Source: Meiothermus sp. (GTDB taxonomy: Bacteria; Deinococcota; Deinococci; Deinococcales; Thermaceae). From it: a stretch of DNA of 64,000 nucleotides. Under the pieces are notes generated by a model, which saw only the letters and a program-made list of their open reading frames with translations, made no database searches and had not been told where the DNA came from. Shown here piece by piece: positions 1-64,000 of this stretch. Positions within the stretch are counted from its first letter, which is position 1. Each line of letters begins with the position of its first letter. The DNA is taken from NCBI RefSeq assembly GCF_026004075.1, contig NZ_BPIK01000001.1:159501-223500 (forward strand), given 5' to 3'. The translations under genes were made by a program, and so were the position numbers.

Positions 1-2
1 TG

Positions 3-662
3 TTCTTGCTGGGCAATTTGGTGGCCAACCTGGGTTCGGCCATCATGGCTGCGATGATTCTGGCCCGTACGGCCTCGAGCGAAACCGCGCTCGCGACCGT
101 GCAGAGTGCCGCGGGCATTGGGGGCGTGCTGGGCGGGGTGCTGCTCTCCACCTGGGGCGGCCCCCGCCGCAAGGTGCACGGGGTGCTTATGGGCTGGGTG
201 CTCTCGAGCTTTTTTGGCAGCGTGTTGCTGGGCCTGGGACAGAGCGTGTGGGTCTGGGCTACCTGCGCCTTTATATTTGCCCTGATTGTACCCATCCTGA
301 ACGGCTCCAACCAGGCCATCTGGCAGGCCAAAGTACCCCCCGATGTGCAGGGCAAAGTGTTCGCGGCCCGGCGCATGATCGCCTGGGTGGCTGGGCCTTT
401 GGCGATGCTGGTGGCCGGCCCCCTGGCCGACCGGGTGCTGACCCCAGCCATGATGCCCGATGGGGCCCTGGCAGGTTTTTTTGGGGGTCTGGTGGGGGTG
501 GGGCCCGGGGCCGGAATGGCGCTTTTGTTGGTGATTAGCGGTCTGCTGGGGATGGTGGTGGGCCTGGGGGGGTACTTGTTCCGGGTGGTGCGGGAGGCCG
601 AAGACCTGATCCCCGACCACGACCATGCCCTCGAGGTTCGCCCAGAACCGGTGGCATCGTAG
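3..662 (+). CDS. MFS transporter, C-terminal part (cut by window edge)
   Basis: The reading frame is already open at the left edge, so only the last ~220 residues are seen. They form about six hydrophobic helices with glycine-rich, MFS-style loops (for example LGGVLLSTWGGPRRK near the start and a cytoplasmic QGKVFAARRMIAW segment). The pattern is that of the C-terminal half of a major facilitator efflux permease. The protein ends in a polar tail containing DHDHALEVRPEP. The substrate cannot be told from this part. Confidence 0.8.
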   Translation, partial: FLLGNLVANLGSAIMAAMILARTASSETALATVQSAAGIGGVLGGVLLSTWGGPRRKVHGVLMGWVLSSFFGSVLLGLGQSVWVWATCAFIFALIVPILNGSNQAIWQAKVPPDVQGKVFAARRMIAWVAGPLAMLVAGPLADRVLTPAMMPDGALAGFFGGLVGVGPGAGMALLLVISGLLGMVVGLGGYLFRVVREAEDLIPDHDHALEVRPEPVAS

Positions 663-721
663 CCGCATTTAGAAAGGGCCGAATGGAGCGCCTGGCTTTG
701 GTGTGATATAAGGAAGCTCGG

Positions 722-1361
722 ATGATTCGAGGACGCTTCGCACTGGTGGTGGCTTTGCCCAAGGGGCGCAACTTTGCAGATGGCTACAGGGCCCTGACGC
801 AGGCCGGGCTGGAACTGCCCCCCCTCGAGGGCGAACGGGCCTTGCTGCATGGGCAGGAGGGGGGGGGTGGCGGTGCTCGAGCTGCGCAACCACGACGTGC
901 CCACCTACGTCGACCTGGGGATTGCCGATGTGGGGGTGGTGGGCAAGGATGTGTTGCTGGAGTCGGGGCGCGATGTGTACGAGCCGGTGGATCTGGGCAC
1001 GGGGGCCTGTCGCCTTTCGCTGATCCGCCACCCGGCTGTGACCGGGCCCATCCGGCGGATTGCCACCAAATACCCCCGCTTTACCGCGCAGGTGCTGCGC
1101 GAACGGGGGATGGTGGCCGATATCATCGAGCTGGCCGGCAATGTCGAGCTGGCCGCCCTCACCGGGCTGGCCGATGCGGTGGTGGATGTGGTGCAGACCG
1201 GGGCTACCCTCAAAGCAGCGGGCTTGCTCGAGGTTGAGGTGCTGGCCCACTCCACCGCCCGCTTTATCGTGAACCGCCAGTCACTCAAGCTCAAGCGTGA
1301 GCTGCTGCGCCCCCTTATCGAGCGCCTGCGGGCCAACGCCCACAACCTGCCTGCTTCCTAA
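722..1361 (+). CDS. hisG: ATP phosphoribosyltransferase HisG (short form), reading frame broken in a G9 tract
   Basis: HisG catalyses the first step of histidine synthesis, joining ATP and PRPP. Two overlapping frames together give a normal ~212-residue short-form HisG. The first frame starts at 722 ([16 protein letters not shown], the PRPP-binding start of the family) and runs through [12 protein letters not shown]. The second continues with [23 protein letters not shown] and ends at 1361. The join is a run of nine G at 859-867; eight G would keep one frame. The short form normally works with HisZ, which is not in this window. It is either a sequencing or indel artefact, a true mutation, or a slippage site. 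Family identity is certain; whether it is functional is not. Confidence 0.85.
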
Positions 1362-1420
1362 GCCCTGAGCCGCCAAGGGCAAAGATGAAAAACGTTGCAA
1401 TGCTCGAAGGCCGATGGCCG

Positions 1421-1426
1421 TAGAAT
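1421..1426 (+). promoter_or_regulatory. -10 box TAGAAT of the aldo/keto reductase
   Basis: TAGAAT ends 8 bases before the ATG at 1435, so transcription would start at or next to the start codon (leaderless mRNA). A possible -35, TTGCAA at 1395-1400, is 20 bases upstream, which is a long spacer. Confidence 0.45.
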
Positions 1427-1434
1427 CAGGCGCT

Positions 1435-2451
1435 ATGCGCTACCGCAAACTAGGAGAATCCGGTCTGTTCGTTTACCCCATCGCCCTCGGCACCATGCAG
1501 TTTGGCTGGACGGCCGACGAATCCACGGCTTTTGCCATCATGGACGCGTTCGTGGAGGCGGGCGGCAACCTGATCGATACCGCCGACATCTACAGCACCT
1601 GGGCGCCGGGCAACCCCGGCGGGGTCTCGGAGGAAATTATCGGGCGCTGGCTCAAAAGCCGGGGGCTGCGCGACCGCGTAATTGTAGCTACCAAGGTGCG
1701 CGGCCCGATGGGGCCGGGGGGCTCGGAGGGGCGCAACCACCCCTTGCAGCGCGAGGGGCTCTCGCGGGCCTGGATCATGCGGGCGGTGGAGGACAGCCTG
1801 CGCCGCCTGCAGGTTGACCACATCGACCTGTATCAGGTGCACTGGGTGGATAACCTGGTTCCCATCGAAGAGACCCTCTCAGCCCTGACCGATCTGGTGC
1901 GCAAAGGCTACGTGCGCTATATTGGCTGCTCCAACTTCTCGGCCTGGCGCTTAATGCAGGCTTTGTGGGCCTCGGATAAACATGGTTTTGAGAGCTTTGT
2001 CTCGATCCAGCCCGAGTACAGCCTGACCATGCCCACCCGCATGAACTTCGAGCGTGAGCTGGCTCGAGTCTGCGAGACCTACGGCCTGGGCGTCATTCCC
2101 TACAGCCCCCTGGCCGGTGGCTTTCTGACCGGCAAGTACCGGCGCGACCAGCCCCTGCCCGAGAGCGTGCGGGCCCAGGGCATCGCCAGCGGACGCTTTA
2201 GCGAGCAGAACTGGAAGATACTGGATAAGGTTCTGGAAATTGCCCAGCAGCGCGGGGCGCATCCGGCCCAGGTGGCCCTGGCCTGGCAGCTATCGCGCCC
2301 CTTCATCACCGCCCCGATCGTGGGGGCCAATACCGTGCAGCAGCTACAGGATCTGCTACCGGCCGCGCAGCTACAACTGAGCGCGGAAGAGGTGGCGGCG
2401 CTCAACGAAGTGTCGAGCTGGCCGCTCTCGCGCACCGAGCGGGAAGTTTAG
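1435..2451 (+). CDS. Aldo/keto reductase
   Basis: This 338-residue protein is a TIM-barrel NAD(P)H-dependent oxidoreductase. Family marks are LGTMQFGW near the N-terminus, the catalytic-Asp region [10 protein letters not shown], the active-site Lys in [22 protein letters not shown], and the cofactor-binding [16 protein letters not shown] chose ATG 1435 ([11 protein letters not shown]) over an upstream in-frame ATG at 1414 because aldo/keto reductases start this way and a TAGAAT box lies just upstream. The stop overlaps the 3' end of the convergent quinone oxidoreductase by 4 bases. The physiological substrate is not evident. Confidence 0.9.
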
Positions 2452-3416
2452 GGATAAAGCAAGATTTTGCCGGTGCTCTGCCGGCTTTCCATTAGGGCCT
2501 GGGCCTGGGCAGCCTGCTCGAGCCGGAAGCGTGCGCCCACGTGGAGCTGAATCTTGCCTGACCGGAGCAGGGCAAAGACGGCCTCCACGGTGGGCCTCAG
2601 CAGCTCGGGCCGATTGCGCCGGTAATGCCCGCTGCTGTAGCCGATGACGGCTTTGGTCTGGCGGTGCAGCGGGCGGGTCTCGAAGCTACCGGCCTGCCCG
2701 CTGGCATGCCCGTACACCACCAGGCGGCCAAAAGGGGCCAGGCAGCGCATGCCCTGGCTAAAAACCTCCCCCGCCACCGAGTCGAGGATCAGATCGGCGC
2801 CTTTTTGCTGGGTTCGCTCGAGCACCTGCTCAGCAAAGCCCTCGTACCCCACCACGGCATCGGCCCCCAGACTGCGGACGAACCCGGCCTTGGCCGGATG
2901 CCCCACGGTTCCGATGACCAGCCCCGCACCCAGAGCCTTCGCCATCTGCACCGCCAGGCTGCCCACGCCCCCCGCAGCAGCGTGCACCAGTACGGTCTCG
3001 TTTGGCTGCAAGCGCCCAGCCCAGGTCAGGGTGTTGTAGGCCGTGACCAGGGCGGTCAGGCCCGCGACCGCTTCGTCGGGCAGGTCGTTGGGAACCGGGT
3101 AGGTCAGCACCGCTTTAGCCAGAACTTTTTCGGCGTACGAGCCCCCACTCGCAAACACTGCCACCCGTTGCCCCAGCGCCAGGCCCCTGACCGCTGCGCC
3201 CAGGGCTTCCACCACCCCCACTGCATCCAGCCCCGGTATAAAAGGGGGCGGTGAACCAGCCTCGTAGCCGCCCCGCCGGGCCTGTACGTCGGCGTAGTTG
3301 AGGCTGGTCAGGCTGGTGCGCACCAGCACCTCGTCGGGCCCGGGGCTGGGCTCGGGTACCTCCCGGTAGCACAGGTGTTCGGGCGGGCCGTTCTGTTCAA
3401 CCACGATGGCTTTCAT
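2448..3416 (-). CDS. NADPH:quinone oxidoreductase / zinc-type alcohol dehydrogenase-like protein
   Basis: A 322-residue medium-chain dehydrogenase/reductase. The N-terminus ([15 protein letters not shown]), the GroES-like domain with [13 protein letters not shown], and the Rossmann segment [23 protein letters not shown] identify the quinone oxidoreductase group, which lacks the catalytic zinc ligands. ATG 3416 was chosen over a 69-residue upstream extension that has no family similarity. It is transcribed divergently from trmH, with only 32 bases between the two start codons. It probably reduces quinones or enones; the real substrate is unknown. Confidence 0.9.
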
Positions 3417-3434
3417 GCCGTCATTTTGGCACAG

Positions 3435-3440
3435 TACAAT
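3435..3440 (+). promoter_or_regulatory. -10 box TACAAT of trmH
   Basis: TACAAT lies 8 bases before the GTG start at 3449, with no Shine-Dalgarno sequence between. This fits a leaderless transcript. Confidence 0.5.
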
Positions 3441-3448
3441 AAACCTCC

Positions 3449-4081
3449 GTGACGCCAGAACGCCTTGCCAGGATTCGCGCCGTATTGGACAAGCGCCAGC
3501 CCGACCTGACGGTGCTGATGGAACGGGTGCATAAGCCCCACAACTTTTCGGCCATTCTGCGCTCTTGCGATGCGGTGGGGGTGCTCGAGGCCCACGCCAT
3601 CCCGGCCAAGCACGGTATTCCAAACCTGGAAGAAGCCGAGGATCTCAGCCTCAAAGGCAAAACCTTCAACGAGACCTCCGGCTCGGCGGCCAAGTGGGTG
3701 GGGCTTACACTGCACGCCGATACCGCCTCGGCTTTTGCCCACCTCAAGGCGCGGGGTTTTCAGGTGCTGGCCGCGCATTTTTCCGAGCGGGCCGTGGACT
3801 ACCGCCAGGCCGATTACACCCGCCCAACCTGCATCCTGCTGGGTACCGAGAAGTGGGGGGTCTCGCCAGAGGCCGCCGAGCTGGCCGATGCCCACGTTCT
3901 GATTCCCATGATGGGCATGGTGCAGAGCCTGAATGTTTCGGTGGCGGCAGCGGTAATCCTGTTCGAGGCTCAGCGCCAGCGCTTGCAGGCAGGTTTTTAC
4001 GAACGGGTTCGTCTTGCCCCCGAGCAGTATGAGGTTGTGCTGCAAAGCTGGATGGCCCGGCATGCGCAGGGCCAGGGTTAG
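3449..4081 (+). CDS. trmH: tRNA (guanosine-18-2'-O)-methyltransferase TrmH
   Basis: This SPOUT-class enzyme methylates the ribose of G18 in the tRNA D-loop. The 210-residue protein shows the three SPOUT motifs: [18 protein letters not shown] near residue 32, [14 protein letters not shown] near 130, and the knot segment [27 protein letters not shown] near 152. N- and C-terminal lengths match Thermus TrmH. Translation starts at GTG 3449. It stands alone, read away from the quinone oxidoreductase and toward the VanW gene 41 bases downstream. Confidence 0.93.
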
Positions 4082-4110
4082 TTTGCACATTTTTTGAGTA
4101 CTTTGGGCCT

Positions 4111-4116
4111 TAAAGT
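4111..4116 (+). promoter_or_regulatory. -10-like box TAAAGT before the VanW gene
   Basis: TAAAGT ends 6 bases before ATG 4123. It could start a leaderless mRNA. No convincing -35 at the right distance was seen. Confidence 0.35.
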
Positions 4117-4122
4117 GGGGAT

Positions 4123-5304
4123 ATGCGCGCTGCCACATTGGCTATTTTTTGCTGGATTTCGCTAGCTTTAGCGGGGCCAGATGGTCTTTACTACGCTTTA
4201 GAAAACCGCATTGAAAAAGGCCAGATCGCGACCGTGGGGGTGCCCCAGCGCATCAAGATTGGGGGGGTGGGGCAGCTTCCGAACCTGCTCAGTAAGGCCG
4301 CCCGGCCTGCGCTCGAGGCCCGCTGGCGCTACGACGCGGCTTTGAAGGACTGGGTGCTGCAAGACCAGATGGGCCATACCTTCGACCTGGCCGAGGCCAA
4401 GAAGCGCTATCTCGAGGCCCTGCAATCCGGCCAGACCGAGTTTTTGCTACCGGTGCGCCACACCCTGCACCCTCGAGGCACCCCTCACTTCTACAACCTT
4501 GGCATTCGCCAGCTTCTGGCCGAGGCCACCACCTCCTTTGCGGGCTCCTCCTACGAACGCCGCTACAACATTCAGCTTGGGGCCAGCCGCCTTGATGGCG
4601 TGCTGATTCCTCCAGGCGAAATTTTTTCGTTTGCCAGGGCCATGGGCGAAGTCTCCGAACGCACCGGCTTCAAAAAAGCCTTTGTGATCTCGGGCGAACA
4701 AACGGTAGAAGGGGTAGGTGGGGGGATGTGCCAGGTCTCGACCACCCTCTTCCGCGCGGCCTACTTTGCGGGGCTGCCCATCGTGCAGCGCCGGCCCCAC
4801 AGCTATCAGGTGCGCTACTACCAGCCCACCGGCCTGGATGCCGCGGTTTTCTTACCCTCCCTCGACCTTAGGTTCAAAAACGATACCCCTGGTCACCTGC
4901 AGATCCAGAGTAGTGTGAGCGGCAGCCAAATTACCTTTCGCATTTTCGGTACTAAGGATCGCGAAGTCACCTGGAGCAATCCCGTCACACTAAGCCGTAC
5001 GCCAGCGCTACCAACTCGCTATATTGTTAGCCCCGATCTGCCGGCTCAGCGCTTTGTGCAGGTAGACTGGGCCGCCGAAGGTGCCACGGTGCAGGTTTAC
5101 CGCACCATTCGATTCTCCAATGGCAGGGTGCAGAAAGACACCCTCACCAGCACCTACCGTCCGTGGGGCGCAGTGTACCTGGTTGGTGAGGGCACCCGTC
5201 TCAAATCGGGCCGGGTTATTACCGCCGCTACCGACGACGCCCCCGACAACCACGGCTACCTCTTACCCACCCAGACCTCCCAGCGCACGACCCGTAGCCG
5301 CTAG
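4123..5304 (+). CDS. VanW family secreted protein
   Basis: A 393-residue protein with an N-terminal signal peptide (MRAATLAIFCWISLALAG). The VanW domain spans roughly residues 140-270: YNIQLGASRLDGVLIPPGEIFSF, then VEGVGGGMCQVSTTLFRAAYFAGLPI, then RRPHSYQV and YYQPTGLDAAVF. VanW proteins occur in cell-wall-related contexts but have no settled function. The stop TAG (5302-5304) is part of the CTAG target duplicated by the IS inserted directly downstream, so the protein appears to end at its original position. Nothing connects it with vancomycin resistance here. Confidence 0.9.
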   Translation: MRAATLAIFCWISLALAGPDGLYYALENRIEKGQIATVGVPQRIKIGGVGQLPNLLSKAARPALEARWRYDAALKDWVLQDQMGHTFDLAEAKKRYLEALQSGQTEFLLPVRHTLHPRGTPHFYNLGIRQLLAEATTSFAGSSYERRYNIQLGASRLDGVLIPPGEIFSFARAMGEVSERTGFKKAFVISGEQTVEGVGGGMCQVSTTLFRAAYFAGLPIVQRRPHSYQVRYYQPTGLDAAVFLPSLDLRFKNDTPGHLQIQSSVSGSQITFRIFGTKDREVTWSNPVTLSRTPALPTRYIVSPDLPAQRFVQVDWAAEGATVQVYRTIRFSNGRVQKDTLTSTYRPWGAVYLVGEGTRLKSGRVITAATDDAPDNHGYLLPTQTSQRTTRSR

Positions 5305-6167
5305 AGCCTGCTAACTAGCTGTTCGTAAAAGCTCCACAGTTTTCGCTGTCATCAGAATCGAAAAAGCCAACCAGTGCCAACCTCGCAAGGTCTCAGCCAG
5401 CCGCTCATAGTCTCGCGCCAGCCTGCGAAACCGGGATGTCCAGGCAAACGAACGTTCCACCACCCAACGCTTCGGCAGCAGCACGAATCCTCGTTTGGCC
5501 CCTTCCACCTTGACCACACACAGGGCGATGCCTTCCGCCTCTGCCGCTTGTGCCGCTTCCTCCCCAGTGTAACCCTGATCCACAAAGGCCACTTCCACCT
5601 GCTCCCCCGTCACTTCCTGCACCTGTTGACTGAGGGCTCCCACCTGGGCCCGTTCCTGTTCACTGGCCGCCGTTACTACCAGGGCCAGCAGATGCCCCAG
5701 GGTATCTACCGCCAGGTGAACTTTGCTTCCCTTGCGTCGTTTGTACCCATCGTATCCGGCCCGCTCCCCACTTTGCGGGGTGGACTGTAGGGTGCGAGCA
5801 TCGTAGATGGCAGCGCTGGGATGGGCGGCTTTGCCCTGGAGCATTCGCAGGGTCATGCGCAGGTCGTGTACCAGGTCTTCGAAGACCCCCCGGTTCATCC
5901 AGCGGTAGGCTTGCGCCTGAACGATATGGGGGGGTGGGAAGTCGTGGGGCAGGTAGTCCCACTGAGCACCGGTTCGAACCATCCAGCGCAGGGCGTTGAA
6001 CACTTCGCGCAGGTCGTACTTGCGCTGGGGTGCTTCCAGCGGGGCGAGGGTCAAATAGGGCAGCACCAGAGCCCATTCCTCATCACGGACGTCCGATGGG
6101 TAAGCACGGCGGTTCATGCTCTAAACATAACTGCAGTGCCTGATTTGGGTAAGGTGGTTTGTAGATT
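5305..6167 (-). mobile_element. IS5-type insertion sequence, copy 1 (863 bp)
   Basis: The borders come from comparison with the second copy (53070-53932): the two agree from end to end in inverse orientation. The element is flanked by CTAG on both sides (5301-5304 and 6168-6171), the target duplication. Imperfect terminal inverted repeats can be seen (AATCTACAAAC at one end, AGCCTGCTAAC at the other). It carries one transposase gene. It inserted exactly at the stop codon of the VanW gene. It contains no CTCGAG, unlike the host DNA around it. Confidence 0.93.
5311..6117 (-). CDS. IS5-family DDE transposase, copy 1
   Basis: This 268-residue protein begins [22 protein letters not shown], typical of IS5-family (IS427-like) transposases. 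The likely DDE residues are the Asp in [10 protein letters not shown], the Asp in [12 protein letters not shown], and the Glu in [10 protein letters not shown]. The sequence is identical to the copy at 53120-53926. Here it is one uninterrupted ORF, whereas many IS427-group elements use a frameshift. An intact gene and identical copies suggest recent activity. Confidence 0.93.
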
Positions 6168-6220
6168 CTAGGACTGGCGGCAAAAATTGAGGTAACGCGA
6201 TAAGCAAATCCGGTACATGA

Positions 6221-7051
6221 TCAAAAACTGCCCGACAGCACCTCGACCTGCACCAGCACGCTTAGCTGTTCCTTGCCGCCCCCACGGCGAAGCCCTTTGA
6301 GCGGTGGGCAGTCGTCGTAGTCGCGCCCGTGGGCTTTTTTGATGTACTGCTCGTTAATGGTGGAGTTGTTGGTGGGGTCGTAGCCATACCAGCCCGAGCC
6401 AGGCACGAAGGCTTCGACCCAGGCATGGCTGCCCTGTGAGCCAACCCCTGTAGCCAGATACCCCGAAACATACCGGGCCGGAATTCCCACGCTGCGTAGA
6501 ACCGCCAGCATGGCCTGGGCGTAGTCCTGGCAGACCCCGGCCCGGCCTTCCACAAATTGCAGCAGTGGGGTGTTGAGCTCGGTGGCGGCGGCGTCGTAGC
6601 GAAAACTCCGGTGGAGGTGCTCCGTCACTTCCAGCAGGTAGCCGTGTAGGTTTTCGCGCGGCTTGGGGCGCCGCAAACCTAGAAGCTCGAGCCAGTTGTA
6701 ATGCAGGGGCACCCTGGATGTGGGTGCCAGGAACTCAAAAAACCTGGACTCCAGGCTGCTTAAGGCCTGAACTGGTACTGGCAGAGGCTCCGGCGTGGCA
6801 AAGGTCAAAACCCTGGCCCGCATTTCTACCCGCAGTTGCGTGTGGGGGTGGGTGACGTGAAAACTGTAGATCCGGTTGTGAAAGTAATCCTGGCGGCTGC
6901 GGGGCATGACGTCGGGTGCGATGTTAAGGCGAAACTCCAAAAGCCCTTGGCGGTGATCGTCTACCGGATAAAGCCACAGCTCGTTGAAGGAGTCCCGTGC
7001 CGCGTCGGGGTAGAAATACTCCGTTAGATGATAGACCGATAACAACACCAA
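6221..7051 (-). CDS. Transglutaminase-like cysteine protease domain protein
   Basis: A 276-residue protein with an N-terminal bacterial transglutaminase-like beta domain (YHLTEYFYPDAARDSFNELWLYP) and a C-terminal transglutaminase core. The catalytic triad is visible as Cys in EGRAGVCQDYAQAML, His in GSHAWVEAFVPG, and Asp in YDPTNN. No signal peptide is seen, so it is probably cytoplasmic. Several adjacent non-ATG starts (TTG 7051, GTG 7048, TTG 7045) make the exact start uncertain. It is the first gene past the IS on this strand. Substrate unknown. Confidence 0.88.
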   Translation of the reverse strand: MVLLSVYHLTEYFYPDAARDSFNELWLYPVDDHRQGLLEFRLNIAPDVMPRSRQDYFHNRIYSFHVTHPHTQLRVEMRARVLTFATPEPLPVPVQALSSLESRFFEFLAPTSRVPLHYNWLELLGLRRPKPRENLHGYLLEVTEHLHRSFRYDAAATELNTPLLQFVEGRAGVCQDYAQAMLAVLRSVGIPARYVSGYLATGVGSQGSHAWVEAFVPGSGWYGYDPTNNSTINEQYIKKAHGRDYDDCPPLKGLRRGGGKEQLSVLVQVEVLSGSF

Positions 7052-7090
7052 TTGCAGCCTATCAAAAACAAGCAGGAATTGTGCGTGCTG

Positions 7091-8032
7091 TTAGGACTCG
7101 AGCTGGGCGTACACCTCCTCGCGCCAGGGCAATGAGGACTGAGCACCGGTTTTGGTGGTGGCCAAAGCCCCAGCCACACAGCCGCGTTTCACGGCCTGGG
7201 CCAGCGACATCCCCTCACAGAGGGCTGTGGCCAATGCCCCGATAAAGGCATCCCCGGCCCCAGTGGCATCGACGACCTCTACTTCGGGAACTGGCTGATG
7301 TCCCTGGCCCTCGGGGGATACCCACACTGCTCCCTGTTCACCCAGGGTGATGATGACGGTGGGCACTTTTTTAGCCAGTAGCTGGGCTACCTCGAGGGCT
7401 ATCTCGGGCGAGTTGGGCAGTACCCCGCTCAGGCCCAGGGCTTCGATTTCGTTGACCACCAGGATGTCGATATGGTGTAGGAGTTTATCGGGCAGTTTTT
7501 GCGCAGGTGCTGCATTCAGGATGACCTGGGCGCCGGCCTGGCGGCCCAGCTCGGCTGCCCGTCGCACGGTCTCGAGGGGAATCTCGAGCTGCAAGACCAC
7601 CACCTGGGCCCCCTCGAACTCGGCGGGGGAGAGGTGCTCGGGCCGCAGGCGGTGGTTGGCCCCCGGCGAGACGATGATGGTGTTCTGCCCTTCCTCGTCA
7701 ATCGCAATGAAAGCCACGCCGGTGGGGGCTGCGATGGGAAGGGTGGCGCTCACATTGATCCCCTCGCGCTTGAGGGCGTTGCGCAACTGCTGGCCGAACT
7801 CATCCTGCCCCACCCTACCAATCATGCGCACCCCGGGGGCCGGGCCGGGGCTGGCGCTTTTGGTGGGCATGGGGCGGGCCAGCATGCGCGCGGCGGCCAC
7901 CGCCTGGTTGGCCCCTTTGCCGCCGTGATGGGTCTCGTAGTCTGAGCCCAGAAGGGTTTCACCGGGAACCGGATGTCGCTTGACCCGCACCACCAGATCC
8001 ATGTTGATGCTTCCCACCACCACAATGCTCAT
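7091..8032 (-). CDS. rbsK: Ribokinase (PfkB family)
   Basis: Phosphorylates D-ribose to ribose 5-phosphate. The 313-residue sequence carries the first PfkB signature GGKGANQAVAAARM, the ribose-binding N-terminus SINMDLVVRVKRHPVPGET, and the second signature with catalytic Asp, DATGAGDAFIGALATAL. It lies 41 bases downstream of a nucleoside hydrolase on the same strand. The pair makes metabolic sense: the hydrolase frees ribose from nucleosides and this kinase activates it. A poorly conserved insert (ARPMPTKSASPGPAPG) near residue 52 is unusual. Confidence 0.9.
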   Translation of the reverse strand: MSIVVVGSINMDLVVRVKRHPVPGETLLGSDYETHHGGKGANQAVAAARMLARPMPTKSASPGPAPGVRMIGRVGQDEFGQQLRNALKREGINVSATLPIAAPTGVAFIAIDEEGQNTIIVSPGANHRLRPEHLSPAEFEGAQVVVLQLEIPLETVRRAAELGRQAGAQVILNAAPAQKLPDKLLHHIDILVVNEIEALGLSGVLPNSPEIALEVAQLLAKKVPTVIITLGEQGAVWVSPEGQGHQPVPEVEVVDATGAGDAFIGALATALCEGMSLAQAVKRGCVAGALATTKTGAQSSLPWREEVYAQLES

Positions 8033-8073
8033 GGTCTATAGCTTATATCTTTACGGCCACCCGAACCCCCGTG

Positions 8074-9003
8074 CTACGCGTAGCGCGCAATGCGCTCCAG
8101 CAGCAGCTCGTAGAAGCCGTCTACGTCAACCTCGAGGCCCACCTCGCAGTTGGGTTGTTTGCCGGTTACACCCCAGTAGTCGCAGACCGTGCGCCCAAAG
8201 GCCAGCCCCTCATTGGCCTCGATCTCCACGTTGAACATCGCGGTTTTGAACAGCTCGGGGCGCAGCAAGTAAGCCACCGCGCAGGCATCGTGGATGGGAG
8301 CTCCGTCCCACTTGTAGCGCTTGATGTGGTGCTCGCGGAAGAACTCGAGCAGCTCCGCCGTAAACGCCCCCACCCGCGTTCCCAGGGCGCGGAAGCGCGC
8401 CACCCGTTCGGGAGGGGCGATGGTTTGATGGGTCAGGTTGAGGCCCATCATCACCAGCGGAACTCCTGCCCCAAACACGATTTTGGCCGCATGAGGGTCG
8501 CACAGGATGTTGAACTCGGCGCTCGGTGTCCAGTTGCCAATGTCAATCGAGCCGCCCATCAGCACAATTTCCCGAATCTGGGGAATGATGCGGGGCTCGA
8601 GCCGCATAGCCAGCGCGATATTGGTGAGAGGGCCTACCGGCACCAGCGTGACCTCGCCGGGATGCTGGAGCACCTGCTCAATAATGAAGTGCACAGCGTG
8701 CTTAGGCTCCGCTTGGCCGCTAGGGGTGGGCAGGTGGGGGCCTTCCAGCCCCGAGACCCCATGCACGGCCTCGGCGCTGATGCGCTCGCGCACCAGGGGC
8801 CGGTCGGCTCCGGCATAGATGGGCACGCTCTTGCCCAGCACTTCCCGCACCACCAGGGCGTTACGGGTGGTGCGCTCGAGGCCCACGTTGCCATGCACGG
8901 TGGTGATGCCCAGAACCTCGAGCTCCTCGCTGGCCAGGGCCAGCATGATGGCGATGGCGTCGTCGTGTCCGGGGTCGCAGTCGAGGATGATTTTGCGCGG
9001 CAC
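8074..9003 (-). CDS. Inosine/uridine-preferring nucleoside hydrolase
   Basis: Hydrolyses the N-glycosidic bond of ribonucleosides to base plus ribose. The family calcium- and ribose-binding N-terminus is plain: PRKIILDCDPGHDDAIAIMLAL. Also present are the TTVHGNVGL strand and PIHDACAVAYLL near the C-terminus, which supplies another metal-binding Asp. I place the start at GTG 9003, giving 309 residues. The upstream ATG at 9054 would add 17 basic residues not found in the family. It is followed by ribokinase, probably as one operon, and read away from a small gene at 9057. Confidence 0.9.
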   Translation of the reverse strand: MPRKIILDCDPGHDDAIAIMLALASEELEVLGITTVHGNVGLERTTRNALVVREVLGKSVPIYAGADRPLVRERISAEAVHGVSGLEGPHLPTPSGQAEPKHAVHFIIEQVLQHPGEVTLVPVGPLTNIALAMRLEPRIIPQIREIVLMGGSIDIGNWTPSAEFNILCDPHAAKIVFGAGVPLVMMGLNLTHQTIAPPERVARFRALGTRVGAFTAELLEFFREHHIKRYKWDGAPIHDACAVAYLLRPELFKTAMFNVEIEANEGLAFGRTVCDYWGVTGKQPNCEVGLEVDVDGFYELLLERIARYA

Positions 9004-9040
9004 GCTAGATAGCTTACACCTGACGCGGTATCTGTTGCGG

Positions 9041-9046
9041 TACAAT
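9041..9046 (+). promoter_or_regulatory. -10 box TACAAT before the small gene at 9057
   Basis: TACAAT ends 10 bases before the ATG at 9057. It sits in the 53-base divergent spacer between this gene and the nucleoside hydrolase. Confidence 0.45.
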
Positions 9047-9056
9047 CGCTTCATCT

Positions 9057-9320
9057 ATGCTCGAGGTCAAGGAAGCGGTCAGGATCGCCACCGAGTACAT
9101 CCAGACCCTCTTCAGCGAAAAGCAGATTCCCGAGCTGCGGCTCGAGGAGGTCGAGCTTACGCCCGACAATCAGTTCTGGGAGGTCACGCTGTCCTTCGTG
9201 GTGCGCGAACCCACAGCCTACCTGAGCCTGGGCGATGCGGCCCGCACCCGCGAGTACAAGACCTTCCGCATCAACGCGGAGACCGGCCAGGTGCAGAGCA
9301 TGAAGATTCGCAAAGTTTAG
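9057..9320 (+). CDS. Small conserved-looking protein of unknown function
   Basis: An 87-residue acidic protein (MLEVKEAVRIATEYIQTLF...). It looks like one helix followed by a beta sheet, ending INAETGQVQSMKIRKV. That ending recalls small proteins with PepSY-like folds, where a residue pattern such as F.V...TG.V follows a helix. No signal peptide or membrane segment is seen. The good codon use, the promoter-like box just upstream and the compact length support a real gene. Function not known. Confidence 0.7.
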   Translation: MLEVKEAVRIATEYIQTLFSEKQIPELRLEEVELTPDNQFWEVTLSFVVREPTAYLSLGDAARTREYKTFRINAETGQVQSMKIRKV

Positions 9321-9432
9321 CTGATTCGCCGAGTATCTAAGCCACAATCTTTAGATAGTCTTTACCTTGCGCTCACAATACCCGGGCTGTTTACCTCCGA
9401 TTAATTGCCTTTTCCTAGACTTAGCTCAGTTC

Positions 9433-9458
9433 GGTTCCGGCCCCTAGGGTTGGGAACC
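9433..9458 (+). other. Inverted repeat in the leader of the lipoprotein gene
   Basis: GGTTCC (9433-9438) pairs with GGAACC (9453-9458), with a CCCTAGGG palindrome between them. It ends 14 bases before ATG 9473. It could be an operator or an mRNA hairpin. No T-run follows, so it is not a terminator. Confidence 0.35.
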
Positions 9459-9472
9459 TAAACGGAGCAACC

Positions 9473-10648
9473 ATGAAAACTACAGTTCTTCGTAATTTGC
9501 TCGCGGCTCTTGTCCTGGCCGTGCTGATGGCAGGTTGTGGCTCCTCGTCTACCAGTGCCAATCAAACCAATTTTCAGGCTTTGCTGATGACCGCCGATCT
9601 ATCGAGCAATTCGCTGGCCCAAGGGATTTCTTCCCTCGACCCGCTGGGCCGACCCCAAACCGACCTCTCGCAGATGGCCAAAGTGGTGGTCAACCTGAAG
9701 TGCATTGAGCTGGTGGGTGAAGGTGGCCGGGTGGCTGAGCTGGAGCCCAACACCGAGCTGGGCGATAGCGACGGTGACGGTAATCCCGACATTGACCTGA
9801 TGGCCCTGTCGGGTAAGGCCACAACCATTGTCAAGGGCACGGTGCCGGCAGGAGTCTATACCCAGTTCCGCCTGTTTTCACCTGCCGAGTCGGGCGCCGA
9901 TGCCCAATCGGTTTATCTGGTGATGAAGGACGGTACCAAAGTGCCGTTGCGCATACCCAGCGGCCAGCAGACCGGTCTCAAGCTGGTCATCCAGGGCGGG
10001 TTTAATGTGCAGGCAGACGCCACCACCACCCTGACACTGGCGTTTGACCTGGGCCACTCACTGGTACAGACCGGCAATGACCGCTACATGCTCAAGCCGG
10101 TGGTCAAGGCCAGCGGCGATGTGACCTCCGGGGCTGTGAGCGGCAAGGTCACCTTCAAAGGAGGCCGTGCAGCGCAGGACGCCGGTGTGGAGGCCAAATC
10201 TGCCGACAACACCTACACCACCCAGACCAACGCCCTGGGCTTGTACAGCTTCGCAGCGGTGGCTGCACCTGCTACCTACGAGTTCACTTTCCGCCTCCAG
10301 ACCCCCGAGAACGTGGTCTACCTAACTAAGAAAACCGCCAGTGTCCTTGCGAATACCGTCACCACCGTTGATGCCGAGTTTGAGCCCACCGGTGGAATCA
10401 CGGTTTCGCTCAAATCGGCAACAGCTCCCAGCAATGTGACGGTGGAAATCAAGGATGCCAGTAATGCTACGGTGGCCTCGAGCTCCCAGGCCGATGCCAG
10501 CGGCAAGTATGTATTCAGCACCCTTCCGCCTGGCACCTACGGTGTGAGCGTCAGCGCCACCGTGGGCAGCGTCGCGGTAAGCGGGCAGGCCGCGGGTGTG
10601 CTGGTGGAAGACTTCAAGATGTCCAGCGTTGAAGTAGAACTTAAGTAA
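9473..10648 (+). CDS. DUF4382-type lipoprotein with a carboxypeptidase-regulatory-like domain
   Basis: A 391-residue exported lipoprotein: the signal peptide ends at a lipobox (VLMAGCGSSS, Cys ~22). Residues ~33-215 resemble DUF4382, with an acidic DSDGDGNPDIDL stretch that may bind calcium. Residues ~225-390 hold two repeated beta-sandwich units (VSGKVTFKGG...GLYSFAAV and ITVSLKSATA...GKYVFSTLPPGTY), as in carboxypeptidase-regulatory/CnaB-like folds. It probably sits on the outer face of the envelope. A Shine-Dalgarno CGGAG precedes the ATG, and a strong intrinsic terminator follows. Function unknown. Confidence 0.85.
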   Translation: MKTTVLRNLLAALVLAVLMAGCGSSSTSANQTNFQALLMTADLSSNSLAQGISSLDPLGRPQTDLSQMAKVVVNLKCIELVGEGGRVAELEPNTELGDSDGDGNPDIDLMALSGKATTIVKGTVPAGVYTQFRLFSPAESGADAQSVYLVMKDGTKVPLRIPSGQQTGLKLVIQGGFNVQADATTTLTLAFDLGHSLVQTGNDRYMLKPVVKASGDVTSGAVSGKVTFKGGRAAQDAGVEAKSADNTYTTQTNALGLYSFAAVAAPATYEFTFRLQTPENVVYLTKKTASVLANTVTTVDAEFEPTGGITVSLKSATAPSNVTVEIKDASNATVASSSQADASGKYVFSTLPPGTYGVSVSATVGSVAVSGQAAGVLVEDFKMSSVEVELK

Positions 10649-10663
10649 CATCGTTTTGCACAC

Positions 10664-10691
10664 CCTCCCCAAACGTTTGGGGAGGTTTTTT
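10664..10691 (+). terminator. Intrinsic terminator after the DUF4382 lipoprotein
   Basis: A perfect palindrome, CCTCCCCAAAC followed by GTTTGGGGAGG (10664-10685), is followed directly by six T. Confidence 0.93.
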
Positions 10692-10733
10692 GCCTTTTGT
10701 GCCGGTTTTGAAGCCTATCTTTCAGGCTGGTAT

Positions 10734-10739
10734 TAGACT
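10734..10739 (+). promoter_or_regulatory. -10 box TAGACT of alr
   Basis: TAGACT ends 7 bases before ATG 10747. This fits a leaderless start for alr downstream of the terminator. Confidence 0.45.
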
Positions 10740-10746
10740 GTCGCCT

Positions 10747-11844
10747 ATGCGTCCTGCTTGGTTGGAAGTGAATTTCGATGCTTTAGCCCACAACTACAAC
10801 CTGCTGCGCTCCAGAGCCGGAAATACCCAGGTGATTGGCGTGGTCAAGGCCAACGCCTATGGGCATGGGGCGGTGGAGGTGGGCAAGGAACTGCTGCGCC
10901 TAGGGGCCTGGGGCCTGGCGGTAGCCACCACCGACGAAGCCCGCGAGCTGCGCAGGGCCGGCATTGTGGCCCGTATCTTGCTGATGGGGAGTCTGCACCC
11001 CCAGCAGGCCCGGGAGGTGGTTGAGCTGGATCTGATCCCTTCCATCTCGACCCTCGAGAGCGCCGAGGCCCTCAACGCCCTGGGCAAGCCGGTGACGGTG
11101 CACCTCGAGTTCGACACCGGTATGGGCCGGGTGGGCTTTCAGCCCGAGGAAGCTCCACAGGTCAAAGAACACTTTGCCCGCTATGACAACCTGCTCATCC
11201 AGGGCATCTACTCCCACTTTGCCGATGCTGAGGAGGATGTGCTCTGGACCAAAGAGCAAATTGCCAGTTTCAAGCAGGTGCAGCAGGTGTTTGGGCCGGG
11301 CTACTTTTACCATCTGTGCAACACCGCCGGAACTTTTAATTTTGGCGAATACGGCCTGAGTGCGGTGCGTCCGGGTATCGGCCTGTATGGCTTGCTGCCC
11401 CACCTGGGCCTGAAGCCCATCGCCCGCCTGCTGGCCAAACCCACCCAGGTCAAAGAGCTGCCACCCGGGCGCAGAATCGGCTACAGCGGCCTCTACACCA
11501 CCCAGGGCCGGGAATGGATCGCCACCCTGCCGGTGGGCTACGCCGATGGCATCCCCCGCCTGGTCTTCAACCGGGCAACGGTTCGGTATTACCCGGATGA
11601 CCAGCCCTGCACCTGCCCGGTGGTGGGCCGGATCTCGATGGATCAGATCACCGTGAAGCTTCCGGGGCCGGTGGGCCTGGAGCAGGTCTTTGAGGTGGTC
11701 ACCCCCGACTTCGACCCCACCAGCAGCCTGTGGGGCTGGGCCGAGCTGACCGGAACCGTCAGCTACGAGCCGGCGGTGCGGCTTGCGGCCCGCCTGCCCA
11801 GGGTGTACCTGCGGGATGGGGTCGAGGTGGCGCGGGCGGGATAG
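10747..11844 (+). CDS. alr: Alanine racemase
   Basis: PLP enzyme that makes D-alanine for peptidoglycan. The PLP-lysine motif VIGVVKANAYGHGA is at residues ~35-48. Other family marks are FDTGMGRVGF, IYSHFADAEE, SAVRPGIGLYG, the second catalytic Tyr in IGYSGLYTTQGREWIATLPVGYADG, and CPVVGRISMDQI. ATG 10747 (MRPAWLEVNFDALAHN) gives a normal 365-residue protein; an upstream in-frame start at 10690 would overlap the terminator. The matching D-Ala-D-Ala ligase is at 62017. Confidence 0.95.
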   Translation: MRPAWLEVNFDALAHNYNLLRSRAGNTQVIGVVKANAYGHGAVEVGKELLRLGAWGLAVATTDEARELRRAGIVARILLMGSLHPQQAREVVELDLIPSISTLESAEALNALGKPVTVHLEFDTGMGRVGFQPEEAPQVKEHFARYDNLLIQGIYSHFADAEEDVLWTKEQIASFKQVQQVFGPGYFYHLCNTAGTFNFGEYGLSAVRPGIGLYGLLPHLGLKPIARLLAKPTQVKELPPGRRIGYSGLYTTQGREWIATLPVGYADGIPRLVFNRATVRYYPDDQPCTCPVVGRISMDQITVKLPGPVGLEQVFEVVTPDFDPTSSLWGWAELTGTVSYEPAVRLAARLPRVYLRDGVEVARAG

Positions 11845-11893
11845 AGGGCCAAAGCCACTTTTGGTTTTGCTTCCAGCAGCGAAAATCGAACCC

Positions 11894-12223
11894 ATGACTG
11901 CGATGAAGGCCATCAAGCTGTTTCAGGGGTATCTGTGGCACCCCAAAGAACTTTCCTTTGACCCCCGCGAGGCGATTCCCCGCCAACTGGGGGAAGTGCA
12001 CGTGCTGATAGACAAAGTGCGGGCCCCCATGACCTTTTTCGAGGACGGCACCCCCACCGAGACCCAGCAGTTTTACCAGGTGACCCTGCTGGTGCGCACC
12101 GAGCAGGAACCACAAGACCTGAAGCCGCTGGCGCTGTGGGTGAGCCAGGCGCTAAAGCCCTACCTCGAGGCCACCCCCAAGGAGGTGGGCTGGCAACTGC
12201 TGGAAGACCTGCGGCAGGTTTGA
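11894..12223 (+). CDS. Hypothetical protein
   Basis: A 109-residue soluble protein (MTAMKAIKLFQGYLWHPKELSFDPREAIP...) with no recognised domain. It looks alpha/beta, with a closing helix (PKEVGWQLLEDLRQV). It starts 49 bases after alr, so it may share its transcript. ATG 11894 was chosen because the upstream extension reads through the alr end. Its TGA stop (12221-12223) touches the first base of a 137-bp double-hairpin repeat. Confidence 0.7.
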   Translation: MTAMKAIKLFQGYLWHPKELSFDPREAIPRQLGEVHVLIDKVRAPMTFFEDGTPTETQQFYQVTLLVRTEQEPQDLKPLALWVSQALKPYLEATPKEVGWQLLEDLRQV

Positions 12224-12359
12224 TACCGCTTTCGCTTTAATCCTTCACCGTAGGACGTAGTCGTAGGTGAAGGATTAAAGCCGACCGAAGGGAGTAGAAA
12301 AGCATTTCGGTAGTATCGTTTAAGCTTGTCAAAGTGAACGATACTACCGAAATGCGTAT
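12223..12359 (-). repeat. 137-bp double-hairpin intergenic element, copy A (reverse)
   Basis: On the minus strand it reads ATACGCATTTCGG..., then a perfect 19-bp stem (GCATTTCGGTAGTATCGTT with its complement), TTTTCT, a conserved linker containing ACTCCCTTCGGTCGGCT, a second stem (TTAATCCTTCACC with GGTGAAGGATTAA), and ends in CGGTAT. It exactly fills the space between two convergent genes, touching the stop codon of the left one. The same length and layout recur at 24969, 32964 and 38020. Confidence 0.9.
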
Positions 12360-12366
12360 GAGCTGG

Positions 12367-12942
12367 CTAGCGATACAGCCGGGCCTCGAGCGCTTTTTTC
12401 ACCTGGGGCCACTCGTCGTCGATAATCGAGTACACCGCGGTGTTGCGGATGGTGCCGTTGGGGTAAATCTGATCCTTACGCAGGATGCCCTCAAAGGTAG
12501 CCCCTAGCTTCTCGATGGCCTTGCAGCTACGGGTGTTGCGCGCGTCGGCCCGAAACTGCACCCGGATGGCCTTCAGATCCTCGAAAGCCCTGCACAAAAG
12601 CAGGTACTTGCTCTCGGGGTTGGCATAGCCGCCCTGAAAAGGGGTAAAAATCCAGGTGGTGGTCTCTAAACCGCGGTACTCCGGGTTGACCCGCACATAA
12701 CCGGTGCGTCCGGCCACCTGGCCGCTGGCCTTGTCGACGATGGCCCAGTTAACCCGATCTCTGGCTGCAAGTAAGGTGCGGATGTAGTTTTGCATGGCTT
12801 CCAGGGAGGGCTCCCTGGGTGCGTTGCTCAGGTACTGTACCATCTCGGCGTCGAAGTGCTCGAGCAAAGCCGGTGCGTGCTCCAGGCCCAAAGGCTCCAG
12901 CCGGATATAACGACCCTCCAGGGTTGGGCTATCGTGCCACAT
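12367..12942 (-). CDS. GNAT acetyltransferase (RimJ/RimL type)
   Basis: A 191-residue N-acetyltransferase. It starts SPTLEGRYIRLEPLGLEHAPALLEHF, typical of the RimJ/RimL group. It has the acetyl-CoA segment KYLLLCRAFEDLKAIRVQFRADARNTRSCKAIEKLGATFEGILRKDQIYPNG, in which NTRSCKAIEKLGA is the usual C-terminal motif. ATG 12942 is preferred to the in-frame GTG 12960 because a TAGCTT box lies where a -10 for a leaderless start would be. The substrate could be a ribosomal protein or a small molecule. Confidence 0.87.
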   Translation of the reverse strand: MWHDSPTLEGRYIRLEPLGLEHAPALLEHFDAEMVQYLSNAPREPSLEAMQNYIRTLLAARDRVNWAIVDKASGQVAGRTGYVRVNPEYRGLETTTWIFTPFQGGYANPESKYLLLCRAFEDLKAIRVQFRADARNTRSCKAIEKLGATFEGILRKDQIYPNGTIRNTAVYSIIDDEWPQVKKALEARLYR

Positions 12943-12985
12943 ATAACCCAAAGCTAACACTTTTTTGCTCTAAACTTTGCACTAA

Positions 12986-13492
12986 ATGATTCGAGTCGGC
13001 ATCCTAACCATTTCCGACCGGGGGGCTCGAGGCGAAATTGAAGATCGCACCTACGCCGTTTTGCGCGAGAGCCTGACCCCGGGGCCCTACGAGATTGCTA
13101 ATTACGAGATTATTCCCGATGAACCCGCCCAGATTAAGCGTGTTCTGCGGCTTTGGGCCGACCGCGACGGCCTCGATGTGATTCTGACTGTGGGTAGCAT
13201 CCGCCTGAGCAACCGCGACCACGTGCCCGAAGCCACCCGCGAGATGCTGGAGAAGGAAGCACCCGGAATAGCAGAACTTATTCGCATCGAAACCTATAAG
13301 AAAAACCCTTTGGCGGCCCTGTCCCGTGGCGTTGCAGGGGTGCGGGGCAAGACCCTTATTGTCAACCTGCCAGGCGGGCCGCAGGGCAGCAAGGACTCCA
13401 TCGAGGTGCTTTTACCACTTATCCCCGAGGCCGTGCAACGTATCTCGGGGCGTCCTGTGGCTCAGTTGGCCGACGATTTTTCCTTCGACTAA
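12986..13492 (+). CDS. MoaB/MogA-family protein with an altered GGTG motif
   Basis: A 168-residue protein with the fold of molybdopterin adenylyltransferase (VGILTISDRGARGE at the N-terminus, PEATREMLEKEAPGIAELIR, AALSRGVAGVRGKTLIVNLPGGPQGSKDSIE near the C-terminus). In active members, residues ~70-73 are the strictly kept GGTG and are followed by L..RD. Here the run reads VGSIRLSNRD (G70, S71, I72, R73). Loss of the glycine-threonine turn should harm molybdopterin binding. No other molybdenum gene lies nearby. It may be a repurposed paralogue. Confidence 0.85.
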   Translation: MIRVGILTISDRGARGEIEDRTYAVLRESLTPGPYEIANYEIIPDEPAQIKRVLRLWADRDGLDVILTVGSIRLSNRDHVPEATREMLEKEAPGIAELIRIETYKKNPLAALSRGVAGVRGKTLIVNLPGGPQGSKDSIEVLLPLIPEAVQRISGRPVAQLADDFSFD

Positions 13493-13717
13493 GGCCTGCT
13501 CCCATGCATACCTGGTGCAGCGGTTTTTTGCTGGGCTGGGTGGATGAGTCCGTACCGTGTGCAATACCTATGCGTGACGGAACCGACCACTGGCCCTGTC
13601 CTGGCAAAGCTGGGATAGAAGCCTTTGCCAAAGAGGACGCGAAACGCCGTAACGCCATCTGGTTTGGAAATGGGCACCGAATAGCACAAAAGATGATAAC
13701 CTTTGCCTTGGTCGCTT

Positions 13718-14809
13718 ATGCATTTTGAAGAAATGCTTATTTTGCTGGTACATAAAGGTGCTTCGGATATTCATCTTCACGCTGGTATGCCGGTGCTGGC
13801 CCGCATCGGAGACGAACTCAAAACTGTTAGTCAGAGTGTCATCACCCCCGAGTTTACGGCCAGTCTGGTCGAGAAGCTCTGTACCCCTCAACAAAAAGCC
13901 CGCCTACGCGCCTATCGCCAGGTGGATGTGGCCTATAGCCTGCCGGGCCTGACCCGCTTGCGGGTGAACCTGTTCTATCAGCGGGGTTCTATCAGCGCTG
14001 TACTGCACACCCTGAGCAGCGAGGATACCGACCTCAGCAAGGTTAATCTGCGCCCGGAGCACCTCGAGTTCTTCCGCGATCAGCGGCGGGGTCTGGTGCT
14101 GGTGACGGGGCCGATAGGTGCTGGAAAATCTACCACCTTGGCCAAACTGGTAGATGAGATTAACACCCACCACACCCGCATTATTGTCACAGTAGAAGAT
14201 CCCATCGAGTACCTGCACCGCCCCAAGCGCTCGGCGGTCATCCAGCGCGAAATTGGCTCCGATGCGATCTCCTACGAGAAGGCCTTGCTGGCTGCCATGC
14301 GCCAGAATGCCGATGTGATCGTGATTGGTGAAATCCGGGACTCCGCTACCGCCGCGGCGGTGCTCAATGCGGTGTATACCGGCCATCTGGTGCTCTCGAC
14401 TTTTGTCTCCAGCGATAGTGTCGGGGTGCTGAACCGGATGCTCGAGCTTTTCAGCCAGGTTGAGCGCAACATTAACCGGGTGCTGCTGGCCGAAAGCCTT
14501 TTGGGTATCATCCACCAGCGCCTGGTGCCCGCCACCAACGGCCAGCGGGTTCCCATTACCGAGGTCATCACTATGACCCCCCGCATTCGCGAGGCCCTCA
14601 AGCAGCCCGGCCAGACCGATCGCCTGCGCGAGGTGCTGCGCGAACAGGGCCTCGAGGGCTACCAGAGCTTCGATCAAAACCTGCTGGCGCTGTACTACCA
14701 GGGCCTGGTGGACTACCAGACTGCCCGCCTGCACGCCCAGAATCCCACCCAGTTTGAACTGGCTGTCCTGCGGCAGTCGAGCGGTCAGGGTTCGGATGAG
14801 CTTGCTTAA
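13718..14809 (+). CDS. pilT: PilT-like type IV pilus retraction ATPase
   Basis: A 363-residue secretion-family ATPase. The N-terminal domain has the PilT opening MHFEEMLILLVHKGASDIHLHAGMPVLARI. The core has Walker A GPIGAGKST, the Asp box IIVTVEDPIEYLH, Walker B ADVIVIGEIRD, and the His box region TGHLVLSTF. PilT powers pilus retraction in twitching motility and DNA uptake, which fits a naturally transformable group. The GAGKST is preceded by PI rather than the usual PTGSGKST. It stands alone, so it could be a PilT paralogue. ATG 13718 chosen by family alignment. Confidence 0.88.
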   Translation: MHFEEMLILLVHKGASDIHLHAGMPVLARIGDELKTVSQSVITPEFTASLVEKLCTPQQKARLRAYRQVDVAYSLPGLTRLRVNLFYQRGSISAVLHTLSSEDTDLSKVNLRPEHLEFFRDQRRGLVLVTGPIGAGKSTTLAKLVDEINTHHTRIIVTVEDPIEYLHRPKRSAVIQREIGSDAISYEKALLAAMRQNADVIVIGEIRDSATAAAVLNAVYTGHLVLSTFVSSDSVGVLNRMLELFSQVERNINRVLLAESLLGIIHQRLVPATNGQRVPITEVITMTPRIREALKQPGQTDRLREVLREQGLEGYQSFDQNLLALYYQGLVDYQTARLHAQNPTQFELAVLRQSSGQGSDELA

Positions 14810-14881
14810 TAGACCGCTTGCGGTAAAGAGCCGCGGGTGAAGCCCCGCACTAATTTCTTTGGCGATTCTGGCACAACAGGA

Positions 14882-14887
14882 TAAAGT
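14882..14887 (+). promoter_or_regulatory. -10-like box TAAAGT of deoD
   Basis: TAAAGT ends 6 bases before ATG 14894, again at leaderless spacing. Confidence 0.4.
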
Positions 14888-14893
14888 ACAGAC

Positions 14894-15592
14894 ATGACGC
14901 CGCATATCTCCGCTCCACCGGGTGCTATTGCTGAAGCCATCCTGCTCCCCGGCGACCCTCTGCGGGCCAAGCACATTGCCGAGAACTTTCTGGAAAACCC
15001 GGTGCTGTACAACCAGGTTCGCAACATGTTTGGCTACACCGGCACCTACAAAGGCAAACGGGTAAGCGTGCAGGGCACCGGGATGGGGATCCCCTCGGCC
15101 AGCATCTATATTCACGAATTGGTTCAGTTTTATGGCTGCAAGACCCTGATTCGGGTAGGCACCGCTGGGGCCATTACCGAACGCCTGAAGCTGCGCGATC
15201 TGGTTATTGCCCAGGCCGCCTGCACCGACTCCTCTATCAACAACCTGCGCTTTGGCGGCCAGAACTATGCGCCCATCGCCACCTTCGACCTGATGCGCCG
15301 GGCCTACGAGCAGGCCCAGTCCAGGGGCATGCCGGTGCACGTGGGCAACGTGCTTTCCACCGACACCTTCTACCACGACCAGCCCGACCCCTATCAGCTA
15401 TGGGCCCAGTTTGGGGTGCTGGCGGTTGAGATGGAGGCTGCGGGACTCTACACGCTGGCGGCCAAGTTTGGGGTGCAGGCCTTGTGTATCGTTACCATCA
15501 GCGACCACCTGATTACCCGCGAGAAGACCACCCCCCAGGAGCGGCAGGAGACCTTCAATCAGATGGTCGAGGTCGCGCTCGAGACCATCTGA
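14894..15592 (+). CDS. deoD: Purine-nucleoside phosphorylase (DeoD type)
   Basis: Cleaves purine nucleosides with phosphate to base and (deoxy)ribose 1-phosphate. The 232-residue sequence shows the trimer/hexamer-type PNP signatures: [14 protein letters not shown] (phosphate site), [43 protein letters not shown], and [17 protein letters not shown], followed by the catalytic Asp region TISDH. It complements the nucleoside hydrolase and ribokinase at 7-9 kb in nucleoside salvage. Confidence 0.94.
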
Positions 15593-15615
15593 GTAGCGTC
15601 TGGCCTGCGGCTCTG

Positions 15616-15621
15616 TATAAT
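15616..15621 (+). promoter_or_regulatory. Consensus -10 TATAAT of the arg cluster
   Basis: A perfect TATAAT, with the T of the hexamer preceded by TG. It ends 8 bases before an ATG at 15630 that opens a 16-codon reading frame, and 46 bases before the argF start. No good -35 is visible, suggesting activator or extended -10 dependence. Confidence 0.6.
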
Positions 15622-15629
15622 CAAACCCT

Positions 15630-15680
15630 ATGACTGGGTTTTTATACATACAGAAGTGGAGGTGCTTGTGGCTGAGGTGA
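15630..15680 (+). CDS. Short upstream ORF overlapping the argF start
   Basis: Sixteen codons (MTGFLYIQKWRCLWLR) followed by TGA at 15678-15680. The ATG lies 8 bases after the TATAAT box, the same leaderless spacing as other genes here. The frame passes through the argF Shine-Dalgarno and start codon and stops just inside argF. It contains two Arg codons, both AGG, one of them the last codon. It could couple argF translation to leader translation. It may also be chance; there is no comparative evidence. Confidence 0.4.
   Translation: MTGFLYIQKWRCLWLR
15640..15652 (+). promoter_or_regulatory. A+T-rich segment, possible ArgR site
   Basis: TTTTTATACATAC is an unusually A+T-rich patch between the promoter and argF in a GC-rich context. 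ArgR operators are A+T-rich imperfect palindromes. The match to a known ARG box is weak, and the call rests mainly on position. Confidence 0.25.
15658..15664 (+). promoter_or_regulatory. Shine-Dalgarno GGAGGTG that decides the argF start
   Basis: GGAGGTG sits 3 bases before GTG 15668 and overlaps the alternative GTG at 15656. It therefore favours 15668 as the argF start. Confidence 0.65.
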
Positions 15681-16609
15681 TTGAGCCGCTTACCAGCCTT
15701 AAAGGTCGCGACTTCCTTTCCAACCTCGACCTGTCGCCTGCCGAGTACCGCGCGGTGCTGGATACCGCCCACGCCATGAAGCGGGGGGCTTACAGGGGGC
15801 TGCGGCCCCTCGAGGGCCAGACCCTGGCGATGATCTTCGAAAAGCCCTCCCTGCGCACCCGCACCACCTTCGAAGTAGCCATGAACCAGCTCGGCGGGCA
15901 CGCAGTTAACCTCACCAACGCCGAGATTGGCCTGGGCACCCGCGAGCCGGTGCGTGACATCGCCCTGAACCTCGAGCGCTGGGTGGAGGGCATTATGGCC
16001 CGGGTTTACCTGCACTCGACCCTCGAGGAGCTGGCCCGCTACTCTTCCAAGCCGGTCATCAACGGCCTTTCCGACCTGCTGCACCCGGTGCAACTGCTGG
16101 CCGACTACCAGACCATCGAGGAGACCTTCCCCGATACCAGGGGCATCAAGGTGGCCTATATTGGCGATGGCAACAACATGGCCAACGCCCATATCCAGTG
16201 TGCGGTGCTCTCCGGGGTCAAGCTCACCATCGCCACCCCGCGCGGCTACGAGCCCAACGCCATCATCTACATGGAAGCCCTTAAGCTGGGGGCCGATATC
16301 ACCCTGACCCACGACCCCCTCGAGGCCGCTAAAGGGGCCCAGGTGCTCTATACCGACGTCTGGGTCTCGATGGGCCAGGAGGCCGAGGCCAGCCAGCGGC
16401 GCAAAATCAAAGACTTCACCGGTTTTCAGGTAACCCCGGCCATGCTGGACTTGATTGACCCCGACGGCATTTTTTTACACTGCCTGCCGGCCCACTACGG
16501 CGAGGAGGTGGTCGAGGAGGCCACCCTGCACAAAAAGTCCAGGGTCTTCGACCAGGCCGAGAACCGGCTGCACGCGCAAAAAGCCCTTCTCTACCATTTG
16601 TTAAGCTAG
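15668..16609 (+). CDS. argF: Ornithine carbamoyltransferase
   Basis: Converts ornithine and carbamoyl phosphate to citrulline in arginine synthesis. The 313-residue sequence carries the carbamoyl-phosphate motif FEKPSLRTRTTFE (S-x-R-T-R at residues ~61-65), RVYLHSTLEELARYS, the ornithine-side GDGNNMANA, DVWVSMGQE, and the catalytic HCLPAH near residue 274. GTG 15668 has a good Shine-Dalgarno; GTG 15656 would add four residues (MEVL). It is first in a cluster with a 60-residue ORF and argC. Confidence 0.94.
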   Translation: MAEVIEPLTSLKGRDFLSNLDLSPAEYRAVLDTAHAMKRGAYRGLRPLEGQTLAMIFEKPSLRTRTTFEVAMNQLGGHAVNLTNAEIGLGTREPVRDIALNLERWVEGIMARVYLHSTLEELARYSSKPVINGLSDLLHPVQLLADYQTIEETFPDTRGIKVAYIGDGNNMANAHIQCAVLSGVKLTIATPRGYEPNAIIYMEALKLGADITLTHDPLEAAKGAQVLYTDVWVSMGQEAEASQRRKIKDFTGFQVTPAMLDLIDPDGIFLHCLPAHYGEEVVEEATLHKKSRVFDQAENRLHAQKALLYHLLS

Positions 16610-16613
16610 GGGT

Positions 16614-16796
16614 ATGGGGCAGAGCGAGCACATACGCAAGCAGGTGGGCCGGCCACAGGTAAAGTCGCCTCTGGCCCAGGTGTTTCTTCTTCGACAGATG
16701 CTCTTAGAGCTGGGCCTGGAACCAAGGCATGCGCACACACACGTTCGAAAGTCTGTTGGCCGCCCTGGGACAAGACGGGGTTGGGTGGAGCCATGA
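16614..16796 (+). CDS. Small basic protein between argF and argC (hypothetical)
   Basis: Sixty codons beginning [15 protein letters not shown]. The ATG is 4 bases after the argF stop, and the TGA overlaps the argC ATG as ATGA. This tight packing is the main reason to believe it is translated. The product is basic and contains two similar segments, IRKQVGRP and VRKSVGRP, ~37 residues apart. No domain is recognised. It could be a coupling ORF, a small regulator, or merely the open leader of argC. Confidence 0.5.
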
Positions 16797-17758
16797 GTAA
16801 GCCCAAGGTGTTCATTGACGGCGAGGCGGGCACCACCGGCCTGCAAATCCGGGCCCGCTTGCAGCACAGAAACGATATCGAGATCATTTCGATTGACCCG
16901 GCTAAGCGCAAGGATGAGCTCGAGCGCAAGCGCCTGCTGAACATGGCAGACGTAGCCATCCTCTGCCTGCACGACGACCTGGCCAAAGGGGCGGTGGCGA
17001 TGCTGGAGAACCCCGAGACCCGCATCCTGGACGCCAGCTCGGCCCACCGGGTGGCCGAGGGCTGGGTGTACGGCTTCCCGGAGCTCACCCCGGCCCAGCC
17101 CGAAGCGATTCGCCGGGCGCGCCTGGTTTCCAACCCCGGCTGCTACCCCACCGGGGTGATCGCCCTCCTGCGGCCCCTAATAGAGGCCGGGCTTTTGCCG
17201 GCGGACTTTGCGGCCTCGGTTAACGCCATCTCGGGCTACTCGGGTGGGGGGCGGCAGCTCATAGACGCCATGGAAGGCCGGGGGGAGCACCGCCTGGCCG
17301 GGGACTACCGGGCCTATGGCCTCGAGCTTACCCACAAGCACATCCCCGAGATGACCGTCTACTCGGGCCTGCGGCACCCCCCCATCTTCACCCCGGCGGT
17401 GGGGCGCTTCCGCCAGGGGATGCTGGACTTCATCCCGGTACACCTGTGGGCCCTGCCGCAAAAGGTTACCGCTGCCGAACTGCACGAAGCCCTCGCGGAG
17501 CGCTACCAGGGGCAGCGCTTCGTGCGGGTAATGCCCCTGGAGACCTACGGCCAGCACCACCCGGTGCTCGACCCCCAGGCCCTGAACGGCACCAACCTGC
17601 TCGAGCTCTTCGTCTACGAAAACCCCGCGCGCGAGCAGGCCCTGTTGGTAGCGCGTTTCGACAACCTGGGCAAGGGGGCTTCGGGCGCGGCAGTGCAGAA
17701 CCTCGACATCATGCTGGGCCTGGAAGGGCCTTACACCTACGAGTACTTTGGCGACTGA
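16793..17758 (+). CDS. argC: N-acetyl-gamma-glutamyl-phosphate reductase
   Basis: NADPH-dependent reductase of the arginine pathway. The 321-residue protein is the short (type 2) form: dinucleotide start [22 protein letters not shown], the catalytic Cys in [10 protein letters not shown] (C117), [13 protein letters not shown], and the catalytic His region [13 protein letters not shown] 16793 overlaps the stop of the small ORF upstream. A GGTGGAG sequence lies immediately before it. It runs in the same direction as argF, most likely in one transcript. Confidence 0.93.
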
Positions 17759-17773
17759 TGTGGGGTTACGCAG

Positions 17774-18403
17774 ATGCAGCTGGTGAAGATCTACCTCGAC
17801 TACCTGTGCCCTTTTGCCTGGCGGGGCCTCGAGCTGGCCTACGTGGTGGCCCCCCAACTGGCGCTGGAGTTGGAAATCAGGCACTACAGCCTGGAGCAGG
17901 GCAACCACCCCGAAAACGCAGGCCGGCCGCGCCATACCCCGGCCTGGAAGCTGGCCGAGCAGCCGCTGGAAAGCTCCAGATCGCTCCGGGCTTTTCTGGC
18001 CTCGCACGCTGCAAGGCAGCAGGGGAAGGCGGCCCACCTGCGCTTTGCCCTCGAGCTCTTTCGCCTGCGCCACCAAGAACGGCGCAGACTGGACGACGAG
18101 ACCCTGGTTGAAGCGGTGGGCCGGGCCGGGCTGGACTTGGAGCGCTTCATGGCCGACCTGGAAGAAGAGGAAAGCCGGCGGCTCGAGCTGGCCGCCGACC
18201 TCGAGGCCGCCGGTGAAATGGGGGTCTTTGGCACGCCTACCTTCGTGCTGCCCTCGGGCGATGCAGCCTATTTTCGCTTTACTCAGCTCACCACCGAGCC
18301 TGAGCTGGCCGTGCACCTGTGGGAGCTATTCACCGCTGTACTGGAAAACGGTGCCCATATCGAGACCATCCGCCGCCCACAGCGGGAGCGGGCCTCCAGG
18401 TGA
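17774..18403 (+). CDS. DsbA-family thioredoxin-fold protein (FrnE/HCCA isomerase-like)
   Basis: A 209-residue protein with no signal peptide, so cytoplasmic. It starts VKIYLDYLCPFAWRGLELA. The C12-P-F-A motif keeps a single Cys where DsbA has CxxC. The long helical insert and the closing GVFGTPTFVLPSG (cis-Pro loop) are those of the DsbA/2-hydroxychromene-2-carboxylate isomerase group. It begins 15 bases after argC and may be co-transcribed by position only. Reaction unknown. Confidence 0.8.
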   Translation: MQLVKIYLDYLCPFAWRGLELAYVVAPQLALELEIRHYSLEQGNHPENAGRPRHTPAWKLAEQPLESSRSLRAFLASHAARQQGKAAHLRFALELFRLRHQERRRLDDETLVEAVGRAGLDLERFMADLEEEESRRLELAADLEAAGEMGVFGTPTFVLPSGDAAYFRFTQLTTEPELAVHLWELFTAVLENGAHIETIRRPQRERASR

Positions 18404-18406
18404 GGG

Positions 18407-19393
18407 TTACTCAACTGGCTGTCCGTTCAGGGTCACGCTAAACTGGCCACAGCCGCTAAACTCAATCCGCAGCGTAGACTTCTCACCCGCTGGGCTGATG
18501 TAGACGAATTCCTTGGCCCCGCTGTCGAAGTTCATCAGGCGGCCCAGGGGGTTCTGGCAGACCGCGCGGTTCCAGTGCAGGGTGGGGTCGGTGTACCAGA
18601 TCAGGTTGCGGGTATTGTTGTTGCGTGTCCAGGTGGCACTGCCGGGGTTGGCCTTATCTACCGTGAAGGTGCCGGCATCCCAGGGATTGCTGTTGCCGTC
18701 GTTGTCGGGGGCATAGGTCTTGCTGACATCAAAGACCAGCGAGCCGGTGTAGGTGTTGTTGAAGACGGTCTTGGTGACGGTATGGGTGTAGTTCTTGGTG
18801 ATCTTGAAGAGGGTGGCATCTTGCTTGTCGATCGAGTAGCTACCATTCAGGGTGCGCTCGACTGAGCGGTTATCGCTACTGGCGCGCGACCTAAAGTTGT
18901 CGAAGGTGACGCCGTAGCCGCTATAGGGCTGGTTGTCGTTGGTGTCTTGCAGGCTGATGGCGCCGTTCAGGCTGTAGCTAGTACCGCCGGGGCCGGTGTA
19001 GCTGCAATCGTAGGTTGTCGTGGCGTTGGCGGGCACACCGTCATCGTCGGCGTCTACCAGTGGCGAGGGGGTGGTGCTGATGCTGCAGCTTCCACTGCCC
19101 ATCGCGGGCAAGTACAACACGCCCACCGCCCGCAAAATCAGATTGATGCGGCGGGGTAGACCCCAGGCTTGGGCGCTGGCGTCCAGACTGTCTACGCTGC
19201 TTTGTGTGCTCAGTGCACCTGTGCTGGCATCTCCCAGCATGGCACCAGTGAGCTGCAGATCCCCCTGCGCTGCTTCAGCGAGGGCCTGGGCATCGGCCTG
19301 GGTAAGGGTGTTGGGGGTTTGCGGCTGGCTTCCACAAGCGGCGAGAAGGCCCAAGAGGGTGAGACCGGCGAGGTTACGTAAGATCGTACGCAT
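18407..19393 (-). CDS. Surface lipoprotein, unknown function
   Basis: A 328-residue protein with a lipoprotein signal (LTLLGLLAACGSQPQTP, lipobox Cys ~20). The mature part is Asn/Thr/Ser-rich and beta-strand-like, with DADDDGVPAN and DNDGNSNPWD acidic loops that may bind calcium. A good Shine-Dalgarno (AGGAGG) precedes the ATG. Its 3' end faces the DsbA-family gene with only 3 bases between. It resembles the other lipoproteins of this window in style, but not in sequence. Confidence 0.75.
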   Translation of the reverse strand: MRTILRNLAGLTLLGLLAACGSQPQTPNTLTQADAQALAEAAQGDLQLTGAMLGDASTGALSTQSSVDSLDASAQAWGLPRRINLILRAVGVLYLPAMGSGSCSISTTPSPLVDADDDGVPANATTTYDCSYTGPGGTSYSLNGAISLQDTNDNQPYSGYGVTFDNFRSRASSDNRSVERTLNGSYSIDKQDATLFKITKNYTHTVTKTVFNNTYTGSLVFDVSKTYAPDNDGNSNPWDAGTFTVDKANPGSATWTRNNNTRNLIWYTDPTLHWNRAVCQNPLGRLMNFDSGAKEFVYISPAGEKSTLRIEFSGCGQFSVTLNGQPVE

Positions 19394-19554
19394 GGTTTTT
19401 CCTCCTGTTTTGGAGGATACTTCTCGAAACTGAAGGGGACACAGGTGAATTCTTAACTCAAGCTGAAGGAAGTGTTCGGGCTGCCTTGAAATGTGGGATG
19501 ATGGGGTACTCGAGATTCTAAAGTACCCCTAAGCTATGCTTTCAAGGTGATCCG

Positions 19555-20163
19555 ATGGCGACCCAACCTAAAAAGAAAAAGAAAGGCGCTGCAAAGTACA
19601 GTTCCCAGCCCAAGCCCTCATCCATGCCCTGGGTGCTGGGTGGGGTAGCGGCGCTGGCGGTGTTGGTGGGAGGCTTTTTCTGGTGGCAGGGGCAGCAAGC
19701 GGCGGGTAGTTTTGAGGCCCTGATTGCCCAGGGCAAGGCGGGATTGCCGGCTCGAGTAATCACCAACCCCGACGCGGGGCGGGGCCATAGCAACATCGGG
19801 GTGTCGCTTGTGTATGCCACCGACCCGCCCACCTCGGGGGTGCACTGGCCCAACTGGACGGAGCCGGGGTTTTACACCCGCCCCGAGCCCAAAGAAAAGC
19901 TGGTACACGCCCTCGAGCACGGCAACATCGTCATCTACTACGACCAACCCCCAGCCGAGGCCCTGAGCCAGATTCGCGCCTGGCAGCGCCGCTTTACCGG
20001 GGCCTGGGATGGCCTGGTGGTGGTGCCCAAGCAAGGGCTGGGTCAGACCATCGAACTCACCGCCTGGAACAAGCTGCTGCGCCTGGAAACCTGGGATGCC
20101 GCGCTGGCCGCGGCCTTTATTGATGCCTACCGGGGCCGGGGGCCGGAGAACCCGGTGCGCTGA
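19555..20163 (+). CDS. DUF3105 membrane-anchored protein
   Basis: A 202-residue protein: a Lys-rich cytoplasmic start (QPKKKKKGAAK), one membrane anchor at residues ~25-43 (WVLGGVAALAVLVGGFFWW), and an extracytoplasmic DUF3105 domain with its usual HSNIGVSLVYATDPPTSGVHWPNW and LEHGNIVIYYDQPP. The family function is unknown. An AAGGTGAT Shine-Dalgarno lies before the ATG. The next gene starts 2 bases after the stop, so the two are co-transcribed. Confidence 0.85.
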   Translation: MATQPKKKKKGAAKYSSQPKPSSMPWVLGGVAALAVLVGGFFWWQGQQAAGSFEALIAQGKAGLPARVITNPDAGRGHSNIGVSLVYATDPPTSGVHWPNWTEPGFYTRPEPKEKLVHALEHGNIVIYYDQPPAEALSQIRAWQRRFTGAWDGLVVVPKQGLGQTIELTAWNKLLRLETWDAALAAAFIDAYRGRGPENPVR

Positions 20164-20165
20164 GT

Positions 20166-21134
20166 ATGCCGCGGCCAACCATATTCTCCAGAACAACGCT
20201 GCTGGCGGCTTTGCTGGGTACGGCGCTGGCCCAGGGAGCGCTCGAGGCCCATCCCATGTCCATCGAGGCCCTGCGCCAGGGCAGTTATCCGGGCAGCGCC
20301 ATCACCCTCGAGCAAACCCTGGCCCCCGGCGCCAACTACCGCCGCTATATTGCTTCATACCGTTCGGAGGGGCTGAAAATCTACGGCCTGCTCACCGTTC
20401 CCAACGGCACACGCCCCCGGGCGGGCTGGCCGGCCATCGTCTTCGTGCATGGCTATATTCCGCCGGCCCAGTACCGCACCACCGAGCGCTATGGGGCCTA
20501 TGTGGATGCGCTGGCCCGGGCCGGCTATATCGTGTTCAAGATTGACCTGCGCGGGCACGGCAACTCCGAGGGCACCGCCAGCGGGGCCTACTGGTCGCCG
20601 GACTACACCATTGATACCCTCAACGCCTTCGCCTCGCTGCGCCGGTTTCCTCAGGCCAACCCCGAGCGCATCGGCATCTGGGGCCACTCCATGGGGGGCT
20701 ACCTGGCCTTGCGGGCCATGGTGGTGGAGCCTCGCATCCGGGTGGGGGTGATCTGGGCGGGGGTGGTGGGCACCTACGAAGACCTGCTCTACCGCTGGCG
20801 GCGCAGCCCCCCGGCCCAGCTTCCGCCGGGGGCCATGCGGCGGCGTGAGCTGTTTCTGGCCCGCTACGGCTCGCCCGAGAGCAACCCCGGTTTCTGGGCC
20901 TCCATCACCGCCCACAACTACCTCGAGCGGGTCGGGCCCATCCAGCTTCACCACGGCCTGGCCGATACGGTGGTTCCGGTGAGCTTTTCCCAGCGCCTGG
21001 CCCAGCGCCTGCGGGCCGCCGGACGGCCCTACGAGCTTTTTACCTATCCCGGCAACGACCACAACCTGAGCCAGAGCTTCGGCCTGGCCATGCGGCGTTC
21101 GGTGGCCTATTTCGACCGCTATCTGAAGCGCTGA
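20166..21134 (+). CDS. Secreted alpha/beta-hydrolase (prolyl-oligopeptidase-like esterase)
   Basis: A 322-residue hydrolase with a signal peptide (TTLLAALLGTALAQG). The fold marks are FVHGYIPPAQY (oxyanion region), VFKIDLRGHGNSEG, the nucleophile elbow GIWGHSMGGYLALRAM, a late Asp in HHGLADTVVPVS, and the catalytic His in YPGNDHNLSQSF. It is similar to dipeptidyl-aminopeptidase-like and acyl-peptide hydrolases. It is coupled to the DUF3105 gene. Substrate unknown. Confidence 0.87.
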   Translation: MPRPTIFSRTTLLAALLGTALAQGALEAHPMSIEALRQGSYPGSAITLEQTLAPGANYRRYIASYRSEGLKIYGLLTVPNGTRPRAGWPAIVFVHGYIPPAQYRTTERYGAYVDALARAGYIVFKIDLRGHGNSEGTASGAYWSPDYTIDTLNAFASLRRFPQANPERIGIWGHSMGGYLALRAMVVEPRIRVGVIWAGVVGTYEDLLYRWRRSPPAQLPPGAMRRRELFLARYGSPESNPGFWASITAHNYLERVGPIQLHHGLADTVVPVSFSQRLAQRLRAAGRPYELFTYPGNDHNLSQSFGLAMRRSVAYFDRYLKR

Positions 21135-21255
21135 GTGGGGCTTGATTCGCCCGGACACAAGCGAGCCCCCCTACGCGGCAGGACTGACGTTCTGCAAGAC
21201 CCAATCCCCTTGAATCCGCTCTGGCCCGCCTCGAGCAAAAAGTGACTTTTGTCCT

Positions 21256-21281
21256 TACCCCACCCCAGGGGGGGGTGGGTA
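21256..21281 (+). promoter_or_regulatory. Candidate CsoR operator in the copper-operon promoter
   Basis: A 26-bp near-palindrome starts TACCCCACCCC and ends GGGGTGGGTA, the G/C-tract layout typical of CsoR sites. It lies between a possible -35 TTACCC (21255-21260) and the -10 TATACT (21280-21285), so bound CsoR would block RNA polymerase. Copper-loaded CsoR would be released. Confidence 0.7.
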
Positions 21282-21303
21282 TACTGGCGCTGTGGAGGTA
21301 ACC

Positions 21304-21501
21304 ATGACCCAACTCAAGATTGAAGGCATGAGCTGCAACAACTGCGTGCGCCACGTGACCGAAGCCCTCAAAAAGGTGCCGGGGGTCGAGCAGGTGGAGG
21401 TCTCGCTGCAGGAGGGCCGGGCCACCGTAACCGGGACGGCGCCGGTGGATAAGCTGATCGAGGCGGTGCAGGAAGAGGGCTACACCGCTCGGGTGGCCTG
21501 A
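21304..21501 (+). CDS. copZ: Copper chaperone CopZ (HMA domain)
   Basis: A 65-residue heavy-metal-associated domain with the Cu(I) loop GMSCNNCV (Cys 11 and 14) and the babbab ferredoxin-like pattern. It carries Cu(I) to the ATPase CopA two genes downstream. ATG 21304 follows a good Shine-Dalgarno (GGAGGT); the upstream in-frame GTG 21292 overlaps the promoter. It is first gene of the copper operon, 1 base ahead of csoR. Confidence 0.92.
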   Translation: MTQLKIEGMSCNNCVRHVTEALKKVPGVEQVEVSLQEGRATVTGTAPVDKLIEAVQEEGYTARVA

Positions 21502-21502
21502 G

Positions 21503-21787
21503 ATGACCCACGAACACACCCTGCACCTCGACCCTAAGGTGCGGCAGGAGGCCCGCAACCGGCTGCTCTCGGCCAAGGGGCACCTCGAGGGCATTCTCAA
21601 GATGCTCGAGGGTGAGCCTTACTGCGTAGACGTGCTCAAGCAGATTAAGGCCGTGCAGGGGGCCCTCGACAAGGTGGGGGAGATGGTGCTCAGAAGCCAC
21701 CTCGAGCACCACGTAGCCAGCGCCGCTGTGCGGGGCGATACCCAGAGGATGGTAGAGGAACTGATGGAGGTGCTCAAATACCGCTAA
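21503..21787 (+). CDS. csoR: Copper-sensing repressor CsoR
   Basis: A 94-residue all-helical repressor. It has the family core [55 protein letters not shown]. The Cu(I) ligands are Cys in YCVD and two His in SHLEHH spaced by four. That is C-H-H instead of the C-H-C of Mycobacterium, as is known for Thermus CsoR. It lies between copZ and copA and should repress the operon through the operator at 21256. Confidence 0.92.
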
Positions 21788-21801
21788 CCAAGGAGCTACA
21801 A

Positions 21802-24297
21802 ATTGGCGTTCAGGGCATGACCTGCGCGGCCTGTGTCAACCGGGTGGAGCGCGGGCTGAAGAAGGTCGAGGGGGTCGAGGCGGCCTTGGTCAACCTAGCC
21901 AACGAACGCGCCCGGGTGGTCTACGACCCCGAGAAGACCACCCCCCAGGCTTTGCTGGAAAAGGTACGGGAAGCGGGCTATACCCCGGAGGTGGCCGAGG
22001 TTGAACTGGGCATTACCGGCATGACCTGCGCGGCCTGCGTGAACCGGGTCGAGCGGGCCCTGAAGCAGTTGGACGGGGTGCTCGAGGCCCACGTTAACCT
22101 GGCGACCGAGCGGGCTTTGGTGAGATACCTTCCGGCCAGCACCGGGGTGGCCCAGTTCAAGCGGGCCATCCGCGTGGCGGGCTACGGCGTGCTCGAGCTG
22201 GGGAGGGGCCAGGAGCGCGCCGACCTCGAACGCGAGGCCCGCGCCCGCGAGTTAGCCAGCCTGCGCCGGGCGCTGCTGGTTGCGGCGGTGTTTGCCCTGC
22301 CCCTCTTCCTGATCGCCATGCTGCCCATGCTCTTCCCGCCCGTCGAGGCCTGGTTGATGAACACCTTTGGGCACGGGGTGATGAGCGGCCTGAACTGGGT
22401 TATGCTGGCCCTGGCCACCCCCATTCAGTTTGGCCCTGGCCTGCGCTTTTACCGCCACGGCTGGAAAGCCCTGCGCTCGGGCTCGCCCGACATGAACAGC
22501 CTGGTGATGATTGGCACCAGCGCGGCCTACTTTTACAGCCTGGGGGTGGTGCTTTTTCCGGGCCTCTTCCCCCCGCAGGCCCGCCACGTCTACTTCGAGG
22601 CGGCGGGGGTGGTTATCACCCTGATTTTGCTGGGCAAGTACCTCGAGGCCATCGCCAAGGGCCGCACCTCCGAGGCCATGCGGCGGCTGCTCTCGCTGCA
22701 GGCCAAAACCGCCCGCATCGTGCAGGATGGCCTCGAGCGGGAAATCCCGGTGGACGAGGTACTGGTGGGCGACCTGGTGCAGGTCAGGCCCGGCGAGAAG
22801 ATACCGGTGGACGGGGTGGTGGTCGCGGGGCAGAGCTATGTGGATGAGGCCATGATTACCGGCGAGCCCCTCCCGGTCTACAAAACCGAGGGGGCCCTGG
22901 TGGTGGGGGGGACGCTCAACCAGAATGGAAGCCTCACCTTCCGGGCTACGGCGGTGGGCGAGGGCACCGTGCTGGCCCAGATTATCCGGCTGGTGGAGAA
23001 CGCCCAGGCTTCCAAGCCGGCCATCCAGAACCTGGCCGACCGGGTGGTGGCGGTCTTCGTGCCCATCGTGCTGGCCATCGCCGCCCTTACAGCGGGGGTG
23101 TGGCTGGTATTGGGTGGCGACAATGCCCTTACCTATGCCCTGGTCAACACCGTGGCGGTGCTGATTATCGCCTGCCCCTGCGCCATGGGCCTGGCCACCC
23201 CGGTGAGCATCATGGTGGGTACCGGCAAGGCCGCCGAGCTGGGGGTGCTTTTCCGCAAGGGCGAGGCCCTGCAGACGCTGCAGGAGGCCCGCGTCATCGC
23301 GCTCGACAAGACCGGAACCCTCACCCAGGGCAGGCCCGAACTCACCGACCTCGAGGTGCTGGAAGGCTTCGACGAAGCCGAGGTGCTGCGCCTGGTGGCC
23401 TCGGTCGAGCAGAAGTCCGAACATCCCCTGGCCCGCGCCATCGTGCGCGCCGCCCAGTCCAGGGGCCTCGAGCTGGCCGAGCCGGAAGACTTCGAGGCCT
23501 TCCCCGGCTTTGGGGTGAGGGGCCGGGTGGGCCTCTACCGGGTGGAGGTGGGGGCCGATCGCTACATGGCTCAACTGGGCCTCGAGGTGCACACCCTGGC
23601 GGCGCTGGCCCAGAAGCTGGCCGAAGCCGGTAAAAGCCCCCTCTACGCGGCCATCAATGGAAAACTGGCCGCCATCCTGGCCGTGGCCGACCCCCTCAAG
23701 CCCGGCAGCGCGGAGGCGGTGGCCGCCCTGCACCGCCTGGGTCTGCGGGTGGCCATGATTACCGGCGACCATACCCGCACCGCCCAGGCCATCGCCCGGC
23801 AGCTTGGCCTCGACGAGGTGCTGGCCGAAGTTCTGCCCCACGGCAAGGCCGAAGCGGTGCGGACGTTGCAGGCCAAGGGCCACAAGGTGGCCTTCGTGGG
23901 CGATGGCATCAACGATGCGCCCGCGCTGGCCCAGGCCGATGTGGGTATCGCCATCGGCACCGGCACCGACGTAGCCATCGAGACTGCCGACGTAATTTTG
24001 ATCTCGGGCGATTTGCGCGGCGTGCCCAATGCCCTGGCGCTCTCGAGGGCCACCCTCAGGAACATCCAGCTCAACCTGTTCTGGGCTTTTGCCTACAACG
24101 TGCTCCTGATTCCGGTGGCCGCCGGGGCCCTGTACCCTCTCACGGGCTGGCTCCTTTCGCCGGTGCTGGCCGGGGCGGCCATGGGCCTCTCCTCGCTGTT
24201 TGTGCTGTCCAACGCGCTGCGCCTGCGCGCTTTCAGGCCGCCCTTTGGGCCGGGTGAACAAACCACAATGGGAAAGCTGGTACGTGAGCTTTCGTAG
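21802..24297 (+). CDS. copA: Copper-exporting P1B-type ATPase CopA
   Basis: Exports Cu(I) across the inner membrane using ATP. It has two N-terminal HMA domains, each with [13 protein letters not shown]. Then follow eight predicted membrane helices, the CPC metal site in [13 protein letters not shown], the phosphorylation site DKTGTLTQG, an HP motif in SEHPLARAI, and [24 protein letters not shown]. The first clear ATG (21817) would cut off the first HMA strand. The in-frame codons before it (KELQIGVQG) match CopA N-termini. The only near-cognate start is ATT 21802, 6 bases after AAGGAG, so I extend to there with caution. Confidence 0.92.
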
Positions 24298-24307
24298 GGA
24301 GGAAACT

Positions 24308-24889
24308 ATGCAGAAAATGTTGGGAATGCTCTTGGCAATGCTCCTGGGATGGAGCCTGGCCCAGACCGACCACGCCGGGCACGGCGGTATGACCATGCAG
24401 GCCATGGCCGAGCTGCAAAAGCTCCAGGGGCGTGACTTCGACATCGCCTATATGTCCATGATGATTGACCACCACAAGGGTGCGGTGGAGATGGCCCAGG
24501 CCATCCTGAAGGTTTCCAAAGACGCCCGCATCCGCAAAGCCGCTCAGGAAATTATCGCGGTGCAGAACAAGGAAATTACCCAACTTACCGGCTGGCTTAG
24601 AAGCTGGTACGGCGTAGCCCCCAGCCAGCGCTACATGGCGATGATGCGCGCGGACATGCAGGCCATGATGGACACCGCCCTGATGGGTATGATGCCGGGG
24701 CACGGCAGCTCCCCCGACCGGGCTTTTTTGGAGGGCATGATTCCCCACCACCAGGATGCCGTGGAGATGTCCAGGCTGTGCTTGCAAAAGGCGGCCAGGG
24801 CCGAACTCAAACGCTTCTGCCAGGGCGTCATTACCGTCCAGAGCCGCGAGATTGAGCAGTACCGGCAGTGGTTGAAAAACCTGCCGTAA
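24308..24889 (+). CDS. DUF305 secreted protein of the copper operon
   Basis: A 193-residue protein with a signal peptide (MLGMLLAMLLGWSLAQ), then a His/Met-rich linker (HAGHGGMTMQ). Two repeats of the DUF305 four-helix unit follow, each with its hallmark: DIAYMSMMIDHHKGAVEMA and AFLEGMIPHHQDAVEMS. DUF305 proteins are ferritin-like and often found with copper genes. The many His and Met suggest periplasmic copper handling. It starts 10 bases after copA with a GGAGG ribosome site. The role is an inference from context. Confidence 0.87.
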   Translation: MQKMLGMLLAMLLGWSLAQTDHAGHGGMTMQAMAELQKLQGRDFDIAYMSMMIDHHKGAVEMAQAILKVSKDARIRKAAQEIIAVQNKEITQLTGWLRSWYGVAPSQRYMAMMRADMQAMMDTALMGMMPGHGSSPDRAFLEGMIPHHQDAVEMSRLCLQKAARAELKRFCQGVITVQSREIEQYRQWLKNLP

Positions 24890-24968
24890 CCCGAGAGCTT
24901 TTCTTCAACTATACCGGGCCTATAAAGCTAGGCTCGGTACTTCACTTTGGGTTGAACCAGAGGATTTT

Positions 24969-25105
24969 ATGCGCATTCCGGCAGTATCGTTCCCTTTATG
25001 AACGCCTAAACGACACTGCCGGAATGTACTCTTACTCCCTTCGGTCGGCTCGAACTCTTCACCCTCGATTACAGCCAAAGATGAAGGGTTCAAGCGGAAC
25101 CGGTA
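24969..25105 (+). repeat. 137-bp double-hairpin element, copy B (divergent)
   Basis: Same length and layout as the other copies but with many base changes. The first stem is GCATTCCGGCAGTATCGTT against AACGACACTGCCGGAATGT. Stem positions changed on both sides together (T-A to C-G in ATTCCGG / CCGGAAT). The second stem is GAACTCTTCA with TGAAGGGTTC. It lies between the convergent DUF305 and rtcB genes. Confidence 0.85.
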
Positions 25106-25130
25106 AAAGCCTGCTCTGTCCAAAGGATTC

Positions 25131-26558
25131 TTACCCTTTGATGCAAATAAGCGGCTCGAGCCTCGCCACCTTGCGCGAGAGGCCGGCGGCGTGGGCAGCG
25201 TCTACCACCGCCGAGACGTCCTTGTAGGCGCCGGGGGCTTCCTCGGCCACCCCGCGGGGCGAGGGGCTGCGCACGATGATGCCCCGCTGGGCCAGCTCGC
25301 GGACGACCTCCTTCCCGTGCCACTGCTTGAGGGCCTGGTGGCGGCTCAGGGCCCGTCCGGCCCCGTGGCAGGACGAGCTGAGCGACCGGGCCTCGCCCTC
25401 CTGGGTACCCACCAGGATGTACGAAGCGGTGCCCATGGTTCCGCCAATCAGCACCGGCTGCCCGACGGCCCGGTAGGCCTCGGGGAGGGCCGGGTGGCCG
25501 GGGCCAAGGGCCCGCGTGGCCCCTTTGCGGTGCACGTACAACCGCTCCGGCTTGCCGTGAATGAGGTGCGTCTCGAGCTTGGCGGTGTTGTGGGAGACAT
25601 CGTAAATCAGGCGCAGGTCGGCCTGGGGTAGCAGGTAGGCGAAGGCCTCGCGGGCCAGGTGGGTCAGAATCTGCCGGTTGGCCAGGGCGCAGTTGATGGC
25701 GGCCCGCATGGCCCCCAGGTAGGCCTGACCCTCCTCGGACTGGATGGGGGCGCAGGCCAGCTCGAGGTCGCGCAGCTCGAGGCCGTACTTATGGGCGGCC
25801 TCGATCATCCGCTTGCTGTAGTCGGTGGCCACCTGGTGGCCCAGCCCCCTCGAGCCGCTGTGAATGCTCACCAGCACATCGCCCACCGCCACCCCAAAGA
25901 CCTGGGCCACCGCGGGGTCGTACACCTCGGTTACCTGCTGCACCTCGAGGTAGTGATTGCCGGAGCCCAGGGTGCCCATCTCGTCGGCCTGCCGCCGCTT
26001 GGCCTGCTCGGAGACCCGTTCGGACTGGGCCCCCTCCATGCGGCCATGTTCCTCGATGTATTCCAGATCCTCGGGCCTTCCGTAGCCCTTTGCTACGGCC
26101 CAGGCGGCCCCACCTTGCAGCATCTCGTCGAGCTCGGCGGCCTCGAGGTGAATTTTGCCCACGCTGCCGACCCCCGCCGGCACGTGGCGGAAGAGCCCCT
26201 GGGCCAGATTTTCCTTGATGGGCTCGATGTCTGCAACGGTCAGGCCAGTGTGCAGCGTCCGCACCCCGCAGGAGATGTCGAAGCCCACCCCACCCGCCGA
26301 GACCACGCCGTCCTCTTCGCGGAAAGCCGCCACCCCCCCAATGGGAAAGCCATAGCCCCAGTGGGCGTCGGGCATGGCATAGGCGGCCTGCACGATGCCG
26401 GGCAGGCCGGCCACGTTGGCGATCTGCTCCAGCACCTTGTTGTCCATCTCGCGCAGCAGGGCTTCGCTGGCATACAGGATGCCGGGAACCCGCATGGGGG
26501 GGGTGGCCTCGAGCCACCACTCAAACTCGGATTTTTGAACCAGGCGGGATATATCCAT
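25131..26558 (-). CDS. rtcB: RNA-splicing ligase RtcB
   Basis: GTP- and Mn-dependent ligase that joins RNA 2',3'-cyclic phosphate (or 3'-phosphate) ends to 5'-OH ends. The 475-residue protein has the metal and active-site motifs: AMPDAHWGYGFPIGG, GVGFDISCGVRTL, GSGNHYLEVQ, SIHSGSRGLGHQ, YDVSHNTAK, and the guanylylated His in SSSCHGAGRALSR. ATG 26558 has an AAGGAGG ribosome site overlapping the archease stop. It is coupled to its known partner archease upstream. The likely role is RNA repair. Confidence 0.95.
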   Translation of the reverse strand: MDISRLVQKSEFEWWLEATPPMRVPGILYASEALLREMDNKVLEQIANVAGLPGIVQAAYAMPDAHWGYGFPIGGVAAFREEDGVVSAGGVGFDISCGVRTLHTGLTVADIEPIKENLAQGLFRHVPAGVGSVGKIHLEAAELDEMLQGGAAWAVAKGYGRPEDLEYIEEHGRMEGAQSERVSEQAKRRQADEMGTLGSGNHYLEVQQVTEVYDPAVAQVFGVAVGDVLVSIHSGSRGLGHQVATDYSKRMIEAAHKYGLELRDLELACAPIQSEEGQAYLGAMRAAINCALANRQILTHLAREAFAYLLPQADLRLIYDVSHNTAKLETHLIHGKPERLYVHRKGATRALGPGHPALPEAYRAVGQPVLIGGTMGTASYILVGTQEGEARSLSSSCHGAGRALSRHQALKQWHGKEVVRELAQRGIIVRSPSPRGVAEEAPGAYKDVSAVVDAAHAAGLSRKVARLEPLICIKG

Positions 26559-26569
26559 AGGGGCCTCCT

Positions 26570-27016
26570 TCAAACGTCTACCACACACTGCACCACCCAT
26601 TCGCCCGTGGGGTTTTGCCGAACCTCGAGCTCGCAGTAGGTAGCCCCCTTGACCTCCACGGCGGGCTGGTGCCGCGCGGGGTCCACCGGCTCCCCCCAGG
26701 CCAGGGCGTGCAGACTCAGGGCGCCCCCCAGGTCAGGCGGGCTTATGTGCACCTCGAACTGGCTGAAAAGCATCCGCCGGATCGCCATCTCGTAGACCAG
26801 TTGATTGAGAAAGTCCACCAGCAAGAGTGAGGCCCGGGGGGCTTCGCACTCGATCTCGATGGGCTGGGCAGGCCGTACCAGGGCGGGGTTGGTCACAACA
26901 GCGGTGAGGGCCAGGCCCGCCTGTTCAAAGGCTTCATCCAGGGTCGGGCCGATGCCCCGCACCCCAATATCGGCCTGGTGGTAAAAGTGCTCCCAGCGCC
27001 CCTGTGCTCTGGTCAT
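26570..27016 (-). CDS. Archease (RtcB activator)
   Basis: A 148-residue archease: [31 protein letters not shown] with the metal-binding Asp early, and [22 protein letters not shown] at the C-terminus with the final conserved Asp. Archease speeds guanylylation of RtcB and allows multiple turnover. It lies directly before rtcB (11 bases apart), the usual bacterial arrangement. Some positions differ from the canonical archease GTP-loop, but length and ends match. Confidence 0.92.
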
Positions 27017-27125
27017 ACCACCCCCTTAGCCAAGGGGTAACGCATGACTGTTACCAGGTCATTACCAAAAACCAGTCCGCCAGGCCAGGCGCTGGGGGAT
27101 TGCTAGGTTTTTCCCGAGAGCCGCT

Positions 27126-27578
27126 CTAGGTTGCCAGGTGGGTTTGCAGGAAGACCTCGAGCGCCTCCTCGAGCATCTCGTACACCGCTTCAAAATCCTG
27201 GGGCCCGCCGTAGTAAGGGTCGGGTACCTCGCCCCCGCCGTTCAAGTCCAAAAGCAGCCGGGCCTTGCCCCGGTGGGCGGGAAACATGCGCTCGAGGGTG
27301 CGCAGGTTTTCCCTGTCCATCACAAAGATGTGGTCGAAGTAGCGCAGGTCTTCGGCGCGAATCTGGCGGGCCACATGGGGAAAATGGGCGTTGTACTTGC
27401 TCAGCACGGCCTGGGTGCGGGGGTCGGCGGGCTCGCCCGCGTGCCAGCCGCCCGTACCGCAGGAGTCCACCTCGAACTGCCCCTCCAGCCCCCGCTCGCG
27501 CAGCTTGCGCCGGAAGATGCCCTCGGCCATGGGGCTGCGGCAGATGTTGCCCATGCAAACAAACAGCACGCGGGTCAT
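27126..27578 (-). CDS. Low-molecular-weight protein-tyrosine phosphatase
   Basis: A 150-residue enzyme with the phosphate loop VCMGNICRSPMAEG (Cys8 nucleophile, Arg14) at the N-terminus and the general-acid Asp in VPDPYYGGPQDF. The sequence DSCGTGGWHAGEPADPR matches the family. Its ATG overlaps the TGA of the upstream alpha-glucosidase gene (ATGA), so it is the last gene of the amylosucrase operon. Whether it acts on proteins, or on a small phosphate ester linked to the sugar genes, is unknown. Confidence 0.93.
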   Translation of the reverse strand: MTRVLFVCMGNICRSPMAEGIFRRKLRERGLEGQFEVDSCGTGGWHAGEPADPRTQAVLSKYNAHFPHVARQIRAEDLRYFDHIFVMDRENLRTLERMFPAHRGKARLLLDLNGGGEVPDPYYGGPQDFEAVYEMLEEALEVFLQTHLAT

Positions 27579-29164
27579 AGCTTTACAATCAGGCCTTCGT
27601 TGGGCCGCAGCTCGAGCACCCCTTCCACCTTTCCGTAGCGATCCAGATGGGTCGAAAGCAAAATTTCCCCGCCGGGTGTCGAAAGGGTTTTGGGCTCCTG
27701 GGTAAAGTTCAACGCCACCAGCACCTCACCCCCGCGCAGGTAGGCGAACACCCCCGCGGGGGCCTTATAGGTCTGGTAGGCCCCGTGCAGGAGGGCCGGC
27801 GTTTCCCTGCGTACTACCAGCAGGGTGCGCACCAGGGTCAGCATCGAGAAGGGGTCGGCGTCCTGGGCTTCCACGTTGCGCTCGGGGTAGTCCGGGTTGA
27901 TGGGGAGCCAGGGCTCGCGGGTGCTGAAGCCGGCATAGGCGTGGGGGGTCCACTGCATGGGGGTGCGCTCGGGGTCGCGGCCGGGGTCGAGGCCGTGTTC
28001 GCCGGAGGCCCCGCGCTGGCGCAGGGCCGCGGGGTCCTGCACTTTTTCGGGGGGAATCTGCCCGTCCACCATGCCAATCTCGTCGCCGTAGTACCAGGTG
28101 GGCGAGCCTCGCAGGGTAAAGAGCAGCATGGCCGCGACCCGCGCCTGCTCGTGCCCAATGCGGGTGGCCAGGCGGTGCTGGTCGTGGTTGCCCAGCACCC
28201 AGTTGGGGGTGGCAAACGGGGGCAGGCTGGCCTCGTACTCCTCCACGATGCTGCGGATGTTCTCGGCCGTCCAGTTGTTCAGGCCCCTGAAAATCAGGTG
28301 GAAGTTGAAGGGCAGGTGGCAGCCGGGCCGCTCCGGGGTGCCGTAGTAGGGTATAAGCTGTTCGTAGGGCAGGTAAATTTCCCCCACCATCACCCGGTCG
28401 CCCGGATACTCGTCCAGCACGGCGCGCATCTCCTGCACGATCTCGCGGGTCTCGGGCTGGTCTTCCTGGTAGATGTGGATATGGCGGAAGCGGTCGATGT
28501 CGCCGGGCTTGTACTGGGGGTTGTCGGGCTCGTCGCGGAACAGGGCATCCTCCACCAGCAGCCAGATCACGTCAATGCGGAAGCCATCCACCCCCTTGTC
28601 CAGCCAGAAGCGCATTACCTCGTACATGGCCTGGCGTACCTCGGGGTTGCGCCAGTTGAGGTCGGGCTGCTCGGGCAGGAACTGGTGCAGGTAGTACTGG
28701 CCGGTTTTTTCGTCCAGCGTCCAGGAGGGGCCGCCGAAGTAGGCCTGCCAGTTGTTGGGGGGGCCTCCGTCCGGGGCGGGGTCGCGCCAGACATACCAGT
28801 CGCGTTTGGGGTTGTCGCGGCTGCTCCTGGACTCCAAAAACCAGGGGTGCTGGTCGGAGGTGTGGTTGGGCACAAAGTCGATGAGCACCTTGAGGCCCAG
28901 TCGGTGGGCTTCGGCCAGGAGTTCATCAAAGTCTTTGAGCGTGCCGAAGATGGGGTCTACATCGCAGTAGTCGGCCACGTCGTAGCCGAAGTCCTTCATG
29001 GGCGACTTGTAAAAGGGCGAGAGCCAGATGCCGTCGAAGCCCAGGTCGCGGATGTAGGGGAGGCGCTTACGGATGCCCGGCAGGTCGCCAATTCCGTCGC
29101 CGTTGGAATCCTGAAAGCTGCGGGGGTAAATCTGATAGATGCTTGCGGTTTTCCACCATTCCAT
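27575..29164 (-). CDS. GH13 alpha-glucosidase (oligo-1,6-glucosidase type)
   Basis: A 529-residue cytoplasmic glycoside hydrolase. It begins MEWWKTASIYQIYPRSFQDSNGDGIGDLPGI. It shows the GH13 regions: DFVPNHTSDQHPW, the nucleophile Asp in GVDGFRIDV, the acid Glu in MVGEIYLPYEQ, and the third Asp in LGNHDQHRLATRIG. A QPDLNWRNPEV stretch is typical of alpha-glucosidases acting on sucrose, isomaltose or maltose. ATG 29164 follows a GGAGCG site; the gene starts 11 bases after amylosucrase. The two probably act together on sucrose or the glucan made from it. Confidence 0.92.
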   Translation of the reverse strand: MEWWKTASIYQIYPRSFQDSNGDGIGDLPGIRKRLPYIRDLGFDGIWLSPFYKSPMKDFGYDVADYCDVDPIFGTLKDFDELLAEAHRLGLKVLIDFVPNHTSDQHPWFLESRSSRDNPKRDWYVWRDPAPDGGPPNNWQAYFGGPSWTLDEKTGQYYLHQFLPEQPDLNWRNPEVRQAMYEVMRFWLDKGVDGFRIDVIWLLVEDALFRDEPDNPQYKPGDIDRFRHIHIYQEDQPETREIVQEMRAVLDEYPGDRVMVGEIYLPYEQLIPYYGTPERPGCHLPFNFHLIFRGLNNWTAENIRSIVEEYEASLPPFATPNWVLGNHDQHRLATRIGHEQARVAAMLLFTLRGSPTWYYGDEIGMVDGQIPPEKVQDPAALRQRGASGEHGLDPGRDPERTPMQWTPHAYAGFSTREPWLPINPDYPERNVEAQDADPFSMLTLVRTLLVVRRETPALLHGAYQTYKAPAGVFAYLRGGEVLVALNFTQEPKTLSTPGGEILLSTHLDRYGKVEGVLELRPNEGLIVKL

Positions 29165-29175
29165 AACGCGCTCCT

Positions 29176-31086
29176 TTATACCGGGTGCTGGGTCAGCCAT
29201 AGCCGGGCATAGGGCCCCAGATAGGCCGGGGCCGGGGCCTGGGTGATCTGGTCGAAGGGCTGCACGATGCCTTCCTGCCAGAGGGCCTCGAAGGGGAAGG
29301 GCTGATCCTGCTCGCTGAAGTTATACACCTGCACCAGCCGGCCCTGGGGGTGTTCGCGCCTGAGCAGAAGCAGGTGGGGGTTGGGCTGCCAGAGGGCCTG
29401 GGTGGGGAAGGCTGCGTGCATCTGAGGGGTGCGGGCTCGAGCCTGCAAGAGCCCTTTGATGCCGTGGAAAATCCGGTGCTCCACGGTGCCTTCCTGGTGG
29501 CGCTTCTGGGCTTTGGCCCAGTCCATTCTGGGCCGGTGCAGCCAGCGGTTGTCGTCCTGGTGGGCGGGCTCCTGGGCGTAGCCGTAGTCGTTGAGCATCC
29601 CCAGTTCGTCGCCCATGTAGATGAGCGGGATGCCCTCCCCATAGCCGATAAAGACCGCGTGAGCCAGCAGAATGCGCTCGACGGCCAGGTTGATCAGGCG
29701 GGGATTCCCGGACTCGAGCGCGGCCTCCAGCCCGGCCAGGCTGGCCGCACTGCCCGAGGTGCGCCGGTCGCCGGTGGCGGGGTTCTCCTGGAAGTGCAGG
29801 CCTCGAGCAAACGAGCCCGGAAACTCGCCCTTGTAGAAGTCCGATAAAAAACGCCGGTGGGCCGGGCCGCTCAGGCCCACTGCGGCGGCGTCGGTGTCGG
29901 AGATGGCCCAGCCGATGTCGTCGTGGCAGCGCAGGTAGGTGGCCCAGGCGGTGCTGGGGGGCTTTTGCGGAAAGCGCCGGAGGGCCTGGGTGAAAAGCCG
30001 GGTGTCGCGGCTGGCCAGGCTGCTCCAGATCTGCACCATCAGGGTGTTGTGGTAGGCCAGCTCGCTCACCTTGCCGTAGTGCTTCCCGCTGCCCAGGTAG
30101 GCGATCAGGTCTTCCGGGGCCACGATGGCCTCGGCCTTGAAGGCCACCGCCGGGGCGGCCATGCGCACCGCGGCCCGCAGGGCCTGGGTGAGGGCGTGCA
30201 CCTCGGGCTGGTTCTGGCAGTGGGTGCCCAGGCGCTTCCAGGTAAAGGCGATGGCGTCGAGCCGGAAGACCTCCACCCCTTTGTTGGCGAGCCACAGAAT
30301 CAGGTCGAGGTACTCCAGAAACACCTCGGGGTTGCTCCAGTTCACGTCCCACTGCCAGCGGTTGAAGGTCGTCCAGACCCAGCCCTTCAGCTCCTCGTCC
30401 CAGGTGAAGTTGCCGGGGGCGAAGTCGGGGAAGACCTCGGGCAGGGTGCGCTCGAAAGCGTCGGGGAGGGTGCGGTCGGGGTAGATGTAGAAGTAATTGC
30501 GGTACCTGGGGTCGCCACGCCGGGCGGCCTGGGCCCAGGGGTGCTCGCGGGCCACGTGGTTGAGCACCAGATCCAGGCAAAGGCTGATGCCTTCGTGGCG
30601 GAGCTGGGTGCAGAGGGCCTCGAGGTCGTCCATGCTGCCCAGGTCGGGGCGTACCTGCCGGTAGTCGGCCACCGCGTAGCCGCCGTCGTTCTCGCCCTCG
30701 CGCGGAAGCAGCAAAGGCATCAGGTGCAGGTAGCGGATGCCCAGCTCCTTCAGGTAGCCGATGTGCTGTCCAACACCCTTTAGCGTGCCCGCGAACCGGT
30801 CGGCGTAGGCGATGTAGCCGTGCATATGGGGTTGCTGAAACCAGTCCGGGGTGTGGATGCGCTCGAGATCCAAAGCCAGCAGTTCGGGAGAGCGCTCGGC
30901 CAGGTTCCGCCCAATCACCCGTGCCGCTCGCTCGGCCACAGCGGGGGCCTGGGGGTAGACCGCTTGCAAACCGGCCATCAGGTCGGGGAGGTGGCGGCGT
31001 ACCCGGGCCTGCAGATCGGCGGCCTGGTAGGCACCCAGTGTGCCCATCTGGCCGGTAATGCCTTCAAAAAAAAGGGCCTCGTCCAT
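29176..31086 (-). CDS. Amylosucrase (GH13)
   Basis: A 636-residue GH13 transglucosidase of the amylosucrase group, which makes alpha-1,4-glucan from sucrose and releases fructose. The long N-terminal helical domain (residues 1-90) and [19 protein letters not shown] are characteristic. The active site shows [13 protein letters not shown], the nucleophile Asp in [15 protein letters not shown], the Glu in [12 protein letters not shown], and [25 protein letters not shown] follows the catalytic core. It is first in an operon with an alpha-glucosidase. A close sucrose hydrolase cannot be excluded. Confidence 0.9.
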
Positions 31087-31095
31087 GCGCCCTGT

Positions 31096-31101
31096 ATTCT
31101 A
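31096..31101 (-). promoter_or_regulatory. -10 box TAGAAT of the amylosucrase operon
   Basis: On the minus strand TAGAAT ends 9 bases before the amylosucrase ATG, at leaderless spacing. Confidence 0.45.
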
Positions 31102-31321
31102 CGCAATCTTTGGGCAGGCCTGCCCCAACCGGTTTGGCCCTGGTGCGGCTTAATCTTGTAACGCTCCAGAAGCCCATTTGTGAGTTCGGTTAGGGCTTTC
31201 TGAGCCCGTTGAGCTGCCGACCTTAAGCTGTGGTTAATCCAGAAAAGTAACGGTCAAAAATCCTTGTACGTTGGTGGCTAAGGGTTGTTCATAGCTCGAG
31301 CAAGGCACAGGAGGAAGACCG

Positions 31322-32902
31322 ATGCGACAAATCAAGAAGCTTTTTCTGCTGGGCGGCCTGGGCCTGCTGCTGGGGGCTTGTGGGGGGGAGTATACCGACA
31401 ACCCCACCCCCGATAGTTCCAACGGCCCCTTCCTGGCCGAGCCCCTTACCCAGCACCCCACCAACCAGCCCCTTACGCTGCTTAGCCGGTACCTGGTGGT
31501 AAGCGAAGACAATGGGCGTTTGCGGGCCAGCTACGGCGGGCTGCGCTACTGGCCACGCCAGGCCGACAAAAACCGCAACCCCAACAACCCCAGCCAGCCC
31601 TCGGGGCCGCGCTTTACCCAGTATGCCGGTTGGGACATCCTGGACACGCCCGGCTCGAGCGCCTCGCGGGCCGACTGGCTGCGCCTGAGCCTGACCCGCC
31701 CCGCCACGGTGGTGGTGGCCTGGGAAAACTCGGCGCTGTGGCTGGCAGGCTGGCAGAAAGGGGAGACCACCACCGCCGATGGCAAGAAGTTCAACACCTA
31801 CACCCGCACCTTCCGGGCCGGTGAGATCACCCTGGGCTCCCCTGAGGGCAAGGGTGAGTACTGGGTGCTGCTGGCCGAAGGCAACGGGCAGCCCTCAGCG
31901 GAACCGGCCCTGCCCAGCGGCATCACCGAACGCCCCGTGCCCAACACCACCTGCCCTTCCTGGCTCGACAACCTCTGGCAGGCCAGGGGGCCGGATGGGC
32001 GCAACTACCCGAGCTGGCACCCCCAGATTGACCCGGTCTACTGGTGCTACTACCGCCACGACCACAACGCCGACCCCGGCCTGATTGGCTACCAGGCCCC
32101 CTTCCTCTACACCGCGCAGTACACCAACAACCAGCCCGAGCGGGCCGAGGGGTTCAAGGGCTTCGCCATCCGCGACGGCGAAATTGGCTGGTACATCAAC
32201 ATCCACTCCGAGACCAGCACCGACCAGCGGGTCTGCGCCCGCTTCCACACCGTGGTGGTGGTGGCTACCCGCTGGCGTACCGGCGAGAAGCTGGCTGAGC
32301 TCAACTACAAGGGCGATTTTGGGGCCTCGAGGCAGAACCAGGGCGACAACCCCTTCTTCGCCAACACCTGCACCGACCCCCGCACCGGCCAGCAGGTCAC
32401 CCAGGAGCAGATCGGCCAGCAACTGCAAAGCAGCACCCGGGCCTCCAAGCGCATCCGCATCGCCGCCAACAACTCGGGCTACGAGCAGTGGGATGGGGGC
32501 CTGGTCAAGGCTTTAGGCATGGAGTTTAGCGGCCCCGGTATGGGCATTGACATCCAGAACCCGGCCACCGCCTGCAACGCGCTCCACTGCACCGACCTGG
32601 TCACCAATAACTCCTCCAGCACCCGCCGCACGCTGCAAATCATGAACCTGCGGCTGCGCTACAAGCCCGAACTCGACCCCGACGGCGACGGCTACTTCGA
32701 GACCAACCTGTACGGCGATGGGCCTTACATCGCCGGCGACCGCAACTCGGGGACTGGCCCACTCAAGCAGTACATCAAACCTGGAACCGACCTGCGCCTG
32801 GACGGCTTCTTCACCACCGAGGACGCCTGGCGTGGGCTGTATGTGCGAAACGGCAGCATCCAGGATGTCGAACTCGAGGGCGCGCTGGGCACGGTGAACT
32901 AA
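31322..32902 (+). CDS. Large lipoprotein of unknown function
   Basis: A 526-residue exported protein with a lipobox (GGLGLLLGACGGEY, Cys ~20). The mature part is rich in Asn, Gly, Trp and Tyr. It has pairs of Cys (NTTCPSW, YWCYYRHDHN, TACNALHCTD) that may form disulfides, and a DPDGDGYFETN acidic loop. It contains no recognised catalytic motif. Shine-Dalgarno GGAGG precedes the ATG. The 235 bases upstream, between it and the divergent amylosucrase gene, hold no other gene. It is followed by a stem-loop. Confidence 0.8.
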   Translation: MRQIKKLFLLGGLGLLLGACGGEYTDNPTPDSSNGPFLAEPLTQHPTNQPLTLLSRYLVVSEDNGRLRASYGGLRYWPRQADKNRNPNNPSQPSGPRFTQYAGWDILDTPGSSASRADWLRLSLTRPATVVVAWENSALWLAGWQKGETTTADGKKFNTYTRTFRAGEITLGSPEGKGEYWVLLAEGNGQPSAEPALPSGITERPVPNTTCPSWLDNLWQARGPDGRNYPSWHPQIDPVYWCYYRHDHNADPGLIGYQAPFLYTAQYTNNQPERAEGFKGFAIRDGEIGWYINIHSETSTDQRVCARFHTVVVVATRWRTGEKLAELNYKGDFGASRQNQGDNPFFANTCTDPRTGQQVTQEQIGQQLQSSTRASKRIRIAANNSGYEQWDGGLVKALGMEFSGPGMGIDIQNPATACNALHCTDLVTNNSSSTRRTLQIMNLRLRYKPELDPDGDGYFETNLYGDGPYIAGDRNSGTGPLKQYIKPGTDLRLDGFFTTEDAWRGLYVRNGSIQDVELEGALGTVN

Positions 32903-32918
32903 AAATGCCCATCACCAA

Positions 32919-32947
32919 CCGGCGAGGCACCGCCTCGCCGGTGGCTT
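32919..32947 (+). terminator. Probable terminator after the large lipoprotein
   Basis: CCGGCGAGGC and GCCTCGCCGG form a 10-bp stem with an ACC loop (32919-32941). Only four T follow (CTTTT), so it is moderately strong. Confidence 0.65.
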
Positions 32948-32963
32948 TTGGGGGCGTGCTGTT

Positions 32964-33100
32964 ATACGCATTTCGGCAGTATCGTTCACTTTGACAAGCC
33001 TAAACGATACTACCGAAATGCTTTTCTACTCCCTTCGGTCGGCTTGAATCCTTCACCTCTGACTGCGTCCAACGCTGAAGGATTCAAGCGGAAATGGTAT
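32964..33100 (+). repeat. 137-bp double-hairpin element, copy C
   Basis: The first stem is GCATTTCGGCAGTATCGTT against AACGATACTACCGAAATGC (one G-T type pair), followed by TTTTCT. The second stem is GAATCCTTCA with TGAAGGATTC. It starts ATACGC and ends GGTAT. The last base is the end of the stop codon of the broken lipoprotein gene on the other strand. It lies between convergent genes. Confidence 0.92.
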
Positions 33101-33377
33101 TACGGCATATTCCACTGGATGGTGATGCTGCGCTGGGACTGGCTGTTGCACCCGTTGCTGGTGCAGGCGATGCCGTAGATGTAGAAAAAGGGCTTCTTTT
33201 CCATCGGATCTACACTGCGGTCGGTTACGGCAAAAGTGGCGGTCTGGGTGTTGGCGCTGCTTCGCACGGCGTTTTGTTCTACGGGGGTGACCTCGAGGCC
33301 CCCTGTGTTGCTCTGGTATCTCAAAAAAACCCGCGTCAGGGGGTGCATCTCTAAAAATCCGTATGCCAGAATAAGGC

Positions 33378-33617
33378 ATGAAAGAGTGGAAAACGAAAGC
33401 ACGCCAAGCCTTTGAGCGGTACATGGAAGACCTGGAACTAAGCCTGGAAGCGGGGAGTGGACTGGCGGAGATCGAACGGGCCATGCTGCGACATAACCCG
33501 GAACTCCTCAGGACGCTGATGCAAGGCCTGGTGGAAGAGACCCAGGCGCCTTCCCCCCCTGGAGCTACCGAAGGGGTGGAGGAGGGTGGGACAACGCACC
33601 AGCCAGGTACGCGGTAG
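33378..33617 (+). CDS. ISKra4-like transposase, N-terminal ORF (orfA)
   Basis: Seventy-nine residues (MKEWKTKARQAFERYMEDLE...HNPELLRTLMQGLVEE). They look like the helical N-terminal part of an ISKra4-type transposase. The frame overlaps the second ORF, which is +1 relative to it. Between them lies a run of seven C (33553-33559), a plausible slip site. Reading from this run in the second frame gives PLELPKGWRRVGQRTSQVRGSWGF, which flows naturally into the main domain. The tail after that point is probably not part of the active protein. Confidence 0.75.
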   Translation: MKEWKTKARQAFERYMEDLELSLEAGSGLAEIERAMLRHNPELLRTLMQGLVEETQAPSPPGATEGVEEGGTTHQPGTR

Positions 33618-34650
33618 CTGGGGGTTTATCCAGGTCAGGGTACATCGGCTGCGGGACGAGGCGGGACGGGAACACAGCTACCGGCTGGATGGGAGCCTGG
33701 ACGGCAGTGGGTATACCCCCTGGGTGCTGGAGCGGCTGCTGGAGCTGGCTGGCCGACTGCCGTATGAGGAGGCAGCGGAGCTGGGCCGCGCCTTCGGCCT
33801 GGAGGTGAGCGCAGCGGGGCTGGCCCGGCTGCATGCGACCTACGGCAAAGCGTTAGAGGAGACGCTCTGTGCCAGCCTGCAGGAGCGGGCCTGGGCGGCT
33901 TTGGCCGAGGGGGAGGGACGGGTGATGGTGCTGGAGGTGGATGGGGTGCGGGTAGCGGGACAACCCCATCCCAGCACCCATCGCTGTGAAGGTATCGAGG
34001 TCAAAACCGCCCTGGTTTATCCGCAGCGGGCTCCTGGTGCGCGCACCCGTATGGCGGGGGTGATGAAGCCCGAGCAACTGCTGCCCCAGCTCTCGGGGCT
34101 GCTGCGGGCGGCGGGGGTACAGAGACAGGATGAAGTGATTGGGGTCTCAGATGGGGCGGTCTGGATCGAACAGCTCTACCAAACCCTGGGCATCCCCCAG
34201 GTGATAGACGTGTTCCATGCCAGTCAGTATCTCGAACAGGTCATGCTGGAGCTGGGCTGGTCGGAGGAGGAACGGGCGGAGGAACGTAGGCGCTGGCTGA
34301 GGGGGGAGGTGGCGGGTGGGGAGTGGCTAGGCACCTACTGCCCACCCCCTACCGCTCCTGAGCGGCAGAGCTGGTCGGAAGAGGCCCGCAGCGCAATCCA
34401 GTACCTGGAGCAAAGGGCCGATCGGATGGACTACCCGGCCTATAAAGCCCGGGGCTGGCCCATCGGTTCAGGCCAGGTGGAGGGGATGAACAAGCATGTT
34501 ATCGGTGCCCGCATGAAACGCTCGGGGATGCAGTGGAGTCGCCCTGGGGCTTCGCGCACAGCAGCCCACCGCGCCCAGCTATGTAGTTCCCATCCGCTGG
34601 TGGCCTTCGAGGCCCTGAGGTGGAGGGCTTTCCCTGTACGGAATTGCTGA
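33586..34650 (+). CDS. ISKra4-like transposase, main catalytic ORF (orfB)
   Basis: A 354-residue ORF with a likely DDE triad: Asp in MVLEVDGVRV, Asp in VIGVSDGAVWI, and Glu in GSGQVEGMNKHVIGARMKRSGMQWS. The last segment is the hallmark ending of the ISKra4 family. The stop is 9 bases before the right end of the element. Translation probably comes mainly by frameshift from orfA. The annotated GTG start is arbitrary, because the frame is open further upstream. Confidence 0.85.
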   Translation: MGQRTSQVRGSWGFIQVRVHRLRDEAGREHSYRLDGSLDGSGYTPWVLERLLELAGRLPYEEAAELGRAFGLEVSAAGLARLHATYGKALEETLCASLQERAWAALAEGEGRVMVLEVDGVRVAGQPHPSTHRCEGIEVKTALVYPQRAPGARTRMAGVMKPEQLLPQLSGLLRAAGVQRQDEVIGVSDGAVWIEQLYQTLGIPQVIDVFHASQYLEQVMLELGWSEEERAEERRRWLRGEVAGGEWLGTYCPPPTAPERQSWSEEARSAIQYLEQRADRMDYPAYKARGWPIGSGQVEGMNKHVIGARMKRSGMQWSRPGASRTAAHRAQLCSSHPLVAFEALRWRAFPVRNC

Positions 34651-34952
34651 GATGCACCCCGCGTCAGGTTGCTGGTGTTGAAGGTCACCCGCACCGTGAG
34701 GGTGGCGGTGCCGCCCCGGGGCAGGGTGAAGGGGTCGGCGGCCAGGCTAAAGCTTTCGCCGGGGGTGGGGGGTGGGGGTGTGCTGGGGGGTCGGAAGACG
34801 CTCTGGCCGCCACAGGCCAGCAGGAGCGGGGTGAGCAGCAGGGCCAGGTACGCGGGGCGCATAATTGGCAGTCTAGGGAGCAGGCCTCGAGGGAAGTCTT
34901 AGGGCCGGCTAATGGAATCTTTATGTAACACCAGGCCGGGCTTTTAAGGCCA

Positions 34953-34958
34953 TAGAAT
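34953..34958 (+). promoter_or_regulatory. -10 box TAGAAT before the gene at 34968
   Basis: TAGAAT ends 9 bases before ATG 34968, with no Shine-Dalgarno between. Confidence 0.45.
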
Positions 34959-34967
34959 AGGCCCATC

Positions 34968-35441
34968 ATGGGCAAACAAATCGCAGTGTTTTTTCTGCTG
35001 TGCCTGGGTTGGACGGCCCTTGCCCAAAGCGCCAGGCCTTTCGCGGGGGCCAGCCTGGTATTTCAGTGGGTGGAAGGAACCTCTCTCACCAGCCTGATGC
35101 TACAGGCCGGCAGCTACAACCTGGGGGGTGGTCTTGGGGCGCGGGCCAGTGTGGGCATCGGGCTGAGTCCCAGCTTCCTCGAGCTCGGCGCCGACCTGCT
35201 CTTTCCCTTTGGAACGGGACGCCTGCTGCCGTATGGGGGCCTGGGGGGCAACTGGGTGGGCCTGGGGGCGCTGAACTTTTTTGGTATTCGGGGTCTGGCT
35301 GGGGTTAGCTACAGCACCGCCAGCGATACGGGCCTGTTTGCCGAGGCCGTGCCAACCCTTTACCTGGCCAGCGATGCTACGGGCATTTACGGTACAGCCT
35401 TCGGTATCCAGCTCCGCTTTGGGGTGAACTACCTTTTCTGA
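34968..35441 (+). CDS. Small outer-membrane beta-barrel-like protein
   Basis: A 157-residue protein with a signal peptide (IAVFFLLCLGWTALAQS). The mature part alternates hydrophobic and glycine residues and ends in an aromatic (GIQLRFGVNYLF), like small outer-membrane barrels. No domain is recognised. It is transcribed away from the broken lipoprotein gene across a 105-base spacer. Confidence 0.72.
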   Translation: MGKQIAVFFLLCLGWTALAQSARPFAGASLVFQWVEGTSLTSLMLQAGSYNLGGGLGARASVGIGLSPSFLELGADLLFPFGTGRLLPYGGLGGNWVGLGALNFFGIRGLAGVSYSTASDTGLFAEAVPTLYLASDATGIYGTAFGIQLRFGVNYLF

Positions 35442-35515
35442 AGTAAGCTGCCCTGAACGCCAGTGTTGTGGAAACCACACCCCGGCCCGAGGCAGGAGGC
35501 GTAGGCTATAGCTAC

Positions 35516-36064
35516 ATGGACACCCGCAAAGCCCTTTTGCAGAGCGCCCGTAAAGCGTTTGCAGAGCGAGGATATGCCGCTACCAGCCTGGAAGACCTGG
35601 CCCGTACCCTGGGCCTGACCAAGGCCGCGGTGTACCACCATTTCGCTTCCAAGCGTGAGCTGCTGGAGGCTTTGTTGCAGGAGGGCTTTGCCGAGACCCA
35701 GCGGGCCATTGCCCAGCCAGGCACGCTGCACCAGCGCCTGATGGCCCTGGCCCTGGCCTACCAGGGGCAGGTGGAGCCCCTTACCGCCCTGATGACCGCC
35801 TACTCGAGCCGCCGGGGCGGCGACCTCGAGGCGGTCAAGCTGGCCCGCGAGGCCATGCAGCGTGGCCTCGAGCAACTGGCCGGGCTGCTGGAGCAGGTTG
35901 CGCCGGGGCATGGCCGGGCCCTGGCGGTGATCTTTGCCTCGATTGTGCACGGGGCCTACATGACCGCCCAGCACATGCCCGGCTACTCGGCCGAGGCGCT
36001 TTTGCAGGAAGGGGTGGCCCTGTTTGTGCGGGGCTTACCGGATAAGGCCGGAGAGGCCACCTAA
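35516..36064 (+). CDS. TetR-family transcriptional regulator
   Basis: A 182-residue repressor-type regulator. Its N-terminal helix-turn-helix reads RKALLQSARKAFAERGYAATSLEDLARTLGLTKAAVYHHFASKRELLEALL. The C-terminal ligand domain is helical and of no known specificity. ATG 35516 is preferred; the longer frame starting at 35468 lacks family similarity. A TAGGCT box lies 8 bases before the ATG. Next on the same strand are two-component genes 32 bases downstream, but a functional link is not shown. Confidence 0.88.
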   Translation: MDTRKALLQSARKAFAERGYAATSLEDLARTLGLTKAAVYHHFASKRELLEALLQEGFAETQRAIAQPGTLHQRLMALALAYQGQVEPLTALMTAYSSRRGGDLEAVKLAREAMQRGLEQLAGLLEQVAPGHGRALAVIFASIVHGAYMTAQHMPGYSAEALLQEGVALFVRGLPDKAGEAT

Positions 36065-36096
36065 CGGGCGGCAGGGGTATCTGCCAGAATAGAGGC

Positions 36097-36747
36097 ATGG
36101 CCCGGGTGCTGCTTATCGAAGACGACCCTGGGGTGCGCGAGGCGTTGCGCCTGGGTTTAGAACTCGAGGGCCACACGGTGCTCGAGGCGGCCAACGGCGC
36201 CGAAGGGCTGCGCAGGCTGGCTGAGAACCCCGAGCTGGTGGTGCTGGATGTGCTGCTGCCCGGCGGCGATGGGTTTGGGGTGCTGCGCGAGATACGCCGG
36301 CAAAGCGCGGTGCCGGTGCTGATGCTCACTGCGCTGGATGAGGTGGAGTGGCGGGTCAAGGGCCTGCGGGAGGGGGCCGACGACTACCTGGTGAAGCCCT
36401 ACGCCCTCTCGGAGTTACTGGCCCGCATCGAAGCCCTTCTGCGCCGCAGCAAGCGCTCAGAGGAGGTGCTTTCCTACGCCGACGTGGTGTTGTATCCAGG
36501 CAAGATGGAGGCCCGGCGGAGCGGGCGGCTGCTCGAGCTATCCCCCAAAGCCCTGCAACTCCTGCAGTGTTTCCTGGAACACGCCGAGCACGTCCTGCCC
36601 AAAGAGGCCCTGATGCAACGGGTCTGGGGCCAGGAGGTGGAGCCCAACACCCTCGAGGTGCACCTCTCGGCCCTGCGCCGGGAACTTGGCGAACCCATGC
36701 TGCTGCACACCCTGCGGGGGCACGGCTACATTCTTAAGCGGCCATGA
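36097..36747 (+). CDS. OmpR-family response regulator
   Basis: A 216-residue regulator. The receiver domain has the acidic pocket EDD (residues 8-10), phospho-acceptor Asp51 in LVVLDVLLPGGDG, Thr in MLTALD, and Lys in LVKPYALSELLARI. The C-terminal winged helix ends YILKRP, with PNTLEVHLSALRRELG as recognition helix. Its last codons overlap the histidine-kinase start (ATGA), so the two are translationally coupled. The stimulus is unknown. Confidence 0.93.
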   Translation: MARVLLIEDDPGVREALRLGLELEGHTVLEAANGAEGLRRLAENPELVVLDVLLPGGDGFGVLREIRRQSAVPVLMLTALDEVEWRVKGLREGADDYLVKPYALSELLARIEALLRRSKRSEEVLSYADVVLYPGKMEARRSGRLLELSPKALQLLQCFLEHAEHVLPKEALMQRVWGQEVEPNTLEVHLSALRRELGEPMLLHTLRGHGYILKRP

Positions 36748-38012
36748 CCCTCCGCCTGCGTCTTCTGCTGTGGTTGTTGCTGGCCCTGGTGCTGCTGTTG
36801 TTTCCGCTGGGAGCCCTGACGGTACAGCAGGCCCAGCGCACCGTGCAGGAGGCCCTCGAGCGGGCGGTGCTGGCCCGGCTGGGTTTTCTGGTCAGCCAGG
36901 GGGCAGTGCGTGTTCAGGATCTGGCCCAGGTAGTGCAGGAGTTTGGCGGGGTGGGCTTTATCCTGGGCCCCCAAGGCCGCACGACCTTTACCGACCTGGG
37001 CGATTACCAGCTCCCCGAGGGCCTCGAGCAGGCCCTGCGAGCGGGGCAGGGTTTTCGGCAGGTGCGGGACAACTGGCTGTGGGTGGCGCTGCCCGGCGAG
37101 GAGGGGGGCCTGGGCCTGGGCACGCCCCTGGAGGAGGTGGCGGCCCTGCCCCAGCGGCTGTTGCAGCTTTATCTGGGGCTGGGGGGGGTGCTGGCCCTGC
37201 TGGCCTTTGGCGTGGGGGCCTGGGGCCTGACCCGCTCGCTCCGGCCCCTGGAGACCCTTTCGCGCGAGCTGGCCCGCCGCAATGCCGAAAACCTCGAGCC
37301 CCTCCCGCCCCCGGGGCTGCCCGAGGTGCGGCCGGCAGTAAGGGCCATGAACGCCCTGATGGGTGAGCTCGAGGCCGCTTTGCACCGCTCGAGGGTGCAG
37401 GAGCAGGCCGCGCGGCGCTTTGCCTATGGGGCCTCCCACGAACTGCGCAACCCCCTGACGGCCCTCAAAGGGTATCTGGAAGTCTTGCAGCGCCGGCCCG
37501 GCGAGCTCCGGGCCACCGAGGGGGCGCTGCGCGAGGCGGCCCGGATGGAGTCGCTGCTGCAAGGCCTGCTGACGCTGGCCCGCCTCGAGGGCCAGGGACG
37601 GGTGCGGGGCCAGCCGCTGAACCTGAAAGCCTTCCTCGAACAGCACGGGCTTAGGGTGGAGGGCGACGGCTGGGTGGAGGCCGACCCCGATCTGCTGGCG
37701 CTTATTGTAGAGAACCTTGTGCAGAACGCCACCAAACACGGCGGGGGCGTGGAGAAGGTGGAGCTCGAGCCCGCTCAAGAGGGCGTTTGGCTGTGGGTAG
37801 ACGATAGGGGTTCCGGCTTTCAGCCTGAAGTCTTGCCCAGGGCCTTTGAAGCCTTTGTTAAAAACGACCAGAGCGACGGGGTGGGCCTGGGCTTGGCTCT
37901 GGTAGCGGCTGTGGCCCAGGTGATGGGGGGTAAAACCCATGCCGAGAACCGCCCGGAAGGTGGGGCACGGGTGGGAGTTTGGCTTCCCACAGCAAAAATC
38001 CGTCAGCCCTGA
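36744..38012 (+). CDS. Sensor histidine kinase
   Basis: A 422-residue membrane kinase. There are two transmembrane segments (residues ~8-28 and ~143-165) around a short external sensor of ~115 residues, then a HAMP-like linker. The dimerisation domain has the phospho-His in GASHELRNPLTALKGYLEVLQ (His232). The ATP-binding domain follows: NLVQNATKHG (N box), DDRGSGF (G1) and GVGLGLALVAAVAQVMGG (G2). It partners the response regulator directly upstream. The sensed signal cannot be inferred. Confidence 0.92.
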   Translation: MTLRLRLLLWLLLALVLLLFPLGALTVQQAQRTVQEALERAVLARLGFLVSQGAVRVQDLAQVVQEFGGVGFILGPQGRTTFTDLGDYQLPEGLEQALRAGQGFRQVRDNWLWVALPGEEGGLGLGTPLEEVAALPQRLLQLYLGLGGVLALLAFGVGAWGLTRSLRPLETLSRELARRNAENLEPLPPPGLPEVRPAVRAMNALMGELEAALHRSRVQEQAARRFAYGASHELRNPLTALKGYLEVLQRRPGELRATEGALREAARMESLLQGLLTLARLEGQGRVRGQPLNLKAFLEQHGLRVEGDGWVEADPDLLALIVENLVQNATKHGGGVEKVELEPAQEGVWLWVDDRGSGFQPEVLPRAFEAFVKNDQSDGVGLGLALVAAVAQVMGGKTHAENRPEGGARVGVWLPTAKIRQP

Positions 38013-38019
38013 AGCGGTC

Positions 38020-38156
38020 ATACGCATTTCGGCAGTATTGTTCACTTTTGAAAGCCTAAACGATACTGCCGAAATGCTTTTCTACTCCCTTCGGTCGGCT
38101 TGAATCCTTCACCTCTGACTATGCTCAAGGGTGAAGGATTCAAGCGGAAACGGTAT
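38020..38156 (+). repeat. 137-bp double-hairpin element, copy D
   Basis: The first stem is GCATTTCGGCAGTATTGTT with AACGATACTGCCGAAATGC, followed by TTTTCT. The second is GAATCCTTCAC with GTGAAGGATTC. It starts 8 bases after the histidine-kinase stop and ends 48 bases before the GMC gene. This is the only copy between two genes read in the same direction. Confidence 0.92.
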
Positions 38157-38189
38157 CACGCAAACACTCTGTTCAAAACTCGGAGGCGC

Positions 38190-38195
38190 TAAAAT
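38190..38195 (+). promoter_or_regulatory. -10 box TAAAAT of the GMC oxidoreductase
   Basis: TAAAAT ends 8 bases before ATG 38204, at leaderless spacing. Confidence 0.5.
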
Positions 38196-38203
38196 GGCGA
38201 CGG

Positions 38204-39739
38204 ATGAGACAAGTGTACGACTACGTCATCGTAGGAGCCGGGGCAGCGGGGTGTGTGCTGGCCAACCGCCTCTCGGCCCGGCCCGATCGCACGGTGCTGG
38301 TGCTCGAGGCCGGTGAGCCCATGCAGGGGCTGTACTGCAAGGCCCCGGCGGCCTTCCCCAAGCTGTTCAAGGGGCCCTACGACTGGGCTTTTTTTACCGA
38401 GCCCCAGGCCGAGCTGGAGGGGCGCAGCCTGTACTGGCCGCGGGGCAAGGGGCTGGGGGGGAGCAGCGGGATCAACGCCATGATCGTCATTCGTGGCAAC
38501 CCCCGCGACTACGACGACTGGCAGCAGCCCGGCTGGTCGTTTGCCGAGGTGCTGCCCTACTTCAAGAAGCTCGAGACCCACCCCCTGGGCCCCTCCCCCT
38601 ACCACGGCGACCAAGGCCCCCTGCACGTGGAGGTGCGCAGGTACACCAACCCCCTGACCGAGGCCTTCCTCGAGGCCGCCCAGCAATGGGGCCTGAAGCG
38701 CAACGACGACTTCAACGGCCCCGAGCAGGAAGGGGTGGGCCTGTTCCATGTCAACCAGAAAAACGGGGCCCGGCACAGCGCCGCCGCGGCCTATCTGACC
38801 CCGGCCCTGCCGCGCCCCAACCTGGACGCCCAGACCGGGGCCCGGGCCCACCGCATCTTGTTTGAAGGGGCTACAGCGGTGGGGGTGGAGTACCGCCACC
38901 AGGGCCAGCGCTGGCAGGTGCGGGCCCGCCGGGCGGTGATCGTCTCGAGCGGGGCGGTGCAGTCCCCCCAGCTCCTGATGCTCTCAGGCATCGGCCCTGC
39001 CGACCACCTCAAAGCCCTTGGCCTCGAGGTGCGGCAAGACCTGCCGGTGGGACAGAACCTGTGGGATCACCTGGCCCTGCCGGTCATCTGGCACAGCACC
39101 CAGCCGGTGAGCCTGGACAAAGCCGAGAACCTCGCCAACATCCTGCGCTACCTGCTGGCCCAGCGCGGCCCGTTCGTAAGCAACATCGCCGAGGCGGGGG
39201 CCTTTTTGCGCACCCAGCCCCAGGCCCCTGCACCCGACCTGCAGTTTCATTTTGGGCCGGCTTTTTTCAGCAACCACGGCTTCGACCGCGAGGAAGGCTA
39301 CTTTTTCACCATCGGCCCCACCCTGGTGGCCCCCCAGAGCCGGGGCTTTATTGCCCTCAGGAGCGCCGACCCGGAGGCCGCGCCCCTCATCCAGCCGCGT
39401 TACCTGAGCGAGCCAGAGGATCTCGAGGTTTTGCAGGCCGGGGTGGCGATTGCCCGCGAAATCGCCGCGCAAAAAGCCTTCGACCCCTACCGGGGCCAGC
39501 CCCACGCCCGGCAGGCCGGGGAGATCCGGGCTTACATCCGCCGCCATGCCCAGACCCTCTACCACCCCGCCGGAACCTGCAGCATGGGGCAGGTGGTGGA
39601 CGCCAACCTGAAGGTTTACGGCACCGAGAACCTGTATGTGGTGGACGCCTCGGTGATGCCGGGGGTGGTGCGGGGCAACACCCACATCCCTACCCTGATG
39701 CTGGCCGAGAAGGCCGCCGATGGGTTGCTGAGCCTCTAG
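38204..39739 (+). CDS. GMC-family FAD oxidoreductase (choline dehydrogenase-like)
   Basis: A 511-residue flavoenzyme. The FAD Rossmann motif is YDYVIVGAGAAGCVLANRLSA. The first GMC signature GKGLGGSSGINAMIVIRGNPRDYDDW and the second, SGAVQSPQLLMLSGIGPADHL, are both present, as is the catalytic His region TLYHPAGTCSMG. It resembles choline or alcohol dehydrogenases. No betaine genes lie nearby, so the substrate is open. There is no signal peptide. Confidence 0.93.
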   Translation: MRQVYDYVIVGAGAAGCVLANRLSARPDRTVLVLEAGEPMQGLYCKAPAAFPKLFKGPYDWAFFTEPQAELEGRSLYWPRGKGLGGSSGINAMIVIRGNPRDYDDWQQPGWSFAEVLPYFKKLETHPLGPSPYHGDQGPLHVEVRRYTNPLTEAFLEAAQQWGLKRNDDFNGPEQEGVGLFHVNQKNGARHSAAAAYLTPALPRPNLDAQTGARAHRILFEGATAVGVEYRHQGQRWQVRARRAVIVSSGAVQSPQLLMLSGIGPADHLKALGLEVRQDLPVGQNLWDHLALPVIWHSTQPVSLDKAENLANILRYLLAQRGPFVSNIAEAGAFLRTQPQAPAPDLQFHFGPAFFSNHGFDREEGYFFTIGPTLVAPQSRGFIALRSADPEAAPLIQPRYLSEPEDLEVLQAGVAIAREIAAQKAFDPYRGQPHARQAGEIRAYIRRHAQTLYHPAGTCSMGQVVDANLKVYGTENLYVVDASVMPGVVRGNTHIPTLMLAEKAADGLLSL

Positions 39740-39910
39740 TAGGGCAGCGCGACCCGAGCGGCTGGTCGCCGAATCAAGGCGCAGGGCTCCGAGCAAACCG
39801 CTAGGAGTTCAGGCGCTTTTCGCCCAGGTTGCCTGGCATATACAAAGCCGCCCGCATCGGCTAGACTACTAGGGTTGCCCGCCGCCGCGCGAGCCTTCCC
39901 CGGAGACACA

Positions 39911-41698
39911 ATGGAACTCAGAAACATCGCAATTATTGCGCACGTAGACCATGGTAAGACCACCCTGGTAGACGCGATGCTCAAGCAGGCCAAAGCCCTC
40001 TCACGCCACGACGAAGGGGGCGAGCGCATTATGGACTCCAACGATCTGGAGCGCGAGCGCGGCATTACCATTCTAGCCAAGAACACCGCAGTGGAATGGG
40101 GGGGCGTAAAAATCAACATCGTGGACACCCCCGGCCACGCCGACTTTGGCGGCGAGGTGGAGCGCGCGCTTTCGATGGTGGATGGGGTGCTGCTCCTGGT
40201 GGACGCCGCCGAGGGCCCCATGCCCCAGACCCGCTTCGTGCTCAAGAAGGCCATCGAGGCCGGCCTCAAGCCCATCGTGGTGATCAACAAAGTGGACAAG
40301 AAGGACGCCCGGCCCGACGAGGTCTTGAACGAGACCTTCGACCTGATGGCCGAGCTGGGGGCCTCCGAAGAACAGCTCGACTTCCCCTACCTCTACGCCA
40401 TTGGCCGCGAGGGCGCGGCCTGGCTGGGCGACCAGCCCAAGCCCGACCTGACCGACCTTTTCGAGACCATCCTCAAGCACATCCCGGCCCCCCAGGTGGC
40501 CCAGGGCCCCTTCCAGCTTCGTGTGGCCAACCTCGACTACTCCAACTTCCTGGGCAAGATTGCCCTAGGCAAGGTGCACCGCGGCACGGTGCGTAAAAAC
40601 CAGTTCGTGACCATCGTGGGCGAACACGGCAACCGCGACCTTAAGGTGGTGGCGGTGTTTACCCACCGGGGCCTGGAGCGCCTCGAGGTGGACGAGGCCA
40701 CCCCCGGCGATATCGTGGCCATTGCCGGGATGGAAGGCGTCGAGATTGGCGATACCATAGCGGCCCGCGAAGCCCCCGAGGCCCTGCCCCGCCTGGCGGT
40801 GGACGAGCCCACGGTGAGCATCACCGTGACCCCCAACACCTCGCCTTTTGCCGGACGGGAGGGCAAGTACGTGACCAGCCGCCAGATCCGCGAGCGGCTT
40901 TTGAAGGAGCTCGAGACCAACGTGGCCCTGCGGGTCATCGAGGTCACGCCCGATACCTTCGAGCTGCACGGGCGCGGTGAGCTGCACCTGTCGGTGCTGC
41001 TCGAGACCATGCGGCGCGAGGGCTTCGAGTTCTCGGTGGGCCAGCCCAGCGTGCTGTTCAAGGAGCTCGAGGGCCAGATTCAAGAGCCCTACGAGTACCT
41101 GGTGGTGGACGTGCCCGAGGCCAAATTCGGCCCGGTGATGGAGGCCCTGGGCAGCCGCAAGGCCCAGATGGTGCACATGGAGCAGGAATCGGGCCGTATC
41201 CGGGCCGAGTTCACCGTGCCCGCCCGTGCCCTGTTCGGCTTCCGCACCATGTTCCTCACCCTTACCGCGGGCGAGGGCGTAATGAGCCACAACTTCCACG
41301 CCTACGGGCCGCACGTGGGCAGCCTGGAGACCCGTACCACCGGCAGCGCGGTGGCGATGGAGGCGGGTGTGGCCTATGCCTATAGCCTGTACCGCTTGCA
41401 GGAGCGGGTCAATTTTTTCATCGAGCCCGGCACCGAGGTGTACGTGGGCATGATTGTGGGCGAGCACGTGCGCGACAACGACCTGAACGTGAACGTCAAC
41501 ATCAACAAAAAGCTCACCAACGTGCGGGCCGCCGGCTCCGACGAGAACATCCGGCTCATCCCCCCGCGCAAGTTTTCGCTGGAAGAGGCGCTGGAATTCC
41601 TGGCCCCGGACGAGCTTCTGGAAGTAACCCCCCAGAGCCTGCGCCTGCGCAAGCGGGTGCTCGACCCCAGCCAGCGCAAGCGGGCCGAGACAGCTTAA
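39911..41698 (+). CDS. typA: Ribosome-associated GTPase TypA/BipA
   Basis: A 595-residue translational GTPase. It shows G1 AHVDHGKTTLVDAML, the switch I region ERERGITI, G3 DTPGHADFGGEVER, G4 NKVDKKDARP, and the C-terminal BipA domain with RKFSLEEALEFLAPDELLEVTPQSLRLRK. It acts on ribosomes under stress and in assembly. ATG 39911 (MELRNIAIIAHVDHG) follows CGGAGACACA; the earlier start at 39875 adds unrelated residues. The 232 bases after it contain no clear gene, and the T-run near 41760 lacks a good stem. Confidence 0.95.
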   Translation: MELRNIAIIAHVDHGKTTLVDAMLKQAKALSRHDEGGERIMDSNDLERERGITILAKNTAVEWGGVKINIVDTPGHADFGGEVERALSMVDGVLLLVDAAEGPMPQTRFVLKKAIEAGLKPIVVINKVDKKDARPDEVLNETFDLMAELGASEEQLDFPYLYAIGREGAAWLGDQPKPDLTDLFETILKHIPAPQVAQGPFQLRVANLDYSNFLGKIALGKVHRGTVRKNQFVTIVGEHGNRDLKVVAVFTHRGLERLEVDEATPGDIVAIAGMEGVEIGDTIAAREAPEALPRLAVDEPTVSITVTPNTSPFAGREGKYVTSRQIRERLLKELETNVALRVIEVTPDTFELHGRGELHLSVLLETMRREGFEFSVGQPSVLFKELEGQIQEPYEYLVVDVPEAKFGPVMEALGSRKAQMVHMEQESGRIRAEFTVPARALFGFRTMFLTLTAGEGVMSHNFHAYGPHVGSLETRTTGSAVAMEAGVAYAYSLYRLQERVNFFIEPGTEVYVGMIVGEHVRDNDLNVNVNINKKLTNVRAAGSDENIRLIPPRKFSLEEALEFLAPDELLEVTPQSLRLRKRVLDPSQRKRAETA

Positions 41699-41930
41699 TC
41701 TCGTGCTCCACAGCCATTTTGGGGGATGAATAATCCACCCACCCGCTGGGCTGGGCGGCCTTTTTCAAGCGGGTCAGGTCGTCGCAGTGGATGCTTACGA
41801 CAACCTAGACCTTCCGACGCGCGGGCTCCTCTGCGTAAAGGGGCGGCGCGGCTGGGGAAGCGCCGGTCAATGGCCCCTGCCTACCAGGCCTGATGCGAGG
41901 CTGACAGAGGGAGCCTAGATTTGCGGAGGT

Positions 41931-42752
41931 ATGAAACCTTCCCTGCCCGTGCTTGGTTTAGCCCTGCCCATAGAACGCCTGCCCGAGTTTCGCCCCTGGC
42001 TTCTGGAGCATGGGGGACGCGACCTCGAGCTACAGGATGCGGTGCGCCCGGAGGTGCTGGACGGCGACTGGCAGCCCCTGGTGGCCCAAGCCCGGCAGGC
42101 CCTGGACGGCTACACCGGACGAATGGGGATTCACGGCCCCTACGACGGCCTCTGGATGGCCTCCTTCGACCCCTTTGTGCGGCGGATGATCGCCGAGCGC
42201 TACCGGCGGGCCCTGGAGTTTGCCGCCGACCTGGGGGCCAGCCATATGGTCATTCACAGCCCTTTTCTATTCTTCGGCCACCCCCAGATGGCCCATACGC
42301 CCGGTAACGGCCTCGAGCGCGAGATCGAGTGGGTGCACGACACCCTCCAGACCGTGCTGCCGCTGGCCCGCAACCTGGGGTTGGTGCTGGTCATCGAGAA
42401 CATCCGCGATACCAACCCGCAGCCCCTGCGCACCCTGGTGCAGTCGTTTGGCTCCGAGCACGTGCGCATGAGCCTGGACGTGGGCCATGCCCACCTGATG
42501 CAGCAGCTCGGGGGCCCCGCACCCGACCAGTGGGTCAAAGAAGCTGGCCCGCTGCTGGCCCACCTGCACCTGCAGGACAACGACGGCCTGCTGGATCGCC
42601 ACTGGAGCCCCGGCCAGGGCGGGGTCAACTGGCGGGCCCTGTTTGCGGCCCTCCAGACCCTTCAGGGCCACCCCCGCCTCATCCTGGAGGTGCGGCACGA
42701 GCAACTGCCCGTGGCCGCTCAATGGCTGGTAGCCCAGGGGCTGGCCTGCTAA
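41931..42752 (+). CDS. Sugar phosphate isomerase/epimerase-like TIM-barrel protein
   Basis: A 273-residue AP-endonuclease-2-type TIM barrel. The metal-binding pattern is visible as MGIHGPYDG, ASHMVIHSPFLF, LVIENIRDTNP, MSLDVGHAHL and LAHLHLQDND. This fold covers xylose-isomerase-like epimerases and hydroxypyruvate isomerases. It lies 76 bases before the ABC-importer genes on the same strand and may process the imported compound. The reaction is not determined. Confidence 0.82.
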   Translation: MKPSLPVLGLALPIERLPEFRPWLLEHGGRDLELQDAVRPEVLDGDWQPLVAQARQALDGYTGRMGIHGPYDGLWMASFDPFVRRMIAERYRRALEFAADLGASHMVIHSPFLFFGHPQMAHTPGNGLEREIEWVHDTLQTVLPLARNLGLVLVIENIRDTNPQPLRTLVQSFGSEHVRMSLDVGHAHLMQQLGGPAPDQWVKEAGPLLAHLHLQDNDGLLDRHWSPGQGGVNWRALFAALQTLQGHPRLILEVRHEQLPVAAQWLVAQGLAC

Positions 42753-42828
42753 GCCGCATGGTCAGCAGATTGTAAGCCCGCGGCTGATGTTTTTTTGAAA
42801 TTGCTGGCGGATTCTTTTGGGTGCGGTC

Positions 42829-43761
42829 ATGATTAATGCCAAAAACTCCGAGCGAAACCTGCAAAATTCCATCCCAACGCGCCGGATAGGGCGGCTGGGC
42901 GAGGGCCTCGAGGTGGCCCTGCTGCTGCTTCCAGCCCTGCTTCTGCTGCTGGTATTCACCGTCTGGCCCACCCTCAACGCCTTCTGGCTCTCCTTTCACC
43001 GCGAGAACCTTCTGGGCACCGAGCGGGACTGGGTGGGCCTGGCCAACTACGCCGAGATGCTGCGCGACCCGGCTTTCTGGCGCGCGGTGGGGGCCACCTT
43101 CCTGTTTGCGGCCATCGTGGTTCCGGTACAGCTTTTGCTGGGGCTGCTGGCGGCGCTGATGGTGGCGCGGCCCTTTCCCGGCGTGGCGCTGTTTCGCACC
43201 CTGTTTTTCCTTACCACGGCGGTGCCGACCGCGGTAGCGGCGGTGGCCTGGGGCTGGTATCTGCACCCCATCGGGGGGACCGTCAACCGCTGGCTGGAGG
43301 CGGTGGGCCTGCCGGCCCAGCCCTGGCTAACCAGCCCTGAGCTGGCCCTGCCCACCCTGGCGATTGTCACCGCCTGGGCCGGGGTGGGCTTTACCGCCAT
43401 CCTCTTGACCGCGGGGCTCCAGCAGATCCCCGAAGACCTCTACGAGGCGGCCCGGATTGATGGGGCCGGAGCCTGGAGGCAGTTCTGGCACATCACCCTT
43501 CCCATGCTCTCGCCCACCCTGTTTCTGGTGGCCCTGCTGACGGTGCTCACCAGCCTGACCGCCTTCGGCCAGATCCACCTGCTGACCCGCGGCGGCCCCA
43601 TGGAGAGCACCACGGTCTGGATTTACCGCATCTACCAGGACGCTTTCTTCAACTTCCGCTTTAGCTATGCGGCGGCGCAGTCGGTGGCGCTGTTTCTGGT
43701 TCTGCTTTTGCTGGCCGCGCTGCAGTTCCGCGGCCTGGGCCGGAGGGTGCACTATGAGTAG
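42829..43761 (+). CDS. ABC sugar transporter permease (UgpA/MalF-like)
   Basis: A 310-residue inner-membrane permease with about six helices. The EAA loop YEAARIDGAGAWRQFWHITLPMLSPTLFL couples to the ATPase. ATG 42829 (MINAKNSERN) is preferred; an upstream TTG at 42817 is possible. Its stop overlaps the next permease start by 8 bases. It works with 43754 and the binding protein 44594. Confidence 0.93.
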   Translation: MINAKNSERNLQNSIPTRRIGRLGEGLEVALLLLPALLLLLVFTVWPTLNAFWLSFHRENLLGTERDWVGLANYAEMLRDPAFWRAVGATFLFAAIVVPVQLLLGLLAALMVARPFPGVALFRTLFFLTTAVPTAVAAVAWGWYLHPIGGTVNRWLEAVGLPAQPWLTSPELALPTLAIVTAWAGVGFTAILLTAGLQQIPEDLYEAARIDGAGAWRQFWHITLPMLSPTLFLVALLTVLTSLTAFGQIHLLTRGGPMESTTVWIYRIYQDAFFNFRFSYAAAQSVALFLVLLLLAALQFRGLGRRVHYE

Positions 43762-44578
43762 CCTGCCCCGCTGGTTGGCCCGCCCGTTGTTTTACCTGCT
43801 CCTGGGGGTCTACGCCTGGCTTTTGGTGTTGCCGCTCTTGAGCCTGGTCTCGGCCAGTTTTCGTACCGAATCCGACCTCTTCACCCCGGGCCTGCTGCCC
43901 CCCCAGCCCACCCTCGAGGCCTACCGGGAAGCCCTGGCCAAACACCCCATCCTGCGCTACCTGCTCAACAGCCTGGGGGTCTCGCTGGCCATCACTTTAG
44001 GGGTGCTGCTGACCTCAGCCACCCTGGGGTATGCCCTGGCCCGGGTTCGCTTTGCCGGGCAGAGCCTCTTGTTCGGCTTTGTGGTGGGGCTCCTGCTCAT
44101 CCCCGACGAGGTGACCTTCCTGCCGCGCTACCTGCTGGTACAGGAGCTGGGCTGGATCAATAGCTACTGGGCGCTGATTGTGCCTTTTCTGGCCTCGCCG
44201 CTGGGCATCTTCCTGATGCGGCAGTTCATCAAAAGCCTGCCCCAGGATCTCTTCGATGCCGCGCGGATCGACGGGGCCGGCCACCTGCGGACGCTCTGGT
44301 ACGTGGCCCTGCCCCTGGCCGCCCCGGCCCTGGGGGCCCTGGGGGCGCTGAGCTTTCTGGGGGCCTGGAACATGTACCTCTGGCCGCTGGTGGTGATCAA
44401 CCAGAACGAGATGAAAACCGTGCAGATCGCCATCGCTCAGGTGCAGAGCGTGGAGGTCTCGAGCTGGAACGTGGTGGCGGCGGCAGCGGTGCTGGTGCTG
44501 CTGCCCACTTTGCTGGCCTTTCTGCTGGCCCAGCGGGCCTTTATCCGGGGCATCGCGCTGGGTGGGCTAAAGGGATAA
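43754..44578 (+). CDS. ABC sugar transporter permease (UgpE/MalG-like)
   Basis: A 274-residue permease with six helices and the EAA loop FDAARIDGAGHLRTLWYVALPLAAPALGAL. The segment WNMYLWPLVVINQNEMKTVQIAI is typical of the UgpE/MalG group. It overlaps the first permease by 8 bases, which implies coupled translation and a 1:1 complex. No ATPase gene lies nearby, so a shared MsmK-type ATPase elsewhere is likely. Confidence 0.93.
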   Translation: MSSLPRWLARPLFYLLLGVYAWLLVLPLLSLVSASFRTESDLFTPGLLPPQPTLEAYREALAKHPILRYLLNSLGVSLAITLGVLLTSATLGYALARVRFAGQSLLFGFVVGLLLIPDEVTFLPRYLLVQELGWINSYWALIVPFLASPLGIFLMRQFIKSLPQDLFDAARIDGAGHLRTLWYVALPLAAPALGALGALSFLGAWNMYLWPLVVINQNEMKTVQIAIAQVQSVEVSSWNVVAAAAVLVLLPTLLAFLLAQRAFIRGIALGGLKG

Positions 44579-44593
44579 CGCTAGGAGGCAGAT

Positions 44594-45901
44594 ATGCTCA
44601 GACTTTGGTTGATTCTGGCAGGCATCGCACTGGGGGGGCTGGGGCTGGCCCAGCAGCGCATCACCATCGACTTCTGGCACTCCATGGGCGGGGTGCTGGG
44701 CGAGGCCACCGAGGCCCTGGTCAAGGACTTTAACGCCGCGCAGAACCGGGTCACGGTGCGCAGCCAGTTCGTGGGCTCCTACGACGACGGCCTCAACAAG
44801 CTGCGGGCCGCTTTGCAGGCTGGGGGACAGGGCCGCCCCAACGTGATCCAGGTCTACGATATCGGGGCCCGGTTCATGGCCGACTCGGGCGCGGTGTTGC
44901 CCCTCGAAGACCTGGCCCGCGCCAACAACTTCGACCTCTCCCAGTTTGTCAGCCAGCCCCGTAACTACTACACCGTGGACGGGAAGCTGTATGGACTGGC
45001 CTTCAACAGCTCCAACCCCATCCTCTACTTCAACGCCCAGGCCCTGGAGCAGGCCGGCATCCCCTACCGCAACACCTGGAGCCTGGCCGACCTCGAGGCC
45101 GCCGCGCGCAAGCTGACCATCAAAGATGCCTCTGGCAAGACCACCCGCTACGGCCTCTCCATCCCCATAGATAGCTGGTTTATGGAGCAGTTCAGCTACA
45201 ACTCCGGCCAGTACTTCTGCAACAACGAGAACGGCCGCAAAGCCCGGGCCACCGAGGTGACCTTTAACAACCCGGCGGCGGTGGCCTTCCTGGACACCTG
45301 GGCCCGCCTGGTACGGGAGGGGGTGGCGGCCAACACCGGGCGCAACTGGGCCGATAGCCAGAGCCTGTTCGCCCAGGGCAACGCGGCCATTGCGGTGTAC
45401 TCCACAGCCTCGCTTACCGGGGTGCTGCGCCAGGTGGGCAACCGTTTCCCGGTGCGCACCGCTTTCTACCCCTACCTGCGCGAGCGCAACGGCACGGCCA
45501 TCGGCGGGGCGGCGGTCTACCTGATCCGTGGTTTCAGCGACGAGCAGAACGCGGCCTCGTGGGAGTTCATCCGCTTCTTGCTGCGCCCCGAGACCCAGGC
45601 CAAATGGATTATCGGCACCGGCTACTTCCCGGTGGTCAAAGGGGTGACCGAGCTGCCCAGCGTGCGCCAGGCCTATGTGCGCCAGCCCAACTACACCACT
45701 GCGGTACGGCAGCTCGAGACCTCCAAGGTCAACACCTCTTCGGCAGGCTGCTTGATGGGTGGATTCACCGAGATCCGCCAGATTGTACAGTCGGCCATCG
45801 AGGAGGCCCTGCGGGGCAAGCCGGCCCAGCAGGCCCTCGACGAGGCCAAGCAGCGGGCCGATCAGGTACTCGCCCGCTACAACGCCAGCGTCCGGCAGTA
45901 A
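44594..45901 (+). CDS. ABC transporter substrate-binding protein (UgpB-like)
   Basis: A 435-residue secreted binding protein. The signal peptide is LWLILAGIALGGLGLAQ with no lipobox Cys. The mature N-terminus ITIDFWHSMGGVLGEATEALVKDFNAAQ is close in style to glycerol-3-phosphate binding proteins (UgpB). Further on are IQVYDIGARFMADSGAV and PILYFNAQALEQAGIP. Substrate may be glycerol-3-phosphate or a sugar. A Shine-Dalgarno AGGAGG precedes it, and a strong terminator follows. Confidence 0.9.
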   Translation: MLRLWLILAGIALGGLGLAQQRITIDFWHSMGGVLGEATEALVKDFNAAQNRVTVRSQFVGSYDDGLNKLRAALQAGGQGRPNVIQVYDIGARFMADSGAVLPLEDLARANNFDLSQFVSQPRNYYTVDGKLYGLAFNSSNPILYFNAQALEQAGIPYRNTWSLADLEAAARKLTIKDASGKTTRYGLSIPIDSWFMEQFSYNSGQYFCNNENGRKARATEVTFNNPAAVAFLDTWARLVREGVAANTGRNWADSQSLFAQGNAAIAVYSTASLTGVLRQVGNRFPVRTAFYPYLRERNGTAIGGAAVYLIRGFSDEQNAASWEFIRFLLRPETQAKWIIGTGYFPVVKGVTELPSVRQAYVRQPNYTTAVRQLETSKVNTSSAGCLMGGFTEIRQIVQSAIEEALRGKPAQQALDEAKQRADQVLARYNASVRQ

Positions 45902-45919
45902 TTGAGCTCGCCGACCATG

Positions 45920-45946
45920 CCCACCCGTGCTACGGGTGGGTTTTTT
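45920..45946 (+). terminator. Intrinsic terminator of the ABC-importer operon
   Basis: CCCACCCGT and ACGGGTGGG form a 9-bp stem with a GCT loop, followed by six T (45941-45946). Confidence 0.93.
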
Positions 45947-45996
45947 GCGTGCTGGCCTCGGGTGTCTGAGAGAACATCCTTTACCAGGGCGGTGGC

Positions 45997-46539
45997 CTAT
46001 CCACAGCGGTTGAACCGCGCGAGGGCGGCCCGTCCTTCGGGCGTTCCGCCGGGAACCTCTGCCCCCGCCAGCGAAAGCATGTAGTAGCCCGCCGCGTTCC
46101 CGGCCTCTACCACCACGTAGTAGGTTCCGCCCCGGAGCCGCTCACGTAGTTCGGGGCCTTGGCGGGCCACCAGGCCGTGGCCCCGGTAGTCGCGCCAGCC
46201 GCCTGCAAACACTTTGGCCCCCATACCCCCCGGAATGGCGAAAGGTGGGCGCTCGTTGCCCTCGAGGCCCGGCCCCACCAGCCACATCCGGGGTTGAAAG
46301 GCCGGTGGGCAGGCCGCCCCCACAAAAAGCCCCAGGTCGAGCACGAAGCCTGCGGCCAGCTCGAGCACATAAAAGCCCAACTGGCCCGCGTTCACCTGGC
46401 TCGTGACCACTTTCGAGACGGTGGGTTCCAGAATCCGGTAGGCCTGCTCGAGGCTGGGGGAGCCGGGGTTCCAGAAGGGTTGGTGGGCGAATCCTACCGA
46501 GGCAAGCAGGATTACCAGGCCCGTAAACTGCTTTTTCAT
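45997..46539 (-). CDS. Secreted protein of unknown function
   Basis: A 180-residue protein with a signal peptide (KQFTGLVILLASVGFAHQ). The mature part looks like a beta-sandwich: QLGFYVLELAAGFVLDLGLFVG, a central GNERPPFAIPGGMGA, and GGTYYVVVEAGNAAGYYMLSLAGAE at the end. The ending recalls pre-peptidase C-type domains that report a mean property of an envelope protein. ATG 46539 chosen at the signal peptide. No function is proposed. Confidence 0.72.
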   Translation of the reverse strand: MKKQFTGLVILLASVGFAHQPFWNPGSPSLEQAYRILEPTVSKVVTSQVNAGQLGFYVLELAAGFVLDLGLFVGAACPPAFQPRMWLVGPGLEGNERPPFAIPGGMGAKVFAGGWRDYRGHGLVARQGPELRERLRGGTYYVVVEAGNAAGYYMLSLAGAEVPGGTPEGRAALARFNRCG

Positions 46540-46634
46540 ACATCTGAGTGTGGGCCAAGAAAGTTCTAACGAGTGTGCCGGGGGAGCATATACGCCTTGA
46601 GCTTTGAGCCCAGAGCCTTTAGCCTGTGGCAGAT

Positions 46635-47495
46635 ATGCAGTCGGATACCACTGCACGCCTTCTGATTACCTGCCCCGACCGGCCCGGCATTGTGGCGGCG
46701 GTCTCGAATTTTCTCTTCAACCACGGGGCCAACATCACCGCGCTCGACCAGCACTCCACCGACCCCGAGGGGGGGCTCTTCTTCATGCGGCTGGAGTTCC
46801 AGACCCCGCACCTCGATGTATCGCGGGAAATCCTCGAGAAAGCCTTTGCTGAGCGGGTGGCGGCCCGCTTCGAGATGAACTGGCGCATCGCCTACGCCGC
46901 CGACCTCAAGAAAGTAGCCATCCTGGTCTCCAAATACGACCACGCCCTGCTGGAGCTCCTCTGGCGGCACAGCAACCGGGAACTGCCCTGTACCATCACC
47001 CAGGTCATCTCCAACCACCCCGACCTGCGGCCCGAGGTGGAGCGCTTTGGCATTCCCTACCACCACGTGCCGGTGGAGAAAGACCGCAAAGAAGAGGCCG
47101 AGGCGCAGATCCTGCACCTGCTGGGGGATACCGACCTGGTGGTGCTGGCCCGCTACATGCAGATTCTCACCCCGCAGTTTGTGGCCCGCTACCCCCACCG
47201 CATCATCAACATCCACCACTCCTTCCTGCCGGCTTTTGTGGGGGCCAATCCCTACAAACAGGCCTATACGCGGGGCGTGAAGATCATCGGGGCCACCGCC
47301 CACTACGTGACCGAAGAACTGGATCAGGGCCCCATCATCGAGCAGGACGTGGCCCGGGTCTCGCACCGGCACGACGTGGCCGACCTGGTGCGGCTGGGGC
47401 GTGACCTCGAGCGCAACGTGCTGGCTCGAGCGGTGCAGTGGCACCTGGAAGACCGCATCATCGTGTACGGCAACAAGACGGTGGTGTTTTCATAA
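46635..47495 (+). CDS. purU: Formyltetrahydrofolate deformylase
   Basis: Hydrolyses 10-formyl-THF to formate and THF, balancing one-carbon pools. A 286-residue protein with an N-terminal ACT domain ([33 protein letters not shown]) and a C-terminal formyltransferase fold. The catalytic Asn/His/Asp appear as [28 protein letters not shown] and RVSHRHD. ATG 46635 or GTG 46626 are both possible starts. It stands as a single gene. Confidence 0.93.
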
Positions 47496-47553
47496 TTACC
47501 CTTCATGCCGTCTTCACCGAGTTTCGCTACACTATAGCCAGGAGGTTTTTGAG

Positions 47554-48801
47554 ATGTACATGAGAAATTCTTCCATTCTCCTGGGTCTGTTGCTGATGGT
47601 AGGCGGGGGGGTGCTGTGGTTCAACCTGAGCAAGAGCCAGAGCTCCCTGCCAGCCTCGAGCGAGCCGCAGGTGCAGGCCCAGGCGCAGTCTTTCGACCAG
47701 AACCGCGCTTTTCTGGAAAATGAACGCAATACCATTGACATCGTCCAGCGCACCGGTGATGGGGTGGTGTTCGTGGCGGTGCGGGCCACCCCCAGGGTGA
47801 GCAACGATTTCGGCTTCTTTGCGCCCTTCCTGCAGCCCCAGCCCCAGGAGGGTACGGGTTCGGGCTTCGTGCTCGACCAGGACGGGCTGATTCTCACCAA
47901 CTACCACGTGATCGAAGGAGCCGACCAGATCACCGTGCGCTTCCACAACGATCCCAAGAGCTACCCGGCGCGGGTGATAGGCCGGGCCGAGCCCCTGGAC
48001 ATGGCCCTGATCCGGGTGCAGGCCCCGCGCGATAAGCTGAAGCCCATGCGCCTCGCCGACTCCGACCAGGTGCGGGTAGGGCAGAAGGCCATTGCCATGG
48101 GCAACCCCTTTGGCCTCGAGTTCACCGTGACCGAGGGCATCGTCTCGGCCATAAGGCGCAACCCCAACGACGGCAGCGGCGGCGGTAAAGGGGCCTTCGT
48201 GCCCACGGTCATTCAGACCGACGCGGCCATCAACCCCGGCAACTCGGGGGGGCCGCTGCTCAACTCCCGCGGCGAGGTGATCGGGATCAACACCTTCATC
48301 TACAGCTCGGCGGGGGCCTTTGGGGCCGCGCAGTCGGCGGGCATTGGCTTCGCCATCCCCATCAACCTGGCCAAGCAGTACCTGAACGACCTCAAAGCCG
48401 GCAAGGACATTACCGCCGAAGAGATCGTGCGCTCCCGGCCCCGCCTGGGCGTGACCCTCTCGCTGCTCTCGATGGCCGAGTACCCCGAAAACATCCGCCG
48501 CCAGAACCGCCTGCCCGATACCGGCCTGATGATCCAGCAGGTGGAGCGGGGCAGCCCTGCCGAGCGGGCCGGGCTGCGAGCCGCCACCCGTACCGTGCAG
48601 CTTCAGCTTCGCACCGGCCAGGTGATTGAGCTGGGGGTGAACGGCGACATCCTGCTCGAGGCCGATGGCAACCCCATCAACAACATCAACGACCTGCGCG
48701 CGGTACTGCTTTCCAAAAAGCCAGGCGAAGCGGTAACCCTTAAGATCTGGCGCGACGGACAGACCCGCGAGGTGCGGGTGGTGCCACAGGTGATTCGCTA
48801 A
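47554..48801 (+). CDS. HtrA/DegP-type serine protease with PDZ domain
   Basis: A 415-residue envelope protease. One N-terminal membrane anchor (residues ~7-25) leaves the rest outside the cytoplasm. The trypsin-like domain has His118 (TNYHVIEGAD), Asp149 (EPLDMALIRV) and Ser231 (NPGNSGGPLLNSRG). The PDZ domain covers residues ~300-410, with GLMIQQVERGSPAERAGLR and a long insert before GDILLEADGNPI. A Shine-Dalgarno AGGAGG precedes ATG 47554. It is likely used in protein quality control. Confidence 0.93.
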   Translation: MYMRNSSILLGLLLMVGGGVLWFNLSKSQSSLPASSEPQVQAQAQSFDQNRAFLENERNTIDIVQRTGDGVVFVAVRATPRVSNDFGFFAPFLQPQPQEGTGSGFVLDQDGLILTNYHVIEGADQITVRFHNDPKSYPARVIGRAEPLDMALIRVQAPRDKLKPMRLADSDQVRVGQKAIAMGNPFGLEFTVTEGIVSAIRRNPNDGSGGGKGAFVPTVIQTDAAINPGNSGGPLLNSRGEVIGINTFIYSSAGAFGAAQSAGIGFAIPINLAKQYLNDLKAGKDITAEEIVRSRPRLGVTLSLLSMAEYPENIRRQNRLPDTGLMIQQVERGSPAERAGLRAATRTVQLQLRTGQVIELGVNGDILLEADGNPINNINDLRAVLLSKKPGEAVTLKIWRDGQTREVRVVPQVIR

Positions 48802-48819
48802 CCCCAGCCGTGCTTCCAG

Positions 48820-48845
48820 CCCTCCCGCGCGCGGGAGGGTTTTTT
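48820..48845 (+). terminator. Intrinsic terminator after the HtrA gene
   Basis: CCCTCCCGCG and CGCGGGAGGG are perfectly complementary (48820-48839), followed by six T. Confidence 0.93.
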
Positions 48846-48866
48846 CTTTGCTTCATCTTGATTGCC

Positions 48867-48872
48867 TATACT
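48867..48872 (+). promoter_or_regulatory. -10 box TATACT of the peptidase/propeller/barrel gene
   Basis: TATACT ends 7 bases before ATG 48880 and just after the HtrA terminator. It fits a leaderless transcript. Confidence 0.55.
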
Positions 48873-48879
48873 GGGCCCA

Positions 48880-51585
48880 ATGTTGCGCTTCCTGGCGGTT
48901 GTTTTGCTGGTATGTTCGCTGGCCCTGGCCCAGTTCGATCCCACCCAGCGCTGGTTTACGGTGCGCACCGAGCACTTCGACATCCACTACCACAGCGGCC
49001 TCGAGCGCGTGGCTACCGAGGCCGCCATCTACGCCGAAAAAGCCTATGCGTTGCTGGTAGAAGACTTCGAACCGCCACCGGGACGCATCAGCATTGTGCT
49101 CTCGGACGTGGGGGATACCCTCAACGGCTTTGCCAGCCCTGCCAACAACGTGGTGGGCATTTTTACCGGGCAGTTCCGCAGCTCGGACTTTTTCAACCCC
49201 CGGCTTTCCTCCTGGTGGGAGACGGTCATTTTCCACGAGATTGTCCATATGTTCGACCTCTCCCAGGTGCGCGGCCCCCTTAAAGACCGTACCCGCATCT
49301 TCGGGCAACTACCGGCCCAGAGCGCCGTTAAGCCCTTTCCCTTTGTGGAGGGCGCGGTGCTGTATCTCAAACACAAAAAGCTGGGCGAGTCGCGCCTGAA
49401 CGACGCCACCACCCGCATGATGCTGCGCCAGATGGTGCTTTCGGGCCGGTTTCCCAGCCTCGACGAGATTCGCCAGGCCTACAGCAAATCCACCTGGCCC
49501 TACCTGGGCTTTCTGGTCTACAACTACAGCGCCTGGCTGGTGCAGTACCTCGAGGTGCGCTTTGGCTCCGATGCCTACCGGCGCTTTACCGAGGCCAACG
49601 CCGGGATGCTGGCCTTCAAAGACTTCAACGAGCCCTTCCTGAAGGCCTTTGGGGTCTCGCTTGACCAGATTTACGCCGAGTTTGTGCGCTGGCTGCCCGG
49701 CCAGTTCGAGGGCGAGATTACCCGCATCCGCGCCGAGGGCCTGACCCCTGTGCAAAAGCTCAGCACCTTGGGGTTTTTTAGCGAGGGCCCGGCGGATTCG
49801 GCCAACGGCCTGGTGTATGCACACGCCTCGCCGCTACGCAGCGGCCTGCGTATCATCGTCAACGAGAACGAACGCGAGCTGCTGAACGGCCCCGCCCAGC
49901 ATCCACAGTGGTCGCCCGACGGGCGCTACCTGCTCTTTACCACCAGCAGCGCGACCAGCCCTTACTTTGTGGCGAGCGACCTCTACCAGTACGACCGCCT
50001 CGAGGGCCGCGTCCAGCGCCTGACCCAGGGCGAACGGGTCTACTACGCCCGCTACGCACCCGACGGCAAGAGCATCTTTTTAGCCAAAAACACCCCCGAC
50101 GGCTCCACCGAGCTGGCCCGCTATTTCATTGAGCTGGGCCGCATTCAGCCCCTGCGGCGCTTCCCCTACCAGGACGGGGTGATTCATTCGTTTGCAGTGG
50201 CCCCGGACGGCCACTCGCTGGTGCTTGCGCTGCTGCGGCGCGGCGGTTTTCAAGACCTCTACCGCTACACCCTGGAAACCGGGGCCCTTGCGCCCCTGAC
50301 CCAGGACAGGAACGTGGATAGCGATCCGGTTTTCAGCCCCGATGGGCGCTACGTGATCTACAGCAGCGATGTGAACCGGGTCTACAACCTGTACGCCTAC
50401 CGCCTCGAGGACGGGGCGGTCTTCCAGGTGACCAACCTGCTCACCGGAGCCTTCCAGCCCACTTTTTCATACAGCCAGCAGCAGATAATCTTCTCCGGCT
50501 ACGACCAGACCGGTTACAACCTCTACCAGTTGCCCTACAACCCCAGCGCCTGGAAACGGGTGGAGCTACCGCGCGAACCCCTGCCCGCGTTCAAGCCCGC
50601 CGAGGCCGCCAACGGTGAGCCCTACAACCCCTTCCACTACCTGCGCCCGCTGTACTGGCTGCCCATCGCCGGGGTGGGGGTGGATGGGTTTGGCCTGGGG
50701 GTTTCGTTTGCGGCCTCCGACCCGGTGGGCCTCCATGCCTATGCGGTAGGGGCCGGTTTCGACAGCAGTTTGCGGGGGGTGTTCTACGACTTGGCCTACC
50801 AGTACACCGGGCTGGGCTTCCCGCTGGTGTTGCAGGCGGTGGGGGCAGGCCGGGACAGCGCCCAGGCGGTGGGTGCTTCGTTCTGGTCGCCGCAGGGCAG
50901 CCTGGGCCTGCAGTACCTGCGCTCGGACGTGCTCGAGCCCGCCCTCGACCCCAACCAGAACACGGTTACCCATGCCTTTTCGGTTCGCTTGAGCGGCGCC
51001 AGCACCACCGCCAGCGACCTGTTCCGCTCGAGGAGCAGCCTGAGCGCGGTGGGCACAGCCTTCGTGCGCGAGGGCAGCCCGGACTGGCGCTACCGTGTGC
51101 AGGGGGCGCTGGGCTTCCAGTTCCGCCTGCCGCTGGAGGCTTCGCACCTGATCGGGCTGCGGGTGGGAGGTGGCTTCACCACCTCGCCGCTGGCTTTGGA
51201 TGGTTTCGACCTGGGAGCCTGGCCCCTGGTGGCCGGGGGCCAGCCGCTGCTGGCGGTGCGGGGTTTTGCGCCGGGCCAGCTTCGGGGGCAGCAGGCGCTG
51301 GTGGGCTCGCTCGAGTACCGCCTCCCCCCCTGGAGCCTCGAGCGCGGTCTGGGCAATTGGCCGCTCTTCTTCGACGACCTGAGCCTCTCGGTATTCCTGG
51401 ACGCAGGGGCCGCCGGTTCGCCGCTGAACCTGAGTCAGACGCGCTTTTCGCTGGGGGCCGAGCTGCGCCTGGGCCTGACGCTGTTTTATCTGGCGCCGGG
51501 CAGTAGCGTGGCCCTGGGCGGCGCGCAGGGCTTTGGGGAGCCGGGGCCGAGGTTTTATCTCAGTCTGGTGCTGCCAGGCTTGTAG
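48880..51585 (+). CDS. Three-part outer-membrane protein: peptidase-MA-like domain, TolB-like propeller, beta-barrel
   Basis: A 901-residue secreted protein (signal MLRFLAVVLLVCSLALAQ). Residues ~25-290 resemble a peptidase MA-like gluzincin with a full zinc motif HEIVHMF (119-125). Residues ~300-570 hold WD40-like/TolB repeats (HPQWSPDGRYLLF, YYARYAPDGKSIFLAK, DPVFSPDGRYVIYSS). From ~580 to the end the sequence alternates like an outer-membrane barrel, with the last strand RFYLSLVLPGL and a GSLEYRLP segment as in BamA-like barrels. It would place a protease and propeller at the cell surface or in the periplasm, anchored by its own barrel. Function unknown. Confidence 0.85.
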   Translation: MLRFLAVVLLVCSLALAQFDPTQRWFTVRTEHFDIHYHSGLERVATEAAIYAEKAYALLVEDFEPPPGRISIVLSDVGDTLNGFASPANNVVGIFTGQFRSSDFFNPRLSSWWETVIFHEIVHMFDLSQVRGPLKDRTRIFGQLPAQSAVKPFPFVEGAVLYLKHKKLGESRLNDATTRMMLRQMVLSGRFPSLDEIRQAYSKSTWPYLGFLVYNYSAWLVQYLEVRFGSDAYRRFTEANAGMLAFKDFNEPFLKAFGVSLDQIYAEFVRWLPGQFEGEITRIRAEGLTPVQKLSTLGFFSEGPADSANGLVYAHASPLRSGLRIIVNENERELLNGPAQHPQWSPDGRYLLFTTSSATSPYFVASDLYQYDRLEGRVQRLTQGERVYYARYAPDGKSIFLAKNTPDGSTELARYFIELGRIQPLRRFPYQDGVIHSFAVAPDGHSLVLALLRRGGFQDLYRYTLETGALAPLTQDRNVDSDPVFSPDGRYVIYSSDVNRVYNLYAYRLEDGAVFQVTNLLTGAFQPTFSYSQQQIIFSGYDQTGYNLYQLPYNPSAWKRVELPREPLPAFKPAEAANGEPYNPFHYLRPLYWLPIAGVGVDGFGLGVSFAASDPVGLHAYAVGAGFDSSLRGVFYDLAYQYTGLGFPLVLQAVGAGRDSAQAVGASFWSPQGSLGLQYLRSDVLEPALDPNQNTVTHAFSVRLSGASTTASDLFRSRSSLSAVGTAFVREGSPDWRYRVQGALGFQFRLPLEASHLIGLRVGGGFTTSPLALDGFDLGAWPLVAGGQPLLAVRGFAPGQLRGQQALVGSLEYRLPPWSLERGLGNWPLFFDDLSLSVFLDAGAAGSPLNLSQTRFSLGAELRLGLTLFYLAPGSSVALGGAQGFGEPGPRFYLSLVLPGL

Positions 51586-51630
51586 GGGGCTGGGCTTTTC
51601 GCTTTGGGCTTTTGGCTATAGGCTATACCC

Positions 51631-52833
51631 GTGCCAGGAATCGCCATTATTGGAGCCCAGTGGGGTGACGAAGGAAAAGGCAAAGTAACCGATGCCCTCG
51701 CAGAAGACGCCGATTTTGTGGTGCGTTACCAGGGGGGGGCCAATGCGGGGCATACTGTGGTGGCCCAGGGCAAAACCTTCAAGCTGAACCTCCTGCCCAC
51801 CGGGGTTATTCACCCCCAGGCCACCAACGTGCTGGGGGACGGGATGGTGATCGATGCCTACCGCTTTGCCGAGGAGATGCAGAACATCCGGGCCGAGGGC
51901 CTGAACCCCAGGGTGCTGGTCTCGGACAAGGCCCACCTGGTGCTACCTCATCACAAGGCGGTGGAAGCCCGCAACAACTTTGTGGGCACCACCAAACGCG
52001 GCATCGGGCCGGCCTACTCCGACCGGGCCCGGCGGGTGGGTATCCGCGCCGGGGATCTGCTCAACGAGGCGGTGCTCAAGGAGCGGGTCGAAACCCTGCT
52101 TACCGAGAAGCCCAACTCGACCCGTGAAGCGGGCTGGGATACCCCCGCAAAAGCCCTAGCCGACCTCTACCGGATGCGCGAGATCCTGGCCCCACACATC
52201 ACCGACACCGGCCACCTGCTGCGGGAGGCCATCAAACAGGGCAAGAAAGTGCTGTTTGAGGGGGCCCAGGCCACCCTGCTCGACCTCAACTACGGCGACT
52301 ACCCCTACGTGACCAGCTCGCACCCCACGGTGGGGGGAATTATTGTGGGCGCAGGCGTGAACCACAAGGCCATCAACAAGGTCTATGGGGTAGCCAAGGC
52401 CTACGCTACCCGGGTGGGCAACGGCCCTTTCCCCACCGAGCTTTTTGGCGAGGAGGACGAGTATTTACGGCAGAAAGGGGGCGAGTTTGGCGTGACCACC
52501 GGGCGGGCCCGGCGCACCGGCTGGCTCGACCTGGTGCTGCTCAAGTACGCTTGCGAGGTGAACGGCTTTGATGGCCTGGTGCTGACCAAGCTCGACGTGC
52601 TCTCGGGCTTTCCAGTGGTCAAGGTGGGTGTGGAGCACCGCCCGGATGGCAGCGTAAAGTATGTGGAAATTCCCGGCTGGGGCGACCTGAGCGGCATCCG
52701 CAGCCGGGAGGAGCTGCCGGCTAGCCTGAAGCAGTTTATTGAACTGGTCGAAGACTTTACCCAGACCCCGGTGGTGATGTTTTCTACCAGCCCCCGCCGG
52801 GAGGACACCTTTGGGGCGGTGAGCTGGGTTTAG
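51631..52833 (+). CDS. purA: Adenylosuccinate synthetase
   Basis: Joins IMP and aspartate with GTP, the first committed step to AMP. The 400-residue sequence opens at GTG 51631 with IAIIGAQWGDEGKGKVTDAL. It shows GGANAGHTV, VGTTKRGIGPAYSDRA, LFEGAQATLLDLNYGDYPYVTSSHP, and the C-terminal TGRARRTGWLDLVLLKYA. It is slightly shorter than the E. coli enzyme, as in other thermophiles. The 3' end overlaps that of the broken YbaK-family gene by 4 bases. Confidence 0.95.
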   Translation: MPGIAIIGAQWGDEGKGKVTDALAEDADFVVRYQGGANAGHTVVAQGKTFKLNLLPTGVIHPQATNVLGDGMVIDAYRFAEEMQNIRAEGLNPRVLVSDKAHLVLPHHKAVEARNNFVGTTKRGIGPAYSDRARRVGIRAGDLLNEAVLKERVETLLTEKPNSTREAGWDTPAKALADLYRMREILAPHITDTGHLLREAIKQGKKVLFEGAQATLLDLNYGDYPYVTSSHPTVGGIIVGAGVNHKAINKVYGVAKAYATRVGNGPFPTELFGEEDEYLRQKGGEFGVTTGRARRTGWLDLVLLKYACEVNGFDGLVLTKLDVLSGFPVVKVGVEHRPDGSVKYVEIPGWGDLSGIRSREELPASLKQFIELVEDFTQTPVVMFSTSPRREDTFGAVSWV

Positions 52834-53069
52834 TCGCTCTTCAGGGCCACCACGCGGCCTCCGGTGAGGGCCAGCAGTTCTTCTGGCGAGAGGCCAAACA
52901 GCGCAAAAGGGGTTCCAGCAGCCGCGTAAATGCGCTCGTACTGGAGCAGGTCGGGGTCGATGAGGGCCTCGAGGGCCTGGGCGTGACCAACGGGCGGCAC
53001 CCCGCCGATGGCAAAGCCGGTGACCTGTCGCACATACTCGGCGTCGGGCTTTTCCAGCTTTTCCCCTAG

Positions 53070-53932
53070 AATCTACAAACCACCTTACCCAAATCAGGCA
53101 CTGCAGTTATGTTTAGAGCATGAACCGCCGTGCTTACCCATCGGACGTCCGTGATGAGGAATGGGCTCTGGTGCTGCCCTATTTGACCCTCGCCCCGCTG
53201 GAAGCACCCCAGCGCAAGTACGACCTGCGCGAAGTGTTCAACGCCCTGCGCTGGATGGTTCGAACCGGTGCTCAGTGGGACTACCTGCCCCACGACTTCC
53301 CACCCCCCCATATCGTTCAGGCGCAAGCCTACCGCTGGATGAACCGGGGGGTCTTCGAAGACCTGGTACACGACCTGCGCATGACCCTGCGAATGCTCCA
53401 GGGCAAAGCCGCCCATCCCAGCGCTGCCATCTACGATGCTCGCACCCTACAGTCCACCCCGCAAAGTGGGGAGCGGGCCGGATACGATGGGTACAAACGA
53501 CGCAAGGGAAGCAAAGTTCACCTGGCGGTAGATACCCTGGGGCATCTGCTGGCCCTGGTAGTAACGGCGGCCAGTGAACAGGAACGGGCCCAGGTGGGAG
53601 CCCTCAGTCAACAGGTGCAGGAAGTGACGGGGGAGCAGGTGGAAGTGGCCTTTGTGGATCAGGGTTACACTGGGGAGGAAGCGGCACAAGCGGCAGAGGC
53701 GGAAGGCATCGCCCTGTGTGTGGTCAAGGTGGAAGGGGCCAAACGAGGATTCGTGCTGCTGCCGAAGCGTTGGGTGGTGGAACGTTCGTTTGCCTGGACA
53801 TCCCGGTTTCGCAGGCTGGCGCGAGACTATGAGCGGCTGGCTGAGACCTTGCGAGGTTGGCACTGGTTGGCTTTTTCGATTCTGATGACAGCGAAAACTG
53901 TGGAGCTTTTACGAACAGCTAGTTAGCAGGCT
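53070..53932 (+). mobile_element. IS5-type insertion sequence, copy 2 (863 bp)
   Basis: Same element as 5305-6167, in the opposite orientation and the same length. It is flanked by CTAG at 53066-53069 and 53933-53936. It interrupts the YbaK-family gene between codons for Leu and Gly. The end-to-end match to copy 1 implies a recent transposition. Confidence 0.95.
53120..53926 (+). CDS. IS5-family DDE transposase, copy 2
   Basis: Identical in all 268 residues to the transposase at 5311-6117, with the same DDE motif residues. The gene is complete, and its stop lies 6 bases before the end of the element. Confidence 0.95.
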
Positions 53933-54175
53933 CTAGAGGGGCCTCGAGCCGCCTCACATCCACCCGGTTGGCCCCCGAAACCAGGAGCAGGTAGGGCCTG
54001 CCGCTCCTGGCCCCCCGAAAAACCAGCGACTTGACGATCTGGCCTACCGCACAGCCCACCGCCGCGGCGGCTTCCTGGGCGGTGCGGGTAGAGGCCGATA
54101 GCTCCTGCACCTGCAGGTGGGCAAAGCCCCGCTGGTTCAGGGCTTCCTGTACTTTCAGGGCGCTGGGGGATAGTT

Positions 54176-55294
54176 TCATCGGGAAAGCTCGTGCAGAATG
54201 CCGCAAAGCAGGGCGGTACGGGCTGGTATTTGGGGAATATAGACATTCTCACTGAGCTGGTGAGCGGCTTCGCCGAACAGGCCCAGCCCGTCCAGGGTGG
54301 GCACGCCCAGGGCGGCGGTAAAGTTGCCGTCGGAGCCGCCCCCGACCCGCCCAGGGCCGAGCTGCAAGCCCAGTTCAGCCCCGATGCGCCGGGCCATCTC
54401 GAAGAGCTCGAGCGAGGCCGGGCTGGGCTCCATGGGGGGGCGGTTCAGGCCGCCCTCCACCGAGAGGGTAGCACCCGGTAGCACCGGCTCCAGGGCCTTG
54501 AGCGCCTTTTCGACGCGCTCCGCCTCGGCCATCGTCCAGACCCGCAGGTCGATCTCCACCCAGGCGGTGGCCGCCACCACGTTGCTGGTGGTGCCCCCCT
54601 TGATCACATTGGGCCCCAGGGTGGTGCCCTGCTCCCAGTCTTGCAGGGCCACAACTTTGAGTACCTGGTGGGCCAGCTCGACGATGGCGTTGATCCCTTT
54701 CTCGGGCTCGACGCCCTGGTGGGCGGGTTTGCCGTGGGCGGTGAGGCGGTACTGGCCCACCCCTTTGCGGGCTACCTTGAGGTCGCCGTTGCCCATGGGG
54801 GCTTCCAGCACCAGCACCAGATCGTTGCGCAGCGCACCGGCCTCGATGGCCGCGCGGGAGGCCATGGAACCTACTTCTTCGTCGGGGGTGAAGAGCAGCT
54901 CGAGGGTGGGCAGGCCCAGCCCCAGGGCCCGGTTGGTGCGCAAGGCCCACAGGAGCTGTACGATGTTGCCCTTCATATCGTAGACGCCGGGGCCGTAGGC
55001 CCGGTCGCCCTCAATCTTCCAGGGCACGGCAAAAGCCCCCACCGGGTGCACGGTGTCGAAGTGGCACAGCACCAGCACCTTTTTGCCCGCGCCCGGGATG
55101 TGCACCCTTAGCAACGGGCCGTTGGGGGTTTCTTCGCGCTCGAGGCTTCCCAAAGGCCCAAACTGTGCCGCAATCCAGTCGGCCACTTTAGCCAGGCCGG
55201 GCAGATCGTGGGAGGGGGCCTCGAGGGTTACGATGGCCTCGAGGTCTTGCAGGATGGCCGGAAGTTGGGGCTGCAGGTACTCGATTGGTTTCAC
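54176..55294 (-). CDS. M20-family metallopeptidase (glutamate carboxypeptidase-like)
   Basis: A 372-residue zinc peptidase. Metal and catalytic residues are visible in VLCHFDTVHPVG (His, Asp), PGVYDMKGNIVQLLWAL (bridging Asp), LLFTPDEEVGS (catalytic Glu pair) and GEAAHQLSENVYI (final His). The central lid domain includes AHGKPAHQGVEPEKGINAIVEL. It is closest in style to carboxypeptidase G2/ArgE-type enzymes. Its stop overlaps the start of the broken YbaK-family gene, so the two formed an operon. Confidence 0.9.
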   Translation of the reverse strand: MKPIEYLQPQLPAILQDLEAIVTLEAPSHDLPGLAKVADWIAAQFGPLGSLEREETPNGPLLRVHIPGAGKKVLVLCHFDTVHPVGAFAVPWKIEGDRAYGPGVYDMKGNIVQLLWALRTNRALGLGLPTLELLFTPDEEVGSMASRAAIEAGALRNDLVLVLEAPMGNGDLKVARKGVGQYRLTAHGKPAHQGVEPEKGINAIVELAHQVLKVVALQDWEQGTTLGPNVIKGGTTSNVVAATAWVEIDLRVWTMAEAERVEKALKALEPVLPGATLSVEGGLNRPPMEPSPASLELFEMARRIGAELGLQLGPGRVGGGSDGNFTAALGVPTLDGLGLFGEAAHQLSENVYIPQIPARTALLCGILHELSR

Positions 55295-55350
55295 GGGCCC
55301 ATACTACTGTGTGGGGCAGCCCAGGGGAATCTTTCTGTTATCCTATTTCG

Positions 55351-57192
55351 GTGTTAGCATCTCGCCCCGAGATCAAGTCCCAGCTCAAAGCCGCCATCGC
55401 CCAGGCCCTGGAGGCCCTGGGCCTGCAGGAGTGGCCCGAAATTGTCGTGCAGGAAACCCCGCCGGACAAGGAAGGCGACTACGGCACGCCAGTCGCCATG
55501 AGCCTGGCCCGCACCCTGCGGAAAGCCCCGCCCCAGATCGCCGCCGACCTGCTCCAGAACATCCAGCTCCCCGCCTGGGTTCGGCGCCCCTTTGTGGTGG
55601 GGGGCTACTTAAATTTCGAACTCGAGCCGGCCTTTCTGGTGCAGGCGGCCACCCTGCCCATTGCGCCGTTTCCCAGGGCCGCGGGTAAGGTGCTGCTCGA
55701 GCACACCTCGGTCAACCCCAACAAAGAGCTGCACGTTGGACACCTGCGCAACATCTGCCTGGGGGATTCGCTGGCCCGCATACTGCGCTTTGTGGGCCGC
55801 GATGTAGAGGTAATGAACTACATCGACGACACCGGGCGGCAGGCCGCCGAGAGCCTGTATGCTTTGCAGTATTTTGGCCTTACGGAAGCCCCCGCCCAGA
55901 CCAAATACGACCACTGGGTGGGGGAGGCCTATGTGCGGCTGCACCAGGCCATGGAAGACCCTGAGCAAAAAGCCCGCATCGAACAGGGCGTGCAATCCAC
56001 CCTCCACCGCCTGGAGGCGGGCGAGCTGCGCGATGCGGTAGACAAAATTCTGCGGGCCCAACTGCAAACCATGTACCGCCTGGGCGCCGAGTACAACGCC
56101 CTGGTCTGGGAGTCCGACATCGTGCGGGAAGGGCTGCTGGGCAAGGCCATGAAAATCCTGGAAGGCTCGCCCTACGTTGCCCGTCCTACCGAGGGCAAGT
56201 ATGCGGGGGCCCTGGTCATGGATACCAGCGCTTTCATTCCCGGCCTGGAAGACCCCTACCTGGTGCTGATCCGCTCCAACGGCACCTCCACCTATACCGC
56301 CAAGGACATCGCCCTGCAGTTCTGGAAGATGGGCCTGCTCGAGGGCCTGCGCTTCGTGACCTACGATACCCAGCCCAGCGGGGCGCCCCTGTACAGCACC
56401 CACCCCGAAGGCGTACCCCTGCCGTTTGGTGGGGCCAGCGAGACCATCAACGTGGTGGATGCCCGCCAGAGCCACGCCCTGCGGGTGGTGCAGGCCTCGC
56501 TCGAGGTGGAGGGGCGGCCCGACCTGGCCGAGAAGTGCTTCCATCTGGCCTACGAGACGGTGCTGCTCGAGGGCCGGCAGATGTCCGGACGCAAGGGCAT
56601 CGTGGTCTCGGTGGACGAGGTGATGGACGAAGCGGTCAGGCGGGTGCGGGCGGTCATCGCCGAGAAAAACCCCGATCACCCCAGCCCCGAGGAAGCCGCC
56701 GAGCAGATTGGGGTGGGGGCGGTGCGCTTCGCCATGCTTAAAACCGAGGCCAAAAAGCAGATCGACTTCCGCTACGACCAGGCCCTGAGCTTCGAAGGGG
56801 ATACCGGCCCTTATATCCAGTACGCCTACGCCCGCGCAGGCTCGATCTTGCGCAAAGCCGAGGAGCAAGGGGTTATCCAGGAAGCCCCCGACTTCACCCA
56901 GGCCACGCCTTACGAGGTGGCCCTGGCCAAGACCCTGCTGCGCTTCCCCGAGGCCGTGCAGGATGCCGCCCGCAACAAAGCCCCGCACATCGTGGCCCAG
57001 TACCTGCTCGAGCTGGCCGCGGCCTGGAGCAGCTTCTACAACGCCAAAACCCCCGATGGCCGGCCGGCCACCCCGGTGCTTACCGCGCCCCCGGGGCTGC
57101 GCGGGGTGCGGCTGGAACTGGTCAAAGCCCTGCGCCAGACCCTCAAGCAGGGCCTGGGCCTGCTGGGCCTGGAAGCCCCCGAGATTATGTAA
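55351..57192 (+). CDS. argS: Arginyl-tRNA synthetase
   Basis: Class I synthetase charging tRNA-Arg. The 613-residue protein has the class I signature as HTSVNPNKELHVGHLRN, then VEVMNYIDDTGRQAAE, the KMSK-equivalent region MSGRKGIVVSVDEV, and the C-terminal anticodon-binding helical domain from ~500. An N-terminal Add-1 domain is present. GTG 55351 fits the family start, and a TATCCT box lies 6 bases before it; the upstream extension from 55285 is not family-like. It is read away from the M20 peptidase. Confidence 0.94.
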   Translation: MLASRPEIKSQLKAAIAQALEALGLQEWPEIVVQETPPDKEGDYGTPVAMSLARTLRKAPPQIAADLLQNIQLPAWVRRPFVVGGYLNFELEPAFLVQAATLPIAPFPRAAGKVLLEHTSVNPNKELHVGHLRNICLGDSLARILRFVGRDVEVMNYIDDTGRQAAESLYALQYFGLTEAPAQTKYDHWVGEAYVRLHQAMEDPEQKARIEQGVQSTLHRLEAGELRDAVDKILRAQLQTMYRLGAEYNALVWESDIVREGLLGKAMKILEGSPYVARPTEGKYAGALVMDTSAFIPGLEDPYLVLIRSNGTSTYTAKDIALQFWKMGLLEGLRFVTYDTQPSGAPLYSTHPEGVPLPFGGASETINVVDARQSHALRVVQASLEVEGRPDLAEKCFHLAYETVLLEGRQMSGRKGIVVSVDEVMDEAVRRVRAVIAEKNPDHPSPEEAAEQIGVGAVRFAMLKTEAKKQIDFRYDQALSFEGDTGPYIQYAYARAGSILRKAEEQGVIQEAPDFTQATPYEVALAKTLLRFPEAVQDAARNKAPHIVAQYLLELAAAWSSFYNAKTPDGRPATPVLTAPPGLRGVRLELVKALRQTLKQGLGLLGLEAPEIM

Positions 57193-57194
57193 CG

Positions 57195-57986
57195 TTACTG
57201 GGCGCGAAGCACCACCCGACAACCACTTTCGCCCCGGCTGCCGGACTGCCCCTGGCTGTACAGGTTGGCCTCCCCGCGCAGGGCGCCGTTGACGGCGTTC
57301 TGGTACTGCTCTTCCAGCAGACAGACGATGAGGGCCTGCCCCACGGAAATATCCAGACGCACTGTGCGGCCCACATAAGTCAGACGAAAAGCCCAGTCGG
57401 CGGGGAGCGGGTTGCCGCTGCGGTTCTCCACGATTGTGGCTGTGCCGGAAAACCCGCTGCTCTCGGCCTTACTGAAGGCAAGGTTCCAGGCTACATTAAA
57501 CGCCTCGAGCCGCCAGACCTGACCCATTACCGGCTCTTTGCGGGCTTCTTTGAGCCAGGTGGGGGCTCCGGCGGCACCTGAAGTACCGCTGCTGGCGCTG
57601 CCCAGGCTGGCGCTGCAGGGCACGCCGGCCAGCACGACCGTTCCCTTGCCGTCGGGCTGAATAATACAGGTAAAGGGCGAAGCGAAGCTCGAGGCTGTGG
57701 TGGGGGCCTTAAAGTCGAAAACCAGCACGTTTTTGTAGTTGGTACCGGGCAGGGTGTCGGCAAAATAGACGACCTGGGCGGGCCGGGTGTCCACGCCCTG
57801 GGCCTGGGCCTCAAAGACCCCACCCTGGGCAGTGCCCAGCCGCACGTTCCAGGTGAAGCGCTGACCCTGGGCCTCGAGGCTGAAGTTCCAGACCTGTCCT
57901 GGCTCGAGCCGGGGCGGCCAGTTGGGGTTTTGCGCCAGGACAAAGCCGAAGGTTGCCAGAAGAAGCAAAATTTTTATCAGCGGCAT
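57195..57986 (-). CDS. Secreted protein of unknown function
   Basis: A 263-residue protein with a signal peptide (LIKILLLLATFGFVLAQ). The mature part is beta-rich, with WPPRLEPGQVWNFSLEAQGQRFTWNVRLG at the start, a Ser/Gly/Ala-rich middle, and three Cys. The stop codon lies just 3 bases from the argS stop on the other strand. No recognised domain. Confidence 0.72.
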   Translation of the reverse strand: MPLIKILLLLATFGFVLAQNPNWPPRLEPGQVWNFSLEAQGQRFTWNVRLGTAQGGVFEAQAQGVDTRPAQVVYFADTLPGTNYKNVLVFDFKAPTTASSFASPFTCIIQPDGKGTVVLAGVPCSASLGSASSGTSGAAGAPTWLKEARKEPVMGQVWRLEAFNVAWNLAFSKAESSGFSGTATIVENRSGNPLPADWAFRLTYVGRTVRLDISVGQALIVCLLEEQYQNAVNGALRGEANLYSQGQSGSRGESGCRVVLRAQ

Positions 57987-58427
57987 ACTTGCTGGATTGT
58001 TTCACGGCCAGGTGCGTTGCTTAGGTTTATTCATCACAACTGGGCACGGACTAAGCTTAACGCCTAACCCCTCTACCAGGACAGAGGTGTTACGTGGATG
58101 TGCATTTTGCACACGGGATTGGTTTTCACCGTGTTACCCTGCATGAGAGGTTTAACGAAGGAGTTCACGCCTTGAGAAAAGGAGGTAAGAAACAAACGAC
58201 CAAGCAAGATGGCTCGAGCCATCTGGTGGTATCTGTTTTCTGGCAGGGCTTGCGAAAACAACCCCGCGCAGATTTGGCCTTGGCGGTATATTCTAATGCC
58301 CTCATAGTACCCCGCACAACCTGCGGTTGTAGCCGGCATGGTCTTTGCGCCGGGATTTTCGCTACCGGGTTTTGGGCTATGCGCCCGTATTACCTGGGCC
58401 CCCAAGGGATTTGCAAGGAGCAAGTGC
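57987..58427 (+). other. 441-base gap before the SARP-like gene
   Basis: No convincing gene. An ORF at 58094-58435 overlaps the next start and has no family-like features. The region is less GC-rich than its surroundings. It includes a short hairpin (CAACC-TGC-GGTTG near 58317-58329), another near 58097 (TGTGCATTTTGCACA), and a possible -10 TATATT near 58287. AAGGAG (58415-58420) is the ribosome site of the next gene. Confidence 0.5.
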
Positions 58428-60269
58428 ATGAATAAACCTGGAGGATCCATCCAACTTAAGCTATGGGGCCCGGCCCGGCTGGAGTACCAAGGCCGCGAAT
58501 TAAAGCTCCAACGCAAGGGTCTGGCCATTTTGTATTACCTCGCCCTGGAAGGGGCTACCCGACGCGAAGTACTGGCGGATCTGCTCTGGGGCCACTCGGC
58601 GGCCTCGCAGAACCTGCGGGTTGAGCTGCACCGCCTGAGTCAGGCCCTGGCCCCCTTGGGCTACACTTTGTTTAAAGCCGGTGAAGACCCCTTGCAACTC
58701 CCGCCTTTCGTGACCCTGGATCGCACCCCGGCGCCGGGGGCGCCCATGGAAGGGCTGGAGGATATCTCGGTGGAGTTCAGGGCCTGGCTCGAGGGCCAGC
58801 GTTCACAGCTTATGGCTAGTAGCTCCGGCATGGTGGGGCGCGAGCGTTTGGTGCAGGAGGTGGCCTCGCAGATCATTTTGCCCTCGGTGCTGATTCTGAC
58901 CGGACGGCCTGGTTCTGGACGCACGGCCTTTGCTCAGGCCCTGGCCAAAGCTCTGGGGATGCCCTTTCTGGAAGGCCCTCGAGGGGGAGGTAAGGCCCTG
59001 CACTACCTGCGCCCCCCCTATACAGATGTCTCGATAGAGCGCATCCTTACCGACCGGGACGGGCTGTGGGTGGTGGAACGCTCCTCTTACGGTGAAGACC
59101 CCAAGCTCATCCTGGAACTCAGGAGCCACTACCCCGCCGAGCGCACCCGCTATATCGCCTTACCCCCCCTATCCTGGGCAGAGGCCCGGGCTTCCATGCT
59201 CTCAAATCTTCCTTTTGCGCAGGCGGCGCGGCTGTTTTTGGCCTCAGGGGGCTCGCCCGGTCACCTGCGGGAGCTGCTGGCTGTGCCTCACAACGGCACC
59301 GAGATGCCCCTGCCCCAACGGGTGCGGGCCCAGGTGCAGCTCGAGGCCCGGATGCTATCGCTGGAGGCCCGGCTGGCCCTGGAGCGCCTATCGGTACATC
59401 CCGGCCCCTACAGCCAGGGCCTGCTGGATGCCCTCGAGGCCACGCCCTACCTGGATGAACTCGAGCGCCGGGGTTGGTTGGTTTATGCGGGACAGTGGCA
59501 GTTCTCCGACGATGCCAGCCGTCGGGTGCTGTACCTGGGGTTGCAGCCAGGCCGACGCCAGCAGTATCACCGTCAGGCTGCCCTGCAGTGTGCAATGGAG
59601 GAGCAGCGCATGGCCGAGGCTTACCACCGCCTGATGGCCGGGGACACCGCCGACTGGGGTACCTTTGTCAATACGCTACCCGGCTGGACGCGCTACGGCC
59701 TCAAGGCCTGGTTGGGCATGAATGAAGCCCTGCCAATGAAGCCCAGTATCAGTGAAGTGGCTAAAGGCAGCGAGCTGGCGTTACTGGAGGAGGCCCGCTT
59801 TGGTCAGGGCTTTGAGGTAGACGGACGCCATGTGCGCTGGGCACGTACCCCCTCCCTCAGCACAACCTCGGGTATTATCTGGGCTGCACACGACGAAGCT
59901 TCGTTGCTGCACCTCAAGGGTAACGCCTACGTAGAAAACCCGCTGGGGGTTGGTATTTCGGGTCGCGCCGCACCCCTCATGCTCGAGATTCAGGAGCCCC
60001 GCGAAGCCCGCGTCATTTTCCTTTCCGGCATCCAGGCTGGGGCCTTGGCCGATAATGCGCTGTTGCTGCCACTGCAAGAAGAACTTGATGTCTGGTTCCG
60101 GATACCTGCCGGGGCCAGCGTTCGTCTGACCAGCAGTGCCGAGAGCGGCCTGATCGATCTGGAAGTTACCTCCTACCGTATTGCTCCAGCAGCCCTGACC
60201 CAATCGGCCGCCAAAGTGGAGGCATACGAATTTTTTCGTAACGCGGTAGAAGCCGCGAGGAAAAGCTAA
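58428..60269 (+). CDS. SARP-like regulator with P-loop domain, C-terminus unknown
   Basis: A 613-residue cytoplasmic protein. Residues ~8-100 look like the winged helix of SARP/AfsR regulators (IQLKLWGPARLEYQGRELKLQRKGLAILYYLAL...REVLADLLWG...NLRVELHRLSQAL). Residues ~150-380 form an AAA/STAND-like NTPase with Walker A GRPGSGRTA (159-167) and a weak Walker B (GLWVVERS). From ~440 to the end nothing is recognised; the final ~150 residues look beta-rich. ATG 58428 has an AAGGAG site. The usual tetratricopeptide end of AfsR is absent. The target genes are unknown. Confidence 0.78.
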   Translation: MNKPGGSIQLKLWGPARLEYQGRELKLQRKGLAILYYLALEGATRREVLADLLWGHSAASQNLRVELHRLSQALAPLGYTLFKAGEDPLQLPPFVTLDRTPAPGAPMEGLEDISVEFRAWLEGQRSQLMASSSGMVGRERLVQEVASQIILPSVLILTGRPGSGRTAFAQALAKALGMPFLEGPRGGGKALHYLRPPYTDVSIERILTDRDGLWVVERSSYGEDPKLILELRSHYPAERTRYIALPPLSWAEARASMLSNLPFAQAARLFLASGGSPGHLRELLAVPHNGTEMPLPQRVRAQVQLEARMLSLEARLALERLSVHPGPYSQGLLDALEATPYLDELERRGWLVYAGQWQFSDDASRRVLYLGLQPGRRQQYHRQAALQCAMEEQRMAEAYHRLMAGDTADWGTFVNTLPGWTRYGLKAWLGMNEALPMKPSISEVAKGSELALLEEARFGQGFEVDGRHVRWARTPSLSTTSGIIWAAHDEASLLHLKGNAYVENPLGVGISGRAAPLMLEIQEPREARVIFLSGIQAGALADNALLLPLQEELDVWFRIPAGASVRLTSSAESGLIDLEVTSYRIAPAALTQSAAKVEAYEFFRNAVEAARKS

Positions 60270-60307
60270 AGTGTTGCCTGCTTCGCAAAAAAGAAGGCAG
60301 TGTTCGT

Positions 60308-60568
60308 TTATTGCTGACCTGATTGAAGGCCAACCTGCTCGATCCAGGCCCTGAGCTTGCTGATGGAGAAGCGGCTCATCGAAGCGGCGTGCTCGCCATA
60401 CACCAGGGTGGGCACACTGCGCTTACCGTTGTTGACCTTCATCACCAGCTCGGCTGCGCTGGGGTCTTGCTCGATATTGACTTCCTGGAAGGGCAGACCG
60501 AGGGTTGCAAGGGCTTGTTTGGCGGCGCGGCAGTCGGGGCACCAGGAGGTTGTGTACATCGTAATCAT
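60308..60568 (-). CDS. Glutaredoxin-like protein (mycoredoxin type)
   Basis: An 86-residue thioredoxin-fold protein with the redox motif WCPDC (Cys10, Cys13), the cis-Pro loop VPTLVYG, and a C-terminal helix. It resembles NrdH/mycoredoxin-type glutaredoxins more than classical ones. It is convergent with the SARP-like gene; a weak stem with an A/T-rich loop lies between them (60271-60300). Confidence 0.88.
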   Translation of the reverse strand: MITMYTTSWCPDCRAAKQALATLGLPFQEVNIEQDPSAAELVMKVNNGKRSVPTLVYGEHAASMSRFSISKLRAWIEQVGLQSGQQ

Positions 60569-60750
60569 AGCCAGCCAGCAGTTTAGAGAAGACCTGGGCT
60601 ACACAGTGTATTCTAGCTAACGTGCCATAGGGGAGAGGCGTGCCCGAACAATGGGCCATCCCAATACGGATCGAAGAATATCGCTAAAAGACTCTTCGTC
60701 GTGCGCAACAAGGTCGCCCCGGCTAAGGATTGGTATAACTGTATGCGGCC

Positions 60751-61557
60751 ATGCCCGAACTACCCGAAGTGGAGACCACCCGGCGTATCCTCGAGCCCTA
60801 CCTGCTGGGCCAGCGCATCCAACAACTCCAGCACCAAGACCCCGCCCGCTACCGCAACACCGAGCGGGCCGAAGGGCGCAGGGTGCTGGGTACTTCGCGC
60901 CGGGGCAAGTACCTGATCCTGCACCTGGACAAGAACCTGGAACTCATCGTGCACCTGGGTATGACCGGGGGCTTCCGCTTCGAGCCGCACCGGCACACCC
61001 GGGTAACCCTGCACCTGCCCCACCAAACCCTCTACTACACCGACCCCCGGCGCTTTGGGAAGTGGTGGGTGGTGGAGGCGGGTGACTACCGCGAGATTGA
61101 CCTGCTGCGCCGCATGGGGCCCGAACCGCTCTCGGACGATTTCACCCTCGCGCACTTCCAGCAGGCACTCCGCACTGCTCGGAAAATCAAGGAGGTACTG
61201 CTCTCGCAAGAGGCGGTGGCGGGGGTGGGCAATATCTACGCCGACGAGTCGCTGTGGCTGAGCAGAATCCACCCCGAGCGGCCTGCTGCCTCGCTTTCAA
61301 GTCCCGAAGTCCGGCGGCTGTACAAGGCCATCCGGGAGGTGATGGAGCGGGCGGTGGAGGCTGGGGGCTCCACGCTCTCGGATGCGAGTTACCGGCAGCC
61401 CGATGGCGAACCCGGCTACTTCCAGTTCCAGCACAACGCCTACGACCGCACCGGCCAGCCCTGCAAGCGCAAGGGCTGCACGGGCCGGATTGCCAAAATT
61501 GTGGTGGGCGGGCGTGGAACCCACTTTTGCCCGCAGTGCCAGCAAAATAGCCGCTAG
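60751..61557 (+). CDS. mutM: Formamidopyrimidine-DNA glycosylase (Fpg/MutM)
   Basis: Removes 8-oxoguanine and other oxidised purines. The 268-residue sequence begins with the catalytic PELPEVETTRRILEPYLLG. It has the Lys of the N-terminal domain in VHLGMTGGFRFEP, helix-two-turn-helix residues in AGVGNIYADESLWLSRIHPER, and the C-terminal zinc finger CKRKGCTGRIAKIVVGGRGTHFCPQCQ with four Cys. A TATAAC box lies 11 bases upstream. It stands alone. Confidence 0.96.
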   Translation: MPELPEVETTRRILEPYLLGQRIQQLQHQDPARYRNTERAEGRRVLGTSRRGKYLILHLDKNLELIVHLGMTGGFRFEPHRHTRVTLHLPHQTLYYTDPRRFGKWWVVEAGDYREIDLLRRMGPEPLSDDFTLAHFQQALRTARKIKEVLLSQEAVAGVGNIYADESLWLSRIHPERPAASLSSPEVRRLYKAIREVMERAVEAGGSTLSDASYRQPDGEPGYFQFQHNAYDRTGQPCKRKGCTGRIAKIVVGGRGTHFCPQCQQNSR

Positions 61558-61565
61558 GATGCAGT

Positions 61566-61886
61566 TCAGCCAGACTTTTTCGGTAGCTTCCCCTGCTCGG
61601 CCAGGGTATTGGTCACAATCCAGGCCTCGGCCTCCTCGGGGGTTTTGACCCGGTAGACCTCGAGGCCGGTGCGCTTATCCACGATACCGTAGGCCTTGCT
61701 GCCCTTGAGGGGTTTGTACTCGTAAGGGGCCGACTGGAGGAAGGCCTCGAGGTTCACCCCCTCGCCCAGCATCTGGCGAAACCAGGCCCGCTGGGCCTGC
61801 TCGACCCGCCGGTAGCCCCAGTAGTTGACCAGGCCAAACAGGGCGATGAGCACAAAGAGGGCCAGAAAAACTGCAAGCCAGCTCAT
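61566..61886 (-). CDS. Small membrane-anchored protein of unknown function
   Basis: A 106-residue protein with one N-terminal membrane helix (LAVFLALFVLIALFGLVNYWGY), then a soluble alpha/beta tail with YGIVDKRTGLEVYRVKTPEEAEAWIVTN. It is convergent with mutM, 8 bases apart. No family recognised. Confidence 0.75.
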   Translation of the reverse strand: MSWLAVFLALFVLIALFGLVNYWGYRRVEQAQRAWFRQMLGEGVNLEAFLQSAPYEYKPLKGSKAYGIVDKRTGLEVYRVKTPEEAEAWIVTNTLAEQGKLPKKSG

Positions 61887-61938
61887 GGCCCTAGTCTAGT
61901 GTGTTATGGGCGGCTACAGCGAGGCAGTCGTTGGGTAG

Positions 61939-62985
<1,047 letters not shown>

Positions 62986-63167
62986 GCCAGGCAACGCAAC
63001 AGCCGCTCCTGGCTCACCTATAGGTCACTTCAATACCGATTTACCCGGTGGACTCGCATAACTCGTTTTTGTGGAAAAACCAATAAAAGCGCAATCAACA
63101 GGTTCGGGAGATACCTTTTTAGCATGGTATTTGAAGCCATAGTGCCCTCTTAGCCCAGGTGTTTGCA

Positions 63168-63551
63168 CTAGCTAGGGTGGTTACGCGCTTTGTTGAGGCT
63201 CCGATAAAAAAACATCAGCACCAGGCCTACCCCCACAAGAATCAGGGCCAGCAACAAAACGTTTTGCCGAAGCACCTGTGAGGAAAAATTCAGAATAGTG
63301 GCTGTGGCCCACCAGCCAAACAGGATTGCAAACACGATAGCTGCACTTTTGGGGCCCCAGAAACCTCTCTGCTTTATGTGTAAAGCAATGCCAAGCAAGG
63401 CGCCTGCAGCCAGACTAAAAGCCAGCGAAAACCCAACCTCTGCCACCGGCCAACCTGGCAACCAAAGGCTTACCAACCAAGGAAGTGGAAACGCCAGCAA
63501 CGCTATCAGGTAGTGAAGCCAGCGGGATGGAGAAACCGGTGTGCGAATCAT
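63168..63551 (-). CDS. Small four-helix membrane protein
   Basis: A 127-residue hydrophobic protein with four predicted membrane helices (WLHYLIALLAFPLPWLVSLWL, VGFSLAFSLAAGALLGIALHI, SAAIVFAILFGWWATATILN, VLLLALILVGVGLVLMFF) and a positive C-terminus (RSLNKARNHPS). It is divergent from the C39-peptidase gene, 42 bases between start codons. The helix layout recalls ATP synthase subunit I-like proteins, but this is not secure. Confidence 0.72.
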   Translation of the reverse strand: MIRTPVSPSRWLHYLIALLAFPLPWLVSLWLPGWPVAEVGFSLAFSLAAGALLGIALHIKQRGFWGPKSAAIVFAILFGWWATATILNFSSQVLRQNVLLLALILVGVGLVLMFFYRSLNKARNHPS

Positions 63552-63593
63552 GACTTTAGAAAGTTTTTAGTCTGAATTTCTACCCTGAGCGCG

Positions 63594-64000
63594 ATGAAGT
63601 TGGTTCGCCAGGTGGATCGCACCGACTGTGGGCCGGCCTGCCTGGCCATGGTGCTGGGGTACTGGGGTCGGAAGGAACCGCTGTACCGGCTACGGACATT
63701 AGCCGGTACCACCCAGTCGGGCACCTCGATGCTAGGCTTGGTGCGTGCTGGTAGGCAGCTCGGCCTCGAGGTTCGGGCGCTGGAAGCGGATCTGGAAGTG
63801 CTCCAAACCCTAAAACCCCCTCTGGTGCTGCACTGGGAGTACAACCACTACGTGGTTCTGGTTCGCCTCACCCCGCGCAAGGTTCAGATTGCCGATCCCG
63901 CGGTGGGGTTGCGTTGGATTGGGCTCGAGGAACTGCAAAAGAAGTGGACGGGCAAGCTGTTGTGGCTTAAGCCGGGGCCTGCCTTCGAACGGGGCAACTT
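63594..64000 (+). CDS. C39-family peptidase domain protein, N-terminal part (cut by window edge)
   Basis: The frame is open to the right edge (135 residues seen). The catalytic Cys and surroundings read RQVDRTDCGPACLAMVLGYWG. The His is in YNHYVVLVRL, and Asp in QIADPAVGLRW. These match the C39 domain that cuts double-glycine leaders. In most cases this domain begins an ABC exporter of bacteriocins or peptides. Whether membrane and ATPase domains follow is outside the window. A TACCCT box lies 7 bases before the ATG. Confidence 0.85.
   Translation, partial: MKLVRQVDRTDCGPACLAMVLGYWGRKEPLYRLRTLAGTTQSGTSMLGLVRAGRQLGLEVRALEADLEVLQTLKPPLVLHWEYNHYVVLVRLTPRKVQIADPAVGLRWIGLEELQKKWTGKLLWLKPGPAFERGN

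Follow-up and report, generated by a model that had tools for sequence, protein, structure and literature searches.

A candidate tandem ARG-box operator for ArgR at the argF promoter of Meiothermus and related Thermaceae

Comparison of the region upstream of argF across 22 genomes revealed that what is conserved there is DNA, i.e., a TATAATC core with a dyad just downstream of it. Judging from the sequences, we consider it likely that this element is an operator for ArgR at the argF promoter, composed of a pair of 18-bp dyads that resemble ARG boxes and are separated by 3 bp (15612-15629 and 15633-15650 of the window, by which we mean the whole 64,000-nt stretch of DNA analyzed here). The argF site probably belongs to a known class of conserved regulatory sites and represents an ordinary type of bacterial control. 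The compared set included 18 genomes of the window's genus and four that represent two further genera in the family. The main set consists of 21 of these genomes, and the 22nd (G020) was entered as locus L190 in place of a fragment, L022.

In the genome that carries the window (the host), argF (15668..16609, + strand; ornithine carbamoyltransferase, TIGR00658, 348 bits against a cut-off of 281) starts with GTG at 15668 and is preceded by the Shine-Dalgarno sequence GGAGGTG (15658..15664, +); GGAGG is found at this place in 20 of 21 genomes and in L190, with GAGGAG in L011. The -10 box of the argF promoter, TATAAT (15616..15621, +), is the sole exact TATAAT on either strand of the entire window, and TATAATC is present in all 22 genomes. 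A sigma-70 promoter scan of 15200-16000 returned no site, and no -35 element was detected. The downstream argC gene (16784..17758, +; N-acetyl-gamma-glutamyl-phosphate reductase, TIGR01851, 451 bits) probably belongs, as we infer, to one transcript with argF. Behind argF, the host has a 60-codon frame (16614-16796, +), in which the motif RK[QS]VGRP occurs twice and for which a Pfam search gave no match. Frames of this kind (with RKxVG near the start) follow argF in eight of the 21 loci (L001, L002, L003, L005, L006, L009, L010, L015), frames of 180-181 codons, presumably resembling Uma2-type proteins, follow it in four (L012, L013, L017, L021), and in seven others argC comes immediately.

The upstream box, TCTGTATAATCAAACCCT (15612..15629, unstranded), overlaps the -10 box and matches the Streptomyces and E. 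coli ARG-box consensuses at 11 and 13 of 18 positions, respectively. The downstream box, ACTGGGTTTTTATACATA (15633..15650, unstranded; 12/18 and 14/18), is the A+T-rich patch that the initial annotation had named as a possible binding site for ArgR, and this suggestion gains support, since the patch appears to form the downstream member of a pair of ARG-box-like sites with a spacing of 21 bp, and its dyad recurs in relatives across the group. The 3-bp spacer between the boxes (15630..15632, +) reads ATG in the host (as in six of the 22 genomes overall) and is 2 bp long in four (L011, L013, L018, L021). The consensus strings, as they appear in PMC5291005, are TNTGAATWWWWATTCANW for E. coli, CATGAATAAAAATKCAAK for B. 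subtilis and AWTGCATRWWYATGCAWT for Streptomyces; the B. subtilis string fits poorly (9/18 for box 1 and 7/18 for box 2). According to PMC6640053, the canonical E. coli ArgR layout is likewise a tandem of two 18-bp semi-palindromic boxes with 3 bp between them, positioned over the promoter. Directly downstream of the -10 box, the dyad reads TGGGTTTTTATACA in the host and TGCGTTTTTATGCG, TGCTTGTTTATGCA or TGCGTAGTTATGCG in other genomes; its motif is inverted in L014 and L017 (CGCACACTTATGCG on the opposite strand), and the L010 dyad is a poor fit.

The tandem arrangement is distinctive within the window as well as across genomes. Among 63,962 window starts, 15612 alone is the best 21-bp tandem with the Streptomyces consensus (sum of 23, next 22), and it is also the single best with the E. 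coli consensus (sum of 27, next 24). When the Streptomyces consensus was scored over the 22 genomes at 165 offsets from the -10 box, the best means were observed at -4 (11.27) and +17 (10.32), followed by -8 (10.05), which places the two sites 21 bp apart. A comparison of all centre distances from 12 to 39 bp (28 distances, 22 genomes) identified 21 bp as the best one with both the Streptomyces and E. coli consensuses, a relation already noticed in an earlier matrix scan before this test; the consensus strings were published ones, applied without tuning.

The match has its limits at the level of individual genomes. In tests against 100 shuffles per genome, 13 of 22 genomes had a tandem score that five or fewer shuffles reached with the Streptomyces consensus (two shuffles in the host), and 14 of 22 had such a score with the E. 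coli consensus (no shuffle in the host). Three loci fail both tests, with 44 and 9 (L004), 10 and 10 (L007) and 24 and 73 (L010) shuffles reaching the score for the Streptomyces and E. coli consensuses, respectively. For a matrix derived from Thermus argF and argG boxes, the dyad was the best match in 16 of 21 genomes; it was not top-ranked in the host, L002, L003, L005 and L006, and the match in L010 was no better than in shuffles (p 0.735). A pattern built on the argF boxes themselves matched argF alone and was dropped as evidence, as its reversed control also yielded one match. For box 1, about five of the consensus matches are supplied by the -10 box itself: the window has 41 -10-like sites, counting that of argF, of which four reach 11 matches with the Streptomyces consensus and one reaches 13 with the E. 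coli consensus.

This overlap is in line with another reading, in which box 1 is conserved only as a promoter and box 2 alone is the operator, or in which the dyads bind some regulator other than ArgR. The latter version draws further on carA, which carries a related site in part of the group (see below) and serves pyrimidine synthesis in addition to arginine synthesis. We regard this reading as unlikely, given that 21 bp is the best of the 28 distances, that the arginine genes argF and argG carry related boxes and that argR is present in the family. Indeed, all 50 family genomes examined have argR, which scores above the curated cut-off in 49 of them, the host included (G000 C1:1790179-1790619, 159 bits). 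At argG, 43 of 46 loci have a box-like core upstream of the gene (the exceptions are L166, L170 and L171); this core contains a -10-like TATACT and, therefore, part of its conservation may reflect the promoter. An ARG-box-like site is found before carA in 12 of 22 genomes, and the host version, ATTGCATAGATTTGCAAA, matches the Streptomyces consensus at 15 of 18 positions. A second carA box at offset 21 does not stand out clearly, this offset coming no higher than fourth to fifth. Across the other two genera, 17 of 27 loci carry an exact copy of the Thermus-type argF box. The string TGCATANNTTTGCA, which derives from the argF box of Thermus, occurs once without mismatch in the host genome (3.25 Mb), approximately 41 bp upstream of the carA ATG, and seven times with one mismatch (the latter examined for open frames only). 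In the host, the sites that precede argJ, argB and argC are weak, and argR has one of moderate strength before it. In the host (L161, G000:C1:2333000-2346500), argG, carA and argJ form one block on one strand, interspersed with frames that we take to be argH-like (one) and acetyltransferase-like (two), and carA has its own ARG-box-like promoter site.

The proposed operator was also weighed against a hairpin formed by the 5' leader RNA of argF, acting as a stability element or a translational switch, as the explanation of the conserved dyad. In the 22 genomes, the dyad is part of the predicted transcript, and pairing is feasible for several of its versions (e.g., in L016 and L019). Nevertheless, folding of the leader RNA, evaluated for the host only, is no better than that of shuffles (z 0.61 and -0.07), and an Rfam search of the window gave no match. 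Moreover, like sites are located upstream of the -10 box, outside the expected transcript, in Thermus argF and in carA, vs. downstream of it in argF of the window's group; with the box position varying relative to the -10 box, recognition at the DNA level explains the entire set better than an RNA element. The inverted motif of L014 and L017 also suits a DNA site better. Altogether, we consider a hairpin highly improbable as the source of the conservation.

The initial annotation had focused on a possible leader peptide, and the layout on which it relied can be read directly in the sequence. TATAAT (15616-15621) is followed after 8 bases by an ATG (15630-15632), which opens the frame MTGFLYIQKWRCLWLR of 16 codons plus a stop (15630..15680, +; TGA at 15678-15680); both the argF GGAGGTG (15658-15664) and GTG (15668) are within this frame, which stops inside argF, and two AGG codons are present at 15660-15662 and 15675-15677, the second directly before the TGA. 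In the proposed leaderless, arginine-sensing scheme, ribosomes would start at the 5'-end ATG and cross the Shine-Dalgarno sequence and start of argF, and their flow or stalling at AGG would tune argF translation. The existence of the frame and its overlap with the argF start agree with this scheme, as does the sharing of the ATG by four close relatives with similar peptides (L001, L002, L003, L005) and by two more genomes with a different one (L004, L008). An ATG close behind the -10 box is, moreover, a common leaderless layout in this phylum, with a gap of 6-7 bp in leaderless genes of Deinococcus radiodurans, as outlined in PMC12340547. The gap of 8 nt observed here, vs. the approximately 6-7 bp expected of a leaderless gene, is near enough for translation of the small frame to be possible; such leaderless translation is possible in the phylum, and nothing that we found points to its use.

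Neither the leader peptide nor its arginine-codon coupling was upheld by the comparison with relatives, where the small frame lacks conservation, an outcome that the initial annotation had itself listed as refuting: the ATG is in place in just six of the 22 genomes and opens two different peptides, while TTG codons are found at a spacing of 7-9 behind the -10 box in L006, L007 and L011 (among 21 genomes). In the frames of L001, L002 and L005 (that of L003 does not differ from L002), 3 of 4, 4 of 5 and 4 of 6 codon differences alter the residue; although the sample is small, the frame of the main group does not look like a constrained peptide. The first AGG is the argF Shine-Dalgarno sequence itself, and the second falls within the argF codons GCT GAG GTG; neither of them, therefore, provides independent evidence of arginine sensing. 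No run of Arg codons under selection was seen in the small frame, which holds only these two, both otherwise explained. The absence of host RNA structure beyond shuffles, described above, and of any terminator-like site in 15200-16000 also speaks against a leader-peptide mechanism, which we judge to be very unlikely. The small frame is very probably incidental, and its peptide probably has no function: the frame appears to owe its existence to the spacer, whose three bases happen to spell ATG in the host. Separately, in six of 21 loci (L007, L009, L013, L018, L019, L020), a frame that leads into argF itself opens with a start-like codon (ATG in L019) located 11-14 nt downstream of the -10 box, making a longer, near-leaderless argF product conceivable in those six.

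A combination of both ideas is conceivable in part of the group, where the 3-bp spacer of the tandem might have acquired a leaderless start codon. A single 39-bp stretch would then serve as an operator while also opening a competing frame that extends over the argF ribosome site. We mention this only as a very long shot; if true, a leaderless start in the spacer would add a second, translational control layer acting on transcripts that escape ArgR.

With respect to known systems, the putative argF operator resembles the tandem E. coli operators in its geometry and differs from those of E. coli arginine biosynthetic operons in its placement. The latter, as PMC6640053 describes them, have boxes upstream of the start, overlapping the -10 and/or -35 elements, whereas the host argF pair extends from the -10 box into the transcript. 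TGCAT-type half-sites are shared with the Streptomyces ARG boxes, which are matched by the host carA box at 15/18, in contrast to the host argF boxes matching at just 11 and 12 of 18 positions. The ATG located 8 nt behind TATAAT is reminiscent of Deinococcus-Thermus leaderless genes; in contrast to such genes, the small frame lacks conservation, and argF, the actual gene here, is preceded by a leader as well as by a Shine-Dalgarno sequence. In the related genus, the arginine cluster of Thermus thermophilus has, as here, argF with arginine genes behind it. That cluster is said, by the title of Sanchez et al. 2000, to be without a Shine-Dalgarno sequence, unlike the host argF, which has one. A literature search, in which most subscription papers were outside the searchable set, found no account of this argF operator.

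In the proposed mechanism, the box pair would span the -10 box, the expected transcript start (at about 15628-15630) and approximately the first 20 transcribed bases. An arginine-bound ArgR hexamer occupying both boxes would be expected to exclude RNA polymerase, switching off argF and probably argC as well. Upon arginine scarcity, ArgR would leave the site, and translation of argF would begin at its GTG, with the gene's own Shine-Dalgarno sequence in use.

Overall, this analysis provides a specific candidate control site for argF in this group of thermophiles, as well as a likely example of an ARG-box pair that reaches from the -10 box into the transcript. It also suggests caution in that, in this phylum, an ATG just behind a -10 box need not mark a gene.
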